Of a stretch of DNA of 64,000 nucleotides, positions 1 to 64,000 are shown in pieces. How positions within the stretch are numbered: position 1 is the first letter of the stretch; each line of letters begins with the position of its first letter. The notes below the pieces were generated by a model that was not told the origin of the DNA, made no database searches, and was given only the letters and a program-made list of their open reading frames with translations. A program made the position numbers and the translations under genes. Origin of the DNA: Marinomonas sp. SBI8L (lineage in GTDB: Bacteria > Pseudomonadota > Gammaproteobacteria > Pseudomonadales > Marinomonadaceae); NCBI RefSeq assembly GCF_001624705.1, contig NZ_JSEO01000007.1:186001-250000 (forward strand), read 5' to 3'.

Positions 1-17
1 ATTAGTATTTTACTCAT
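1..17 (-). CDS. Start of a probable response regulator (partial, BaeR-like)
   Basis: On the minus strand an ATG at 17 opens a frame reading MSKIL before the window ends. It lies 21 bases downstream of the stop of the BaeS-like kinase. MSKIL followed by hydrophobic residues is a common start for OmpR-family response regulators, and sensor and regulator genes are normally adjacent, so the cognate regulator is the best guess. Only five residues are visible, so this rests mainly on position. Confidence 0.4.
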
Positions 18-38
18 GATCTGCTTGATATTCCTAAA

Positions 39-1445
39 TTAAGTTAGCGGTAGCTCGATACGTATACCAAGACCTTGTTTGCTTGAAGAATAGGAGCTAA
101 TTGTACCTCTATGGCCGTTAACAATACTACGGCAGATAGCTAATCCTAAACCTCGTCCGCCTGTTTTGCGGTTTCTTGAGCATTCTGTTCGATAAAAACG
201 TTCAAATATTTTTTCAATATCTCCAGAGCAAATGCCTGGCGCTGAGTCTTCAAAACAAATAACGACTGCGTGCTTTTGCTTTTGTACATGAATGCTTAGC
301 TCGCCCGGTGCTGAAGTGTATTTTAGCGTGTTACTCATTAAATTTGAAAACAATTGATTTAAGCGGTTCGCATCAGCTGTAATCGGGATAGCACGTTTCT
401 TATCAAAGGTTAATGATAAGTTAAGGTTAGCTTCTTCGAATGATCTTTGCATACTAGCAACGGTTTGCTCAAGCACATCAACAACATCGTGCTCTTCCAT
501 CTTGTAATCCATATTACCAGTATCATGCATAGATAACTGGTTAAGATCTTCGATTAAGCGACCCAAATGCACTGTCTCATTCAATAAAGAGCCCAAGCTA
601 TCAGGAGTAACTTTAATGATGCCATCCTGCATGGCTTCTATCTCACCTCGCAAAATAGCAAGAGGCGTCCTTAGTTCGTGAGCGGTATCCGCAACCCAGC
701 GTTTTCTTGCTTCTGTTGTATTTTGTAGTGTACTCGCTAAATGGTTGAGGTCGAATGCCAGCATGCCTAATTCATCACGGCTATTGGTTGGCAGACGAGT
801 GCTATAGCTACCTGATGCCAACTGTCTTGTTGCTTGACTCATTTGGCAGATAGGTCGACTCATTGCTTTAGCAAGACTCCATGTAAACAAAGCTACGATT
901 GCGATCATAAATGCAGAGATAAGCAAGAACGACTCAGCCTGTTTTTTCACAAACTCTATCGTGTGGTGTTGTACAACTTCTTTGAGAGACCTTAAGCCGA
1001 CATAACCAACAATTTCACCCGCTACTTTTACTTTTTGAGTTAAAGCATATTTAAATGGAATTTCACCTATGAGGGTTTCTTTGTCAGCGTTATACAATAA
1101 AAAGCGTTTACGGTACTGCTGAGATGGATAAATCAGATCCAAGTTGGGTGTAAGTGGTGAGGGCACCATGTCAGCGGTACTAGCAAGCTTGGCTTTTTTC
1201 CAATCTTCCTCTAAGCGACTCTCGGATACGAGAAAATCCCAATCCTCATAATAGATGTAGAGGTTTGCTGAGCGGTTAGCCATTTGTCCAAGGTAAGATT
1301 TGTCTTGCTGAATCACATAATTGAAAAAGCCTTGGTCAAAACTCCACTGATAAATCTGCCACATACTACCAATGATAAGTATGTTGGATACGGCAAAAAT
1401 GATAAAAAGTTTATATTTAAGTTTTAATGTAGAAAGAAGGTTCAT
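39..1445 (-). CDS. baeS: Sensor histidine kinase, BaeS type
   Basis: Inner-membrane sensor kinase that would autophosphorylate and pass phosphate to a response regulator; BaeS of E. coli senses envelope stress. An N-terminal membrane segment, a periplasmic loop of about 130 residues and a second membrane segment precede a HAMP linker, the H-box (HELRTPLAILRGE), the N-box (NQLFSNLMSNTLKYT) and the ATP lid. The G1 box reads DSAPG instead of DxGxG and is followed by FERFYRTE-SRNR; both are typical of BaeS. I chose the ATG at 1445 because it places the first membrane segment as in E. coli BaeS; a TTG 18 bases upstream is possible. The probable regulator follows directly. The sensed signal cannot be read from the sequence. 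Confidence 0.75.
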   Translation of the reverse strand: MNLLSTLKLKYKLFIIFAVSNILIIGSMWQIYQWSFDQGFFNYVIQQDKSYLGQMANRSANLYIYYEDWDFLVSESRLEEDWKKAKLASTADMVPSPLTPNLDLIYPSQQYRKRFLLYNADKETLIGEIPFKYALTQKVKVAGEIVGYVGLRSLKEVVQHHTIEFVKKQAESFLLISAFMIAIVALFTWSLAKAMSRPICQMSQATRQLASGSYSTRLPTNSRDELGMLAFDLNHLASTLQNTTEARKRWVADTAHELRTPLAILRGEIEAMQDGIIKVTPDSLGSLLNETVHLGRLIEDLNQLSMHDTGNMDYKMEEHDVVDVLEQTVASMQRSFEEANLNLSLTFDKKRAIPITADANRLNQLFSNLMSNTLKYTSAPGELSIHVQKQKHAVVICFEDSAPGICSGDIEKIFERFYRTECSRNRKTGGRGLGLAICRSIVNGHRGTISSYSSSKQGLGIRIELPLT

Positions 1446-1654
1446 AGGCCATCTGGTTTTCAATTTGTATTAAGTTCAATTTACCCTGAAGCATACGACT
1501 AATCGACCCAAACTGACTAGATGTTGCTTGTGTAAATAAAGAGGAAAAATATTGATTTGGATGTTTTTTAATCAAACTAGGCCCTTTATAATGCCCTGCG
1601 ATTTAATTGCGTCTAAAAGCGTAATTGATAATAGGTTTTAAGTTTATAGTGTAA

Positions 1655-1984
1655 GTGAGTGATATGCCTCCGTTTCGTTTCCATGAAGAAGTTGTTAGAA
1701 AGTTAGATGCTAAGACCCGTCGTAGGGCATGGAGACTAGCTTTAATTCGCTCTAAAGTGTTTTTTAAACCTTGGGTGATGATTAAGCTGAGTGGTTTGTT
1801 TTTAATGATTGCCTGGTTGCTTACTGGCCCGTTAGGTGGGGTGTCTGGAGCTTGGGTGCCTTGGGCTATCGCCTTACCTTTCTTGCTGCCATTTGTGTTA
1901 CACAAAGATTATGAAAAGCATGTGAAACCAGAGCTAATAGCGCTTTCTAAAGAGTTAAAACATAGCGCTAAGGTTTCCTGTTAA
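1655..1984 (+). CDS. Small membrane protein of unknown function
   Basis: A 109-residue protein starting with GTG, with an alternative in-frame ATG at 1664. The basic N-terminal part (RKLDAKTRRRAWR) is probably cytoplasmic. Two hydrophobic stretches, around residues 44-60 and 66-83, separated by a Gly-rich turn, suggest a membrane hairpin. The C-terminus is charged. I do not recognise the family. It lies alone between the divergent kinase and the acyltransferase. There is no strong ribosome site and the codon use looks ordinary, so it is probably real. Confidence 0.6.
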   Translation: MSDMPPFRFHEEVVRKLDAKTRRRAWRLALIRSKVFFKPWVMIKLSGLFLMIAWLLTGPLGGVSGAWVPWAIALPFLLPFVLHKDYEKHVKPELIALSKELKHSAKVSC

Positions 1985-2108
1985 GGTTTCTTCTGAATCT
2001 TCTTTTAGTGACGCCTATTCGTTATTTTCCCTAGGCGAGATAGACTCTCTTTTGTTGATTATAAAAAAACAGTATTATGCTTTTTTGTTATGTTTTATTG
2101 GTGCTGTT

Positions 2109-2993
2109 ATGAGTCATATTTCTTTTCATTTAAAAGCCTCTCTGTCACTTTTGTTGATAGTGTTAAATACTTTATTTTGGTTTACACCAGTGGTTGCGTT
2201 AGGCGTGATTAAGGTTTTAATTCCCAATACTTGGATCAGAGGGAAACTTAATCTTATTATCGATAGAATGGCGACATACTGGATAGCTTTAAATAATCTT
2301 AACCAGTCTCTACTGGGGCGAACAAAAGTAACCCGCTATGATCAAGAGCGTCTCTCTTTAAATGCTTGGTATATGCTCATTTCAAACCATCAATCTTGGG
2401 TGGATATTTTAATCCTGCAAAGAATTTTTAACCGTAAAATTCCTTTTCTCAAATTCTTTCTGAAGCAAGAGCTCATTTGGGTTCCATTTATTGGTCTTAC
2501 TTGGTGGGCACTCGACTTCCCCTTTATGAAGCGTTATAGCCAAGCTGCAATTGCTAAACGCCCAGAGTTGAAGGGTAAAGACATTGAGGTCACACGTAAG
2601 GCCTGTGAAAAGTATCAGTTTTCACCTGTAACCGTGATGAATTTTTTAGAGGGAACAAGGCTAACGGCCAGTAAACATGAGAAACAAGGTAAAAAGTTTA
2701 ATAATCTGCTAACACCAAAAGCTGGCGGCCTAGCTTTTGCACTTTCCGTTATGGGTGAAAGGCTAGATAATTTGTTGGATGTCACTCTGGTTTATCCAAA
2801 CGGAATCCCAAGTTTTTGGGATTACCTTGGTGGTAAGGTTAAAGAGGTGAAAGTACATATCCGAGTTCTTCCTATTTCTGAAGAGCGCATTGGTAATTAT
2901 TTAGAAGATGAGGACTTTCGCAAAGCCTTCCAGCTTTGGGTTAATGAAATCTGGTTGCAAAAAGATCAGCAAATTGAAGTGATGCTGAACTAG
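2109..2993 (+). CDS. yihG: 1-acyl-sn-glycerol-3-phosphate acyltransferase-like protein (YihG family)
   Basis: Membrane-bound PlsC-type acyltransferase, expected to transfer an acyl chain to lysophospholipid at the inner membrane. The catalytic H-x4-D motif appears as NHQSWVD, and the acceptor-binding FLEGTR motif lies further on. KQELIWVPFIGLTWWALDFPF, PKAGG and the Trp-rich C-terminus follow E. coli YihG closely. An N-terminal hydrophobic segment anchors the protein. The open frame extends upstream to a TTG at 2052. I prefer the ATG at 2109 (MSHISFHLK) because it gives a 294-residue protein with the usual YihG N-terminus, though the ribosome site is weak for both. It probably acts beside a main PlsC encoded elsewhere. 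Confidence 0.8.
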   Translation: MSHISFHLKASLSLLLIVLNTLFWFTPVVALGVIKVLIPNTWIRGKLNLIIDRMATYWIALNNLNQSLLGRTKVTRYDQERLSLNAWYMLISNHQSWVDILILQRIFNRKIPFLKFFLKQELIWVPFIGLTWWALDFPFMKRYSQAAIAKRPELKGKDIEVTRKACEKYQFSPVTVMNFLEGTRLTASKHEKQGKKFNNLLTPKAGGLAFALSVMGERLDNLLDVTLVYPNGIPSFWDYLGGKVKEVKVHIRVLPISEERIGNYLEDEDFRKAFQLWVNEIWLQKDQQIEVMLN

Positions 2994-3019
2994 ATAATGA
3001 CGTCTATGTCATTATCTAG
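2990..3019. terminator. Perfect 12-bp hairpin at the yihG stop codon
   Basis: CTAGATAATGAC, loop GTCTAT, then the exact complement. The left arm includes the yihG stop codon. No T-run follows on the plus strand, so it may be a weak terminator or an mRNA-protecting stem. Confidence 0.4.
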
Positions 3020-3036
3020 CGTTACTGTAATATAGG

Positions 3037-3060
3037 CTGATTAAGTAAATCCTTAATCAG
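3037..3060. terminator. 9-bp hairpin at the dld stop codon
   Basis: CTGATTAAG, loop TAAATC, CTTAATCAG. It overlaps the dld stop codon from the opposite side, 17 bases from the yihG hairpin, so each of these convergent genes ends in its own stem. T-rich tails are absent. Confidence 0.35.
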
Positions 3061-5884
3061 CTCTCTTCGCTTGGCTCACCTCATCGAGTAAATAATATAG
3101 TGATTGATAAGGAACGCCTGCATGTTCGCTCAAACCAATCTCACAAGTTCTACTTGATGAAATCCCTCGTTCGCATTCTTTTGGTAATTGCTGCTTAAGA
3201 TTCGCTAAAGCACTTTGGTTTAGCTCAGGATGAGAGAAGCCTTTATCACCGGCGAAACCACAACAACCAATGTCATCTGGCACATAAATATTGTCACACA
3301 GTAGGTTTGCGAGATTTAGCATGCTTGGCTCTAATCCTGCTTTTTTAGTGCTACATGTGACATGAAGGCTGATGCTATCGCTACTTTTTTGAATATTAAG
3401 TGCAGGTACCAAATGCTCTAAGGCGAACCTAACAGGATCATAAGCATCGAGCTTTTTGTCTAGGCCTTGATCTGCACTGTTAATGCAGGGGCTAGTATCA
3501 AATAAAACAGGCCATTTGCCATTTTCAGAAGCCGTGATGAGTGCTTGGTTTAATTGGCTACGCTTCTCATCAGCTTGCTCAAAAAAGCCTTTACTCTGAA
3601 ACGGCATACCACAACAAAGGTCTGATACTTGTTTGGGAAGAATGACGTCAAACCCCGCCTTATCTAATAGCTCGAATATAACTTGAGTTAGACTTCGTGA
3701 ATCCACCTGGTCCGGATCTATGCCTAAAGTTCTATTGGCACAAGAAGGAAAGTACACCACTTTTTTAGTATGGTTTCCTGTATTTGATCTTGTTTCTTTC
3801 AACCAGTGGTTGGCTTTAGGGGTATTAGGACGCCATTCACCCACTGTGCCTTGGCTCACTTTATTTACCTGAGAAACCAGTTTTGACATGGTTTTATTGC
3901 CAATAACATTACGAGTAATGTTAGCGCTATCAAGGGCAACCTTTATTAATTTAGTGCTGGTATCAAAATGTTTCGCAGCCCATTTAGCTTTGTTTTCATT
4001 AACTTTATTGTTTTCCTGTCGTAAGTGGCGTGTCAAATCACCTGTATTGATGCCAACAGGGCATGCCATACTACAAAGCCCACAACCTGCACAGGTATCA
4101 ATGGCTTGATACTGATAATCTTTTTCAAGAGCTGCCAAGCGCTCTTTTTCTTCAGGTGCTGTCGCTAAGCGTGAAAGTTCACGGCTGATCACAATGCGTT
4201 GTCTTGGTGAAAGTGTTAGGTCTTTTGATGGGCAATTTTTCTCGCAAAAGCCGCACTCAATACAGGCATCAATTAATGGGTTACTTGCCGGTAAAGGCTT
4301 TATATTTTCTAAATGAATATTTTTATTATCGTTTAGAATTACTCCTGGATTAAGTATGCCTGTTGGGTCGAATATCTGTTTGATTTTCTCCATGACGCTG
4401 TAACCTGTCTGGCCCCATTCGAGCTCAACAAAGGGAGCCATGTTTCGACCTGTGCCATGTTCTGCTTTAAGTGAGCCTTGGTATTTTCCAACCGTCATAT
4501 TGGCGACATCTTTCATCAATCCATCGTATCTATCAATATCGGTTTGAGTGTCAAAAGATTGTGGGAAAACAAAGTGCAAGTTGCCTTCTAATGCATGGCC
4601 AAAAATAACGGCATCATGGTAATGCCATTTTTCAAACAGCTTATGTAAATCATTAACGGCATTGGCAAGTTCTGCTACTGGATAGGCGACGTCTTCAATT
4701 AGAACAGTAGAGCCTGTGCTTCTTATTGCACCAACAGCTGGGAAAACACCTTTTCGAATTGCCCAATATTGAGCACATAAATTTGCATCTTGGCTAAATT
4801 GGTAATCAAGGCATGCAGGCTCTTCAGCTTGATTTAATACCTGATTGATCTTGTCTACTTGGTCTTCTAGCTGGTGGCGGCATTGGGCTCTGGTTTCGAC
4901 GAGTAATACACATGAGCCTTCTTTTAATTGAGTAATCGTTTGGCTAATTACATCATGATGACGTACAGAGTTTAATGCAGGCCAGTCCATGAGTTCAACG
5001 GCTGCAACAGGTGTGTGCTTTAGACGGCTAACAGCGTCACAAGCTGCTTGAATATCATTAAAAAAGATTAATGCAGAGGCTTTGTGTTTCTCTTCAATCA
5101 TGGTGCGATAAGAGACATTAGCAATAAAGCCTAGAGTACCTTCTGAACCTATGAGTAGGTGAGCAAGGATATCAATAGGATCTGTAAAGTCGGTTAGGGC
5201 ATTTAGGGCATAGCCAGTTGTATTTTTAAGACGATATTTATGTTCAATTTTCTGTTTCAGCTGTGGATCGCTTTTAACGTCTTTAGCTAATTGAGAAAGC
5301 TCTTCTAGCATCTGGCTATGTGACTGCTTGAACTGGGATACTGATTCAGGGTCTGCAGTATTTAACTGGCTGCCATCGGCCATAATGCAATGAATTGACT
5401 CTAGGGTATGGTAGGTATTGTGTGCTGTGCCACAACACATGCCTGAGGCGTTATTAGCCGCTATTCCGCCGATTTTGGCCGAGTTAATAGAAGCAGGATC
5501 TGGTCCAATTTTTCGTCCATAAGGCGCAAGGTATTTGTTTGCCTGAGCACCGATAATACCTGGTTCAAGTTGAATGATTTTACCTTCATCAAAAATTTTA
5601 TAATTTTGCCATTTATTGCCTAATGAAATGAGTACAAATTCAGTAATGGCTTGTCCAGATAGGCTGGTGCCAGCAGCTCGAAAGGTAATTGGAACCGAGA
5701 ATTGGTTTGCTGCTTTTATGATGTGAATGACTTCTGATATCGATCCAACCTTGATAACGGCTTTAGGAATAAGTCGATAGAAGCTGGCATCTGTACCGTA
5801 AGCAAGTGTTCGTAACGGGTCTTCTATGATGTTATTTTCAGCACATATGGCTTTTACTTGATCTAAGAATTCTTGATACTGCAT
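3053..5884 (-). CDS. dld: D-lactate dehydrogenase, FAD/Fe-S one-piece type
   Basis: A 943-residue membrane-associated flavoprotein that would oxidise D-lactate (or a related 2-hydroxyacid) to pyruvate and feed electrons to quinone. Domain order: FAD_binding_4 (about 35-180, RAAGTSLSGQ), FAD-oxidase C domain (about 270-520), two ferredoxin-type clusters (CIECGFCEKNCP near 540, CAGCGLCSMACPVG near 598), then two CCG domains (CCGMPF near 756, CCGFAG near 874). Length and architecture match the Pseudomonas-type Dld of about 940 residues. Two LldR-like palindromes upstream (5896-5911 and 5991-6003) match those at lldR/lldD 38 kb away, which supports lactate over glycolate. It is transcribed alone. 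A generic FAD/Fe-S 2-hydroxyacid dehydrogenase remains possible. Confidence 0.85.
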   Translation of the reverse strand: MQYQEFLDQVKAICAENNIIEDPLRTLAYGTDASFYRLIPKAVIKVGSISEVIHIIKAANQFSVPITFRAAGTSLSGQAITEFVLISLGNKWQNYKIFDEGKIIQLEPGIIGAQANKYLAPYGRKIGPDPASINSAKIGGIAANNASGMCCGTAHNTYHTLESIHCIMADGSQLNTADPESVSQFKQSHSQMLEELSQLAKDVKSDPQLKQKIEHKYRLKNTTGYALNALTDFTDPIDILAHLLIGSEGTLGFIANVSYRTMIEEKHKASALIFFNDIQAACDAVSRLKHTPVAAVELMDWPALNSVRHHDVISQTITQLKEGSCVLLVETRAQCRHQLEDQVDKINQVLNQAEEPACLDYQFSQDANLCAQYWAIRKGVFPAVGAIRSTGSTVLIEDVAYPVAELANAVNDLHKLFEKWHYHDAVIFGHALEGNLHFVFPQSFDTQTDIDRYDGLMKDVANMTVGKYQGSLKAEHGTGRNMAPFVELEWGQTGYSVMEKIKQIFDPTGILNPGVILNDNKNIHLENIKPLPASNPLIDACIECGFCEKNCPSKDLTLSPRQRIVISRELSRLATAPEEKERLAALEKDYQYQAIDTCAGCGLCSMACPVGINTGDLTRHLRQENNKVNENKAKWAAKHFDTSTKLIKVALDSANITRNVIGNKTMSKLVSQVNKVSQGTVGEWRPNTPKANHWLKETRSNTGNHTKKVVYFPSCANRTLGIDPDQVDSRSLTQVIFELLDKAGFDVILPKQVSDLCCGMPFQSKGFFEQADEKRSQLNQALITASENGKWPVLFDTSPCINSADQGLDKKLDAYDPVRFALEHLVPALNIQKSSDSISLHVTCSTKKAGLEPSMLNLANLLCDNIYVPDDIGCCGFAGDKGFSHPELNQSALANLKQQLPKECERGISSSRTCEIGLSEHAGVPYQSLYYLLDEVSQAKRAD

Positions 5885-5895
5885 TTTACACTCAC

Positions 5896-5911
5896 TTTGG
5901 TATGACCAATT
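5896..5911. promoter_or_regulatory. Probable LldR operator 1 of dld
   Basis: TTTGGTATGACCAATT is a near-perfect palindrome centred at 5903, just upstream of the dld start. It has the TGGT-N3-ACCA pattern seen at lldR/lldD and known for FadR-type GntR regulators such as LldR. Its position next to the start suggests repression by blocking transcription. Confidence 0.65.
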
Positions 5912-5990
5912 TGTTTTAATAGTTAAATCTCAAACTACTTGCTGTATTTAGCTTTGTCAAAGGCATTTAATTTAAAAAAATCAATATAGA

Positions 5991-6003
5991 TTGGTCATAC
6001 CTA
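5991..6003. promoter_or_regulatory. Probable LldR operator 2 of dld
   Basis: TTGGTCATACCTA, a less perfect copy centred at 5997. It lies 94 bp (about nine helical turns) from operator 1, a spacing that would allow a DNA loop. The rest of the 353-bp gap 5885-6237 is AT-rich and must hold promoters for dld and for the divergent aminotransferase; I could not assign them. Confidence 0.5.
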
Positions 6004-6237
6004 TTTTGTTTCGTTTTAAATTTTTAGCTTTTCTTTGAGTTTTTTCTTAAGTTTTTGGTTTTAGGTTCATAAAAACTTTCTGAAGCTCTTCTTCTTTCCT
6101 TTCTCTGTCTGGTTTTATCCTGTATAAAATGGCTTTTTTTTATCTGTATGCTCAGCAATCACTTAGCCTGTCTGTTTGAATATAAGATAGTCTTGATAAA
6201 ATTTTGCCAAATTAGAATATGTGTTAGGAAGTTTTGA

Positions 6238-7407
6238 ATGAAGTTGTCTCAGTTGTTAACCGCAAATTCGCAGCAAATGGAAAGTTCACTTGTGCGTGAG
6301 CTTCTACATTATAGTCAGCAGCCAGATATTTTATCTTTTGCTGGTGGCTTGCCTGATGAGGCTTACATGCCTGCTTTCCCTAATATGGAGAGTGTTGCAG
6401 ATAGTCGCCAATATGGTCCAAGCGAAGGTGAGGCGGCATTGCGTGAGCAAGTTGTTGCGACTGTGGCTGAACGTGGTATTCAGGCTGGCTTTGATCAAAC
6501 TTTGATTACAAATGGTTCTCAGCAGGGGCTAGATATAGTCAGTCGCTTGATATTGGATAGTGATTCAATGATTTTGACTGAGCAGCCTACTTACCTTGCT
6601 GCGATTCAGGTGTTTAAATTGCAAGGCGCTCAGATTCAGGATGTAGCGGCAGATGATGAGGGAATGTCAGTATCTGTTATGCGAGAGTTGATAGATCAAC
6701 ATCAGCCAAAAGCCGTTTATTTAATTCCTAACTTTCAAAACCCAGCAGGGCATTGCTATAGCTTGAAGCGTCGTCAAGAGATTGCAGCTCTATTAGATGA
6801 AAAGGGTATTCTATTGATAGAAGATGACCCTTATCGTGATTTGTGCTTTGAAGATGTAGATAGAACACCTATTTCTAGTATGCTTAAAACGGCGCCTTGG
6901 ATATATATGGGGAGTTACTCAAAGGTTTTATGGCCAGGATTAAGAACGGGCTACCTTGTTTCATGTCCAGATATTGCGCCTTATCTTGTTAAGCTAAAAC
7001 AAGCGACTGATTTGCATACGAATCGTTTAGGCCAAAACCTAATTGCTAGCTATTTAGCGACAGGTGAGTTTCCTGCTCATTTAGAAAAGTTGCAGCAAGT
7101 ATATAAGGCGAAGCGCGATACCATGATGTTGGCGTTAGATAAGTATTTGGGTGACCTTGTACAATTTGAAAAACCAGCTGGCGGTATGTTTGTTTGGTTG
7201 ACCTTACCAGAAGGTGTGTCTTCTAAAAAAGTATTGTCAGACGCGCTAGAGCAAAAAGTGCTAATTTTACCTGGCACGCCTTTTTATCCAAATAATAGTG
7301 ATGCCTACGATAGTAATATTCGTTTGAGTTTTGCTCGCGTACCGGAAGATAAGTTAGATTATTCAATCGCATTACTTGCAGATGTGATAAAAGCGCAAAT
7401 GAACTAA
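6238..7407 (+). CDS. PLP-dependent aminotransferase, class I (MocR/LysN-like fold)
   Basis: A 389-residue fold-type I aminotransferase without the GntR DNA-binding domain. It resembles the 2-aminoadipate/kynurenine aminotransferase II (LysN) group. Visible motifs: SFAGGLPDE near the N-terminus, YGPSEGEAALRE, NPAGHCYS, EDDPYRDL, the PLP-lysine region SYSKVLWPGLRTGYL and the C-terminal RLSFA. The AGGAAG ribosome site six bases before the ATG supports the start. The substrate cannot be fixed from the sequence; transamination of aromatic, branched-chain or 2-aminoadipate substrates is typical for the group. It is monocistronic with its own terminator, divergent from dld. Confidence 0.8.
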   Translation: MKLSQLLTANSQQMESSLVRELLHYSQQPDILSFAGGLPDEAYMPAFPNMESVADSRQYGPSEGEAALREQVVATVAERGIQAGFDQTLITNGSQQGLDIVSRLILDSDSMILTEQPTYLAAIQVFKLQGAQIQDVAADDEGMSVSVMRELIDQHQPKAVYLIPNFQNPAGHCYSLKRRQEIAALLDEKGILLIEDDPYRDLCFEDVDRTPISSMLKTAPWIYMGSYSKVLWPGLRTGYLVSCPDIAPYLVKLKQATDLHTNRLGQNLIASYLATGEFPAHLEKLQQVYKAKRDTMMLALDKYLGDLVQFEKPAGGMFVWLTLPEGVSSKKVLSDALEQKVLILPGTPFYPNNSDAYDSNIRLSFARVPEDKLDYSIALLADVIKAQMN

Positions 7408-7431
7408 AGAAGACGTCTTCGTTTTCTGATT

Positions 7432-7460
7432 AAGGCTGCCTCATTGAGGTGGCCTTTTTT
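7432..7460 (+). terminator. Rho-independent terminator after the aminotransferase
   Basis: AAGGCTGCCTC, loop ATT, GAGGTGGCCTT with two G-T wobbles, followed by a T-run. It lies 25 bp after the stop codon. Confidence 0.8.
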
Positions 7461-7673
7461 GTTCTTAAAATTATCTTATGAAAGATGGGGGTTGTATTAA
7501 TCAAGTGTTACTAAGTTTCTTGATACCTTGTTCTACATCACGAAAAGGGTAGCTCAGGCTTTAGTCGTGAACCTACTAGTGTCATTATTTTAGCGATGTA
7601 AGCACTATGTAGCTGATGTTCTGGAGCGGATGTCAAGGATGCTAACAAGGATGTATTAACGAGGTAATCTGCA

Positions 7674-9686
7674 TTGTTAATTGAAGAAAAGCAAATCAGC
7701 GTTTTCATTGAAAATCTGCCAGGTCTAGTTTATTTAAAAGATTTACATGGTAGGTATCTAGCGGTTAACTCCGAATTGCAGCGCTATTTTAGTCAAGATA
7801 AGCCTACCGAAATTCAATTCAATAACCCTAATCAAATTTTGCCTGCGAGCCTAACAACTCTGTGTTGTGAGTATGAGCAAGACTTAACAAAAGACAGTTC
7901 TCAAGTAAGTTTTGAATTTACTCTGAAAAACTTTGCCTGTTTAGACGTTTCGTTAAAGCCATTCCTCTTTGATGGTGAGTTTTGCGCCATTCTTGGTGTA
8001 ATAAAGGATGTTACACAAGAAAAGCTGGTTGCTGATAAAAACTCCCAATATAAAGCTGTTTTCAACTCTGCAAAAGAGGGGATTCTTCTGGCGGGAGTCG
8101 ATTCAAAAATTAGAGCGGTCAACCCAGCCTTTACTGACATTACAGGTTATAGCGCAGATGAAATGATAGGGAATAATCCCTCTATGCTGAGTTCTGGACA
8201 GCATGACTCAAGCTTTTATAGTCAGGTTTATAGGGCGCTTTATCAGGAAGGGCAGTGGCATGGTGAAGTATGGAATAAACGTAAAAATGGCAGCCTTTAC
8301 GTGCAATGGCAAACGATTACAGCGCTAAAAAACGAAAAAGGGGAAATATATGAGTTCCTTGCTGTATTTAGTGATATTACCCATAAAAAGGCGCGTCTTG
8401 AAGCTATTGAGTTTAGAGCTAATTTTGACCATTTAACTGGGTTGCCAAATAGAGCGTATTTTCATGAATTAATGGCTAATCAACTGACGCTCTGCTGCAA
8501 AGAAAAGAGCCAGTGTGCTTTGATGTATCTAGACTTGGATAACTTTAAGCGAATTAATGATTCGTTAGGTCATAGTGTAGGCGATAGTTTGCTCAGAAAG
8601 GTGACTCAAGTACTAACGAATGTGATTGGTGAAACTAATACTGTTTCTCGTCTAGGTGGCGATGAATTTGTGATTATGTTGCCTTCATTTTCACAAATTA
8701 ATGAGCTTGAAAGACTAGCGCAAACAGTGGTTGATGCTTTAAAAGAGCCTTTTGTTATTGAGTCAAGCTTGGTGCATACAGGGGCAAGTATTGGCATTGC
8801 CTTGTCACGAAATGTTGAAGATGTTGAAGAGATTTTACGTCTTGCGGATCTTGCGATGTATAAAGCGAAAGAGCTTGGAAAAGGGCGATATGTGTTTCAT
8901 ACGGGTCAGATGTCGGAAGATGTGCTTTCTGCTCGAAAGCTCGAACTAGAATTGCGAGAGTCAATTTTAAAGCAGGATATACGCGTCGCATTTCAGCCTA
9001 TTGTTGATTTATCTAGTCATGAGGTGCTTGGGTATGAGGCATTGGCAAGGTGGACAACCTCTTCGGGTCAGGTTGTTGCGCCTGATGTTTTTGTTGGTTG
9101 TGCAGAAGAGTTAGGGTTAATTCAAGATTTATTCGAAGTGGTTTACGTTAAAGTCTTGAAGGGATTTTGTGATTTACAGAAACAGCACGCCAAGCGTATT
9201 TATGTGTCTATAAACCTTTCCTGTTATCAAATTCCTAGTCTTTTGGGTGTGGGTTGGATGACAGAACAGCTCAGTCATTATGATTTGGCACCAGAAAATA
9301 TCATCCTTGAGATTACAGAAGGGGTCTTGCTAAAAGACTCGATGAATACTCGTTTATGGTTGGAAAAGGTGAGAGAAGCTGGATATCGTCTAGCTTTAGA
9401 TGACTTTGGTACAGGCTTCTCTTCGCTGGCTTATTTAAAAAGTATACCGGTTGATATTCTTAAAATAGATCGTCGCTTTGTGGCAGATATTGCTAACGAT
9501 GAATCTGATCTTGCTCTTGTGAGTGCTATTCTTGCTATAGCTGAGGCTTTTTCGATTAGAGTGATTGCAGAAGGCGTTGAGCGTGAAAGCCAGAGGCAGG
9601 TCTTGGGGCGTTTAGGTTGTGGTTTAGCACAAGGTTATTATTTTGGCCGACCTGCTGAAGTTGAAAAGAAGGCGTTATTAATTTAA
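7674..9686 (+). CDS. PAS-PAS-GGDEF-EAL protein (cyclic-di-GMP turnover)
   Basis: A 670-residue cytoplasmic protein with two PAS domains (about 1-115 and 120-240, the second with a PAC-type extension), a GGDEF domain with intact RLGGDEF near residue 328, and an EAL domain with YEALARW near 452 and the DDFGTGFSS loop. Both c-di-GMP synthesis and breakdown motifs are present. The RxxD inhibitory site before GGDEF is not evident. No membrane segment is seen, so the PAS domains probably sense an internal signal. It starts with TTG at 7674, supported by GAGG nine bases upstream. It stands alone between a terminator and a small DUF1289 gene. Confidence 0.9.
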   Translation: MLIEEKQISVFIENLPGLVYLKDLHGRYLAVNSELQRYFSQDKPTEIQFNNPNQILPASLTTLCCEYEQDLTKDSSQVSFEFTLKNFACLDVSLKPFLFDGEFCAILGVIKDVTQEKLVADKNSQYKAVFNSAKEGILLAGVDSKIRAVNPAFTDITGYSADEMIGNNPSMLSSGQHDSSFYSQVYRALYQEGQWHGEVWNKRKNGSLYVQWQTITALKNEKGEIYEFLAVFSDITHKKARLEAIEFRANFDHLTGLPNRAYFHELMANQLTLCCKEKSQCALMYLDLDNFKRINDSLGHSVGDSLLRKVTQVLTNVIGETNTVSRLGGDEFVIMLPSFSQINELERLAQTVVDALKEPFVIESSLVHTGASIGIALSRNVEDVEEILRLADLAMYKAKELGKGRYVFHTGQMSEDVLSARKLELELRESILKQDIRVAFQPIVDLSSHEVLGYEALARWTTSSGQVVAPDVFVGCAEELGLIQDLFEVVYVKVLKGFCDLQKQHAKRIYVSINLSCYQIPSLLGVGWMTEQLSHYDLAPENIILEITEGVLLKDSMNTRLWLEKVREAGYRLALDDFGTGFSSLAYLKSIPVDILKIDRRFVADIANDESDLALVSAILAIAEAFSIRVIAEGVERESQRQVLGRLGCGLAQGYYFGRPAEVEKKALLI

Positions 9687-9740
9687 CTGACGATATTATA
9701 GATAAATTGCTATTATCTCTCTATTTGAGGGGGATAAAGT

Positions 9741-9950
9741 TTGTCAGATGTTAAAGAGGTGAGTGCGGAGCCTGAAATTAAATCACCCTGTATGTCTTTG
9801 TGTTGTCTAGATGATGAGGATGTCTGTATTGGCTGTCATCGCAGTGTTAAAGAAATTACTGCTTGGGGTCGCATGAAACACCAAGAGCGCAAAGAAACTA
9901 TGCAGAGAGTGGCTGAACGTGAGCAGGCTAGTGGTCGTATGATGCGTTAG
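9741..9950 (+). CDS. DUF1289 small Cys-rich protein
   Basis: A 69-residue protein with the DUF1289 pattern: SPCMSLCCLDDEDVCIGC followed by R-x2-EI-x-W and basic residues. The spaced cysteines suggest a metal or Fe-S site, but the family has no established function. It starts with TTG after a strong GAGGGGG ribosome site. It lies 54 bp downstream of the c-di-GMP gene with no terminator seen between, so it may be co-transcribed. Confidence 0.8.
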   Translation: MSDVKEVSAEPEIKSPCMSLCCLDDEDVCIGCHRSVKEITAWGRMKHQERKETMQRVAEREQASGRMMR

Positions 9951-10062
9951 CAAGCAAGTTGTAAACTTATAAAAGTAATAATCAAAGCTGAGATGGATTG
10001 TCTTGGCTTTTTTTTGTGCCTGATTTTAAGGGTTGTAAATTTCAGGTAGAAAACTACTGGAG

Positions 10063-10217
10063 ATTAATCGTTAGTTTTTTTCTCACCTTGTGCTTTGCTA
10101 ACGACTTAAGAGTGCGAAGCAGTAATTTTCAATTATGTTCTGTGGATTATAAAATTTAGGTAAAAAAAACCGATGATTACATCATTGGGCTTTTGTGTTT
10201 CTCAAAAACTATTAGTT
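10063..10217. repeat. Tandem repeat copy 1 (degenerate) of the EF-G2 gene tail plus terminator
   Basis: About 155 bp, nearly identical to 10218-10373. It begins with a copy of the last codons of the EF-G gene (TTAATCGTTAG-type, with tta stop) and ends with a decayed copy of its terminator hairpin (10163-10194, cgatgattacatcattggg). The two units differ at only a few positions. Confidence 0.85.
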
Positions 10218-10373
10218 ATTAACCGTTAGCTTTTTTCTCTCCTTGTGCTTTGCTAACGACTTAAGAGTGCGAAGCAGTAATTTTCAATTATGTTCTGTGG
10301 ATCATAAAATTTAGGCAAAAAAAACCCGATGATTACATCATCGGGTTTTTGTGTTTCTCAAAAACTATTAGTT
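10218..10373. repeat. Tandem repeat copy 2 of the EF-G2 gene tail plus terminator
   Basis: 156-bp unit starting attaaccgttagc. Its first 31 bases match the true 3' end of the EF-G gene (10375 onward) at 28 positions; it then runs through a unique stretch to the terminator. Inside the unit, gaagcagtaat is the reverse complement of attactgcttc in the coding end, as if a short inversion happened during duplication. Together with the gene end there are three copies in a row. Confidence 0.85.
10320..10350 (-). terminator. Terminator of the EF-G2 gene
   Basis: AAAAACCCGATGA, loop TTACA, TCATCGGGTTTTT: a perfect 13-bp stem with T-runs on both strands. It serves the EF-G gene and can also stop readthrough from the convergent DUF1289 gene. 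Confidence 0.85.
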
Positions 10374-10374
10374 A

Positions 10375-12459
10375 TTAACTGTTAGCTTTTTTCTCACGTT
10401 GTGCTTCGATTACTGCTTCAGAAACAGAGTTCGGGCAAGGAGAGTAGTGAGAGAACAGCATAGAGAACTGACCACGACCAGATGTCATAGTACGTAGTGT
10501 ACTGATGTAACCAAACATTTCTGATAGAGGTACGTCAGCTTTAATACGAACACCAGAAACGCCAGCGTTTTGATCTTTGATCATGCCACGACGACGGTTA
10601 AGGTCACCGATTACATCACCAACGTGATCATCAGGAGTGAATACGTCAACAGCCATGATAGGTTCGATCAACTGAGGACCTGCTTTTGGCATAGACTGGC
10701 GGAAAGCGCCTTTAGCAGCGATTTCGAAGGCAACAGCAGAGGAGTCAACTGCGTGGAAGCCACCGTCAAATAGTTCAACTTCAACGTCAAGAACAGGGAA
10801 GCCCGCTAGGGTACCTTCGTCCATCATAGACTTGAAGCCTTTTTCTACAGCTGGGAAGAATTCTTTTGGTACGTTACCACCAACAACAGAAGAGCTGAAT
10901 GTGAAACCAGTACCCACTTCACCTGGTTTGATGCGGTAGTCGATCTTACCGAACTGACCAGAACCACCAGATTGTTTCTTGTGAGTGTAGCTGTCTTCAA
11001 CTTGTTGTGTGATAGTTTCACGGTAAGCAACCTGAGGTTGACCAACAACTAGGTCTACACCGTAGGTACGCATTAGGATATCAACTTTGATATCTAGGTG
11101 AAGTTCACCCATACCACGTAGGATTGTCTCACCAGTTTCTTGGTCAGTTTCAACGCGGAATGTTGGATCTTCTGCAACCATTTTACCAATCGCAATACCC
11201 ATCTTCTCGTTACCACCTTTATCTTTAGGTGTTACGGCGATAGAGATTACTGGCTCAGGGAATACCATTGCTTCAAGTGTACAAGGGTGCTTAACGTCAC
11301 AAAGAGTATGACCAGTTTGAACGTTTTTCATACCAACGATAGCGATGATGTCACCCGCTTGCGCTGTGCTGATTTCGTTACGATCGTCAGCTTGCATTTC
11401 AACCATACGGCCGATACGTTCAGTTTTTCCTGTGAAGCTGTTAAGTACAGTATCACCTTTGTTAAGCACACCTGAGTATACACGTACGAAAGTTAGGGCA
11501 CCGAAACGGTCATCCATGATTTTGAATGCCAATGCGCGAAAAGGTTCGTCAGCAGATACAATTGCTTTCTCGCCGTTTGCATTACCTTCTTCGTCAGTAA
11601 GGTCTTGAGGCTCAACTTCAGTTGGGCTTGGTAGGTAATCAACAACCGCATCAAGAAGAATCTGCATACCTTTGTTCTTGAACGCAGAACCACAGTATGT
11701 AGGGAAGAAAGCAAGGTCACGTGTACCAGTACGGATACAACGCTTGATGTCTTCCATTGAAGGCTCTTCACCTTCCATGTATGCCATCATTAGGTCGTCG
11801 TCTTGTTCTACCGCAGTTTCGATCAACTGTTCACGGTAAGCTTCAACATCATCAACCATGTCAGCTGGAACGTCTTCGATTGAGTAGTTTTCTGGTTGTC
11901 CAGTTTCGTCCCAAACGTAAGCTTTACGAGTTAGAAGGTCAACAACACCAGTGAACTGATCTTCAGTACCGATAGGCAATACCATGATTAGTGGTGTTGC
12001 GCCTAGTACGTTACGTACTTGGTCAGTTACACGGTAGAAGTCAGCACCCAAACGGTCAAGTTTGTTTACGAAGATGATACGAGCAACTTCTGAATCGTTA
12101 GCATAACGCCAGTTAGTTTCAGACTGAGGCTCAACACCACCAGAACCACAGAATACACCGATACCGCCATCAAGCACTTTAAGAGAACGATATACTTCTA
12201 CTGTGAAGTCAACGTGCCCAGGTGTGTCGATAACGTTGAAACGGTGGTTTTTCCAGAAACAGCTTACTGCTGCAGACTGGATGGTAATACCACGTTCAGC
12301 TTCTTGAGTCATGAAGTCAGTTGTAGATTCGCCTTCATGTACTTCACCGATCTTGTGGATCATACCGGTAAGTTTAAGAATACGTTCTGTTGTAGTTGTT
12401 TTACCCGCGTCAACGTGAGCAAAAATACCAATGTTTCTGTAGTGCGATAAGTCAGCCAT
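10375..12459 (-). CDS. fusA2: Elongation factor G, second type (EF-G2)
   Basis: A 694-residue translational GTPase expected to catalyse ribosomal translocation or act in recycling. It has the P-loop [12 protein letters not shown], switch [10 protein letters not shown] and NKLDR. The [17 protein letters not shown] region, [20 protein letters not shown] and the late HYSPCPNSV end match the EF-G2 group of Vibrio and Pseudomonas (fusA2/fusB) rather than the str-operon EF-G. It lies alone, without rpsL, rpsG or tuf, which also indicates the second paralogue. Codon use looks strongly biased, as in a highly expressed gene. Its 3' end is copied twice downstream. Confidence 0.88.
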
Positions 12460-12604
12460 TACATTACTCTAATATATAAGGTTTGGACGAAAAATTTTCG
12501 CGCAAGTATACAGGATAAATAGTCAGCATTAGAAGGGCATAAGCATAGTTAATTTTGTATTAGTTGCTATCTTAGCCATGTAAATACTAATAAGAGGGGA
12601 GAAT

Positions 12605-12623
12605 AGCCCCAATTTTAGGGGCT
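12605..12623. terminator. Possible terminator hairpin after the glycosyltransferase
   Basis: AGCCCC, loop AATTTTA, GGGGCT. It lies downstream of the minus-strand glycosyltransferase and upstream of the EF-G gene. The T-run is poor, so this is a weak call. Confidence 0.4.
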
Positions 12624-12678
12624 TTGACTGTAAGTGTGATTTTTTGAAACCTATAAAAAAAAGCAAATTACAGTGCAT

Positions 12679-13908
12679 TTATCCTTTGTTTTTTGCCTCA
12701 ATCCACTGCGACATATACTGAGTGCTCTTCAAACTATGGTGTCTCACCATTAATCCCATGAAATTTTGTTGGCGATTCTGTGTTTGATTAGCTTTTGAAT
12801 CAATAAGTCGTTCAATAAATTTCTGTTGCCATTCATTTTTATGATAAAAGCGGTTGAGTATCTGGATAGCTTTGTTTTGGTTTGCCTTCCAGCTTGGCTC
12901 ATCTTGATAAAGTGATACAGCGGACTGAATAAATTCATCCATGTCGTCAGAAATAACACCATTCCAAGCAAAGTCTCCATGCATGGCTTCAGCACCTATC
13001 GATGTGGTGATGCTTGAGGTGCCATTTTGCATTGCTTCAACTAATTTACCTTTGATACCAGCACCAAACCGAATGGGAGCTAAGCATACTCTGGCATTTT
13101 GCATCACCTGATTGGCATCTTTAGCCCAGCCTTTAATTAAGAAGCCTTGTTTTTCATTATGAAGCTGGGTGGCTTTAGGTGGTGGGTAGGCGCCATAAAC
13201 ATGAAGCTGTGCTTGAGGGAGCTGCTTGCGTATTTTTGGCCAAATTTCAGTTTTAAGCTGTAATACAGCATCCCAATTAGGTTCGTGACGAAAATTACCT
13301 ATGCTAATAAAATGCGCCCTTTCTTCGAAAGAGGGGAGTGAATCCAGTTTTGTTTGATCAACCTTCTCTAGCATAAAAGGAAGGTGCATAAGTTGGTAGG
13401 CTGGGACATTGAACTTGTCTTGTAGCAGCTGATACTCATACTCAGAAATCATAAGCGTTAAATCACTGCGTAATATGGCTGCAATTTCTCTAATGCCTAG
13501 ATCTGAGTGCATATCGCTAAGTTGAAAATTTTGACCTGATTTAACCGCTTTATGTCTAGCGCTTCTGAGGCTATGAAGATCTTCGGTATTAAGTACGCGT
13601 AAAGCGTTAGGGCAATGCTTTTCAACTCGCCATGCAAACTGCTCTTCCATCATAAAACGATCAAAAATCACTATGTCTGGATTTAACGAGATAATATAGT
13701 CATCAAAACTAGACTGATTAAGTTCTATTTGACTGGTACTTATCCCCATTTCACCAAGGTTAACCATATGTTCTGTCGTTTGTGCAGGGGTTGCGAAATG
13801 AACTGAAAAGCTTGCGCTCTGTAAGCTTTCGATGAGTTGCATCATGCGTGAGCCAGCAGCGGATGAATTTGGTTCTGGCCAGACATAACCAATAATTAAT
13901 ATTTGCAA
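12679..13908 (-). CDS. Glycosyltransferase (GT4-like)
   Basis: A 409-residue GT-B-type glycosyltransferase. The N-terminal domain starts with LIIGYVWPEPNSSAAGSRM, a usual donor/acceptor loop. The C-terminal Glyco_trans_1_4-like domain shows FISIGNFRHEPNWDAV, the typical GWAKD, and PIRFGAGIKGKLVEAM with the conserved glycine loop and Glu near residue 300. It is probably cytosolic and would add a sugar to a polysaccharide or lipid-linked acceptor. No other surface-polysaccharide genes are nearby, so the product is unknown. The start ATG is the first residue of the conserved beta strand. Confidence 0.75.
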   Translation of the reverse strand: MQILIIGYVWPEPNSSAAGSRMMQLIESLQSASFSVHFATPAQTTEHMVNLGEMGISTSQIELNQSSFDDYIISLNPDIVIFDRFMMEEQFAWRVEKHCPNALRVLNTEDLHSLRSARHKAVKSGQNFQLSDMHSDLGIREIAAILRSDLTLMISEYEYQLLQDKFNVPAYQLMHLPFMLEKVDQTKLDSLPSFEERAHFISIGNFRHEPNWDAVLQLKTEIWPKIRKQLPQAQLHVYGAYPPPKATQLHNEKQGFLIKGWAKDANQVMQNARVCLAPIRFGAGIKGKLVEAMQNGTSSITTSIGAEAMHGDFAWNGVISDDMDEFIQSAVSLYQDEPSWKANQNKAIQILNRFYHKNEWQQKFIERLIDSKANQTQNRQQNFMGLMVRHHSLKSTQYMSQWIEAKNKG

Positions 13909-14023
13909 AGGAATACTCTTAATTTCTATCGGATCGAATTAGGTTTAGAGGTGAAGAGCTATGGTAAAACTTTCAATCAAGACAATATAGTAAAAGTATT
14001 CCTTAAACCCCTTGTTGCTTTGT

Positions 14024-14737
14024 TTACCATTTAAAGTTGGGTGCTTTTTCAGGGGGCGTTAAAAAAGACAAATCAAAGTAATATTCACTAGGATTATCTT
14101 TTTTGATCAGAATGGTGACTTCTTTATCTTCCAGCATATCGCTAGGGTCGAATAATAAGTAATCACTTTTAAATATATGTAATGCGGTGGCATTTGGATT
14201 TAACCATTCCGTATAAATTCGATATGGTTTTTTTCCTTTACATTCATGTTCTGGGTTTATTTCGACGCTTCTTAAGACTGTTTTAATTTTAACTCCATGG
14301 TTTTGTAAATAGCGTACTTTTCGCTGTTTCTTAAAATCTTTCAAGTGAATAAGAATAAAGCAGAGTATTAAGGCGCTACCAAGATCAGCAAGAATGCTGA
14401 AGGGAGATGTAAAGCTTGGGGTGGGTTTTAAAATGGCTCTGCCTGGTTCAGACTCACTATAAATGACAGCAATAGACTGCCCTTGTTGTAACGGCTGGGT
14501 ACTTTGAGGTGAGCTTAGGTGAAGCTCAATTTCTTGATTCCACAGGGTTTTGAAAGAAACAATTAAATCTTGTTTAAAGGCATTATCCTGTGAAGAGCTT
14601 GGTTGAACAACATGTCCACTGGCTTCTTGGCTATCTTTGAAAGGGTGCTGGGATTGATAAAACAAGATACTTGCGATTAAAAGTAAAAAAAGGCCTATGG
14701 TTAAAATAATATATTTAGCGTGTTCTAATTTATCCAT
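14024..14737 (-). CDS. Membrane protein with DUF3592-like features
   Basis: A 237-residue protein with a membrane segment at about residues 9-28 (ILTIGLFLLLIASILF), an extracytoplasmic middle region, a second segment near residue 125 (ILADLGSALILCFILIHL) and a cytoplasmic C-terminal domain. The two-segment layout, with talk of 'I-x-Y-x-E-x-x-P-G-R-A' before the second segment, resembles DUF3592 proteins, whose function is unknown. The ATG at 14737 has AAGGGA eight bases upstream; a longer frame from 14767 lacks a ribosome site. The glycosyltransferase follows on the same strand after 115 bp. Confidence 0.55.
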   Translation of the reverse strand: MDKLEHAKYIILTIGLFLLLIASILFYQSQHPFKDSQEASGHVVQPSSSQDNAFKQDLIVSFKTLWNQEIELHLSSPQSTQPLQQGQSIAVIYSESEPGRAILKPTPSFTSPFSILADLGSALILCFILIHLKDFKKQRKVRYLQNHGVKIKTVLRSVEINPEHECKGKKPYRIYTEWLNPNATALHIFKSDYLLFDPSDMLEDKEVTILIKKDNPSEYYFDLSFLTPPEKAPNFKW

Positions 14738-15060
14738 TTGATACTTCCCTTCATCGTTTAACGCCATAAATCATTCACAGCTGTTTGTCTAAATTGGAGA
14801 AAACTTCTTTAGGTAAATTCTTAATCTAATTAGCAGAATACGTTATTTAACAGAGTGCTTAACAGAAAGTTTTTATTGTTTTTTGTTATGCGTTTGTACA
14901 AAAAGTGAGGCCTATTTGAGCCTAATTTAAAAGGAGTTAATAAGGTTTTTATGAGGCTGACTCAATAATGATAGGAGGGAGCTATCTAGGAAGTTGGTTA
15001 TGGATGTCAGTGCACCCTAAGGGGAAAGGTGCACTTTATTTAGAATAATATTGAGTGTGA
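14738..15060. other. Intergenic region with one inverted repeat
   Basis: AT-rich, no convincing gene. It contains AGTGCACC (15009-15016) facing GGTGCACT (15028-15035), an 8-bp stem followed on the plus strand by TTTATTT. It lies just downstream of fpr on the minus strand and may act as its terminator, although the T-tract is on the other strand. Confidence 0.4.
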
Positions 15061-15837
15061 TTACTTTTCGACAAAAGCTCTTTCAATCACATAATCACCT
15101 GCTTCACCAATACGCGGAGAAATTTTAAACCCTCTCTCATCAAGAAGTTCTCGACATTCAGCTAGCATGGATTGGTTGCCGCATATCATGACTCTATCTG
15201 TTGCTGGATTCATTGGTGGAAGCCCTAGGTCACGACAAAGTTTGTCCGTCCTAATAAGTTCAGTCACGCGGCCTTCATGTTTATAGCTTTCTCTTGTCAC
15301 TGTTGGGTAATAGCTAAGCTTTTCTTTAATTTCTTCACCTAGATATTCGTTGTCAGGCAGCTCATTTTCAATAAAGTCTTGATAGGCTAAATCAGCGATA
15401 TGTCTGGTGCCGTGAACTAAGATGACTCTGTCAAAACGCTCGTACACTTCTGGGTCTTGAATAACACTCATAAAGGCGGCTAAACCTGTTCCTGTTGCAA
15501 GTAAAAAAAGGTTTTTACCGGGTAAGAGGTCATCGACAATGAGGCTGCCAGTTGCTTTTCCCCCTAGAATGATATTTTCACCCACTTGAATATTCTGCAG
15601 TCTTGAAGTGAGGGCACCATCGGCCACTTTAATGCTAAAAAATTCGAGCTCGTCAGCATAATTAGGGCTGGCGATACTATAAGCCCTCAATAAAGGTTTG
15701 GCGTCGACTTCAAGTCCTATCATCACGAATTGGCCATTCTTAAATCTAAAGCCTGGGTCTCGCGTGGTTTTAAAGCTGAATAACCCATCATTCCAATGAT
15801 GGACTTGAGTGACTTGTGCTGTACTTAAACTGGCCAT
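15061..15837 (-). CDS. fpr: Ferredoxin/flavodoxin--NADP+ reductase
   Basis: FAD enzyme moving electrons between NADPH and ferredoxin or flavodoxin, important in oxidative stress and Fe-S repair. The FAD-binding motif RAYSIAS, GTGLAAFMSV for NADP, and MICGNQSML are visible. The C-terminus ends in AFVEK, as in the Pseudomonas-type bacterial FNR. With the ATG at 15837 (GGAG six bases upstream) the protein is 258 residues, the usual size for that group; an in-frame ATG four codons earlier contains that ribosome site and is less likely. The LysR-type finR gene that flanks fpr in Pseudomonas is absent here; msrB lies divergently. Confidence 0.9.
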   Translation of the reverse strand: MASLSTAQVTQVHHWNDGLFSFKTTRDPGFRFKNGQFVMIGLEVDAKPLLRAYSIASPNYADELEFFSIKVADGALTSRLQNIQVGENIILGGKATGSLIVDDLLPGKNLFLLATGTGLAAFMSVIQDPEVYERFDRVILVHGTRHIADLAYQDFIENELPDNEYLGEEIKEKLSYYPTVTRESYKHEGRVTELIRTDKLCRDLGLPPMNPATDRVMICGNQSMLAECRELLDERGFKISPRIGEAGDYVIERAFVEK

Positions 15838-15940
15838 GGTTGGCTCCATATAATTATCTAATGATAAGACTATAAGGCGAGGGGAGGATAAAATCTTATG
15901 GATTCTGGTGATTATTTATATAGGTATTATTTATGGTTTT

Positions 15941-15968
15941 TTGGTTATTGTTTTGTTTTTGTTATAAT
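15941..15968 (+). promoter_or_regulatory. Candidate sigma-70 promoter for msrB
   Basis: TTGGTT, a 16-bp spacer and a perfect TATAAT at 15963-15968. This would give a leader of about 165 bases before msrB. The stretch 15838-16141 otherwise holds only AT-rich DNA and a weak ccttttaaagg symmetry. Confidence 0.45.
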
Positions 15969-16141
15969 GAGAATAACTATCTATATAGCTAAAACCACAG
16001 GCCTTAAAGTAAAAATCCTTTTAAAGGGGAATCTATAGGACCCCAATAATAATTACCCCTTTTGTAATATAATAAAGAACTAAACCACGTTTGTTCAATC
16101 CAACCTGTTTTAGGCAAATATTTATTGAGAGAGAAAGTTTG

Positions 16142-16516
16142 ATGACTAAGCCCCTTAACCCTTTAAATGCCGCAGAGCAACATGTCATTCTTCATAAAGG
16201 AACAGAGAGACCTTTTACTGGAGAGTATACAGACACAACCGCAGAGGGGGTTTATCTTTGCCGCCAATGTGATGCGCCTTTATTTTATTCAGAGCATAAA
16301 TTCTTATCTCATTGTGGTTGGCCAAGTTTTGATGATGAGATTGAAGGTGCAATTAAACAGCTACCTGATGCAGATGGAAGACGTGTCGAAATTGTTTGTG
16401 CTAAGTGTGATGGTCATCTTGGGCATGTGTTTGAAGGTGAGGGATTAACCACTAAAAACCTTAGACATTGCGTTAACTCAATTTCAATGAAATTAGTAAC
16501 AAGAGATGCTACTTAA
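16142..16516 (+). CDS. msrB: Peptide-methionine (R)-S-oxide reductase
   Basis: Repairs the R-sulfoxide form of oxidised methionine. The zinc-binding pairs CRQC and CAKC are present, as are HCGWPSF, GHLGHVF and the catalytic cysteine in RHCVNS. With the ATG at 16142 the protein is 124 residues, and GAGAGA lies upstream; a longer frame reaching to 16091 adds 17 residues unlike the family. It is divergent from fpr, so two oxidative-stress genes share one intergenic region. The zincin gene follows after 23 bp and is probably co-transcribed. Confidence 0.92.
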
Positions 16517-16539
16517 GTCACTTTTATATTGGTTTTTAC

Positions 16540-17373
16540 ATGTCTAAAGCACATTTGTTTTATCGATTTGGCCAACCTGAATTGAATAAAAAGTTGGATG
16601 AAACTGATATAAGCTTTGTTGATATTCGTAAGCGTTTTAATTTTCGCTCTATTCAATTAGGGCGATGGGTAACACCTGAAGAGCAAAAGCGAGCAGCCCA
16701 CGCTTTTTATCATGCACTAGTGACTTTAATGAAAATATTGCAAGCGCCTGAAAACCTTATTTCATTGCGAGCAAGTCTATCATTACAGTACGGTAGAGGT
16801 GGTCGTCCTGGTGTTGCCGCCCATTACTCGCCCCACGAAAGGTGTTTTTCTTTAGCTAAAAATGCAGGTCCAGGTAGCATAGCGCATGAATGGTTCCATG
16901 CTCTTGATCATTACTTGGGGTCTCAAGCATTTCAGACATTACCCAGTTTTGACCAAGGTCTGAACTATCAATCAAAGGCTTTGTTTGCTTCCAAAGCTTG
17001 GCTTCTAGATGCGCCTATGCGTCGACATCCTTTAAATGATTTGTTATCGAACTGTTTTAAGGCCATTTTACTAGATGAAAGCGGCCATGCGGCAAGTCAG
17101 CTTGTACAAAACTCCAACCTTATTGATAAAAAGTTAAATCAACTTTATTACAGTTTGCCCGAAGAATTATGTGCAAGAGCATTCGAAGCTTTTGTTGAGG
17201 ATGCAGGTTTAGCAGACGCAAGTTTAATTAATTCTTTTCTGGTGAAAGGAAGCCGCCATTCAGAAGAAGCAAGGTTAGGCCTTTATCCAGAAGGTGAGCA
17301 TAGGTATAAGATTAACCAAGCTTTTACCGAATACTTTGAATTATTAGGTGCCTACTTAAACAGCGGGCTTTGA
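16540..17373 (+). CDS. LPD1-like putative zinc metallopeptidase (CLCA_X-type protein)
   Basis: A 277-residue protein of unknown role. The centre reads LSLQYGRGGRPGVAAHY, then SLAKNAGPGSIAHEWFHALDHYLG. This matches the LPD1 pattern (large polyvalent protein-associated domain 1), where HExxH and the downstream D suggest a zincin active site. No signal peptide is visible, so it is probably cytosolic. Later segments PEELCARAFEAFVED and YKINQAFTEYFELL resemble the C-terminal part of the same domain, with a possible third metal ligand at E of ARAFEAF. It directly follows msrB. Peptidase activity is inferred, not known. Confidence 0.65.
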   Translation: MSKAHLFYRFGQPELNKKLDETDISFVDIRKRFNFRSIQLGRWVTPEEQKRAAHAFYHALVTLMKILQAPENLISLRASLSLQYGRGGRPGVAAHYSPHERCFSLAKNAGPGSIAHEWFHALDHYLGSQAFQTLPSFDQGLNYQSKALFASKAWLLDAPMRRHPLNDLLSNCFKAILLDESGHAASQLVQNSNLIDKKLNQLYYSLPEELCARAFEAFVEDAGLADASLINSFLVKGSRHSEEARLGLYPEGEHRYKINQAFTEYFELLGAYLNSGL

Positions 17374-17391
17374 GTAGTGTTTTAAGTCTGT

Positions 17392-18294
17392 TTACTTGTT
17401 TACTTGTATTTCGCTTTGTAGCCAGTGATAAAACTGCTGTACATGATCATTTTGTTGACGGTAGCTAGGTACTAAAAAATAAAAACCATAGCTACTTTTG
17501 TATTCAGCCTCTAACACATTAACCAACTCACCTTTTTTTATAAATTCAGTGGCCAAAAAGTTTGGAACAAGGGCGATTCCTTGTTTTTGCTTAGCTGCCT
17601 CTAAAGACATAAAGAAATGCTCAAAACCATGATGGAAATTGGGTGCTTCTTGTGGTTTCCCTCCTTCTAATACGCTGCTTAAAAACTGTGACCATAATTG
17701 AGGTCTAGTGGTTTGCATTAGTAATGGGTGTTTTAGAATGTCCTGAGCTTGATTTATGGGTGTTTGAGATAATAAGTCAGGGTGAATAACAGGAATGAGT
17801 ACTTCTTCTGCCAAAAGTGTTGAGTTTTCATGGCTTAAAGAAAGCGGTAAACAGCGAATTGCTATGTCAGCACTTGCTTGGTGAAATTGAAAAGCACCAT
17901 CTCCTGATACCATATTTAGTCGTAAATTAGGTAAGGCCTCACTGAGCCTTTTTAAGCGAGGTATTAGCCATAGATGGCTTAAAGAGGGAATGATATTTAG
18001 CTTTAAACTATGATTGTTGGTTTCTAGTTGTTGTAAATTTGCTGTAGAACTTTGGATCTGTTCTAGGGCTGACATAATAGTGGGTAAATATTGTTTACCT
18101 GCTTTAGTTAAAGCAAGGCCTGTTGTTGTTCGGTCGAATAAGGCTAGCTGAAGATGTTCTTCTAAGGACTTAATCTGCTTACTGATTGCCCCTTGGGTAA
18201 CACAAAGTTCCGCAGCGGCTTTAGAAAAACTTAATTTACGTGCCGCCACTTCGAAGGCTTTTAATGCATTTAGTGGGGGGAGTTTATTTGGCAC
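17392..18294 (-). CDS. LysR-family regulator, GcvA-like
   Basis: A 300-residue transcription factor. The N-terminal winged helix-turn-helix (LNALKAFEVAARKLSFSKAAAELCVTQGAISKQI) is of the GcvA subgroup; the rest is a LysR effector-binding domain. It is divergent from the aminotransferase/BKACE/TRAP operon with 114 bp between, and TCTCATAGGGTCTGAGA in that gap is a fitting T-N11-A operator. It most likely controls that operon in response to the substrate or a pathway intermediate. Confidence 0.85.
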   Translation of the reverse strand: MPNKLPPLNALKAFEVAARKLSFSKAAAELCVTQGAISKQIKSLEEHLQLALFDRTTTGLALTKAGKQYLPTIMSALEQIQSSTANLQQLETNNHSLKLNIIPSLSHLWLIPRLKRLSEALPNLRLNMVSGDGAFQFHQASADIAIRCLPLSLSHENSTLLAEEVLIPVIHPDLLSQTPINQAQDILKHPLLMQTTRPQLWSQFLSSVLEGGKPQEAPNFHHGFEHFFMSLEAAKQKQGIALVPNFLATEFIKKGELVNVLEAEYKSSYGFYFLVPSYRQQNDHVQQFYHWLQSEIQVNK

Positions 18295-18313
18295 AACTTA
18301 CCTCATTACTTTT

Positions 18314-18330
18314 TCTCATAGGGTCTGAGA
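18314..18330. promoter_or_regulatory. Candidate LysR operator
   Basis: TCTCATAGGGTCTGAGA has 5-bp inverted arms and contains the T-N11-A motif of LysR regulators. It sits 20 bp from the regulator start and 79 bp from the operon start. Confidence 0.5.
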
Positions 18331-18408
18331 ATATATCGTTTGTCGGTGAGGGTAAAGACATCATAAATTAAGTTTCTTCTTGATAATGATAAAGATACCT
18401 ACACCACA

Positions 18409-19752
18409 ATGAACCATATTTTTCAACGCCACTGTCATGCCAATTTACCTGTCGCCGCTCGAGGCGAAGGTGTTTATATTTTTGATCAAATGGGTAAATC
18501 TTATTTAGATGCGAGTGGCGGTGCTGCTGTGTCTTGTTTAGGTCACAGCCACCCTGCAGTAAAGGCGGCTTTACATGAACAAATTGATCAATTGGCTTAT
18601 GCTCATACAGGATTTTTCACGACAGAGGCTGCTCAAAACTTAGCCGATAAACTAGTCGCATCAGCACCTGGTAAGCTTGAGCATGTATATTTTGTATCAG
18701 GTGGTTCTGAGGCGGTTGAGTCTGCGTTAAAGCTAGCTCGCCAATATTTCGTTGAAAAAGGCGAGCTGCAAAGATCTCGTTTTATTTCTCGAAAACAAAG
18801 TTATCATGGCAATACGCTGGGTGCGCTTTCAGTTGGCGGAAATGCCCTAAGACGCGAACCCTTTTCTCCTTTACTTATGCCTGTTGAGCATATTTCTGCT
18901 TGTTTTGCATACCATGGTCAGACTGCATCTGAAACCGCATTTGAATATGGTCAACGCATGGCAAATGAACTAGAGGAGAGGTTATTAGAAGTTGGTCCTG
19001 AAACTGTCATCGCATTTATTGCTGAGCCTGTTGTGGGTGCAACGGCTGGTGCTGTTGTCGCTGAAGAAGGTTACTTTAAGCGTATTCGTGAAATATGCGA
19101 TAAATATGGCGTTCTTCTTATTCTTGATGAGGTGATGTGTGGCATGGGTCGTACAGGTACCTTATTTGCTCACGAGCAGGAAGGTATCGAAGCTGACATG
19201 GTAACAATCGCGAAAGGCCTAGGGGCAGGGTATCAGCCAATAGGTGCTATGATGGCATCTTCTGAAATACATAATACTATTTCAAATGGTTCTGGCTTTT
19301 TTCAACATGGTCATACATATATGGGCCATGCAACGGCTGTCGCGGGTTCATTAGCTGTTCTTAATGCAATCGAACAAGATGCTCTACTACCTCGTGTTAG
19401 GGTTGCAGGGGATTTATTACAAGCGAAATTAGAAAAACGCTTTGAGAATCATGCTTTCATAGGGGATATTCGAGGTCGAGGCTTATTTCGTGCGATCGAG
19501 ATAATGGCAGATAAAGAGAAAAAAACACCCTTTGCTGCAAGCACAAAACTACATGCAAAAATAAAAGCTCAGGCGATGGAACTTGGCCTTATGTGTTATC
19601 CAATGCCAGGTACAATTGACGGTCAAGAAGGGCATCATGTGCTTTTAGCTCCTCCATTTATTATTAGTGATGACCAACTTGATGAGTTAACTGACAAGTT
19701 GTATTTTAGTATTGATGCCGTAACTCAAAAACATTACAAGGAAAGTGTTTAA
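18409..19752 (+). CDS. Class III aminotransferase
   Basis: A 447-residue fold-type I PLP enzyme of the omega-/beta-amino acid aminotransferase group. Motifs: GGAAVSCLGHSHPAV, FVSGGSEAVESALKLAR, SYHGNTLGALS, LILDEVMCGMGRTG and the PLP-lysine region TIAKGLGAGYQPIGAM. The stop overlaps the start of the next gene by one base (taatg), showing translational coupling with the beta-keto acid cleavage enzyme. Inference: it deaminates an amino acid, possibly a beta-amino acid, to give the beta-keto acid used by the next enzyme. The substrate is unknown. Confidence 0.85.
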   Translation: MNHIFQRHCHANLPVAARGEGVYIFDQMGKSYLDASGGAAVSCLGHSHPAVKAALHEQIDQLAYAHTGFFTTEAAQNLADKLVASAPGKLEHVYFVSGGSEAVESALKLARQYFVEKGELQRSRFISRKQSYHGNTLGALSVGGNALRREPFSPLLMPVEHISACFAYHGQTASETAFEYGQRMANELEERLLEVGPETVIAFIAEPVVGATAGAVVAEEGYFKRIREICDKYGVLLILDEVMCGMGRTGTLFAHEQEGIEADMVTIAKGLGAGYQPIGAMMASSEIHNTISNGSGFFQHGHTYMGHATAVAGSLAVLNAIEQDALLPRVRVAGDLLQAKLEKRFENHAFIGDIRGRGLFRAIEIMADKEKKTPFAASTKLHAKIKAQAMELGLMCYPMPGTIDGQEGHHVLLAPPFIISDDQLDELTDKLYFSIDAVTQKHYKESV

Positions 19753-20585
19753 TGACAAGGATTAATGGAAATAGCCCCGCTTGTGCTGTTATCGTTGCGC
19801 CTAATGGTGCAAGAAAGAGTAAACTCGATCATCCTGCTTTACCTATCACCCCTGATGAACTTGCAGAAGAAGTCGCTCTATGTGTTGCCGCTGGCGCTAG
19901 TATGGTTCATCTACATGCTAGAACAAAAACAGGTCGCCACTCTCTGGAAATAGATGATAATCGTGCAGTTATTGCAGCGGTTAGAGAAAAATTAGGTGAT
20001 GAGGTGATGATCCAACTGACCACTGAAGCAGTTGGTATTTATCAGCCTGAGCAGCAAATGGCATTAATTAGGACGTTAAAACCTGAAGCAGCTTCTTTTG
20101 CTTTATCTGAACTTATTCCAGATCCATCTTTTGAATCTAATGCCAGTGAATTTTTTCATTGGGCTGCTGATAATAATATAGTCGCTCAATACATTGTCTA
20201 TTCAGCAGATCAGCTTGCCTATTATTTAGATCTTCGTAAAAGAGGCCTTTTACCTAAGAATAAGCATCACCTTTTATTGGTTTTAGGGCGATATCACAAA
20301 CAACTAGAATCAGATCCATCCGACTTAACTCCTTTTATTCATCTAATAGAACAATTAGATGATATTCGTTGGGCAATTTGCGCTTTTGGCAAAAAGGAAC
20401 AAGACTGTCTATTAGCAGCAGCGAAGTTAGGCGGTGATGTACGCATAGGGTTTGAAAATAATCTGTTTTCTAAGACAGGAGAGTTAGCAAAAAATAATGC
20501 TGCTCAAGTCGAAGAGATGGTGTCACGTTTACAGGAAATTAAACGTACAGCAATGACAACTGAGGTGCTAAGGAATCAGTTCTAA
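19752..20585 (+). CDS. Beta-keto acid cleavage enzyme (BKACE, DUF849)
   Basis: A 277-residue TIM-barrel metalloenzyme of the 3-keto-5-aminohexanoate cleavage family. BKACE enzymes use acetyl-CoA to split a beta-keto acid, giving acetoacetate and a new acyl-CoA. Zinc ligands are visible as VHLHAR near residues 54-59 and the Glu of RIGFENN near 236. The N-terminal AVIVAPNGA and the acidic ELIPDPS are in place. It is coupled to the class III aminotransferase and followed by a TRAP transporter, pointing to catabolism of an imported compound. Members differ widely in substrate; no lysine-fermentation genes are nearby, so 3-keto-5-aminohexanoate itself is unlikely. Confidence 0.85.
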   Translation: MTRINGNSPACAVIVAPNGARKSKLDHPALPITPDELAEEVALCVAAGASMVHLHARTKTGRHSLEIDDNRAVIAAVREKLGDEVMIQLTTEAVGIYQPEQQMALIRTLKPEAASFALSELIPDPSFESNASEFFHWAADNNIVAQYIVYSADQLAYYLDLRKRGLLPKNKHHLLLVLGRYHKQLESDPSDLTPFIHLIEQLDDIRWAICAFGKKEQDCLLAAAKLGGDVRIGFENNLFSKTGELAKNNAAQVEEMVSRLQEIKRTAMTTEVLRNQF

Positions 20586-20690
20586 TCGTACAAAGGAATG
20601 AATACTTACTTTTGTTTCAAAAAAAGCAAGGTAAGCGAAAACTATCACTTAACAAATAAAGCAAACAATAAAATAGCTAAGGGGTCGTCA

Positions 20691-21662
20691 ATGAAATACA
20701 TTAAATCCACACTTATCGGTGCAGGTATTGCCGCATGTTTTGGTGGAGCATCTGTTACTGCTCAAGCACAAGAGTTCATCACAATTGGTACAGGTGGTGT
20801 AACGGGTGTTTACTATCCAACAGGTGGTTCGATTTGTCGCTTGGTGAATAAAGCGCGAAAAGAGCATGGCATACGTTGTAGTGTTGAAAGTACAGGTGGA
20901 TCTGTATACAACATTAACACTATCCGCGAGGGTGAATTGGACATGGGTGTTGCTCAGTCTGACTGGCAATATCATGCTTACAATGGCACCAGTAAATTTA
21001 GCAAAAATGGTAAATTTGAAGACTTAAGAGCGGTTTTCTCTGTTCACCCTGAACCATTTACATTGGTTGCTCGTGCTGACTCAGGTATTAAAACCTTTGA
21101 AGATCTTAAAGGTAAGAGAGTGAACGTAGGTAATGCGGGTTCTGGTCAACGTGGCACAATGGAAGTTGTCATGGATAAATATGGCTGGGATATGGATGAC
21201 TTTGCGTTGGCATCTGAATTAAAAGCGGCAGAGCAGTCTAAAGCACTTTGCGATAACAAAATTGATGCAATGGTCTATGTTGTTGGTCACCCAAGTGGCT
21301 CTATTAAAGAAGCAACAACGTCTTGCGATAGCGTTATTGTAGAAGTCTCTGGTGCTAAGATTAATCAACTAGTGGCTGATAATTCTTTTTATCGTACTGC
21401 AACTATCCCAGGCGGCATGTACTCAGGTAATGCTAAAGATGTGGGTACCTTTGGTGTGGGTGCGACTTTTGTAACTTCTGCAAAAGTAGATGATAAATTG
21501 GTCTACAACGTGGTTAAAGCTGTGTTTGAGAACTTTGAAACCTTCAAAAAGCTACACCCAGCTTTTGCTAATTTGAAGAAAGAAGAGATGATTAAAGATG
21601 GCTTGTCTGCACCATTACACCCAGGTGCGGTTAAGTACTATAAAGAAGCGGGTTTGATGTAA
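20691..21662 (+). CDS. TAXI-family TRAP transporter solute-binding protein
   Basis: Periplasmic receptor of 323 residues that captures the substrate for the fused TRAP permease. The signal peptide runs to about AQAQE (cleavage after AQA). [21 protein letters not shown] carries the TAXI signature. With the ATG at 20691, AAGGGG lies eight bases upstream; a longer frame from 20598 adds 31 charged residues before the signal peptide and is rejected. TAXI receptors often bind glutamate or other carboxylates, but this ligand is not known. Confidence 0.92.
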
Positions 21663-21692
21663 GTCGACAAGTTCGTTTAATTGTCACTTCAA

Positions 21693-21719
21693 CAGGGGCT
21701 TAGGCCCCTGTGTTTTTTC
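21693..21719 (+). terminator. Intra-operon terminator/attenuator between TRAP receptor and permease
   Basis: ACAGGGGC, loop TTAG, GCCCCTGT, then GTTTTTT. A strong intrinsic terminator inside the operon would let many transcripts stop after the abundant receptor and fewer reach the permease. Confidence 0.8.
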
Positions 21720-21742
21720 GTTTTCGGCATAGGAATTAATCT

Positions 21743-24343
21743 ATGAACCCCAAACATTTATCTGGCTCAAATGATGAGCAAAATAATGCAGCAGATGAGT
21801 TTTTAAGCTCAGAAACTGGTAGCCGTCAATTTAACGGTAATATGGCAAAGCTCGTTGTCGGCACATTAATCGCTTGGGCAAGTTTTCAAATCTGGTACGC
21901 TTCTCCTCTTCCATTTATTCTTAATTTTGCCACTTTTAATGAAGATCAAGCTAAGTATATTCACTTATCATTTGCGATTTTTTTAGCATTCTTTTTATTT
22001 CCTGCAACAAAGAGTTCGAGTAAAACGTCTGCATCCTTACTCGATATAGTGCTTGCGGTAGCTGCCTCAAGTGCGTGTTTATATTTATTAGTTTTTCGCA
22101 ATGACCTCGCTTCTCGTATGGGGGCACCAACCGTAACAGATATTATTGTTGCTGTTGTGGGTATGCTGGCGCTCCTTGAAGCAACACGGAGAACCCTTGG
22201 GCCGCCGTTAGTGATAGTCGCGGTTGTCTTCTTGACCTTTACTTTTGCTGGTCAATATATGCCAGACGTGATTGCTCACAAAGGGGCAAGCTTGAAGAAG
22301 GTTGCTTCCCATCAATGGCTAACGACCGAAGGTGTTTTTGGTGTTGCTATCGGTGTTTCCACTACCTTCGTATTTTTATTTGTTTTGTTAGGCTCATTGC
22401 TTGATAAAGCTGGCGCCGGTAATTACCTGATAAAGGTTTCTTTCTCCTTGTTAGGCCACATGCGTGGTGGACCGGCTAAAGCTGCCGTCGTAGCATCTGG
22501 TTTGAGCGGGATTATTTCAGGTTCCTCAATTGCGAATGTAGTTACCACAGGTACTTTTACTATCCCTTTGATGAAGCGAGTCGGCTTTCCAGGTACGAAA
22601 GCGGGTGCTATCGAAGTAGCAGCTTCTACTAATGGCCAGTTAACACCACCTATTATGGGAGCTGCAGCTTTCTTAATGGTGGAGTATGTTGGTATCCCTT
22701 ATATAGAGGTGATTAAACACGCTATTCTGCCTTCTATTATTTCCTATATTGCCTTGGTCTATATCGTCCATCTTGAAGCCTTAAAGCTTAATATGAAGGG
22801 GATTGAAAAGCTTAACAAACCAACACTTGCCATGCGTATGTTGTCTTGGATGAGCACATCTGTGATTCTACTAGTATTAGGTCTGGTGGTTTTCTATGGG
22901 TCTAGCTTTTTAGAAATGGTATTAGGTGGCACATCTTATTTGGTGATGTTGTTACTAATAGTGGCTGCATATTTTGCGCTAGTAAAACTATCAGCTGCGT
23001 ATCCAGATTTAGCTGAAGATGAAACAAGTATTGAGTTAGACCACTTGCCAGAACCTAGACCTACCGTGTTCTCAGGTCTGTATTTCTCTTTGCCAATCGT
23101 TGTTCTTTTATGGGCATTAGCGGTTAAGCAATACTCTCCTCAACAATCTGCTTTTTACGCTGTGGTGTTTTTAATTGCCGTAGTGCTAACTCACAGGCCA
23201 ATTAAGGCTTGGTTCCGTAATGAAACCAATTGGGCTGGCCAGTTTAAGGTATGCTGGAATGAATTTATTGATGGCATGATCACCAGTGCTAGGAACATGG
23301 TCGGTATTGGTATTGCCACAGCTGCAGCGGGGATTATCGTCGGAACAGTAACATTAACAGGTTTAGGTCAGATGATGACTGAATTTGTTGAGTTTATTTC
23401 CGGTGGCAATCTTATTCTGATTCTTATTTTTACCGCGATAATTTGTATTGTTTTAGGTATGGGTTTACCGACAACAGCAAACTATATTGTGGTATCGACC
23501 TTGATGGCACCCGTTATTGTGTCATTAGGCGCTGAGAATGGCCTAGTTGTTCCCTTAATTGCTGTTCACCTCTTTGTTTTCTATTTTGGTATTTTGGCTG
23601 ATGATACGCCACCCGTTGGTCTTGCTGCGTTTGCCGCAGCAGCAATCAGTGGTGATGACCCAATTAAAACGGGTATACAAGGCTTTATTTATGACATACG
23701 AACGGCGATCTTGCCTTTCATGTTCATCTATAACACCCAGCTTTTATTGATTGGTATAGATTCGATTCTAGATCTCATCTTAACCGTCGCCAGTGCGATA
23801 GTTGCCATACTTGTCTTCTCGGCTGGTACTCAAGGTTATTGGTTGGTTAAAAGCCGATTATGGGAATCTTTAGTGCTTGTTTTAATCGCTTTTAGCCTAT
23901 TCCGTCCAGGTTTCTGGTGGGATATGGTCTACGAGCCAAAAACTCAAGTAGCGCCAACTGCATTGATTCAAGAAGTAGAAGCACTTAATCAGGGAGACTT
24001 TATTCAACTTCAGGTAGAAGGTGTCACCATTGAAGGAGATGAAGTGAGTAAAACTGTCTCATTACAGCTGACTCAAACAGATGGCGATGGTATGGCAAGA
24101 CTTCAATCTTTTGGTCTGAATCTAACCCAAGATGGTGAGATCTGGACGGTTGATTATGTTGACTTTGGTAGTGCAGCAGAGAAAGCCAGTATTGATTTTG
24201 GTTGGCAAATTATGGGGATAGAAAAAGAATCCGATAGACCGCCTAAAGAGCTGGTATTTATCCCTGCATTGCTTGTCCTGCTTGTTATTCGTAAATTGCA
24301 GCAGCAAAGACTTAATTCTTTTGTATCTGGTCAAGCCGCTTAG
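21743..24343 (+). CDS. TRAP transporter fused permease (4TM + 12TM)
   Basis: An 866-residue inner-membrane protein that joins the small and large TRAP permease subunits, as is normal for TAXI systems, and drives sodium- or proton-coupled uptake. Many hydrophobic segments are visible. Core motifs of the large subunit include GGPAKAAVVASGLSGIISGSSIANVVTTG, GQLTPPIMGAAAF and GMGLPTTANYI. The C-terminal part (about 740-866) is a soluble segment between two membrane helices, matching the DUF3394 extension of such permeases. AGGA lies eight bases before the ATG. It is followed by the UspA-like gene after 8 bp. Confidence 0.93.
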   Translation: MNPKHLSGSNDEQNNAADEFLSSETGSRQFNGNMAKLVVGTLIAWASFQIWYASPLPFILNFATFNEDQAKYIHLSFAIFLAFFLFPATKSSSKTSASLLDIVLAVAASSACLYLLVFRNDLASRMGAPTVTDIIVAVVGMLALLEATRRTLGPPLVIVAVVFLTFTFAGQYMPDVIAHKGASLKKVASHQWLTTEGVFGVAIGVSTTFVFLFVLLGSLLDKAGAGNYLIKVSFSLLGHMRGGPAKAAVVASGLSGIISGSSIANVVTTGTFTIPLMKRVGFPGTKAGAIEVAASTNGQLTPPIMGAAAFLMVEYVGIPYIEVIKHAILPSIISYIALVYIVHLEALKLNMKGIEKLNKPTLAMRMLSWMSTSVILLVLGLVVFYGSSFLEMVLGGTSYLVMLLLIVAAYFALVKLSAAYPDLAEDETSIELDHLPEPRPTVFSGLYFSLPIVVLLWALAVKQYSPQQSAFYAVVFLIAVVLTHRPIKAWFRNETNWAGQFKVCWNEFIDGMITSARNMVGIGIATAAAGIIVGTVTLTGLGQMMTEFVEFISGGNLILILIFTAIICIVLGMGLPTTANYIVVSTLMAPVIVSLGAENGLVVPLIAVHLFVFYFGILADDTPPVGLAAFAAAAISGDDPIKTGIQGFIYDIRTAILPFMFIYNTQLLLIGIDSILDLILTVASAIVAILVFSAGTQGYWLVKSRLWESLVLVLIAFSLFRPGFWWDMVYEPKTQVAPTALIQEVEALNQGDFIQLQVEGVTIEGDEVSKTVSLQLTQTDGDGMARLQSFGLNLTQDGEIWTVDYVDFGSAAEKASIDFGWQIMGIEKESDRPPKELVFIPALLVLLVIRKLQQQRLNSFVSGQAA

Positions 24344-24351
24344 GAGGCATT

Positions 24352-24783
24352 ATGTATGACACAGTGCTAGTGCCGGTTGATCTGGCAGAAAAAGGCTACA
24401 CAGATAAAGTGATAGAGCATGCTTTGCATGTTCTATCACCTGGCGGAAACTTAATTCTTTTAACCGCATTAGCTGGGTATCAAATGCCATTAGTTGGGTC
24501 TTTCTTCCAACCAGGGACTTTTGATAAAGCGGTAAAACAAGTGCATCAAAAACTGGTTGAATTTGTAAATGATGAGCTTCCCATTGATGCTAATGATTGC
24601 ACTACTAAGGTTGTTGAAGGAAAGCCAGTGGAATCTATTTTAAGCGTTGCTAAAGAAAGTAATGCGCAAGTGATTGTCATGGCTAGCCATAAGCAGTCGA
24701 GAGTGGGTTACATGATGCTAGGCTCAATCGCAAACAAGGTATTAAGCCATGCAGATATCCCTGTCATGGTGGTAAAGGGTTAA
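24352..24783 (+). CDS. Universal stress protein, UspA family, TRAP-associated
   Basis: A 143-residue single-domain UspA protein. It has VPVDLAEKG at the N-terminus and the nucleotide-binding signature VMASHKQSRVGYMMLGSIANKVLSHADIPVMVV (G-x2-G-x9-G-S/T type). It is the last gene of the TRAP operon with a GGAGG ribosome site. The position resembles TeaD in Halomonas, an ATP-binding Usp that modulates the TeaABC TRAP transporter, so a regulatory role on the permease is likely (inference). Confidence 0.88.
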   Translation: MYDTVLVPVDLAEKGYTDKVIEHALHVLSPGGNLILLTALAGYQMPLVGSFFQPGTFDKAVKQVHQKLVEFVNDELPIDANDCTTKVVEGKPVESILSVAKESNAQVIVMASHKQSRVGYMMLGSIANKVLSHADIPVMVVKG

Positions 24784-24828
24784 CGCTTCAATCATGAAAG
24801 CGCTAATAATTGGTGTTAGACAATTTAG

Positions 24829-24855
24829 ACCGCACATTTATGTGCGGTTTTTTTT
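24829..24855 (+). terminator. Terminator of the TRAP operon
   Basis: ACCGCACA, loop TTTA, TGTGCGGT followed by seven further T's. It lies 45 bp after the UspA stop. Confidence 0.9.
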
Positions 24856-24989
24856 GCGTTGCATTTTAGATGAGAATGACTAAATAAGACTCTTAGGTAA
24901 AGTTTGCGAAAACTCCTTGCTTCTTAGATACAGTGAATTCAAATTTACGTATCCTAACTGCCTGATAATAATGGGATAAAGGATTAACT

Positions 24990-25571
24990 ATGTCAGATAT
25001 TAAGCAGATATTAAACTTCATGGTTGAAGTTGAAAAACTCAAATCAGTGTTGCGTAAAACAAAGCCGGTTGGACATTTTCGCTATGAAAACTCAGCAGAA
25101 CATAGCTGGCATGTGAGCCTTATGGCGCTTTTGCTAAAAGATCATGCTGATGACGAGATCAATATTAATCGGGTTATTAAGATGCTTCTGATTCATGACT
25201 TAGGTGAAATAGAAGCTGGAGATACCATTATCTATGCCTCTGAAACAACTGAGATTAAGCAGCAAGAGAGTCAAGGTATCCATAAACTCTTTGCTCTGTT
25301 ACCTGCAAAAATGGAAGTTGAACTCAATAGCTTATGGTTAGAGTTTGAAGCAGGCGAGACGAATGACGCTAAATTCGCCAAGGCCATTGATAGAGTGCCA
25401 CCGCTTTTACATAATATTCATGGAGAAGGGCATAGTTGGAAGCGGCATAACATATCTAAAGAAAAAGTTTTCTCATTAAATAAAGCACGCATTCAAGGTG
25501 CAAGCCATACATTATGGGAAGAAGTAGAGACTGAGCTTAATAAAGCGGTTGAAGCTGGGGCGTTAAGCTAA
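24990..25571 (+). CDS. HD-domain phosphohydrolase (HDDC2/YfbR-like)
   Basis: A 193-residue metal-dependent phosphohydrolase of the HD_3 family, which includes 5'-deoxynucleotidases. Metal-binding residues are seen in SAEHSWHVSLMA, IHDLGEIEAGD and AKAIDRVPPLL. It is probably cytosolic and would hydrolyse nucleotide monophosphates, although the exact substrate is not shown. It has its own upstream gap of about 130 bp after the terminator, and a GNAT gene follows after 65 bp. Confidence 0.8.
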   Translation: MSDIKQILNFMVEVEKLKSVLRKTKPVGHFRYENSAEHSWHVSLMALLLKDHADDEININRVIKMLLIHDLGEIEAGDTIIYASETTEIKQQESQGIHKLFALLPAKMEVELNSLWLEFEAGETNDAKFAKAIDRVPPLLHNIHGEGHSWKRHNISKEKVFSLNKARIQGASHTLWEEVETELNKAVEAGALS

Positions 25572-25636
25572 CTCTAATGCTAGAGAGTTAGCAAAATACC
25601 AGCGTTAAGAGTACATAAACAAAAAGGTTTAATAAT

Positions 25637-26101
25637 ATGATCAATGACGTTCAGTTGAGGCAAGCCAGCATTCAGGATGCAGAACAGCTCTTAGCGTGGC
25701 GTAATGATGAACTAACAAGGTTATCTAGCCATACTCAAGATTTGATAGAGGTTGCTCAACATCAAGTTTGGTTAGAGAGGTCGCTAAAAAATACAAACCG
25801 TAAACTTGTGATTGCAGTCTATCAAGATGAAGACATTGGTTCATTGCGGGCTGATTATGATAGAAAGAAGCAAGCTTGGGAACTTTCTTGGACTTTGGAG
25901 CCAAACTACAGAGGTAAGGGGTTAGCTAAAGAGATGGTGCTTGTTTTTGCAAATAGTATAAAAGATGCCATTTGTGCTGAGGTGAAAGAAACTAACTTGG
26001 CTTCAGTTAGAGTAGCTGAATATGCAGGTTTAACATTCACTCATCAGCAGCATCAAGTGTTATTTTTTTCCCGATCTGAGCTTTGCTCCTCACAAGATTA
26101 A
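25637..26101 (+). CDS. GNAT-family N-acetyltransferase
   Basis: A 154-residue acetyltransferase of the RimJ/PseH-like GNAT branch. The N-terminal VQLRQASIQDAEQLLAWRNDELTR is typical, and the acetyl-CoA loop appears as LEPNYRGKGLAKEM (Q/R-x2-G-x-G/A). NLASVRVAEYAGLTF forms the usual end of the fold. The acceptor may be a protein N-terminus, an amino sugar or a small amine; nothing nearby decides. It is probably transcribed with the HD-domain gene. Confidence 0.75.
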   Translation: MINDVQLRQASIQDAEQLLAWRNDELTRLSSHTQDLIEVAQHQVWLERSLKNTNRKLVIAVYQDEDIGSLRADYDRKKQAWELSWTLEPNYRGKGLAKEMVLVFANSIKDAICAEVKETNLASVRVAEYAGLTFTHQQHQVLFFSRSELCSSQD

Positions 26102-26396
26102 TAAAGCGTAATTCCACGTAATATATCCTGAAATTTGGGTTAGATAGACTCAAGTTACTTGATCCCCTTTCAAGTGGCCCCTGGGCCGCCAAAGCAAGGA
26201 TGCTATTTGGCTATTAATGTCAAAAAATTGATATAAATCCGGTTAAAAACACTTAAATTTGCGATATTAAGCTCAATAAATGGCACTTTTGGCCGATTAC
26301 CTATATGAGGGTGATATTTAATGAAAATGTCACTAAATCCCATAATAATTGAGTAAACAATAACCGATAACTTTAACGGATTTAAAGGTGGTAAGT
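26102..26396. other. Intergenic region with a GC-rich patch and a 12-codon ORF
   Basis: No clear gene. At about 26162-26200 lies an unusually GC-rich patch for this window (gatcccctttc, then ggcccctgggcc, which can form a stem). At 26321-26356 a GAGGGTG ribosome site precedes ATG and an 11-residue frame (MKMSLNPIIIE) ending 40 bp before a small Lys-rich gene. A structured leader or small RNA is possible, but unproven. Confidence 0.3.
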
Positions 26397-26582
26397 ATGC
26401 AATCGGAAAATTTGAGTTTAACTCGAGAAAAGGATGTTGCAGCGAGTCAGAGCTTTGAAGAGCTCTCAGGTAAGGATAAAAAAGACAATCAAACTAATGA
26501 CCTTGAAAGTAAAATTAAGGTTAAAACAGCACGTAAAACGACAAAAGTTAAAGTCGCTAAGCGTCTTTGTATTTTTGAATAA
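26397..26582 (+). CDS. Small Lys-rich hypothetical protein
   Basis: A 61-residue protein beginning MQSENLSLTREKD. The ATG at 26397 follows AAGGTGG. The first half is acidic and polar; the second is strongly basic (KIKVKTARKTTKVKVAKR), with a short hydrophobic end. No domain is recognised. The basic tail recalls small nucleic-acid-binding proteins, but this is only composition. Its short length makes the call uncertain. Confidence 0.45.
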   Translation: MQSENLSLTREKDVAASQSFEELSGKDKKDNQTNDLESKIKVKTARKTTKVKVAKRLCIFE

Positions 26583-26753
26583 ATTCTTTTAAATACATTC
26601 CTATTTTAGTTTGAATGGCAAATAAGGCTCGAGAGTAGTCAATTTGCCATTCGCATCTTTTTTGAATACTCCATCATAACGCTACATTTCTTCTGTATTC
26701 TGTTTCTGACTTACTTTCAGTTAACTGTAACCTTCTATAGTTTTGGATCTATT

Positions 26754-27653
26754 ATGCTAATTTTGCTATTTCCCGTCTGGGCTTTATTGTTAAGTGCTTA
26801 TGCTTACTTCCAGCCAAACTTTTTTGTAGATTTTAAAAGCTACATTATTCCCCTTTTAATCATTATTATGCTTTCAATGGGGCTAACATTAACAGCAAAA
26901 GACTTTAAGCAAGTTCTGGCGAGCAAACGAGCTGTTATCGTCGGTGTATTGTTGCAGTTTATGGTAATGCCAATAGCAGCTTTACTTGTTAGCAAAGTAT
27001 TTGGTTTTGATGATGAATTAACTATTGGTATGCTTCTAGTGGGCAGTGTTGCTGGAGGTACAGCATCAAATGTTATGTGCTACCTAGCAAAAGGTGATAC
27101 GGCCTTATCAATTTCAATGACAAGTATCTCAACCTTAATCGGTGTTGTATTAACTCCGCTTCTGGTCGCTCTTATGGTAGGAAAGGGCGTTGATATTCCG
27201 GTTCAGGCTATGCTGGAAAGTTTAGTCAAAATTGTACTTTTACCTGTGACAGTCGGCGTCTTATTGAATACTTTTTTTGCTAAAAAAGTGGAAAAAATTC
27301 AGTTTTTATTACCCTATATTTCTATGTTTACCATTGTCTTTATTATCGCCATAGTGGTTGCTTTAAGCGCAGGAAAACTCGCTGAAATAGGTTACTTGAT
27401 TGTCTTTGCCGTGATGATTCATAACAGTATAGGTTTGATCTTAGGTTATGGTGTCACTCGTTTGCTAGGGTTTGATGAGAGAATATGTCGAACGATAGCC
27501 TTTGAAGTAGGGTTACAGAACTCAGGACTAGCTGCCGCTCTAGCGATTAAATTTTTTACACCTGTTGCGGCTTTGCCAGGCAGCATATTCAGTATTTGGC
27601 ATAATGTTTCAGGCTCGCTATTAGCGAGTTATTGGAGCAAGCAAAAAAGTTAG
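26754..27653 (+). CDS. Bile acid:sodium symporter (BASS) family transporter
   Basis: A 299-residue inner-membrane protein with about nine to ten membrane segments. The BASS sodium-site regions show as VGSVAGGTASNVMCYLAKGDTALS and FEVGLQNSGLAAALAIKFF. Bacterial members move organic anions such as pantoate or keto acids together with sodium; the substrate here is not known. It stands alone with a terminator shared with the convergent Sel1-repeat gene. Confidence 0.88.
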   Translation: MLILLFPVWALLLSAYAYFQPNFFVDFKSYIIPLLIIIMLSMGLTLTAKDFKQVLASKRAVIVGVLLQFMVMPIAALLVSKVFGFDDELTIGMLLVGSVAGGTASNVMCYLAKGDTALSISMTSISTLIGVVLTPLLVALMVGKGVDIPVQAMLESLVKIVLLPVTVGVLLNTFFAKKVEKIQFLLPYISMFTIVFIIAIVVALSAGKLAEIGYLIVFAVMIHNSIGLILGYGVTRLLGFDERICRTIAFEVGLQNSGLAAALAIKFFTPVAALPGSIFSIWHNVSGSLLASYWSKQKS

Positions 27654-27657
27654 ATAA

Positions 27658-27689
27658 AAAGGCCTGCTAACGTTAAGTAGCAGGCCTTT
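27658..27689. terminator. Bidirectional terminator between BASS transporter and Sel1 gene
   Basis: AAAGGCCTGCTA, loop ACGTTAAG, TAGCAGGCCTTT: a 12-bp stem between convergent genes. Confidence 0.85.
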
Positions 27690-27708
27690 ATATTTGAACT
27701 TTTTAAAG

Positions 27709-28758
27709 CTATTTTAATGCTTTTTGTTTAGATGCTTCTTGAAGCCAGTAGGTTGCTAGAGCATCATTTTTTTCTGTACCTTTACCATCTTTATAGCTTT
27801 CAGAAAGTCTAAGCATACCTTCAATACTGCCTCCATTAGCCGCCTTTTCAAACCAATAAAATGATTGTGTATAATCTTTTTTATTGGTGTATCCCATATA
27901 ATAATATTCGCCTAAATAAAATTCTGCCTGATGGTTTTTTTGAGCCGCAGCTAAGTTAAACCAATAAATTGCACGGCTTTTATTCGCTTTAATTCCTTTT
28001 CCTTTGAATAGGTAATAACCAACTTGGAACTGGGCTTCAGCAATATTTGTTTCAGCAGCTCTTTTAAACCAGTCGTAGGCCTTGCTGTCATTCTGTTTGA
28101 ATCCAAGATGGTCATGATAGCAGAGACCTACTAGGAATATAGCTTCACTCTTAGACGGTATATCATCATTATCATTTTGTTGTGCTCTAGTTTCAGCTAA
28201 TTTACAATTTTGATGATTTACTAAACGTGGTATAGGATTGTTATTTCTATTCTCAACATAGGGTATTTCTAACTCAAGATCAGCAATATTTTGTATTGCA
28301 AGAGAATTGCCTTGGTCAGCAGCTTTTTTATACCAGTACATAGCTAAATCTAGGCTTTTTATTTTTCCAATTCCAAACTCGTAACAATTCCCAAGGCTGT
28401 TTTGAGCACTTGGTATGTTAAATTGGGCAGCTTTTTCAAATAATGAACAAGCTTTATCATCATCTTCTTCTCTACCTTCACCAAAATCAAAACAATAGGC
28501 ATAACTGTTGATTGATTCTGGATCTTGCTTGAAAGCTAGCTTTTCATAAATATCACAAGCTTTTTTTTGGTTTTGTTTTCTATCAAAACCATAAAAATAG
28601 TCATTTGCGATTAAGTATTGTTTGCGAATTTGTTTTTCTACTTCGCTGACAGGCTTAAGAGAGTCCTTATACCTATCAACATATTTATCGTTCAGTGAAT
28701 TTGATTGGCATGCTATCAAACTAAAGCTAGTTATTAGCAACATAAGTGGCTTAAACAT
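27709..28758 (-). CDS. Sel1-repeat lipoprotein
   Basis: A 349-residue protein with a lipoprotein signal (SFSLIAC, lipid Cys at residue 17), so it is anchored in the inner or outer membrane facing the periplasm. About six Sel1-like (TPR-related) helical repeats follow, recognisable by A-x-x-W-x-x-x-AA blocks such as AMYWYKKAADQGNSLAIQN, AIYWFNLAAAQKNHQAEFYLGEYY and SFYWFEKAANGGSIEG. Sel1 repeats mediate protein-protein contacts. No partner is evident nearby. The gene is AT-rich. Confidence 0.85.
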   Translation of the reverse strand: MFKPLMLLITSFSLIACQSNSLNDKYVDRYKDSLKPVSEVEKQIRKQYLIANDYFYGFDRKQNQKKACDIYEKLAFKQDPESINSYAYCFDFGEGREEDDDKACSLFEKAAQFNIPSAQNSLGNCYEFGIGKIKSLDLAMYWYKKAADQGNSLAIQNIADLELEIPYVENRNNNPIPRLVNHQNCKLAETRAQQNDNDDIPSKSEAIFLVGLCYHDHLGFKQNDSKAYDWFKRAAETNIAEAQFQVGYYLFKGKGIKANKSRAIYWFNLAAAQKNHQAEFYLGEYYYMGYTNKKDYTQSFYWFEKAANGGSIEGMLRLSESYKDGKGTEKNDALATYWLQEASKQKALK

Positions 28759-28799
28759 TTATTCCCTTAAATTAAAAGATTGTTAGTTGTTTAAGGGTA

Positions 28800-28831
28800 A
28801 CCCATTGTTTATATTAAAATAAACAATGGGT
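28800..28831. repeat. Perfect 12-bp inverted repeat
   Basis: ACCCATTGTTTA, loop TATTAAAA, TAAACAATGGGT. It lies upstream of the Sel1 gene and downstream of the minus-strand hydrolase. It lacks a T-run and may be a terminator-like stem, operator or mRNA-stabilising element. Nothing else is seen in 28759-29007. Confidence 0.5.
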
Positions 28832-29007
28832 CTGCTCAAAATTTAAATACAGTGTTGTTAGTATACTTATTAGTTGAAAATTTGAATGCTTTAGAGGTTT
28901 AGCAAAGTTACGTTAGTTTTACGTATTCAAAAAATTTATAAAACTGATTCTTAAATTCGTAGCTTGTTCAACACAACTAAAAGCTCTCATTACTTATTTT
29001 TCAATAT

Positions 29008-29922
29008 TTACGGTTCTTGATTTTGATGCAACCAAGAAAGAATATCCTCTAAAATCTCAGTGCGATTCGTTTCGTTTAAAAGCTCGTGACGAGCATCAGT
29101 GTAAAGCTTAAAAGTCACTTTCTCTTGGCCTGCTTTTCGATAGCTTTGGGCCAGTTTAGTCAGCCCTTTGCCCATTAATCCGACAGGATCTTTATCTCCT
29201 CCAATAATTATAATGGGAAGATCTATTTGAATTTTTTTGAGGCTGTCTGGTTGAAAAAGTTGAGTTAAAGCGGTTAAAAAATCTTGCCATAAGCTGATGG
29301 AGCAAGCAAAGCCGCAAAGGCTATCATCAACGTATTTATCAACTTCTTTTGGATCTCGACTGAGCCAGTCATACTCTGTTCTGGTGGGCTTAAAGTGATT
29401 GTTGAAGGAACCGAAAGATAAGAATTGCAGCAGTTTACTGGGCTTATCAGAACCAAGACGCATGGCTTCAATATTGGCAACTAATTTACCTGCCTGACTC
29501 ATAAAAGTATTTTGTTGGTTCGAGGCGCTTAACATTAGTCCATCTATCGGCTTGGCGTTGCCGATCAAATAAGATTGAGCGATAAAAGATCCCATACTAT
29601 GGCCAAAAATATAATAAGGCAGCTTGGTCTCTTCTGTGCAAATTGCTTCTCTGACTGTTTCTAAATCAATTAATACTTTTTGCCAGCCATCCTGTTCTGC
29701 AAATTGGCCTAAAACCGTGGTTTTACTTGTACCATGGCCTCTATGATTGTGAGCAAGGACATTATAACCTTCTTCCACAAGCGCTTGAGCGAAAGTGTCA
29801 TAGCGTTTGGCATGCTCAGCCATTCCATGAAAAATATGTACCCAAGCCTTTGCATTTTCAGAGGGCCAAATGAAAGCTTGAATCTCATGACCATCTTGGG
29901 CCTTTATTATTTTTTCTATCAT
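29008..29922 (-). CDS. Alpha/beta hydrolase, monoacylglycerol lipase-like
   Basis: A 304-residue serine hydrolase of the Hydrolase_4 group. The nucleophile elbow is GHSMGS, with the oxyanion region HGMAEHAKRYD. The acid is probably in GGDKDPVGLMG and the catalytic His in DARHELLNE. No signal peptide is seen. It could cleave lysophospholipids or monoacylglycerols. Start choice is uncertain: the ATG at 29922 has a GAG at a fair distance; ATG 29934 and TTG 29937 lack ribosome sites. Confidence 0.82.
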   Translation of the reverse strand: MIEKIIKAQDGHEIQAFIWPSENAKAWVHIFHGMAEHAKRYDTFAQALVEEGYNVLAHNHRGHGTSKTTVLGQFAEQDGWQKVLIDLETVREAICTEETKLPYYIFGHSMGSFIAQSYLIGNAKPIDGLMLSASNQQNTFMSQAGKLVANIEAMRLGSDKPSKLLQFLSFGSFNNHFKPTRTEYDWLSRDPKEVDKYVDDSLCGFACSISLWQDFLTALTQLFQPDSLKKIQIDLPIIIIGGDKDPVGLMGKGLTKLAQSYRKAGQEKVTFKLYTDARHELLNETNRTEILEDILSWLHQNQEP

Positions 29923-30075
29923 GTGAGTGCTCATCAATAAGGGATGCTTAGGACGACACCATCCTAATTTGAAAGCATTTATCTAAATTAGATATACCAT
30001 AAGAAAAAACTAAAGGCTGTTAAAACAATTGCTTGTGCTTGAGTATCTGATATTCATTGAGGTAATAAATAAACC

Positions 30076-30612
30076 TTAATCATCATAATAAGGCTTAGGT
30101 TTTTTTATCTGCTGTGTTTTGGTCTCAGTATAATATTGGCTATATTCCTGTTGTAAAAGTTTATCTACTAGAAAGGTTAATTTTTCAAATGCCTGATCTT
30201 GATTGCTGGCTTTGATGTAAATATCTATGGCGTTATTTGTTTTTACTGCGTTTAGTTCTAACTCGCTTTTAGTGTACGAGGTTTTGTTGAGGTATTTATG
30301 ATCAGAGTATGCATACTCTGTGTCGTCTGGGGATTGGTAAGTAAAACCAAAACTATAACCGGAATGCGTTTGGGAACCACTAAAAGAGCAAGAGGTTCTA
30401 CCTTCATCTTGGTTAGATATGTCTGCTGGATCTTTATCCAATAGATTCATAAAAGCAATAATCGAAAGTTGCTCGCACAATGTCGAAAACTCTAACGTTT
30501 TTGCGGCTTTAAGTTTGAATTCTTCATCTGTACTTAGGCTAAATGTTTGTTGTTGAACAGAGCTACAACCAAGGAAAGTAATGGTGCTAACAACTAGGGC
30601 AAATTTAATCAT
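30076..30612 (-). CDS. Small lipoprotein of unknown function
   Basis: A 178-residue protein with a lipobox (TFLGC, Cys at residue 16). The mature part is polar and rich in Ser, Asp, Lys and Tyr, with no domain I recognise. The C-terminus ends in a Lys-Pro stretch and YDD. Preceded by AAAAGG-type sequence. It lies alone between the hydrolase and the RHH gene. Confidence 0.6.
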   Translation of the reverse strand: MIKFALVVSTITFLGCSSVQQQTFSLSTDEEFKLKAAKTLEFSTLCEQLSIIAFMNLLDKDPADISNQDEGRTSCSFSGSQTHSGYSFGFTYQSPDDTEYAYSDHKYLNKTSYTKSELELNAVKTNNAIDIYIKASNQDQAFEKLTFLVDKLLQQEYSQYYTETKTQQIKKPKPYYDD

Positions 30613-30719
30613 ACTTGAAAATACCTTTTAAACACTCTCTTTTAAAGGTAGATCATAAGTTGTGGAAATTGCGGTTTTTCTTAGCTTTTTAACATTTATT
30701 TGATAGGGTTTTAATCGAA

Positions 30720-31079
30720 CTAATGTTTTGCTTGGTTAATAAGCTTTTCGTTCAATAGTATCTCATCTGCATTTAGCGTATTTATCGGTGTGCTGATATC
30801 TGAAGATATTTGCCCATGAACCTGCAAAGACACATAACGCATAGCACATACTCTTAAAAATGAAGTGAAGTTTCCCATATCATGGCCGGCATCAATTGAC
30901 TCATGGTATAGGCGAGTAATCATTTGTGGAACTTGAAGATCGTCTCGTTTGGCAATTTCTTCTAGAATCCCCCAGAAGCTATTTTCTAAACGAATACTCG
31001 TAACCATACCGTCAATTCGAAGCGAGCGTGTCGAACTTTGCCAGAGCTGGCTATCGGCTTGAATAAAAAGTTTGCACAT
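30720..31079 (-). CDS. Ribbon-helix-helix domain protein (RHH_4-like)
   Basis: A 119-residue protein. The segment RSLRIDGMVTSIRLENSFWGILEEIAKRDDLQVPQMITRLYHE is the RHH_4-type domain: a beta strand of basic residues, then a helix with FWxxLEEIA and a second helix. FLRVCAMRYV near the end is also typical. Family members are predicted DNA-binding regulators; no target is known. AAGG lies nine bases before the ATG. Confidence 0.78.
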   Translation of the reverse strand: MCKLFIQADSQLWQSSTRSLRIDGMVTSIRLENSFWGILEEIAKRDDLQVPQMITRLYHESIDAGHDMGNFTSFLRVCAMRYVSLQVHGQISSDISTPINTLNADEILLNEKLINQAKH

Positions 31080-31122
31080 GATTCTAACCTTATTTGTAAA
31101 TTATGAGTCTAACGAGTATAAC

Positions 31123-31160
31123 AACGCTTTAAAGCATACTATGAAATGCTTTAAAGCGTT
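31123..31160. terminator. Perfect 15-bp inverted repeat between PfpI and RHH genes
   Basis: AACGCTTTAAAGCAT faces ATGCTTTAAAGCGTT with an 8-base loop. It lies just after the DJ-1/PfpI gene and before the RHH gene start on the same strand. It is probably a terminator, although the T-run is better on the plus strand. The inner CTTTAAAG is itself palindromic. Confidence 0.55.
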
Positions 31161-31194
31161 TTTATTTGACGTATTTTTCGCGTATTCCTATCGC

Positions 31195-31767
31195 TTAGTT
31201 GGCTTCAAGTAAAAGGTAGAATTGTTTTAGCCATTCAGGGTGAGCAGGCCAAGCTGGGGCTGTAACAAGGTTGCCTTGAGTGATAGCTTGATCCACGTCG
31301 ATATCCGCATAAATGCCTTTGCTGGCTTCAACTTCATAGCGACAAGCGGGGTAAGCTGAGCACTGTCTTCCTTCTAAAACACCGGCAGCAGATAGTAATT
31401 GTGCTCCATGGCAAATGGCTGCAACGGGTTTATCTTCGATGAAAAAATGACGCACCATCTTGATGACTTCGGGATTAAGCCTTAAGTATTCAGGTGCGCG
31501 TCCTCCTGGAATGACTAATGCGTTATAGCTTTCTACTTTTACTTCTGCAAAAGAGGCGTTTAAAACAAAGTTATGCCCAGGTTTCTCGGTATAGGTTTGA
31601 TCTCCTTCGAAATCGTGTATAGCAGTACGAACACTGTCACCTGCCACTTTATCTGGGCAAACAGCATCAACCTGATAACCATTAGCGAGTAATGCTTGAA
31701 ATGGCACCATGGTTTCGTAGTCTTCGGTAAAATCACCTGTGATCATAAGGATTTTTTTATTATTCAT
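31195..31767 (-). CDS. DJ-1/PfpI family protein
   Basis: A 190-residue protein of the class I glutamine amidotransferase-like fold. The nucleophilic cysteine sits in AAICHGAQ; the conserved acid is in [10 protein letters not shown], and [11 protein letters not shown] is the family's glycine motif. Related proteins act as stress-induced glyoxalases, chaperones or proteases, and the sequence alone does not decide. It is monocistronic by the hairpin that follows. Confidence 0.85.
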
Positions 31768-31865
31768 TGTCTTTCCTATCGTCAGTTTGATTACGGTAGG
31801 TTAGTTGTAACAATAAATAATCGATTTAAGGTATTAGCGGGTTAATACAAGCGAAAAAGCTGTCT

Positions 31866-32960
31866 TTATATTTCGTCTTTTAACCCTTTAGGTAGAAATC
31901 CTTCCATTGCTTCTGTTTGCATAAAGGAAGAGGCAAGACGTTGTTTTTGTTGAGCCAATTTAATGAGAGGCGCACGGCTTTCATCTACTTGGCAATTATG
32001 TTCACTGATGAGACGTTTACCTTCTTCATTTAATTTGTCTTCATGGATTTTTCGTGTGTTGATGGAAAAGTCACCGATTGCCTGAATGTTATTATTACGA
32101 CTAAAGCGCCTAAAACCGTTAAAGCTAAAATGTTCTTCTACGTATCTATCGCTTAAATTGACTAAACACTGCATGACTTCATATAGCAATTCGTTAATAC
32201 AGGCCTTATTTAGGACTAGAGTACATTCAATTCCATGTAGTTCTGCGAACTCAATTTGAGGATCTTGAGTGGCATTGCCTATATGGAAAATAATATCGAT
32301 AAGAAACTTTCCATTTCGGCGAGTGCATATGTCTAAGCATTCAATACGGGTTTGATCAAAGCTGAGTCTTTCAAAGGTCTGATTGATGACATTCATATCA
32401 AAGTCAGCATCTGGGTCCATACTTAGGTCAAATAGCTCTGCATATTGTGCCATTAAAGGAAGGTCGTGATGGCTGTTAAAAGGTGTGCTAACGCTCTTGC
32501 CATCTTCTGCTTTTAAGCTGAAAAGCTCTCGAATTTCATGTTCCCGAGTTTTCTTAAGGGCCAAAAAAACAGTTTGTACTATCTCTGAAGTAGGTAGATT
32601 AACTTCCACTCGCCATTTACGGCCATAAACAATTTTATTGCTTCTGTCTGGGACCTTCTTCTCATAGTTCTCCCTGCCAATAATACCTACTTGAATGAAA
32701 AGACCTTGCTCATCTTCAGCGCAGAAAATAGGGAAGGCTTTATCAAAGCTTATTTTGCCTAGTAAATGCTCAACACTTTCCAGACTATGACTGTATCCAT
32801 AAAAATGCTGAGGGACACAGGTCTGCCCATTAGGAAGATCTACCACAGGGGCGGAAATAAGACAGTACTCACCTAGTGCAAGATGAGCTTGAATGTCCAT
32901 TTGGCTAAGGGATGTATTTTGAGTTTTATTAACCAATGAGTTATTCACTTTTTTAGTCAT
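31866..32960 (-). CDS. Hypothetical protein, 364 residues, no recognised domain
   Basis: Soluble protein with no signal peptide and no motif I can name. It alternates charged and hydrophobic segments consistent with a folded alpha/beta protein; VEVNLPTSEIVQTVFLALKKTREHEIRELF and NELLYEVMQCLVNLSDRYV-type segments suggest helices. ATG 32960 has AGG five bases before it; the frame continues to 33023 (MKLEARFC) without a ribosome site. A 10-bp inverted repeat (33024-33058) lies directly upstream and may be its operator. Not seen in context of any pathway. Confidence 0.6.
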   Translation of the reverse strand: MTKKVNNSLVNKTQNTSLSQMDIQAHLALGEYCLISAPVVDLPNGQTCVPQHFYGYSHSLESVEHLLGKISFDKAFPIFCAEDEQGLFIQVGIIGRENYEKKVPDRSNKIVYGRKWRVEVNLPTSEIVQTVFLALKKTREHEIRELFSLKAEDGKSVSTPFNSHHDLPLMAQYAELFDLSMDPDADFDMNVINQTFERLSFDQTRIECLDICTRRNGKFLIDIIFHIGNATQDPQIEFAELHGIECTLVLNKACINELLYEVMQCLVNLSDRYVEEHFSFNGFRRFSRNNNIQAIGDFSINTRKIHEDKLNEEGKRLISEHNCQVDESRAPLIKLAQQKQRLASSFMQTEAMEGFLPKGLKDEI

Positions 32961-33536
32961 AGTACCTGCAACATGTTTAGCATAAGAATATTTGCGAAAA
33001 CAGAAACGCGCTTCAAGCTTCATATAGATTAGATTTATCTACTTTAGTTCTAATCTATGGAATAAAAAGGTGCTTTATTAAAAAATAAAACTGTATAAAT
33101 GTACAGTTTTATGGATTTCATATTCTGCTTTTATCCACTGTCTGTTTAGACCTTTACGTAATAGCTGGATAAAAAGTTCAATGAAATAAATTTTTGAGAC
33201 TGTAGAAAGCTGAACTTTAGCTTCCCTAGTTAGTTGAAGCTCGTTTTGTAAGAGGTGTAATATTTTTAGAATTAAGGGTAACAAGTGTTTTATTGGATAT
33301 TAACTCATGAATAAAACCAATTATTAAATTTTGTTAATGTTTATAAAAAACAAAGGGTTAGTATTTATTGTTGAAAATATGAACCCTTAACGTTCGTTAT
33401 ATGAGACTTTTGGGGAAATGAGATTATTACACTGGCTGAGTGATAAATCGTGTTTTATATTGGTTGTGAGTCAGTAATAACCTTTGCTTGTTGCTGGCTT
33501 AAATTACCAATGTGTTTAGATTTAAAGGAATAAATT
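32961..33536. other. Intergenic region with inverted repeat ATAGATTAGA/TCTAATCTAT
   Basis: AT-rich. The inverted arms 33024-33033 and 33049-33058 are separated by 15 bases and sit just upstream of the minus-strand unknown gene. A possible 68-codon minus frame (33078-33284) starts only with TTG and has no ribosome site, so I do not call it. The plus side must carry the promoter of the stefin-like gene. Confidence 0.45.
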
Positions 33537-33809
33537 ATGTCGTACATGATGGTAGGGACGTATGGCCCATTTAGCTCTTTGTTAGATGATAGGGCCATGA
33601 CGTGCTTTAAAGAAGCAACAGCGCACTTCGACAATGTTCAATATACGCCCGTTGCTGTGGCCACTCAGGTGGTATCAGGTACAAACTATGCTTTTTTTTG
33701 TGATGCGAAAGAGAGTGATAGTCAAACACTTTATTCTGCCATGATTACCATTTTTAAGCCCCTAGATGGTGTAGCAGGCATTATGGATATTGAAAAACTA
33801 TCAGATTAG
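33537..33809 (+). CDS. Stefin/cystatin-like protein
   Basis: A 90-residue protein without signal peptide, resembling type 1 cystatins (stefins), which block papain-like cysteine proteases. Three hallmarks are visible: an N-terminal glycine in MMVGTYGPF, the central hairpin motif QVVSGTNY (cystatin QxVxG, with GTNY as in stefins) near residues 44-51, and IFKPLDG, matching the stefin strand before the second hairpin. The size is also that of stefins (about 98). A clear AGGAA ribosome site precedes the ATG. It is monocistronic. Inhibitor activity is inferred; the fold could serve another function. Confidence 0.65.
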   Translation: MSYMMVGTYGPFSSLLDDRAMTCFKEATAHFDNVQYTPVAVATQVVSGTNYAFFCDAKESDSQTLYSAMITIFKPLDGVAGIMDIEKLSD

Positions 33810-33841
33810 TTTGATGAAAGTTCATTTTGTAAAATAAGTGG

Positions 33842-33867
33842 AAAGGGCGACCTAATTGTCGCCCTTT
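33842..33867. terminator. Bidirectional terminator
   Basis: AAAGGGCGAC, loop CTAATT, GTCGCCCTTT. It lies between the stefin-like gene and the convergent multicopper oxidase gene. Confidence 0.85.
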
Positions 33868-33874
33868 GATCCTG

Positions 33875-35374
33875 TTAGGATATGGGGGAGATAACTTCAA
33901 CTGCTTGCATCATTCCTAAATCCTCATGGGTCAGGTTGTGGCAGTGAAATACAAAAGTGCCAGTATAATCTTCAAACCGTGTTCTAAAACGAATGCGTGA
34001 GAAAGGTGCTAAGTTAACAGTGTCAAGCCAAGTTCCTGGCTCAACATCTCCACCACTTATCATTTGAAACGGATTGACGTGAATATGGAATGGGTGTGAT
34101 TCAGCAGTATGATTATAAACTTCCCATTCTTCCACGGCGCCTAAGGGGATTTGCCAAGGATTGAGACAAGAAAAAGGTTCGCCGTTAATTGTGTACTTTT
34201 TGCCTTCTGCAGCACCTGAAAGCCCAAACTCTAAACGTCGGCCAAAAGTAATTTCATCCTTGTTAATGTTATTTAATAAGTTAGGTCTAGGTAGCTTTCC
34301 TTGAAAAAGAGGCATGTCTAATTTTTGTGGCTCTATGACAAGGCTAGCTAATCGTTTTGCTTCCTTTTCCGCTTCTGAATCAGTGTCTGTAACTGGTTCT
34401 GAATAGATGGCATAAGTACCTGTTGCCTTTGCTTTAATTAATATATCTGCTCGATTACCTGGCACCATAACAATTTGATTTTGAATGCGACTTTCTTCTA
34501 AAGGGTTACCGTCAAAGCAAAGAGCTGTAACCTCATGTGCTTGTACGTTAAATTGCATATTGGCCATATGGCTAGCATTTACCATACGCCACCTTTGTAC
34601 TTCTCCCTGCTTCATTGTGATAACAGGTTTATATTGGCCATTGATTAAGATGGCACCTTGCTCACTTAATAAATCATAATTTTCGCATAAACCTTCGCTA
34701 TCAAACCTAGGTGTTTGGAAGCACAAAACCTGTTCCTTACAGGCTTTAATTTCGGGTACATCATCAATTGGGCCTTCAATGATCAAGGCGCCAGCCATAC
34801 CAGAAGCCACTTGTAGAGCTACTGAGCCATGAAAGTGAGCATGATAAAAGTAAGTGCCGGGAGGGTGGTCTTTAGGAATGTTATAAATATATTGCTCGGA
34901 CTCTTGGAACCTGACTAAGGTAAAAATATTATCTGCAGGGCTTTTGGGTGACACATGCACACCATGTACATGCATATTCGTCACATTAAAGCCCCTTGGT
35001 GTGTTGTCTTCTTCCGTTGGGATGCTAGTGCAAATTTCTTGCAAAGGATCATAGGGAAGTTTGTTGTGTAAACCTAATCTGATTGTGTCTCCCGCCTTGA
35101 CCCTTAGCGTACGACCGACGGGTTGGTTATCAAAGCAACGCAAGTAGGTTTGCTGATTCATTAACTCAAAATTGCCATATTGTGCATTGATATTTACCCT
35201 TAGTAAGCCATCCACTGCAGCTTCTTGAGGTGGATTTTGTAAAGGGCGTGAGTGAGCGCTTTTCGCCCAAGCCCCAGAGATAAAATATCCCGTACCAGCA
35301 CCAGCGAGACTAGTTAAACTTATTCCTTTAATGAATGAACGTCTTGGTATTTTATTGTTTTTAAAGATGCTCAT
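33875..35374 (-). CDS. Multicopper oxidase, Tat-exported
   Basis: A 499-residue laccase-like oxidase that would reduce oxygen to water using electrons from a donor. The Tat signal is PRRSFIKGISLTSLAG. All four copper motifs are intact: MHVHGVH, YHAHFHG, HPFHIH and HCHNLTHEDLGMM, giving type 1, 2 and 3 sites. The start overlaps the stop of the GMC dehydrogenase gene by four bases (ATGA), so the two are translationally coupled. It lacks the Met-rich segment of CueO, so copper detoxification is less likely. Inference: it takes electrons from the dehydrogenase encoded upstream. Confidence 0.9.
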   Translation of the reverse strand: MSIFKNNKIPRRSFIKGISLTSLAGAGTGYFISGAWAKSAHSRPLQNPPQEAAVDGLLRVNINAQYGNFELMNQQTYLRCFDNQPVGRTLRVKAGDTIRLGLHNKLPYDPLQEICTSIPTEEDNTPRGFNVTNMHVHGVHVSPKSPADNIFTLVRFQESEQYIYNIPKDHPPGTYFYHAHFHGSVALQVASGMAGALIIEGPIDDVPEIKACKEQVLCFQTPRFDSEGLCENYDLLSEQGAILINGQYKPVITMKQGEVQRWRMVNASHMANMQFNVQAHEVTALCFDGNPLEESRIQNQIVMVPGNRADILIKAKATGTYAIYSEPVTDTDSEAEKEAKRLASLVIEPQKLDMPLFQGKLPRPNLLNNINKDEITFGRRLEFGLSGAAEGKKYTINGEPFSCLNPWQIPLGAVEEWEVYNHTAESHPFHIHVNPFQMISGGDVEPGTWLDTVNLAPFSRIRFRTRFEDYTGTFVFHCHNLTHEDLGMMQAVEVISPIS

Positions 35375-37194
35375 GCTGACTCCTTGGCACTTGCATTAAA
35401 AAAGTGGCTGATAATATGCTCTGCACTGCGAAGGCCTAATGCGGCTGCCGTTAAAGAAGGCGACGCACTGCCTACGCTTAAATAGTTAGCCGTGCCGACT
35501 ACATAGAGGTTGTTATGATCAAAGCTTTGGCTGTACTTATTGACAACTGCTTTATTGGCATCATCACCCATACATGCCGTGCCTGCGATTACGGCATCAC
35601 CAGAGGTGAGGCTTAATTGATACTTTTGCTTGAATTCACCTGCGACAAATTTATGCCAGTTTTCATCAGTTTTTGCAGGCATGGGCTCATCTGTGATGGT
35701 TTTAATATCAAGTTTATGAAAAACATCTAGGTGCCAATCCCACGCTTTTTTGCAGCCTCTTAGGGTGTAATCATCAAGCTGAAAATTTACCTCAGGTCTA
35801 GGGAGGCCTAATGGATCAAGTTGGTCTGATAGCGTTACTCGATTGGTGCTAATAGGTAGGATTTCAACAGTACTATGAAGGTTGATCTGACGAGCCGTTC
35901 TATTATCAACATAGTGTTTTAAGGCTTCTCCCACTAGGCCTTTTTCTATGCCTTTTTCTGCTTCTTGGATAGGGCCTATACCTCCTTTAAATGCTGCGTT
36001 AACGATAAAGGGGGCAATAGAGGCAGATTCAGATCTAAATTCGCCATCTCGCCATTGGCCAAAGGCACCTGTTGCACTGACAGGTCCACGATAGGGGTAA
36101 ACCTTCATATCATCTGAGGCATAGCCTAAGGTGTTGATGTTGGCAAAGCCCATCAAGTTTCGACCAACTTGATCTGATGAATTACTTAAACCCGATGCTG
36201 GCACATTGAACTTGCCTGCCGAAAGCAGCATTAGTCTGGCTGTTTCTACGGCATGGGCGGCTAGAATAAAGGTTTTTGCTCTAGCAATGCCAATTGGGCC
36301 TGTTTTAGGGTCAGCATCAAAATTACGATAATAAATCTCCTTAACTTGTTTACCGTCTTCTTCAAGGGCGACTTGGAAAACAACTCGGTTGGCTAGCACT
36401 CTTGTGCCTAGTTGTTGTGCTTTTTGAACATGAACGCTTGCATCATATTTAGCGCCAATGGGGCAGATAGGTAAACAACTTGCGTTACCACAGCATTGGG
36501 GTCTGTTATCCCTTGGAACAGAGTTACGACAGTGGGGCAGCGGTTGGCTATCTGGGCCTAGATTATGTTCTTTTACACCTTTGCCAATGACTCTATCTAG
36601 ATAGGAGCGAGGAACTTCAGGCATAGGGTATTGAATGTCTGGTGATGGGGCGATGCAATCTGGGCCACCTGCGACACCCCATGCATCTTCAATTTGATGA
36701 TAATAAGGCTCAATATCTTGATAGCTAATTGGCCAATCTTTCCCCACTCCGTATTGGGTTTTCATTCTAAAGTCATTGGGAAAAAGGCGCTCTGCATGGC
36801 CTGTCCAGTGCCAAGAGGTTCCTCCTACTAAGCGCATAAAAAAGCCTTCAAAAGCAATCTGCTTTTTAGGTTCTTGTGGGGCGTTTGGAGAAGAGGGTAA
36901 TTTAGGTTGTACGTAATAGCTTAAAGGGTCGTTATCATCTGGGACAGGTGCCCAAGGCATCATCTTATAAGGTGAGTTAGCTTCTTTCGTTAGGTCATTC
37001 TTATAGCGGTTAATAGCATCGACTTTATTAACCTTGGCACCTGCGTCTAGTATCACGACATTCAAGCCGGCTTGAGATAGTTTCCAAGCCATTATGCTGC
37101 CGACAACACCTGCACCGACTATAACAACATCTGCCTCAATGCTTTCTTGAGGGTGAGTTAGACTATAGCTTTGTTGCTCTTGTGCTTCTTTCAT
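35371..37194 (-). CDS. GMC-type FAD dehydrogenase, gluconate/fructose dehydrogenase large-subunit-like
   Basis: A 607-residue flavoprotein. The FAD-binding motif VIVGAGVVGSIMAWKLSQAG is near residue 25; the C-terminal GMC part has VVGTANYLSVGSASPSLTAAALGLRSAEHI with the Rossmann end. The Cys cluster CCGNASCLPICPIGAKYDA matches the large subunits of membrane gluconate, sorbitol and fructose dehydrogenases, where such cysteines hold an iron-sulfur centre. It has no signal of its own and probably leaves with the Tat-bearing small subunit. I chose ATG 37194; a TTG at 37272 would overlap the upstream gene. Sugar, sugar acid or alcohol is the likely substrate. Confidence 0.88.
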   Translation of the reverse strand: MKEAQEQQSYSLTHPQESIEADVVIVGAGVVGSIMAWKLSQAGLNVVILDAGAKVNKVDAINRYKNDLTKEANSPYKMMPWAPVPDDNDPLSYYVQPKLPSSPNAPQEPKKQIAFEGFFMRLVGGTSWHWTGHAERLFPNDFRMKTQYGVGKDWPISYQDIEPYYHQIEDAWGVAGGPDCIAPSPDIQYPMPEVPRSYLDRVIGKGVKEHNLGPDSQPLPHCRNSVPRDNRPQCCGNASCLPICPIGAKYDASVHVQKAQQLGTRVLANRVVFQVALEEDGKQVKEIYYRNFDADPKTGPIGIARAKTFILAAHAVETARLMLLSAGKFNVPASGLSNSSDQVGRNLMGFANINTLGYASDDMKVYPYRGPVSATGAFGQWRDGEFRSESASIAPFIVNAAFKGGIGPIQEAEKGIEKGLVGEALKHYVDNRTARQINLHSTVEILPISTNRVTLSDQLDPLGLPRPEVNFQLDDYTLRGCKKAWDWHLDVFHKLDIKTITDEPMPAKTDENWHKFVAGEFKQKYQLSLTSGDAVIAGTACMGDDANKAVVNKYSQSFDHNNLYVVGTANYLSVGSASPSLTAAALGLRSAEHIISHFFNASAKESA

Positions 37195-37223
37195 ATTGGT
37201 ATTTGTTCCATCAAATGTGTTAG

Positions 37224-37832
37224 TTAAGCTAGTGTTGGAGCATGTTTCCAGTAACCGAAAGGGCCGCCGCAAGTGGCAGAAGGTTTGGTAAAGCTACAGG
37301 CTAACCAAGTTAAGGCTTCGTCATAGTTTATTTGGCCAATCACCTTTTTCATCTGAAGCTCAGTCTCTTGTGTTAGATTGAAACTAGCTCCCTCTTCTTG
37401 TCGTAAATTAGGGCACAGCTTTTGTACCATAGGATTAAGTCTGTCTTGTTCATTGAGGCTGACCTGACTTAAATACCAAGCTTTAAGAATGGCTTGAACA
37501 GGGTAAGGATGGTGTTTTGCTAAGTGGGAGGATAATGCTTGGTTTTGATGCTGGCTTTCTTCAAAGCTTAAAATCAGATTGTCATACTGTAGGGTGAACT
37601 GATAATTCAAACCAAGAAGAAAGAGAATATCTTGGCCAAGTTGCAAGTAGCTGGAATCTAGTTTGATACCTGTCAAAATGCTGCTTATGGATAAAAATAA
37701 AGAGGTATCTTTATGGTTAGCAGCATTGACGGGGGAGCTCAATAAACTAAGGGGAAGGCTGGTCGCACTCGCTGCGAGAGCCATCCCTTTTAGCGCTGAG
37801 CGTCGAGAAAGAGGCGAGCTTATCTTGGGCAT
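37224..37832 (-). CDS. Dehydrogenase small subunit, Tat-exported (FAD-SLDH type)
   Basis: A 202-residue protein resembling the small subunit of sorbitol/fructose/gluconate dehydrogenases (PF12318-type). The Tat signal is LSRRSALKGMALAAS with AxA-like end VNAAN. The C-terminus has the typical CGGPFGYWKHAP. It is needed for export and maturation of the FAD subunit in known complexes. The ATG at 37832 has AAGGA seven bases upstream. It is the first gene of the three-gene operon. No cytochrome c subunit is encoded nearby. Confidence 0.82.
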   Translation of the reverse strand: MPKISSPLSRRSALKGMALAASATSLPLSLLSSPVNAANHKDTSLFLSISSILTGIKLDSSYLQLGQDILFLLGLNYQFTLQYDNLILSFEESQHQNQALSSHLAKHHPYPVQAILKAWYLSQVSLNEQDRLNPMVQKLCPNLRQEEGASFNLTQETELQMKKVIGQINYDEALTWLACSFTKPSATCGGPFGYWKHAPTLA

Positions 37833-37890
37833 GTACACTTCCTTTTACATTACACAAAATGAAATTAAAACAGGGAGTCCCTGTACTTTT

Positions 37891-39606
37891 TTATACTGAG
37901 CTATTAAGCCTAAAAGTCTCCTGTTGAGCTAACTTTACCTGACTGCGCCCATTGTTCTTCGCTTGGTAAAGCGCACTGTCAGCATCTTTAATCAGGTGCT
38001 GTATATTTGACTCAGGCTCAGGGACGCAGGCCGCAACGCCCATACTTAAAGTGACTATTTGATGAGGATTTTGCAAATGGGGCAAACCCGCTTCAATGAT
38101 GATATTTAATAGGTGGTCTGCGATTGCTAAACAGCTGGTTTGATCTTTCATTGGGAGTAGAATAATAAACTCTTCCCCACCATAGCGGGCTATAATGTCA
38201 GTGTTTTGATCAAGTTCTTGCTCAAGTAATTTAGCAATTTTTAGTAGGCATTGATCTCCTGCGAGGTGGCCATAATAATCATTGTAAGATTTGAATAAGT
38301 CTACATCTAACATGATGATGCCAATCCAGTTGTTATAGTGCAGAGCGTGTTGCCACTTATCATTAGCCTCAGTAAAGAAGCGTCGTCTATTTGCAACCTG
38401 GGTTAATTCATCTGTTTCACTTAATGTCTGTAATTGATCATTAAACTGCATTAATTTTTGATTAGCTGCTTCTGTTGCTAAATGTGCTTTTTTAAGCTTT
38501 TCTTCGGCATCAATCCTTGCTTTAACAAATACGGCAAATGCTTGAGCAATAAGGGCGATTTCATCATTGCCTTTTAGAGGTATTTCTACTTCTTGCCCCT
38601 TAACATGACATTGCATGGTGTTACTCAGGTTATTAAGTCTACGTATGATATAAAAACGTATGAAGAAATAAGTAATACCTGTTAACAGTAGAAAAACAGC
38701 ACTAAAAATAAATAAACGGGTGATGGCTTGATTGACGACATTTTGATGGTTCGCACTGGCAGTTTGTGCCGCTTCTTTTAATGTCAAAAAGTAGTTATAG
38801 CTACTACCACTTAACCTTTGGGCGTGTAATCTAGCGGTTCTTGCAGCCGCAAGTGTTGCCCTGTGGCTTTTTTGCAGTGGCGTTTGTAGTGCAATCGTTT
38901 CTTTTAATAAAGGCTCTAATTGGTTTAAGAAATTTTGCTCTTTTGTTTGAGTTAACTTAAGGCTGGTTAATGAATTAAAAGAAGCTTGGCTTAACTGGCT
39001 AATTTTATTTAATTGCCCAAGGCTTTCTGTATTTAGGGCAAGGGAGGTGTAATTTAAAACAGCAAGTGCATGGAGGTAGAACTCAGGGTGGCTTGTTTTA
39101 ATATCTTCTTCGATAAGCCATTGAGATAATAAGGTGAGCTTCTGTGTATTCTCTTGTTTATCAAAGATGAGCTTTTGTTCTTGCAAAAGGCTTAACTCTA
39201 AATGTTTCAAACTTTTAAAGAAGGGAACTTGTAGTTTATCTATTTTATCTAACTGAGCGGCATCCATTTCAGCATTAGAGTTTAGCTTTTGTCTTACGTT
39301 CTGATAAATAGCCACTAAGCTTTGATTTAAAACTTCCTCATTAGAAATGCTTCTATCACTACTAATGAGTTGTTCGATTGCTTGTGCCGCAATCACCTCA
39401 GCATCCCTTGCTAATTCAGCCGCATTCATCGCACTTTCAAAATGGTCACCGGATAGGGCTTTAAATTTCTCAGCCTGTTCTGCCAAGGTGTTAATGCTCA
39501 TATAACTGGCGACAAGATAGAAACCAAGTACAACAAACAATACAAGGTTCAGGCGAAAGCTAATATGCTTAAATTTGTTTGACTTCAATGTCTGGTCAAT
39601 CTTCAT
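37891..39606 (-). CDS. Membrane diguanylate cyclase with HAMP domain
   Basis: A 571-residue inner-membrane protein with a membrane segment near residues 20-38, a long helical periplasmic domain, a second segment near 298-318, a HAMP domain and a GGDEF domain with active site ARYGGEEF near residue 474. The RxxD inhibitory site appears lost (QNTD at that place). It makes c-di-GMP in answer to a periplasmic signal. It lies 25 bp downstream of a solute-binding protein gene on the same strand, suggesting that protein is its ligand sensor (inference). Confidence 0.9.
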   Translation of the reverse strand: MKIDQTLKSNKFKHISFRLNLVLFVVLGFYLVASYMSINTLAEQAEKFKALSGDHFESAMNAAELARDAEVIAAQAIEQLISSDRSISNEEVLNQSLVAIYQNVRQKLNSNAEMDAAQLDKIDKLQVPFFKSLKHLELSLLQEQKLIFDKQENTQKLTLLSQWLIEEDIKTSHPEFYLHALAVLNYTSLALNTESLGQLNKISQLSQASFNSLTSLKLTQTKEQNFLNQLEPLLKETIALQTPLQKSHRATLAAARTARLHAQRLSGSSYNYFLTLKEAAQTASANHQNVVNQAITRLFIFSAVFLLLTGITYFFIRFYIIRRLNNLSNTMQCHVKGQEVEIPLKGNDEIALIAQAFAVFVKARIDAEEKLKKAHLATEAANQKLMQFNDQLQTLSETDELTQVANRRRFFTEANDKWQHALHYNNWIGIIMLDVDLFKSYNDYYGHLAGDQCLLKIAKLLEQELDQNTDIIARYGGEEFIILLPMKDQTSCLAIADHLLNIIIEAGLPHLQNPHQIVTLSMGVAACVPEPESNIQHLIKDADSALYQAKNNGRSQVKLAQQETFRLNSSV

Positions 39607-39631
39607 GGTTCACTCGTTGGTGAGGGTGAGA

Positions 39632-40669
39632 TTATTTAAAAATGGGTGCATAGAGTATGCCACCTTGAGTCCAAGGCTGATTGATACCTCTCTCTATGCC
39701 TACTCTTGAGTTGATACCAAAATGGCGATTGTATATCTCACCGTAATTTCCGACTGCTTTTATGGCTCTATAGGCCCATTGGCTATCTAGGCCAAGTTGT
39801 TCACCTATATCACCTTTTTTACCAAGTAGATTTTGTATTTCTGCATTCTTGGCCAAAGCGAGTGCTTGATCTATGTTGTTGGCATTAATGTTTTTTTCTT
39901 CTGCGAGTATTAGGGCATGAACAACAGCGCGTATGATTCGACTCCATTGATCATCATTATTTCGTACCATGGGGCCAATAGGTTCTCGGGAGATGGTATC
40001 TGGCAGTAGGCGATAGTTTTCCGGCTTATCGGTACGGTTTGCACGATTTGTGGCAAGGTTCATACGATCAGCTGTATAAGCGTCACAGGGTCCACCTCTG
40101 AAAAAGCTATCGCCATTTGAGAAAAGGACTTTAGTATTTAGTTGCCTGCTTTCGATAAGGTCGACTAGGTTTTGGTGAGTACTAGTATTTTGAGTGACAC
40201 ACACGGTTTTATTATCTAAATCATCAAGGGATTGAATATTCGTTGCTGAACGAACAATAAAACCTTGGCCGTCAAATAAATAAACGGCGGGAAAATCTAA
40301 CTGATAATCACTTTCTCTTGAATGAGTCCAAGTCGAGCTATACATGACCACATCTGTTTTTAATTCGAGAAGCGTTGTAAAGCGACTCGTAGCTCCCACT
40401 TCAATGTAATTAACAAATTCTTGGTTTTTTAAGACGGCAGCTGCGGTAGCACGGCAAAAATCAACATAAAAACCTTGCCATTGACCTTCAAGATTAATCG
40501 CGCTTCTTGCTGGGTCGTCGGGGAAAACACCACAGTTAAGATCGCCACGATTTTTGACTTTATCTAAGGTCGATTGTGGGGAATCCACAGCGGATGCATG
40601 CAAAGAGGAGGCAGTAAACAAAATAAGTAGAGCGAGGTAATAATCCATTTTTCCCAGTATTAACATCAT
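39632..40669 (-). CDS. Amino-acid-binding periplasmic protein (AapJ/BztA-like), orphan
   Basis: A 345-residue type 2 periplasmic binding protein with signal peptide (YYLALLILFTASSLHASA). The order VKNRGDLNCGVF, GFYVDFCRATAAAV, DVVMYSSTWTHSRE and GGPCDAYTADRMNL matches general L-amino acid binding proteins of the Aap/Bzt ABC systems. No permease or ATPase gene is near. Starts at 40669 or 40648 both give a signal peptide. It precedes a membrane diguanylate cyclase by 25 bp, so it may present ligand to that enzyme rather than to a transporter. Confidence 0.85.
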   Translation of the reverse strand: MMLILGKMDYYLALLILFTASSLHASAVDSPQSTLDKVKNRGDLNCGVFPDDPARSAINLEGQWQGFYVDFCRATAAAVLKNQEFVNYIEVGATSRFTTLLELKTDVVMYSSTWTHSRESDYQLDFPAVYLFDGQGFIVRSATNIQSLDDLDNKTVCVTQNTSTHQNLVDLIESRQLNTKVLFSNGDSFFRGGPCDAYTADRMNLATNRANRTDKPENYRLLPDTISREPIGPMVRNNDDQWSRIIRAVVHALILAEEKNINANNIDQALALAKNAEIQNLLGKKGDIGEQLGLDSQWAYRAIKAVGNYGEIYNRHFGINSRVGIERGINQPWTQGGILYAPIFK

Positions 40670-41045
40670 GACTCTTATATAATTATTTCATAAAGTAAGT
40701 GGATACTAACGCATATTTAAGAGTTTTTAAATGCGAATTTAAGTTTTGTGGCTTGAATTTATACCTTAAAAAATCGCATATTTTGAATCACTAAGCTTGA
40801 AACTGAACATATTTACAATTAGCTGAGGTTTTAGCGAAAGATTTTAATCTTTAGAATGAAAAATATTTAAAAATTAAAGCGATATTTCAGTAACTCATTT
40901 GAGCTTTGCAAAATATAAATCTAATTTATCTTTGTATTCACAAGACTATATTCACAGTGCAATTTCTGGGACAATAGGGCCCTTAGAAATGTTTCAAATA
41001 GCAGCTAGTTTTCTATGGAAAACAGCAAATCAGGCACAGTTAATC
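40670..41045. other. Intergenic/leader region before ygiQ
   Basis: AT-rich, with promoters for both divergent genes expected but not clearly readable. A frame in phase with ygiQ runs back to 40899, but residues encoded there do not resemble YgiQ. I see no RNA gene. Confidence 0.4.
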
Positions 41046-43340
41046 ATGATCAAAAAACACAAGAGCGCAGCTAATCTATTTTCATACCCACAATACTGGG
41101 CTGAATGTTATGGAATAGCCCCATTCTTACCCACAAGCCGCGAAGAAATGGATCAACTTGGTTGGGACTCTTGTGATGTTATCTTGGTAACGGGTGATGC
41201 CTATGTTGACCATCCAAGTTTTGGTATGGCGGTTATGGGTCGTTTGCTTGAAAGGCAGGGCTATCGTGTTGGTATCATTGATCAACCCAATTGGCGCAGT
41301 GCTGAAGATTTTCGCCGTTTAGGTGAGCCTAATCTTTATTTTGGTGTGACCGCAGGCAACATGGACTCTATGATTAACCGTTATACGGCCGATTTGAAAG
41401 TTCGAAACGATGATGCTTATACCCCTTATGGTGCTGGTGGTAAACGCCCTGATAGAGCGGTAATTGTTTATTCTCAACGTTGTAAAGAAGCTTTCTCAAA
41501 TGTACCTGTCATGATTGGTGGTATAGAAGCGAGTTTACGCCGTATTGCTCAATATGATTATTGGAGTAATGAAGTGAGGCGCTCTGTTTTAATAGATTCA
41601 ACAGCCGACATCTTACTCTACGGCAATGCAGAAAGAGCTATAGTTGAAGTGACTCATGCTATTGCTGCCGGTAAAAAAATGTCAGAGATCAGTGACATTC
41701 GCGGTACAACTGTGGTGCTTAATACTCCTCCTGGTGGTTGGACTGAACTTGATTCAACCCGTGTCGATTGGCCCGGTAAAATCGATAAGATTTATAGCCC
41801 ATATGAATATATTCCCGAAGGTAAGTGTCAGACTGACGAGGAAGAGTCTGATGTTATGCCGATCCGTGTTATTCCTGCACCACTTGGTCGTAAACAGAAA
41901 TTAGACCCAGCTAAAACTTATGTGCGATTACCTTCCTTCGAAAAGGTCTCGAAAGATCCTGTGTTATATGCACATACATCGCGAGTTTTACATTTAGAAT
42001 CTAACCCGCATAACGCACGAACTTTGGTGCAAAAGCACGGTAAAAAAGAGATATGGGTTAACCCACCACCAATTCCTCTGTTGACTGATGAAATGGATGG
42101 CGTATTTGATTTACCTTATGCCCGTGTGCCTCATCCAAAATATGGCAAAGCTAAGATTCCAGCCTACGACATGATTAAAACCTCAATTAATATCATGCGT
42201 GGCTGTTTTGGAGGTTGTACCTTCTGTTCAATTACTGAGCATGAGGGGCGTGTTATTCAAAGTCGTTCACATGAATCTATTTTGAACGAAATTGAAGACA
42301 TTAAGCAAAAGGTGCCTGGTTTTACTGGGCATATTTCAGATCTTGGTGGACCGACTTCTAACATGTATATGCTTAATTGTAAGAGTGATGAAATCCAAGC
42401 CTCTTGTCGTAAGCTATCTTGTGTTTACCCGACAATTTGTGAAAACCTAATTACAGATCATAGCCCAACTACCCAGCTATACCGTAAAACACGTGCTGTT
42501 GAAGGCGTGCATACTGTCTCTATTGCCTCTGGCTTACGTTATGACTTAGCAGTAGAAGATCCTGAATATGTTCGTGAACTGGTTACTCATCATGTGGGTG
42601 GCTTGTTAAAGATTGCACCAGAGCACTCTGAGACGGATACCTTGGCGAAGATGATGAAGCCGGGCATGGGAACCTACGACAGATTCAAGCGTATGTTTGA
42701 TAAGTATTCAAAAGAAGCAGGTAAAAAACAGCATCTCATTCCTTACTTTATAGCAGCTCACCCTGGCAGCGATGACAAGGACATGTTGAGTTTAGCCCTT
42801 TGGCTCAAACAAAATGATTTCAAGCCAGATCAGGTACAAACCTTCTATCCTTCGCCTATGTCATTGGCAACGGCCATGTACCATTCTGGTAAGAACCCGT
42901 TAAAAGCGGTGACTTATAAGAGTGAAGATGTGGTGACAATTAAAGAAGCTGAGCAGCGAGTAGTGCAAAAAGGCTTCTTGCGTTATCACGATCCTGATAA
43001 CTGGTCAGCGTTACGTAAAACATTGCGAGCAATGGGTCGTGGTGACTTGATTGGTGATGGCGTTAATAAATTGGTGCCTGGCGAAGAAAGGGATAAACAA
43101 GTTTCCCGTCGACCTAAAAAGGCAAAACCGGGTCAAGCAACGGGCGCATCCCATTCTAGTAATAGACCAACCATGGCAAAGAATGCAGCGAAAGCAAAAG
43201 CTAATCAAAAAGCGGATAAAGCCAATGGTAGAGGAGAGTCTCGTCCTGCTAAACCTGCAAGTGCTGGTAAAAAGCCAAATGCGTCAAGGCCTTCTCAGCA
43301 AAAATCAGGGAATCGCAAGCCTAAACGTCCAGGCCGTTAA
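41046..43340 (+). CDS. ygiQ: YgiQ-family radical SAM protein
   Basis: A 764-residue Fe-S enzyme of the UPF0313 family. The N-terminal [19 protein letters not shown] and [19 protein letters not shown] match E. coli YgiQ, and the radical SAM cluster is CFGGCTFC. The family's reaction is not settled. The ATG at 41046 is chosen because the conserved part begins about ten residues later; the upstream 49-codon extension is unlike the family. The C-terminus (about 700-764) is a low-complexity Lys/Pro/Arg tail, often seen in these proteins and perhaps RNA-binding. Confidence 0.88.
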
Positions 43341-43357
43341 TTGATATTGAGTCGAAT

Positions 43358-43383
43358 AAAAAAGCAGCCTAGGCTGCTTTTTT
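43358..43383. terminator. Bidirectional terminator between ygiQ and lldR
   Basis: A fully palindromic 26-base stem: A6 GCAGCC TA GGCTGC T6 pattern. It ends both convergent genes. Confidence 0.9.
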
Positions 43384-43407
43384 GTGAATAGGATTAATTT
43401 TGAGGGC

Positions 43408-44154
43408 TTATAGTAATAAATTTGCTTGCTTTAGGGCTCTTTGCCTGCGGGATTCAAGTCGGCTTACTTCAAGTAATATGTCCTCAACATACGACAGATG
43501 TTCATGGATAGCGAGTTTAGCCACATTACCGTCGCCTGTCATAATGGCATTATAAATACTTGTATGCTGTTGCATGACCATTTCTCTTGCTTCGCTGTGT
43601 TGAAATAAATAATTCAGATTGGCAGCGATACTTTGTGACAACATTTGAAATAGCGCTCGCATAGTATGTAGCATTACAGCGTTATGGGCGCATTCGGCAA
43701 TGGTTAAATGAAATGCAGCGTCTTTTTTAGCTTCTAATTCAGGTAGGCGCATATTGTGTGCTTGCACTAAATCTTCATAGGCTGCAGTCAATTTCTGTTT
43801 ATCTTCATCTGTGCTTCTTATCGCAGCATAGTAAGTGGAGATGCCTTCTAATGCGTCCCTAAATTCTAGTAAATCATATCTAAATTCATCGTGTTCTGAT
43901 AAGGCTTGTAATAAAGGGTCTCTCAGATCGCTGCCTAGTGTTTCACTGATGTAATTACCGCCCCCTTGGCGACTAACAACCATGCCTTTTGCTTTTAAGT
44001 TTTGAATTGCCTCTCTTAAAGAAGGGCGGGAAACTTTAAAGCGCTCAGCTAACTCTCTTTCTGGAGGTAGCCTGTCTCCAGGTTTAAGTACACCTTCAAT
44101 CATCATGCTTTCAAGCTCTTTGGTGATTTGATCAGAGATTTTTAAGCCTGCCAT
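43408..44154 (-). CDS. lldR: Lactate-responsive GntR/FadR-family regulator
   Basis: A 248-residue FadR-type GntR regulator. The N-terminal wHTH (GDRLPPERELAERFKVSRPSLREAIQNLKAKG) is followed by RQGGGNYI and an all-helical FCD domain with the metal-binding His pattern (AAFHLTIAECAHN and HTSIYNAI, then HEHL). PdhR is the closest relative in E. coli, and similarity to PdhR is clear, but RQGGGNY and HNAVMLHTMRALF match Pseudomonas LldR and the gene is divergent from lldD. LldR represses lactate genes and is released by lactate. Two palindromes lie in the lldR-lldD gap. Confidence 0.82.
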   Translation of the reverse strand: MAGLKISDQITKELESMMIEGVLKPGDRLPPERELAERFKVSRPSLREAIQNLKAKGMVVSRQGGGNYISETLGSDLRDPLLQALSEHDEFRYDLLEFRDALEGISTYYAAIRSTDEDKQKLTAAYEDLVQAHNMRLPELEAKKDAAFHLTIAECAHNAVMLHTMRALFQMLSQSIAANLNYLFQHSEAREMVMQQHTSIYNAIMTGDGNVAKLAIHEHLSYVEDILLEVSRLESRRQRALKQANLLL

Positions 44155-44189
44155 TTGTATTTCCTAAACTGCGTTTGATGATATCGACA

Positions 44190-44206
44190 AATTGGTAATA
44201 CCATTT
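44190..44206. promoter_or_regulatory. Probable LldR operator 1 at lldR/lldD
   Basis: AATTGGTAATACCATTT, palindrome centred at 44198, 36 bp upstream of lldR. Same TGGT-N3-ACCA core as at dld. Confidence 0.7.
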
Positions 44207-44296
44207 AATGGTTCTGTTTAATCGATTTTAGCTTTCAGGCTCTTAAATATCTAGTGCTTGATAAAATTTCTACAATATGGAATAAAGAGATTAACT

Positions 44297-44323
44297 AATT
44301 GGTAATATTGGTAATACCAATTA
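44297..44323. promoter_or_regulatory. Probable LldR operator 2 at lldR/lldD
   Basis: ATTGGTAATACCAAT at 44307-44321 is perfect except at the centre (44314); an extra half site aattggtaat begins at 44297. Centre-to-centre distance to operator 1 is 116 bp, about eleven helical turns, which would favour looping. The rest of 44155-44514 is AT-rich promoter DNA. Confidence 0.72.
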
Positions 44324-44514
44324 AATGTTTTAATTCAAAAATTTCAATATATTTGGTTGTTTGAATTATTTGCCATGGATGAGTGTGCTTATGTAGTGCT
44401 GGCTATTTTCAAATGTTTGGAAGAAAACCGTCATCTATTAAATTGTGGTGATGTATTACTGCTGAGTGTTTGATGTTTTTATCATTTTTCATATTAAAGC
44501 GAGAGGTTGGTCCT

Positions 44515-45654
44515 GTGATTATTGCGTCTTCAACAGATTACCGTAAAGCAGCAAAAGCGAAATTACCCCCATTCTTATTTCACTATATAGATGGTGGTTC
44601 CTATGGCGAGCATACGCTTAGAAGGAATACACAAGATCTCGCTGATATCGCGTTAAAGCAACGTGTTTTAAATGATATGTCTGAATTGGATTTAAGTTCT
44701 GAGCTGTTTGGCGAAAAGCTGGATTTGCCGATTACTTTGGCACCAGTTGGTTTAACTGGTATGTATGCAAGGCGAGGAGAAGTGCAAGCCGCAAAAGCAG
44801 CGGACAAAAAAGGCATTCCTTTTACTATGTCGACGGTATCTGTCTGCCCAATCGAAGAGGTCGCACCAAGTATTGAACGACCTATGTGGTTTCAACTTTA
44901 TGTCCTAAAAGACCGCGGCTTTATGAAGAATGCATTAGAGCGAGCTAAGGCGGCTGGTGTCACTACCTTAGTGTTCACTGTGGATATGCCTGTGCCGGGG
45001 GCCCGTTATCGGGATATGCATTCAGGAATGAGTGGTGCTAATGCTCCCATTCGACGTGTGCTTCAAGCTATGTGCCATCCTGAATGGGCGTTGGATGTGG
45101 GGTTGTTGGGTAAGCCTCATGACCTTGGAAACATTTCAACCTATCGAGGTGAAGCGACCAAGTTGGCTGATTATATTGGTTGGTTAGGTGATAACTTTGA
45201 TCCTTCTATTTCATGGAAAGATTTACAGTGGATTCGAGATTTTTGGGATGGGCCAATGGTTATTAAGGGGATTCTGGATGCTGATGATGCTAAAGATGCA
45301 GTGAAATTTGGAGCGGATGGCATCATAGTATCTAACCATGGTGGGCGACAGTTAGATGGTGTGTTATCCACAGCTAGGGCATTACCAAGTATCGCAGATG
45401 CGGTAAAAGGTGACGTTAAGATTTTGGTGGATTCAGGGATTCGTAATGGCTTAGATGTTGTCAGAATGCTGGCATTAGGTGCAGATGCGACTATGTTAGG
45501 GCGCTCGTACATTTATGCTTTAGCAGCAAAAGGGCAGTCGGGAGTTGAGAATCTTATTGATCTTTACGAAAAAGAAATGCGTGTTGCTATGACATTATGT
45601 GGTGCTAGCAAGTTAAGTGACCTTAGCAGAGACTCATTGGTGAACTTAAAATAA
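44515..45654 (+). CDS. lldD: L-lactate dehydrogenase (quinone), FMN-dependent
   Basis: A 379-residue peripheral membrane enzyme oxidising L-lactate to pyruvate with electrons to quinone. It is highly similar to E. coli Lld[49 protein letters not shown], and active-site [12 protein letters not shown]. The GTG at 44515 (encoding [10 protein letters not shown]) is the start because it aligns with LldD and has AGAGG at eight bases; the frame runs back to 44470 without support. It is divergent from lldR. No lactate permease gene (lldP) is present beside it in this window. Confidence 0.93.
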
Positions 45655-45951
45655 ATCTTTCTTTTTGTCTTAGGCTTATTGGATTGAGGCATTGTAAAAG
45701 TGATGATATAACCCTTAGTAATTGTTTTTCTTAAATTTATGAGTAGTGTGTTTGCTTGTAAGGGAAATATTCAAACCATTGCGGGATAATCAGATGGTGA
45801 GAGTAGGACTAAAGCGCAGGGTAAGGTATTATGGGCAGGATTTAAAATTGTTAAGCAAGTGCCTAGCAATTGATAACACTGGATTATTATCACTTTCGGC
45901 CTAGATCATCTTTATTGTAATTGGCTGGAAATACGACATTGAGAAAATTTT

Positions 45952-47154
45952 ATGATCATTAAACCAAAGATTCGCGGATTTATTTGTACGACAACACATC
46001 CAACAGGTTGTGAGTTGAATGTTAAAGAGCAAATTGAATTTACTAAAAACAAGGGCGAAATCAAAAACGGTCCGAAAAAAGTTTTAGTAATTGGTTCTTC
46101 TAGTGGTTACGGTTTGGCGTCACGTATTACAGCTGCGTTCGGTTCTGGCGCTGCAACTTTAGGTGTTTTCTTTGAGAAGCCTGCAACTGAGAAAAAGACA
46201 GGGACAGCAGGTTGGTACAACGCAGCTGCCTTTGATAAGTTTGCAAAAGAAGAAGGCTTATACGCTAAAAGTATTAATGGCGATGCCTTCTCAAACGAAG
46301 CGCGTGAAAAAGTTATTGAAACAATCAAAGCTGATTTAGGTCAGGTAGATATGGTTGTTTACTCTCTTGCCTCTCCAGTGCGTAAGCTGCCTGAAACAGG
46401 TGAAGTGATTCGCTCTGTACTTAAGCCAATTGGTGAAACTTATCGTGCGACTGCAATTGATACGAATAAAAACACCATTATTGATGCTGAGGTAGAGCCT
46501 GCAACAGAAGAAGAAATTGCCGCTACTACGACTGTTATGGGTGGGCAAGATTGGGAGTTGTGGATGTCAGCGCTTGAAGAAGCTGGTGTTCTGGCTGACG
46601 GCGCACGTACCGTTGCATACTCTTATATTGGTTCAGAGATCACTTGGCCTATCTACTGGCATGGTGCGCTAGGTAAGGCTAAGGAAGATTTGGATCGCGC
46701 TGCAAATGCAATTAATACGCGTCTTGCTGTTAATGGTGGTGGTGCGAATGTTGCTGTACTTAAATCTGTTGTGACTCAAGCATCTGCCGCAATTCCAGTG
46801 ATGCCTTTGTACCTAGCAATGGTATTTAATGTTATGCGTAAAGAAGGCATCCATGAAGGTTGTATTGAACAAATTCAGCGTATGTTCTCTGAGCGTTTAT
46901 ACAATGATCTTGATCCTGCTGCCAATGTTGATGATGCTAATCGTCTACGTTTGGATGACCTTGAGCTACGTGAAGACGTACAGTCTGCTTGTCGTGAATT
47001 ATGGCCAAGTATTACAACTGAAAACTTGTTTGAAAAAACAGACTATCAGCTGTACAAAGATGAATTTTTGAAACTATTTGGCTTTGGTGTTGAAGGTGTT
47101 GATTATGACGCTGATGTTGCACCAGAAGTTGAGTTTGACGTTATTGACTTGTAG
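45952..47154 (+). CDS. fabV: Enoyl-ACP/trans-2-enoyl-CoA reductase (NADH), FabV
   Basis: A 400-residue short-chain-dehydrogenase-related enoyl reductase for the last step of fatty-acid elongation. FabV is triclosan-insensitive in known cases. NADH site [13 protein letters not shown] near residue 46; the Y-x8-K-K type active site is seen as [20 protein letters not shown] near 227-246. [17 protein letters not shown] is a FabV signature. The 297-bp gap upstream contains a TGATAA/TTATCA inverted pair (45871-45892), possibly regulatory. It is monocistronic with a terminator. Confidence 0.93.
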
Positions 47155-47230
47155 TTTTTGAGATAAGTCGTCTAACTAAGTAGTTTAGGTTTATAGTCTA
47201 GATTAATAATTTAGATCAAAGTTGAACTAT

Positions 47231-47261
47231 AAAAAAGCCGAGCCAAGTGCTCGGTTTTTTT
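47231..47261 (+). terminator. Terminator of fabV
   Basis: CCGAGC, loop CAAGT, GCTCGG inside an A-run and followed by seven T's. Confidence 0.88.
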
Positions 47262-47413
47262 ATGCCTGATATAACCTTGTAAAATTAAAAATAACCTTGT
47301 TCTTGAGTAATATTTAAAAGAGTCGATAAATTAAGGTTAGAGTTTATCTATTGGTGAGGTACACTCAATAGAGTCATTTAGTTCTTTGATCAATTATTTT
47401 GGGCGAGGGTTTT

Positions 47414-48067
47414 GTGTTTAAGCCAGTTCTGTTATTCGCATTAGTGTCATCTAGCGCATTTTCTCAAACGATTGAGAGGCGCATTGTTGATATCGTTTAT
47501 GGTGACAAGGTGATAAGAACAACGCATCAGGTTGTTCTAGATACTGAGCTTGAGGTTGATGTCATTCCTGCGGAAGAAACCAAACCAGAAGTTGCTACAA
47601 ATGTGGTTATTACGGCTAATGATGATCGTTTGTCTTATTTAGAAACAAATAGGGCAGCGATACGAGAACAGGAAATCTATTCGGAAGTAAATCGACGAAC
47701 GCGAGATGCACCTTATACCGTATTGTTTACTGGCTATATTCCGCCAGAAATTCAGAAAAAAAGAATGGCTATGATGCCTGAGGTTGGTTTGTTTGGTGAC
47801 CAGAAAGATAAGCTGCTAAATAATCAAGGTGATATTACGCAGGAAATTGGCCTACCAACAACTAAGGATAACAGTCTTAATGTTGGGCAGTTCTCCAGTA
47901 TGTCTGATAAAGAACAAAGTGCTAGAGGGAAAACAGGTTCTAATCAGGGTGAGGTGGACTCAGGTTTGAACAACTTTATTAATGGTACGAGTGGCAACGC
48001 TAGTGAGCAAACACCTGATGCTGAGCCTAGTAATGATGAAATGCTTGAGAAACTTATTGGAGGCTAG
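47414..48067 (+). CDS. Exported protein of unknown function
   Basis: A 217-residue protein with a signal peptide (FKPVLLFALVSSSAFSQ; cleavage after AFS). GTG at 47414 has GAGGG five bases upstream; a TTG 15 bases earlier is less likely. The mature part has no cysteine, starts with charged beta-like segments (ERRIVDIVYGDKVIRTTHQVVLD) and ends in a Ser/Gly/Asn/Glu-rich low-complexity tail. A segment DAPYTVLFTGYIPPEIQKKRM is the most distinctive part. I recognise no family. Confidence 0.6.
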   Translation: MFKPVLLFALVSSSAFSQTIERRIVDIVYGDKVIRTTHQVVLDTELEVDVIPAEETKPEVATNVVITANDDRLSYLETNRAAIREQEIYSEVNRRTRDAPYTVLFTGYIPPEIQKKRMAMMPEVGLFGDQKDKLLNNQGDITQEIGLPTTKDNSLNVGQFSSMSDKEQSARGKTGSNQGEVDSGLNNFINGTSGNASEQTPDAEPSNDEMLEKLIGG

Positions 48068-48105
48068 TTTAGCTTTAGTCAGATTCTTATAATTATTAAG
48101 ATTAA

Positions 48106-48136
48106 AAAAATGCCAACATCAAATGTTGGCATTTTT
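48106..48136. terminator. Bidirectional terminator
   Basis: AAAAATGCCAACAT, loop CAA, ATGTTGGCATTTTT: a 14-bp perfect stem between the exported-protein gene and the convergent M16 peptidase gene. Confidence 0.9.
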
Positions 48137-48164
48137 GTTTTGAGTTAAAAGTAGTTGTGCTTAC

Positions 48165-51107
48165 TTATTTAAGCTCTATGCTATTCGCGGAAACTTCTAA
48201 CCAATCTTCTTTAAGGTTTTCATTGAGAAGAGGCTTATTGTGAACCAAGATGCTAGGTGCTTCGCCAGATAGAATTTGTTGCGAAACGAATTCGCTAAAT
48301 TCTTCTTGAGTAATGTCGGACATGACCTGAATAAACTTTTCACGACGATGGAAGTCTTGCTCTGGTTTGGCTATCTCGCTCCAAAAACGCCCTGTGTCTT
48401 CACCAAGCTCTTTTTGTTTACGTTTTAGCTGAACCAAAATGTTATTGCGGATTTGCTCAAATTCTGGCGCGCTTAGTTCGCAGATTCTCTGCAAGTCTTG
48501 GCTAATAAAGTTCTCAATTTCTTCAACAATTTCAGGGCTTTCATGATCTGGTGATTGCACTGTAAAGCCGATAGCAGGCACATCTGCCTTGGTTAAATTA
48601 TGAGTGCTAACAATATAGCCTAGTTGTTTTTCCGTTCTGAGTTGGCCAAAGAAACGGCTACCAATAGCTTGTTTCAATAAAGCAAAGTTAGCCTTCTCTG
48701 TGAGGTTGTTTTCTTTCTCACCAGATAAAACATAAAGAATGGCGTTGTCTTGGCTTGTTGTCTCTACCTTGAACGCATTGCGGCTTCGGTTGTTAAGTAG
48801 TTGACGCTTAATTTGCTTGGCTGTTGATGGTTGAAGTTTTTCTTCATATTGCTCTGTAAGGGTCTTAGCAAGTGCTAGTGTTTGCTCTTCTTTGATGTTG
48901 CCATTGCTGAACCCTACAATATTGTATTGGGAGAGGGCGAGGTTTTTGAAGTTCACAAGATCATCAAAATGGATGTCATCTAATGTCGCTAACATGTCTG
49001 AAATAGTGTGGCTGTCTTCAATTAATAGCTCGGATAAGCGCCAGAGTGCAACAGAGTATGCATTTGCGTGCTTACTGTTAAGTAGGTCTTTTCTTAGTTG
49101 TTGTTTGGCAATTTCAAACCTATCTGCTTGAGGTTCAAGCTCATTGATTTGTTTCATAAGCCATAATAAATACTGGTTTTGTTTGTCGTTATAGCCCGCT
49201 GTAATTAGGGTTAAGCCATTGATGTGTGAATAAATATTGTAATTCAAGTTAGCATTGTATGGCAGGTAGGTAGCTTCACTTAAAGCGTCATTAAGTAGAC
49301 GAGCCCAAAGTTTATTTAAGACGTACTGCTTGTTGTTGTCTGAGGCGCCTGGGTAACGTACTGCTAGATAGTTGCTGCTTTTGGGTTTGTCGAAGCGGTT
49401 GTCTGATCTATGCCAAAAGCTAACCCCTTGTGATTGGTAAATGCGTTTTGGTACTTCGTCATAAGTATCGATTAAAGCCAATGAGTCTGGAATATAAGTG
49501 TTTGCTTCTGGTGCTTTGATTTCATCTAGATTAGCTGCGTGATCAAGCTTGCTAATAAACTCATCAGATAGGTTCAAATTGGTGTATTGGCTATGGTACC
49601 AAGGCTCTTCTTGCCAGTTGGTTTTGCCACTTGCCCAATGTGAGGGTACATCACCTTTGGTAGCTAACTGGATAAGCATGTTGTTTGGATTAAGGTGTTG
49701 AGCTAAAGCTTTTACTTCGTCTGGGTTTGCTGATTCAGAAATCTGGAAGGCGTTTAAAACATCCTCAGCTGGTGTATCAAGTAGCTGGCTAGCGAGCGTT
49801 CTTGATAACTGAATTGGGCTTATGTAACTGTGATAGTTAAAACCAAGTTGTGATAGGGCCTTCTCTTCTTCTATATAGGCCAGGTTAATCTCATTGTTTT
49901 TAATTTTATTGATGTTTGAGAAGGTGGCGAATATCACATCATCAATTGCTTTGACTCCATCGTCAGTCAGCTTGATACGAATGCTAAAGCTTTGTTCCTT
50001 GATATAGTCTGTTCCTAACCCAGCGCTAAGGCTTCTTATCCAGCCGTTACCTTTGAGATAGCTATGTAATGAGCCTTGGCTTTCTTGGCCTAAAAGGTAG
50101 CTTAGATAGCGTGTTGGTTGATCTTTATAGCGACCATTTTGTGATGGCAGGAGAAAGTTTAGTGTTAAAGTGTGACCATCCTTTATTGGTTTGATGAACT
50201 GTAAGTTTGCTGTGTTAGGTAAAAGTAAGTTAGGGGTGTCTTGCTTTGTAATACTTTCTGTTTGTGAGGTTTGTTGCTCTGCAATTGGGCCGAAATAGTG
50301 TTTTGCTAGAGCCTCAAGCTCATCTAAGGGAAGGTTGGCGACCAAGGATAGAGTCATGTTTTGAGCGAAATAATGAGTTTGGTAGCAATTGATTAGCTGC
50401 TCTCTCAATGAGGCTTCAGGTAAGTCTTTTAATGTGTCTAGATTACCCACACTGAAGTGATTGCTTGGGTGGTGTGGGTTAAACAAGGTTTTAAAAGCTT
50501 GGTTGTTTCGTCGTGCGTCATCGTTTAGCTTTGCAGTGTACTCTGAGTGAACGGCTTTTCTTTCTCTTTGTGTATATTCTTCACTAAAAAGTGGTGCAAT
50601 GAAAAATTGTGAAAAACGATCTAATGCCCCTTCATAACCTTCGTCTTGAATATCAAAAAAGTAATTGGTGTGATTTGCTGCTGTATAGGCATTATTTGAA
50701 CCACCAAACTTATTTATGTAAGTCTTATACTCAGCTGCATCTGGGTATTTCTCTGTTCCTAAAAAGAGCATATGCTCCAAAAAGTGTGTGAGACCTTCTT
50801 GTCCTTCTGGGTTGTCATTTGCACCCACACCAACTGCAAGTGCAGCAGAAGACTTCTCGGCTTTGGCATCAGAGGCGAGAATAACCTTTAAGCCATTGCT
50901 AAGCTCAAGGTAGCGATATTGGTTGTTATCACTTTGGCTTTGTTTAATTTGAATCATACTTGTGTTGTTGGCTTCTAAATTGGTTGTGTGATGTGAAGAG
51001 GCTATTGCCATACCAGAAGAAAGGGTAAGCAATGCTATAAGAGTCTGAAAAGATTTAACTGAACTGACTTGTAAGTGTTTGGTGAAGCAGCTTGTAAATA
51101 AGGACAT
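48165..51107 (-). CDS. M16 zinc metallopeptidase (pitrilysin/insulinase family), exported
   Basis: A 980-residue insulinase-like peptidase with an N-terminal signal sequence (SFQTLIALLTLSSGMAIASS). The inverted zinc motif HFLEH lies near residue 112, with the third ligand in ERKAVHSEY. Four M16 repeats follow, and QLRTEKQLGYIV near the C-terminus matches pitrilysin. It would degrade small peptides in the periplasm. The ATG at 51107 is preferred over a TTG five codons earlier; neither has a good ribosome site. Confidence 0.9.
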   Translation of the reverse strand: MSLFTSCFTKHLQVSSVKSFQTLIALLTLSSGMAIASSHHTTNLEANNTSMIQIKQSQSDNNQYRYLELSNGLKVILASDAKAEKSSAALAVGVGANDNPEGQEGLTHFLEHMLFLGTEKYPDAAEYKTYINKFGGSNNAYTAANHTNYFFDIQDEGYEGALDRFSQFFIAPLFSEEYTQRERKAVHSEYTAKLNDDARRNNQAFKTLFNPHHPSNHFSVGNLDTLKDLPEASLREQLINCYQTHYFAQNMTLSLVANLPLDELEALAKHYFGPIAEQQTSQTESITKQDTPNLLLPNTANLQFIKPIKDGHTLTLNFLLPSQNGRYKDQPTRYLSYLLGQESQGSLHSYLKGNGWIRSLSAGLGTDYIKEQSFSIRIKLTDDGVKAIDDVIFATFSNINKIKNNEINLAYIEEEKALSQLGFNYHSYISPIQLSRTLASQLLDTPAEDVLNAFQISESANPDEVKALAQHLNPNNMLIQLATKGDVPSHWASGKTNWQEEPWYHSQYTNLNLSDEFISKLDHAANLDEIKAPEANTYIPDSLALIDTYDEVPKRIYQSQGVSFWHRSDNRFDKPKSSNYLAVRYPGASDNNKQYVLNKLWARLLNDALSEATYLPYNANLNYNIYSHINGLTLITAGYNDKQNQYLLWLMKQINELEPQADRFEIAKQQLRKDLLNSKHANAYSVALWRLSELLIEDSHTISDMLATLDDIHFDDLVNFKNLALSQYNIVGFSNGNIKEEQTLALAKTLTEQYEEKLQPSTAKQIKRQLLNNRSRNAFKVETTSQDNAILYVLSGEKENNLTEKANFALLKQAIGSRFFGQLRTEKQLGYIVSTHNLTKADVPAIGFTVQSPDHESPEIVEEIENFISQDLQRICELSAPEFEQIRNNILVQLKRKQKELGEDTGRFWSEIAKPEQDFHRREKFIQVMSDITQEEFSEFVSQQILSGEAPSILVHNKPLLNENLKEDWLEVSANSIELK

Positions 51108-51200
51108 AAAATGCAAATTCAAAAAATGATTTCACATACTAACAGCAGGTTATTTTTAAGTGCAAAGTATTTTTAGTCCCATTTTTAAAGGGTTAGAACA

Positions 51201-51229
51201 AAAAAAGAGAGACAGCGCTCTCTTTTTTT
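51201..51229. terminator. Terminator of the mtaD-ubiG-yciK genes
   Basis: A6 GAGAG, loop ACAGCG, CTCTC T7. It follows yciK on the minus strand. Confidence 0.85.
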
Positions 51230-51247
51230 GTGTGAAAAAATTAGCAT

Positions 51248-52012
51248 TTAATTGCTAGGTTTTTCCTTTTTTTCTTGCGCGTCAATGGATTGACCGTTTA
51301 CATCTTTGCTGTCGTCACCCATCAAATATAGGTAAAGAGGCATGATATCTTCAGGAGATGCGATTGTGTTTGGATCTTCTGCAGGGTACGCGCGACTGCG
51401 CATAGTTGTACTTGTTGCGCCCGGATTAATTGCATTAACTCGGATTTCAGTTGTGTTTTCGAGTTCTTCTGCCAGTAACTGCATCATAGACTCAGTAGCA
51501 AATTTGGAGATTGAATAAGCGCCCCAATAAGCTCTCGCCTTGCGGCCAACGCTTGATGTTGTAAATACAATAGAGCCGGCTTTGGATTTTTCCATTAAGG
51601 GCATAACTGCCTGAGTCAGCATAAATTGGCTTGTTACATTAACACGTAAAACTTGCTCGAATGTACTTGCTTCATAATTTGCTAAGGCTGTTCTATCGCC
51701 TAAAATGCTGGCGTTATGAAGTAGTCCATCTAGATGGCCAAACTCAGTTTCTATGATGTTTGCTAAATCGGTATAATCATGTTCACTTGAGCCATCCAAA
51801 TTAAGAGGGACGATAGCTGCTTGGGGATAACCAAGGTTTTCTATTTCATCATAAACAGCTTCAAGTTTTTTTGTTGTACGGCCCAGTAAAATGACTGTGG
51901 CGCCATGCTTGGCGTAGTTAATGGCAGCAACTCTGCCGATACCGTCGCCAGCTCCTGTGACAAGGATAACCTTGTCTTTTAGTAAATCGTTTGGCGCTTG
52001 ATAATCTAACAT
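51248..52012 (-). CDS. yciK: YciK-family short-chain dehydrogenase
   Basis: A 254-residue SDR oxidoreductase. The cofactor motif is VTGAGDGIGR, and the catalytic S-Y-K is seen in TTSSVGRKARAYWGAYSISKF. YQAPNDLLKDKVILVTGAGDGIG is the typical YciK beginning. The physiological substrate is unknown. It follows ubiG after 33 bp, so they are co-transcribed. In Pseudomonas the phosphatase gene mupP lies between ubiG and yciK; it is missing here. Confidence 0.9.
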   Translation of the reverse strand: MLDYQAPNDLLKDKVILVTGAGDGIGRVAAINYAKHGATVILLGRTTKKLEAVYDEIENLGYPQAAIVPLNLDGSSEHDYTDLANIIETEFGHLDGLLHNASILGDRTALANYEASTFEQVLRVNVTSQFMLTQAVMPLMEKSKAGSIVFTTSSVGRKARAYWGAYSISKFATESMMQLLAEELENTTEIRVNAINPGATSTTMRSRAYPAEDPNTIASPEDIMPLYLYLMGDDSKDVNGQSIDAQEKKEKPSN

Positions 52013-52045
52013 ATAAATTCCTTTGAATATCTGTGTTAAAGCGGG

Positions 52046-52768
52046 TTAGTTATCTGCTTTGATGGTATGCATTAGATAGTTAACCGAGACATCTTTTTCA
52101 GTTAGTCGATAGTGTTTGGTGATTGGGTTGTAAGTCATGCCTGTTAGGTCTTGAACTTCAAGTCCTGCAAGACGTGCATAATTACTAAGCTCGGCCGGTT
52201 GGATGAATTTGGCATAGTCATGCGTGCCTTTTGGTAGCATATTAAGAATGTACTCAGCCCCAACGACTGCAAATAAGTAGGCTTTAGGATTGCGGTTAAT
52301 AGTCGAAAAGAATACCTGGCCGCCTGGTTTTACTAATTTATAACAAGCTCGGATAATAGATGCAGGATCTGGAACATGCTCAAGCATTTCTAAGCATGTG
52401 ACAACGTCATACTGCCCAGCTTCGCGTTCAGCTATCTCTTCAGCCGTAATGCGTTCGTAATCAATGTCTAGCTTACTTTCTAATTTATGGAGTCTAGCAA
52501 CACCTAGCGGTGCTTCACCCATGTCAATGCCTTTTACATTGGCACCTCTTTGGGCCATAGACTCGGATAAAATGCCGCCGCCACAGCCTATGTCGATAAC
52601 CTTTTTGCCCGCAAGCGGTGCTCGTTCATCAATATAGTTGGTGCGTAATGGGTTGATGTCATGAAGAGGTTTGAATTCACTCTCTTTATCCCACCAACGG
52701 CTTGCTAAAGCTTCAAATTTTGCAATTTCAGCTGTATCTACATTGTTTTGATTTGCGTCGCTGTTCAT
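52046..52768 (-). CDS. ubiG: Ubiquinone biosynthesis O-methyltransferase
   Basis: A 240-residue SAM-dependent enzyme carrying out both O-methylations of ubiquinone synthesis. Motif I is [37 protein letters not shown] is the UbiG signature at the N-terminus, and LEHVPDP and [11 protein letters not shown] follow. It lies between mtaD (89 bp upstream) and yciK, a conserved order in Pseudomonas relatives. Confidence 0.95.
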
Positions 52769-52857
52769 TAAAAAATTCCAATCGAGAAAGGGTTAAATCA
52801 ATTTTGTTTGCAGGGCTTAGGCTCATTTTATCACTTGGCTGCCGCTGTCTACTATTG

Positions 52858-54189
52858 TTAGGGTGCTAATTTTTCTTGCCAATGCAAAACATCCTGCTTG
52901 AGCTTATCGCAATCTAGCGTTGTTAATTTTTTATCTTTTAATAGGGCGTTGCCTGCAACCCAAACATGGCTGACCTGGTCTCGGTTTGCCGTGTAAATAA
53001 GTTGTGAAATGGGGTTGTAGACGGGTAAGTTTGCCAGTTCATTTAATGCTGTTGCACAAAGGTCTGCTTGTTTGCCAATCTCTATGCTGCCGACTATGTC
53101 ATCAATGCCCATGCATTTTGCACCTTCAAGGGTTGCCATGCGTAATGTGCTTGCAGCATTTAATTCTGTTGCATCATTAGCAACGGCTTTAGCTAGCATG
53201 GAGGCGCAACGCATCTCGCCCATCATATCTAAATCATTATTGCTTGCTGCGCCGTCCGTACCTAACGCTAATGTGATATCTCTTGCTCTTAATGAACTGA
53301 CAGGGCAGAAGCCGCTAGCAAGTTTTAGGTTAGATTCAGGGCAGTGGACAACTTTAATATCTCTTTCGGCTATCAGGTCCATTTCATGTTCTGTTAACTG
53401 AGTCATATGCACGGCTTGTAGTTTACTTGTTAGCATGCCAACTCGATCTATTCTGGCAATAGGACGACAGTAGTATTGCTCAAGAGAGTTGCTTATCTCT
53501 TCTGCTGTCTCATGTATGTGCATTTGTATCATACAGTCTAGGTCATTCGCTTTAGTTACTACCTTACTTAATTCAGCATCATTAAGTGCATAAGGTGAGT
53601 GAGGGCCTAATATACTGTTTACTAACGGACTAGATTTGAATTTATGAAAGCTATCTTCTGCTTGTGCTAAATATTCATCAACGTGATTTGCCCAGCTTGT
53701 TTTTATATTCAATATGGTCGGGCAAAGCTGTGCTCTAATCCCTATTTTTTGAGCGCTGCTGCCAACATCGTGACTGAAAAAGTAATTGTCACTGAAGCAA
53801 GTCGTACCACCTCGAATCATTTCTGCTATTGCTAACTCGCTCCCAACACGAGTGAATTCCGCGCTTAACCAGCGACTTTCATTTGGCCAAATGTGATCTT
53901 CTAGCCAAGCCATCAGAGGGAGGTCATCCGCATAGCCGCGAAACAAGGTCATTGCTGCATGTCCGTGGGCATTTATATAGCCAGGAGTGACTATATGCTC
54001 ATCTAGATGGTAGGTGTTTTCTGCTTGGTATTTTTGTCTGGCTTGTGTTTGGGGAAGTAAGTCCACAATTATCCCTTGATCCACCACAATTGTGTGGTCG
54101 ATAAGTGGTTCATCTATATTAACCCTAGCAATCCACTTGGCGTGAATTAGGGTGTCTACAGATTGCTTTTGTTGTGGGCTGGTTAGCAT
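52858..54189 (-). CDS. mtaD: 5-methylthioadenosine/S-adenosylhomocysteine deaminase
   Basis: A 443-residue zinc amidohydrolase of the TrzA/MtaD group that would deaminate 5'-methylthioadenosine or S-adenosylhomocysteine. Metal and active-site motifs: NAHGHAAMTLFRG, HIHETAEE, VHCPESNLKLASG and GTDGAASNNDLDM. The gene is divergent from gyrA and heads the ubiG-yciK operon, as for its Pseudomonas counterpart. The mtnA gene that often lies between it and gyrA is not present. Confidence 0.9.
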   Translation of the reverse strand: MLTSPQQKQSVDTLIHAKWIARVNIDEPLIDHTIVVDQGIIVDLLPQTQARQKYQAENTYHLDEHIVTPGYINAHGHAAMTLFRGYADDLPLMAWLEDHIWPNESRWLSAEFTRVGSELAIAEMIRGGTTCFSDNYFFSHDVGSSAQKIGIRAQLCPTILNIKTSWANHVDEYLAQAEDSFHKFKSSPLVNSILGPHSPYALNDAELSKVVTKANDLDCMIQMHIHETAEEISNSLEQYYCRPIARIDRVGMLTSKLQAVHMTQLTEHEMDLIAERDIKVVHCPESNLKLASGFCPVSSLRARDITLALGTDGAASNNDLDMMGEMRCASMLAKAVANDATELNAASTLRMATLEGAKCMGIDDIVGSIEIGKQADLCATALNELANLPVYNPISQLIYTANRDQVSHVWVAGNALLKDKKLTTLDCDKLKQDVLHWQEKLAP

Positions 54190-54379
54190 GCATGCTCCTT
54201 AAACTTAATGCTTACATTATAGCTGCTTCACTGGCTTTTATTCCATTTTAAACTTGGCTTTTGTCTTGTCTTGCCTAGATTTTTTCTTTTTTTGATGATT
54301 TTTGTCCCTAGATTATTTCAATCTTGCGAAGGGGGTGAAAGCAAATGAAAGATGAGAGTGGGAGTTCTGGATTTGCTTG

Positions 54380-54388
54380 TGCTACAAT
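54380..54388 (+). promoter_or_regulatory. Probable extended -10 promoter of gyrA
   Basis: TGCTACAAT: a TG-N extension plus TACAAT. No good -35 box is seen at 17 bp, which fits an extended -10 promoter. Leader about 62 bases to the gyrA ATG. Confidence 0.5.
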
Positions 54389-54456
54389 GCCGCGCTTATA
54401 AAAGAACATATCCAGAGAGTCGATGTGACTCTAAGGCATAAGGAACGATTGTACCT

Positions 54457-57144
54457 ATGGGTGAATTAGCCAAAGAAATTACTCCCGTCAGTATTGAGAA
54501 CGAACTGAAAAGCTCTTATTTAGATTACGCCATGAGTGTTATTGTTGGCCGAGCTTTGCCTGATGTTCGTGACGGTTTAAAACCTGTCCATCGTCGCGTT
54601 TTATTTGCGATGCATGAAGAGAAAAATGATTGGAATAAAGCATATAAAAAATCGGCTCGTATCGTTGGTAACGTAATTGGTAAGTACCACCCACATGGTG
54701 ATACTGCCGTTTACGATGCAATTGTCCGATTGGCTCAGCCTTTCTCCATGCGTTACACCTTGGTTGATGGTCAAGGTAACTTCGGTTCAGTAGATGGTGA
54801 TAACCCAGCTGCGATGCGTTATACCGAAATTCGTATGGAAAAAATTGCTCACAACTTCCTAATGGATCTTGAGAGAGAGACGGTTGACTTTGTACCTAAC
54901 TATGATGGTACAGAGCATATGCCTGATGTTATGCCGACTCGAATTCCAGGCCTTTTGGTTAACGGGTCTTCTGGTATTGCGGTTGGTATGGCGACAAATA
55001 TTCCACCACATAACTTGAGTGAAGTGATTGATGGTAGTTTGGCGCTTATAGATAATGAAGCGATTACCATTGATGAGCTTATGGAGTTTATCCCAGGCCC
55101 TGACTTTCCAACGTCTGCTTTTATTAACGGTAGAGCCGGCATTGTCGACGCTTATAAAACAGGTCGTGGCAAAATCTATATGCGTGCTCGTCACCATATT
55201 GAACAACTTGAGAAAGGAAATCGTGAAGCTATTGTTTTCACCGAAATTCCTTACCAGTTAAATAAAGCGCGTGTTATTGAAAAAATTGCAGAACTTGTTA
55301 AAGACAAAAAGCTTGAAGGCATTAGTGAGCTAAGAGATGAGTCCGATAAAGAAGGTATGCGTATTGTTATCGAGCTTCGTCGTGGCGAAAATGCAGATGT
55401 AGTCGTTAATAATCTATTTATTCAAACTCAGTTGCAGGGTGTTTTTGGTATTAACATGGTGGCCTTGGTTGATGGTCGTCCAGAGTTGTTGAACCTGAAA
55501 CAAGTGCTTGAGTGTTTTGTTAAGCACAGACGAGAAGTTGTTACTCGTCGTACTATTTTTGAACTTCGTAAAGCACGTGAGCGTGGCCATGTGCTAGAAG
55601 GTCTAGCTGTTGCTTTGGCGAACATTGAAGAAATCATCGAGTTAATACGTCAATCGCCAACTTCAGCTGAGGCAAAAGAGAAATTAGTCTCTAAAGCTTG
55701 GGCACCAGGTGATGTATCGGCAATGTTAGAACGTGCTGGTACTGATGCTTGTCGTCCAGATGATTTACCAGAAGAGTTTGGCTTTAAAAATGGTTCTTAC
55801 TATCTATCTCCAGTTCAAGCGCAGGCGATTCTAGATTTACGTTTACACCGCCTGACAGGTCTTGAGCATGAGAAGCTGCAAAACGAATATAAAGCTCTTA
55901 TTGAACTAATTGCTGAGTTGTTACATATCTTGTCATCTCCAGCTCGTTTGATGGAAGTAATCCGAGACGAATTAGTTGAAATCAAAGAGCAGTTTGGTGA
56001 TGAACGTCGCACTGAGATTTTGACATCCCGTCAGGACTTGACGGTTGCTGACTTGATTGATGAAGCGCCAATGGTAGTAACCATCTCTAATACAGGTTAC
56101 GCCAAATCACAGCCACTAGAAGAGTACCAAGCTCAAAGACGTGGTGGTCGTGGTAAGTCATCATCTAGCATGAAAGATGAAGATCATATTAGTCATCTAT
56201 TAGTAACAAGTAGTCACGATACCATCATGCTATTTAGTAACTTTGGTAAAGTATACTGGTTGCGTGTATTCGAAATTCCTGTTGCTAGCCGTAATGCGAA
56301 AGGTCGTCCGATTATTAACCTTCTGCCATTGAGTGAAGGTGAGTCGATTTCTGCATTATTGCCTTTGGTTACCCCAGAGAAAACAGATGCTGATGACTCT
56401 GAAGTGGATGAGAATGAAGACGCTGAAAGCTTTATCTTCATGGCGACTGCGAATGGAACCGTGAAGAAGACGGCTATGCAGCATTTCTCTCGTCCTCGTT
56501 CAACGGGTCTGATTGCCTTGAGCTTAGATGAGACCGATGAGCTTGTTGGTGTTGCTATCACAAGCGGTAAAGATGATGTCGTACTTGTCTCTAGTACAGG
56601 TAAGACAATACGCTTTAAAGAGTCTGATGTTAGAGCTATGGGTCGAACAGCGGCTGGTGTTCGCGGTATCAAGCTTGCAGCAGAAGATGCAAAAGTTGTG
56701 TCTTTGATCGTGCCAGAAGAAGGTATGAGCGTACTGACTGCTTGTGTACACGGTTATGGTAAGCGAACACTGATTGATGACTTCCCAGTTTATGGTCGTG
56801 GTGGTCAAGGTGTCATTGGTATTCAGGTATCTGATCGTAATGGCCCAGTTGTTGGGGCTGTCCAGGTTGCTGATGATGATGAGATTATCTTGATTACTGA
56901 TCAGGGAACCTTAGTACGTACTCGTGTCAGTGAAGTTTCTTGCCAAGGACGTAATACACAGGGTGTTACCTTGATTCGCTTGACTAATGATGAGCATCTA
57001 GTTGGTGTTGTTCGAGTTGTCGAGGATGATGAAGAGCTAGAAGATGAAGTTGATGGTGAGGTAATTGAGGGTGAGGTGGCAGAAGTAAATGCTGAAACCG
57101 CACCTGATGACACGGCTTCAGATTCGGGTGAATCTGAACAATGA
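54457..57144 (+). CDS. gyrA: DNA gyrase subunit A
   Basis: An 895-residue type II topoisomerase subunit that cuts and rejoins DNA. The catalytic tyrosine is in [10 protein letters not shown] and the GyrA box (QRRGGRGK) is intact. Six beta-pinwheel blades form the C-terminal domain. The quinolone region reads [14 protein letters not shown], so the E. coli Ser83 position is Thr and Asp87 is kept; Thr at that place is wild type in Pseudomonas. The end is an acidic tail of about 40 residues. Monocistronic, with promoter and terminator visible. Confidence 0.97.
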
Positions 57145-57174
57145 TAGTGTGTCTCATTAGTTAGTGTATCTAAG

Positions 57175-57214
57175 CAAGGGCGCCTTATTTTGATAATGCG
57201 CCCTTGTGTTTTTT
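57175..57214 (+). terminator. Terminator of gyrA
   Basis: CAAGGGCGC (57175-57183) pairs with GCGCCCTTG (57198-57206), followed by a T-run. Confidence 0.85.
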
Positions 57215-57249
57215 GGTGGTTTTAGTTTTTAAGAAGGGTTTTTAGCGTC

Positions 57250-58332
57250 ATGTCTCGTGTTTATAATTTCTGTTCTGGTCCTGCTGCTTTGCCTGAAGCT
57301 GTTTTAGTAAAGGCGCAACGTGAAATACTAGATTGGCACGGAGTTGGAATGTCGGTGATGGAAATGAGTCACCGTAGTAAAGAGTTTGTATCTGTTTTGG
57401 AGTCAGCTAAACAGAACTTGATTAAGTTACTTGATATTCCAGAAAATTATGAAGTGCTGTTTATGCAAGGTGGTGCATCGACTTTGTTTGCACAAATTCC
57501 TGCTAATTTAACGCCTGGTTATGAGTCTGCTTGTTATTTGGATACAGGAGTTTGGTCTGCAAAAGCGATCAAAGAAGCTGCTAAATATACAAAAGTGGAT
57601 GTTGTAGCTTCTTCAAAAGATTCAAACTACCAGACAGTGCCGGCTTTCGATGGTCTACAAATTGATGAATCTGCATCATATCTTCACATTACTCCCAATG
57701 AAACCATTGGTGGTTTAGAATTTGCTGATTTACCAGAAACTGACTTGCCTATTGTTGCAGACCTTTCTTCAACGATTCTGTCTCGTAAAATTGATGTGAG
57801 CCGTTATGGATTAATTTATGCGGGTGCCCAGAAAAACATTGGTCCTGCAGGTGTTGTTGTTGTCATTATTCGTAAGGACCTGTTAGCGCGAAGCCAAGAT
57901 AGTCTGCCAACAACATGGAACTTTGCCAAAATTGCTGAAAATGGCTCTATGGTAAACACGCCTCCAACTTACAGTATTTACTTGGCAAATCTGGTTTTTG
58001 AATGGTTGCTAGAGCAAGGTGGTGTTGAAGCGATTGAGCAAGTCAATATTGAAAAGGCGCGTCGTCTTTATCAGAAATTGGATTCAAGTCGTCTGTTTGC
58101 TAACAATATAGATGCTAACTACCGTTCTCGCATGAACATTCCTTTTACCTTAGCTGATGAGTCTTTGGAAAAAGCTTTCTTAGAAGAATCTGAAGCCGAA
58201 GGATTAAAAACATTGGCTGGCCATCGATCTGTGGGTGGTATGAGGGCAAGTATTTATAATGCTATGCCAATTGAAGGTGTGACAACACTGATTGACTTTA
58301 TGAATGCATTTGAGAAGAAATACGGTTATTAA
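57250..58332 (+). CDS. serC: Phosphoserine aminotransferase
   Basis: A 360-residue PLP enzyme for serine and pyridoxal phosphate synthesis. FCSGPAALPEAV, GGASTLFA and the PLP lysine in YAGAQKNIGPAG are present, as is HRSVGGMRASIYNA near the end. It opens the serC-pheA-tyrA/aroA-cmk-rpsA block, a conserved order that joins amino acid and nucleotide synthesis with ribosomal protein S1. Confidence 0.96.
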   Translation: MSRVYNFCSGPAALPEAVLVKAQREILDWHGVGMSVMEMSHRSKEFVSVLESAKQNLIKLLDIPENYEVLFMQGGASTLFAQIPANLTPGYESACYLDTGVWSAKAIKEAAKYTKVDVVASSKDSNYQTVPAFDGLQIDESASYLHITPNETIGGLEFADLPETDLPIVADLSSTILSRKIDVSRYGLIYAGAQKNIGPAGVVVVIIRKDLLARSQDSLPTTWNFAKIAENGSMVNTPPTYSIYLANLVFEWLLEQGGVEAIEQVNIEKARRLYQKLDSSRLFANNIDANYRSRMNIPFTLADESLEKAFLEESEAEGLKTLAGHRSVGGMRASIYNAMPIEGVTTLIDFMNAFEKKYGY

Positions 58333-58446
58333 AATAGTTTGCACTTGTGTGGGCTTTGCAAAGTATTTTTGAAGAATAAGTGAGTGCCGAGTAGGCATCA
58401 AACGAGCCGTAAGAGCTCGAGAACTAATGAAAGGTTGCTAGAGAAC

Positions 58447-59568
58447 GTGCCAAAAAATAATACAAATGTACCAGATACTTTGCCTTTATTAAGGGATCGT
58501 ATTGATGCGATAGATACTGAAATACAAGCATTGATTAATGAGCGTGCCCAGTGTGCGCAGAAAGTAGCAGATGTTAAATTGTCAGAACAGGGGGATGAAG
58601 CGGTTGTCTTCTATCGTCCTGAACGGGAAGCGCAGGTTTTACGTCGTGTGATGGAGCGTAATAAGGGGCCGTTAGGTAATGAAGAGATGGCGAAAATTTT
58701 TCGTCAGGTAATGTCTTCATGTCTTGCCCTTGAAAAACCTATGCGCATTGCCTTTTTAGGGCCTGAAGGTACCTTTACTCAACAGGCAGCGATTAAGCAC
58801 TTTGGACGCTCTATTATTAGTGCGCCAATGGCAGCGATTGATGAAGTATTTCGTGAGGTTGAATCTAGTGCAGCTAACTATGGGGTTGTGCCAGTAGAGA
58901 ACTCAACCGAGGGTGTGGTTAATCATACCTTAGACAGTTTTAGAGACTCTACATTAAAAATCTGTGGTGAAGTTGAATTGCGTATTCATCATCACTTGTT
59001 AGTTGCTCCTAATATTGATGCTGAAAAAATTACTCATATTTATTCTCATCAGCAGTCTTTGGCACAATGTCGCGCTTGGCTTGATAGATATTGGCCTCAT
59101 GCAGAGCGTATTGCCGTTAACTCTAATGCCGAAGCGGCTAAAATGGTAGCCGATGCGGCGCAAAAAGGGGCAGCGATTGCGGCTATCGCAGGGGATATTG
59201 CCAGCGAACTTTACTCTTTAACTAAGCTGTCTTCCAATATTGAAGATCACCCTGATAATACCACTCGATTTTTGATGATAGGGCATCAAGATGTATTGCC
59301 AAGCGGTAAGGATAAAACCTCTTTGCTGATTAGTGCTAAAAATGAGCCGGGTGCCTTATATAAGCTATTGGAACCATTTCAGAAGCATAATGTCAGTATG
59401 ACCCGATTAGAAACTCGTCCATCTCTTATGAGTCGTTGGGGCTATATTTTTTATATCGATTTTGAAGGTCATGCTGATGAAGGAAGTTCTGTTGCTGTGA
59501 TCAAAGATCTAGAGAAGCGGGCATCAGAAGTGAAGGTGTTAGGATCTTATCCGATCGCTGTTCTTTAA
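58447..59568 (+). CDS. pheA: Chorismate mutase/prephenate dehydratase (P-protein)
   Basis: A 373-residue bifunctional enzyme of phenylalanine synthesis. Chorismate mutase domain about 10-95 (RDRIDAIDTEIQALINERA), prephenate dehydratase about 100-280 (FLGPEGTFTQQAA, VPVENSTEG, TRFLMIG) and a C-terminal ACT domain (NEPGALYKLL, LETRPS) for Phe feedback. The start is uncertain: GTG at 58447 gives the usual N-terminus; the frame opens upstream at 58384 (GTG) with residues unlike PheA. It follows serC after 114 bp. Confidence 0.93.
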   Translation: MPKNNTNVPDTLPLLRDRIDAIDTEIQALINERAQCAQKVADVKLSEQGDEAVVFYRPEREAQVLRRVMERNKGPLGNEEMAKIFRQVMSSCLALEKPMRIAFLGPEGTFTQQAAIKHFGRSIISAPMAAIDEVFREVESSAANYGVVPVENSTEGVVNHTLDSFRDSTLKICGEVELRIHHHLLVAPNIDAEKITHIYSHQQSLAQCRAWLDRYWPHAERIAVNSNAEAAKMVADAAQKGAAIAAIAGDIASELYSLTKLSSNIEDHPDNTTRFLMIGHQDVLPSGKDKTSLLISAKNEPGALYKLLEPFQKHNVSMTRLETRPSLMSRWGYIFYIDFEGHADEGSSVAVIKDLEKRASEVKVLGSYPIAVL

Positions 59569-59611
59569 CTGTATTTATCAATGCCGTTTTTTATAAGGTG
59601 GCAAATTTAAT

Positions 59612-61894
59612 TTGAAGTATAAGGTGTTTACGTTGTCTGAGTTGCAATCCAATCAGTTTGAAAAAGCTGATGAGCATTTTGGTAATGTGTTAATTGTTGG
59701 TTTGGGCATGATAGGTGGCTCAGTTGCTAAGGCATTAAAAGAACGCGGTCTTGCTTATCTATTTGGTTCTGATCGACGCCATGATGAACTGACATTGGGT
59801 GTTGCAACTCATGTAATTGATTTTGAAGCTGAGCTAGATGCTGAGTTTATTGAAAAAATGGACGTCATTCTTCTGGCGACGCCAGTAAGAGCGATGGAGG
59901 TTGTGCTCGAACAGATAAAGCCTTTTTTATTGGATACCACCTTAGTAACAGATGTAGGTTCGACTAAGGGGAGTGTTGTTGAGGCGGCAAGAAAGGTGTT
60001 TGGTTCCGTACCTGCGAACTTTATTCCTGGGCATCCTATTGCAGGGGCTGAAAAAAGTGGTGTCTTAGCTGCTAACCCCAATCTATTCGAAAATCATAAG
60101 GTTATTGTTACACCTTTACCCAACAGTGATGCATTGTTAGTTGATAAGCTTCACAGGATGTGGACTGCAATTGGTGCTGATGTGGTAAGTATGGATGTGA
60201 CGCATCATGACCATGTTCTTGCTGGTTCTAGTCACTTGCCTCATTTACTTGCTTATACTCTGGTTGATGCATTGGCTAACAGTGAGCGTAGTCAGGATGT
60301 ATTTAGATTTGCAGCAGGTGGGTTTAGAGATTTTACTCGTATCGCTTCAAGTGATCCTATTATGTGGCGAGATGTCTTCTTGGCAAATAAGGATGCGACT
60401 CTTGAGTCTTTAGATTCTTTTACTGAGCATTTACAACAACTGAGACATTCTATTGAAGTGGGTGATGGGCCTGCGATGTTTGGTGTATTTACTCGAGCAA
60501 AATCTGCGCGAGATCATTTTTTGCGTTTATTAGAGGCGAGATCATCTTCAAGCGCTTCGACTGTAAAGCCTATTTCTATTAAGGTATTGCCCGCTTCACT
60601 GGTGAAAGGTGAGATTAATGTGCGCGGTGACAAATTTCTGTCACATAGTCTGATTACTATGGCTGCCCTTAGTGAAGGGGTAAGTGAATTCTCGAACCTT
60701 GATATGGGTCAGGGGGTCAAAGTGACCTTGCAAGCTCTGCGAGATATGGGGGTTGTTGTTGAGGATTTTGGTGGTCAACGTATTCGCATTCATGGTGTTG
60801 GCTTAAATGGCTTAAAAGCACCTATTGCCCCGATTAATGTGCATGAATCCGAGTTAAGCTTACATGTGTTGCTGCCAGTGCTTGCTGCGCAAAAGTTTGC
60901 TGTTACCTTTGTTGCTGAAGGGGCTTTAAGCTCACAGCCTTTTGTAGATTTACTCTCGATTGTTAAGGTAATGGGAGCAAGTGTGACGACTTCTGAGTCT
61001 GGATGCTTACCTTTTACGATAGCAACAGAAAATCAATTGATAAATCAGTATAAAATTGATGTTAAAGGGCGCTCAAGGCAGTTAAAATTAGCCGCGCTAA
61101 TTGCTGGGGTGATGAGTCAAAAAAATGTTGAGCTGAATTTGCCGAGGGATTTAGATGGCAGTGATGCTGTTTTATCTCTGTTTTCGTGTGAGCAGGATGT
61201 TCGTACTAACGACAAGGGTGACAACATACTTGCTGTAAAGCAGGGGCAGAAGCCACAGGCTGCAAGTCTAGATGTGCCTGCAGATGACAATAAAACAGCT
61301 TGGTTAACATTATTGGCATGTTTATCTCCTGGGTCTAAGTTGATGATTAATAATGCTGGCATTACTCAAATGAACTCAGCATTTTTAAAAGTTCTGCTAG
61401 CAAATGGCGCCAATATTGAATTGCACAATGTTAACGAAGATCAGCCGCTTACTGTGTCTGAAGGCAAAATTAAAGTTGGGTTTGCTGCTTTCTCTGGCTT
61501 TACAATAAAAGAATCAGAGATTTTATCAGTTTGTAGCGAATTGCTACTACTGTGTGTTGCAGCTGTGTACGCCAAAGGTACCAGTAGAATCGAAGGAATA
61601 CATAGCTTGCCCTATCGCTGGGAAGATAGAGTGACAACCTTTGTCGATGCTTTAACTATTATAGGTGTGCCATGCAGTTTACAAGCTGGTGTGCTGGAGA
61701 TCGAAGGTTGCATTCCTTGTGGTGGGGAGCTGGATAGTGCGGGCGATTACCATTTAAGTTTAGCTATGTTGGCTTTGGGTATGCGCAGCCGTAGTCCTGT
61801 GACAGTAAATGATTGTCACAAGTTGTTAGAAGAATTTGAAGAGTTTGAAACTATTGTTGAGTCATTAGGCTTTCATTGCCAACTTACTCAATAA
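59612..61894 (+). CDS. tyrA: Prephenate dehydrogenase fused to a degenerate EPSP synthase-like domain
   Basis: A 760-residue fusion. Residues about 20-310 are a prephenate dehydrogenase ([52 protein letters not shown]) for tyrosine synthesis. Residues about 325-760 have the EPSP synthase fold but most active-site residues are changed: the equivalents of E. coli Ser23, Arg27, Arg100, Arg124, Asp313, Lys340, Glu341 and Arg386 are Phe342, Ser346, His418, Gln442, Ser642, Arg669, Trp670 and His714, and the GNxGT motif reads HESEL. Lys22, Gln171 and Arg344 equivalents remain. EPSP synthase activity is therefore unlikely. Pseudomonas has the same fusion with an active second half. TTG start after AAGGTGG. 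Confidence 0.9.
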
Positions 61895-61910
61895 CAAGAG
61901 AGGAAAGAAT

Positions 61911-62594
61911 ATGATCAATCAGGCACCTATCATCACAATAGATGGTCCGAGTGGCGCTGGTAAGGGCACTGTGAGTCAGGTAATTGCTGATAAACTAGGC
62001 TGGAATCTATTGGATAGTGGTGCGTTGTATCGCCTATTAGCACTTGCTGCTGCCCATCATGGGATGGCGATGGACGATGCTGACACATTAAAAGTTTTAG
62101 CTGAACACTTGGATGTTCAATTTCGTCACGGAGAAAATGGCGAAACAGAAATCGTGCTAGAAGGCGAGAATGTGACTCAAGCAATTCGCACGGAAGTGGT
62201 TGGTAATAATGCCTCTAAACTTGCTGCTATTCCGGAAGTGCGTGAAGGTTTGCTTCTACGTCAACATGCGTTTGCCCATGAGCCAGGTTTAGTGGCGGAT
62301 GGAAGAGATATGGGGACAATCGTATTTCCTGATGCGCCAGTTAAGGTTTTTTTAACAGCTAGTGCTGAAGAACGCGCAAACCGTCGCTTCCTTCAATTGA
62401 AAGCGAAGGGCGAGAGTGTTAATATTGAAGAATTAGTGAGCACCATTCAAGAAAGAGACGAGCGTGATGCAAATCGTGCCGTTGCCCCTCTAGTGCCGGC
62501 AGTCGGCGCCTTGGTTGTTGACAGTACAGATCAATCCATAGAACAGGTCGTTGAATCTATTCTTGCCGAAGTGGCAAAGAAGGGTATTAACTGA
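61911..62594 (+). CDS. cmk: Cytidylate kinase
   Basis: A 227-residue kinase phosphorylating CMP and dCMP. The P-loop is [26 protein letters not shown] and the lid region [11 protein letters not shown] are typical. It lies 16 bp after the tyrA/aroA fusion with GAGAGG as ribosome site, so it is co-transcribed. Confidence 0.96.
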
Positions 62595-62651
62595 TCTGTT
62601 TTTTGGCGTTAATGACGCTATACTTTAAAGCGTTTGTAACAAATTATCCCT

Positions 62652-62688
62652 GAGATAGGCGCCAGCAAAGTCTATCTCGCACTTTTTT
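62652..62688 (+). terminator. Possible terminator between cmk and rpsA
   Basis: GAGATAG (62652-62658) pairs with CTATCTC (62672-62678), and a T6 run follows after GCAC. The 13-base loop is long; it may be only partly effective. A separate rpsA promoter is expected downstream, but I could not assign it. Confidence 0.5.
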
Positions 62689-62759
62689 AAAATTGACCCG
62701 TGTTTGCTGGCAATGCGGTTACAGTATGGTTTATCCATGCTTACTTAATAGGAAATACA

Positions 62760-64000
62760 ATGACTCAAAGCTTCGCTGAACTGTTTGAAGAAAGCTTGTT
62801 AACCGTCGAAATGGCGCCAGGCTCAATTGTTACCGGTATTATTGTTGATATCGACAATGAATGGGTAACTGTTCATGCAGGTCTTAAATCTGAAGGTGTT
62901 ATTCCTCGTTCTCAGTTCCTATCTGAAAGCGGTGAATTCACTCTTAATATCGGCGACGAAGTAAAAGTTGCTCTAGACGCAGTAGAAGATGGTTTCGGTG
63001 AAACTAAGCTTTCTCGTGAGAAAGCTAAGCGTGCTGAGACTTGGGAAGTTCTTGAGAAAGCATACGAAGACAGCGAAATCGTTGTTGGTGTTATTAACGG
63101 TAAAGTTAAAGGTGGTTTCACCGTTGACATCGCTAATATCCGTGCTTTCCTACCTGGTTCCTTGGTTGACGTTCGTCCGATCCGTGACACTTCTCACCTA
63201 GAAGGTGTTGATCTAGAGTTTAAACTTATCAAACTTGATCAAAAACGTAACAACGTTGTTGTATCTCGTCGTGCCGTTATGGAAGCGACAAACAGCGCTG
63301 AACGCGAAACATTGCTTGCTTCTCTAGAAGAAGGTCAAGAAGTTAAAGGTATCGTTAAGAACCTTACTGACTACGGTGCATTCGTTGATCTTGGTGGTGT
63401 TGACGGTCTTCTACACATCACTGACATGGCTTGGAAACGCATTAAGCACCCAAGCGAAATCATTGCTGTTGGTGATGAAATCGACGTTAAAGTACTTAAG
63501 TTCGACCGTGAGCGTAACCGCGTATCTCTAGGTCTTAAGCAATTGGGTGAAGATCCATGGGTAGCAATCAAAGCCCGTTACCCAGAAGGTACTAAAGTAA
63601 CTGCTAAGGTTACTAACCTAACTGACTACGGTTGCTTCGCAGAACTTGAAGAAGGTGTTGAAGGTCTTGTTCACGTTTCTGAAATGGATTGGACAAACAA
63701 GAACATCCACCCATCAAAAGTTGTTCAAATTGGTGATGAAGTAGAAGTTATGATCCTAGACATCGACGAAGAACGTCGTCGTATTTCTCTAGGTGTTAAA
63801 CAGTGTACTCCTAATCCATGGGAAGAGTTCGCTACTTCTTACAACAAAGGCGACAAGATTTCTGGTGGCATCAAGTCTATCACTGACTTCGGTGTATTCA
63901 TCGGTCTTGAAGGCGGTATCGACGGTCTTGTACACCTATCTGACCTATCTTGGGATGAGACTGGTGAAGAAGCAGTTCGTCAATACAAGAAAGGTGATAA
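62760..64000 (+). CDS. rpsA: 30S ribosomal protein S1 (partial, 3' end outside window)
   Basis: The first 413 codons of ribosomal protein S1, which helps bind mRNA to the 30S subunit. It begins [13 protein letters not shown] after AGGAAA. Four S1 RNA-binding repeats are covered and a fifth begins, e.g. [73 protein letters not shown] and [24 protein letters not shown]. The reading frame is open to the window edge. Codon bias is strong, as for a highly expressed gene. Confidence 0.97.

Follow-up and report, generated by a model that had tools for sequence, protein, structure and literature searches.

The EPSP synthase half of the Marinomonas TyrA-AroA fusion: a probable pseudoenzyme under purifying selection

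Introduction

Why would a bacterium keep, in frame and at full length, an enzyme domain whose active site appears to be gone? The question is raised by a TyrA-AroA fusion gene of Marinomonas sp. SBI8L, located in a stretch of 64,000 nucleotides of contig NZ_JSEO01000007.1 (positions 186,001 to 250,000 of the forward strand), which we call the window. An earlier note, made from the letters of this DNA, had proposed that the EPSP synthase half is catalytically dead and that it is kept for a structural or regulatory role, with a second, working aroA elsewhere in the genome. Here we follow up this proposal in the genome of the window, across the genus and among relatives that carry a spare AroA.

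Results

A fusion gene with an intact TyrA half and a low-scoring EPSP synthase half

The features of the locus, in window coordinates, are:
59612..61894, + strand: TyrA-AroA fusion gene, an ORF of 760 aa with a TTG start and no internal stops
59675..60535, + strand: TyrA (prephenate dehydrogenase) domain, approximately residues 22-308, which looks intact, with PF02153 and PF20463 over cut-off
60575..61891, + strand: putatively dead EPSP synthase domain (P0001, 439 aa)
61911..62594, + strand: cmk, named by eye, an ORF starting 16 bases past the stop codon of the fusion

The TTG at 59612 is the earliest start codon past the preceding in-frame stop, and AAGGTGG lies 10 bases upstream of it. Pfam analysis of the fusion revealed PDH_N and PDH_C followed by EPSP_synthase (residues 329-746, 141.7 bits), so that the fold-level pattern of EPSP synthase claimed from the letters was borne out. 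The TyrA half passed the PDH_N and PDH_C cut-offs, with 117.1 and 95.4 bits, and many of its columns were invariant in a 47-row alignment with working relatives. The curated NCBI models picked the right families, though with scores under their cut-offs: the fusion reached 788.2 bits against NF011381 (PRK14806.1, bifunctional TyrA/EPSPS; cut-off 902), and the domain alone 171.6 bits against TIGR01356 (aroA equivalog; cut-off 287.25).

The possibility that another TyrA renders the entire fusion dispensable was considered and rejected. The fusion is the sole strong PF02153 match in the genome, the other two being weak (27.8 and 25.3 bits, for a cut-off of 26.5); the 27.8-bit match, an ORF of 309 residues, is by eye presumably a relative of 3-hydroxyisobutyrate dehydrogenase.

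We take the neighbours, recognised by eye, to be serC and pheA upstream of the fusion and cmk and rpsA downstream. A cmk gene followed the fusion, or TyrA, at 14 of the 15 relatives' loci examined, the remaining stretch (L092) being without a cmk match. The order serC-pheA-fusion-cmk-rpsA is the one described for the TyrA-AroA fusion in pseudomonads (PMC1173090).

Loss of the active-site residues is genus-wide

Three replacements stand out in the alignment of the domain with E. coli AroA, translated from NC_000913:
60833..60850, + strand: INVHES in place of the PEP-binding GNSGT loop region (N88 identical in 49/49 domains of the genus, H90 in 92%)
61610..61630, + strand: PYRWEDR in place of RVKESDR, with catalytic K340 and E341 substituted
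61751..61753, + strand: His at the position of R386 (GDYHLS versus DHRIAM)

At the positions of S23, R27, R100, R124, D313, K340, E341 and R386, the domain of the window carries F, S, H, Q, S, R, W and H, which agrees letter for letter with the eight substitutions listed in the earlier note. In the GNxGT loop, N94, G96 and T97 are replaced by E, E and L. Among 16 ligand or catalytic positions, K22, S169, Q171 and R344 are as in E. coli, making it fair to say that nearly all invariant residues are gone, where "all" would be wrong. We scored as a core the eight residues R27, R100, R124, Q171, D313, K340, E341 and R386; one of the eight is retained in the window.

The sample of the genus comprised 49 genomes, Marinomonas plus one Maribrevibacterium, of which 13 are named (12 Marinomonas and Maribrevibacterium harenarium); a search of the family returned the same 49. 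All 49 carry the fused domain, 423-444 residues long, in an open frame, as had been claimed for the single case. Core residues kept numbered 0 in 7 domains, 1 in 29, 2 in 11 and 3 in 2. R100, K340 and E341 are absent from every one of them, and the other core residues are retained in a minority (R124 in 10, D313 in 18, R386 in 11, R27 in 13, Q171 in 5), whereas K22, S23 and R344 persist in 47, 42 and 48 domains, respectively. At most catalytic positions the letters differ between species, with no single replacement residue.

In other genera of the order, all eight core residues were present in 51/51 fused domains, a comparison set taken from about 112 full-length fusions (the 30 best-scoring loci and 21 hand-picked lower-scoring ones). 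Misalignment is thus ruled out, as the same alignment that finds no intact active site in the genus recovers 8/8 residues there. A sequencing error or a single-strain pseudogene is likewise ruled out by the 0-3 residues retained in 49/49 genomes. Among 80 named loci, which come partly from the same genomes, the 13 of Marinomonas and Maribrevibacterium had 0-2 core residues and the 67 others had 8. The loss of the active site is therefore a property of the genus, wider than the one instance first noticed.

The Maribrevibacterium harenarium domain (G016; L084 / L186) is the most diverged of those aligned, with 32% identity to that of the window and an end branch of 1.99, and is still open.

A complete stand-alone AroA is present in the genus

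The genome of the window (5.19 Mb, completeness 99.98) encodes three PF00275 proteins, namely the fusion, a stand-alone AroA and a third protein that we take by eye, from its translation, to be MurA. The second is located as follows:
C56:162813-164048, approximately 83 kb from the fusion: stand-alone AroA (P0003)

This protein scored 478 bits against TIGR01356, over the cut-off of 287.25, and matched E. coli EPSPS 1g6s over residues 1-428 (1.6e-178). Its residues are as in E. coli at 26/26 checked positions. The working second aroA that had been predicted thus appears to exist, and the case of a genome with no other aroA is rejected. An unbroken E. coli-type stand-alone AroA was found in 47 of the 49 genomes of the genus, complete at all 26 positions in 47/47. 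None was found in G042, whose genome is 77% complete, and in G027 the gene is split by a frameshift (L152; its contig matches Marinomonas pontica LMG 22531). Unless it is an assembly error, this split would leave a species without a complete EPSP synthase. Judging from its intact residues, the stand-alone AroA would be the source of EPSP.

It is hardly credible that the fused domain is still an active, if unusual, EPSP synthase. Its fold is predicted to be that of an intact EPSP synthase, and K22 and R344 are nearly universal, as an active enzyme would have them, but R100, K340 and E341 are missing throughout, every genome with an unbroken stand-alone AroA has it complete, and conservation of columns is no higher near the pocket than elsewhere (16/52 versus 31/105). 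The residue tests across 49 genomes argue instead for catalytic death.

The domain descends from the ancestral fused AroA

In a quick tree of 44 rows with long branches (14 of the 49 domains of the genus, 24 working fused domains and 6 stand-alone AroA proteins), the domains of the genus formed a single clade (SH-aLRT 100) nested among the fused domains, its stem measuring 1.92 changes per site. A separate clade (SH-aLRT 100) contained the stand-alone AroA proteins. Because the domain nests among fused AroA domains and its ancestral neighbours are kept, it represents the old fused AroA rather than a late insertion. The genus clade grouped with the fused domains of G081, G219, G091, G144 and G207 (SH-aLRT 97), which are likewise long-branched, and this grouping may reflect long-branch attraction.

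Fast change under purifying selection

Within four families with working fusions, the AroA part evolves more slowly than TyrA, with median AroA/TyrA distance ratios of 0.55-0.72. The ratio is 3.38 in the genus; relative to TyrA, its domain thus changes approximately five times faster than working fused domains, which indicates relaxed constraint.

Relaxation is not free decay. Using Nei-Gojobori counts on the 20 of 1176 pairs with a TyrA dS <1 and a domain dS <1.3, some of which share genomes, we found median dN/dS values of 0.098 for the domain (0.051-0.122), 0.048 for TyrA and 0.036 for the stand-alone AroA. The pair nearest to the window, G000-G036, is over the limits (dS of 1.30 and 2.17), and its domain ratio of approximately 0.08 is nearly saturated. 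Pooled by segment over 12 pairs, some with shared genomes, dN/dS was 0.046 for residues 1-110, 0.144 for 111-235, 0.092 for 236-345 and 0.098 for 346-439. The first segment is thus constrained like TyrA, and in the window it corresponds to:
60575..60904, + strand: residues 1-110 of the domain, the most constrained segment

The reading frame tells a similar story. The 869 synonymous codon differences over eight disjoint pairs predict approximately 165 stops in the absence of selection (0.19 stop changes per synonymous change), and none was seen. Furthermore, at 35 positions aligned to E. coli AroA the domains have conserved a residue seldom found in working enzymes. Purifying selection therefore acts on the domain, and most strongly on residues 1-110.

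No support for a uniform new pocket

Could the old cleft have acquired a new function, either in allosteric sensing or in a different reaction, after rebuilding of the pocket for another ligand (for instance tyrosine, prephenate or some aromatic effector)? An aromatic residue or His occupies three or four of positions 100, 339, 340 and 341 in 46/49 domains of the genus, compared with at most one in 51/51 working domains, and conserved new residues are more common near the old active site than among columns in general (14/88 versus 21/339, p 0.007). However, the enrichment disappears when columns conserved in working enzymes serve as the reference (8/52 versus 17/105, p 1.0), and the variable letters at most catalytic positions make one fixed new pocket far from obvious. 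A rebuilt, uniform ligand pocket is thus unsupported by the column test, and we regard a new function in the cleft as very unlikely. As no new set of residues uniformly lines the former substrate pocket, simple sensing of a shikimate-pathway metabolite, one of the roles initially imagined for the domain, is also weakened.

In other TyrA proteins, an ACT domain is the regulatory part. The Marinomonas domain might have been converted once, in the ancestor of the genus, to a new regulatory domain of TyrA with an ACT-like job, in which the aromatics replacing R100, K340 and E341 would line a cleft responsive to an aromatic metabolite (tyrosine or one of its precursors); we consider this scenario quite unlikely.

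Relatives with a spare AroA have lost or altered the fused domain

In a sample of 195 genomes of the order, an E. coli-type AroA match was present in 44, 9 in the genus and 35 outside. Of the latter, 33 scored >500 bits, and the distant matches of G113 and G231 were set aside. The 33 outside-genus genomes form a natural series.

In nine, the fusion is full length and none of the eight core residues is missing. Six of these nine fusions, beside a spare AroA, are changed at other ligand positions:
G200: G96
G207: K22 and G96
G091 and G144: K22, N94, G96 and H385
G081 and G219: N94, G96, R344 and H385

At loci L085-L087, L090-L091 and L094 (genera g42, g34 and g88), the changes of the fused AroA beside a stand-alone AroA are K22R, N94Q or H, G96A, H385P or L, and R344P; going by structure titles, G96A is a glyphosate-insensitive mutant of the E. 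coli enzyme. The AroA/TyrA rate ratio is raised in g34 (3.12, one pair) and g42 (1.68, median of three pairs, 0.61-1.72).

In five genomes of one genus (f41 g41; G088, G143, G187, G206 and G225, loci L233-L237), TyrA is followed by a shrunken AroA remnant of approximately 290 residues in addition to a stand-alone AroA. Approximately 145 middle positions are missing in the clearest case, and the remnants are 20-34% identical to each other versus 52-70% for the TyrA parts. This represents an independent loss of the fused AroA.

Eighteen genomes have a TyrA without EPSP synthase domain (17 by ORF length, 296-358; G178 separately), which shows that loss of the domain is possible and has happened more than once. 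One last genome, G234, has no TyrA match. At the three domain-less loci examined, cmk and rpsA are still downstream, with cmk directly after tyrA in two of them and an E. coli-type aroA in between in the other. In G106 (L240, family f43), such an aroA lies between tyrA and cmk, as if replacing the fused domain in place. By contrast with these relatives, none of the 49 genomes of the genus has lost the domain. Among the groups sampled, only the genus of the window has the domain whole with its active site lost.

These observations bear on whether the domain is a passive passenger with no dedicated job, kept since it must fold beside TyrA and since stops would cut the expression of cmk and rpsA. 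Part of the constraint on the domain may come from having to fold in a way that does not disturb TyrA, and polarity on the two downstream genes may disfavour stops, cmk starting just 16 bases on. The fast overall change of the domain and the variability of most catalytic positions are what one would expect of a passenger, and there is a parallel in Candida albicans Aro1, whose dead DHQase domain is deletable without growth defect (PMC9074039). Folding and polarity do not readily explain residues 1-110, however, because their constraint is close to that of TyrA, nor do they sit well with the 35 conserved new residues. Moreover, at the three loci examined in relatives the domain is gone while cmk and rpsA still follow, yet all 49 genomes keep it at full length. 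We therefore hold a passive passenger to be unlikely, though the least so of the alternatives. Retention for a non-catalytic role, as put forward in the earlier note, is supported by purifying selection together with universal retention in the genus, in contrast to the losses among relatives that have the same spare AroA.

Discussion

In Marinomonas, the fused EPSP synthase domain is probably a pseudoenzyme, i.e., homologous to an active enzyme, with its catalytic residues lost and retained by selection, and its job is probably structural or regulatory, most likely exerted on TyrA. TyrA is suggested as the target by the covalent link and by the constraint on the part adjacent to the linker. 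According to the mechanism that we propose from the tree and the distribution of the genes, an ancestor with a normal TyrA-AroA fusion would also have come to possess a stand-alone E. coli-type AroA, which would have made the fused active site redundant. The substrate and catalytic residues would then have been lost, as seen at residue level in every species sampled from the genus, with the predicted fold and the reading frame preserved. The domain is under purifying selection, most strongly in residues 1-110, and the selected trait is most likely some influence other than catalysis on the prephenate dehydrogenase to which it is joined: it may stabilise TyrA or hold it together, or tune its activity. 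Several observations speak against this reading: an AlphaFold2 model of the monomer predicted no firm placing of the two domains and no firm interface between them (pTM 0.64, pLDDT <50 at residues 312-316), the domain changes fast, the comparable domain of C. albicans Aro1 is deletable, and no complete stand-alone AroA was found in two of the 49 genomes.

For the redundant half of a bifunctional enzyme, the genomes analysed here provide a natural series of intact fusion, first changes, domain loss, shrunken remnant and apparently dead domain under selection. They also carry a warning for annotation, as the nearest curated model names such proteins bifunctional while EPSP synthase would be encoded by another gene.

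In the openly licensed literature that was accessible, we found no report of a dead EPSP synthase domain in Marinomonas. The closest family is the TyrA-AroA (TyrA-AroF) fusion of pseudomonads and Acinetobacter (NF011381/PRK14806; A. baumannii EPSPS domain 5bs5, residues 312-756), from which the Marinomonas domain differs by its lack of catalytic residues and its scores under the family cut-offs. The stand-alone class I AroA of E. coli, Vibrio and Klebsiella belongs to the same superfamily but to the separate branch of the tree, with intact active-site residues.

Two known systems are similar. In C. albicans Aro1, a dead DHQase domain is retained in a multi-enzyme of the shikimate pathway and the separate, type II enzyme Dqd1 can compensate (Life Sci Alliance 2022, PMC9074039). 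That case concerns another enzyme in a five-domain protein of a eukaryote, and its inactivity was measured, whereas that of the Marinomonas domain is read from residues. In Pseudomonas syringae TyrA-AroF, approximately 200 residues of the fused AroF domain have been lost, and with them the EPSPS function, a loss coupled to the acquisition of a stand-alone AroF in what the authors call an unusual instance (BMC Biol 2005, PMC1173090). They raised the speculative idea that what is left of the domain might evolve into a regulatory one, which is now testable across 49 genomes. The P. syringae case is one species with a truncated domain, whereas in Marinomonas the domain is full length in a whole genus, with purifying selection measured.
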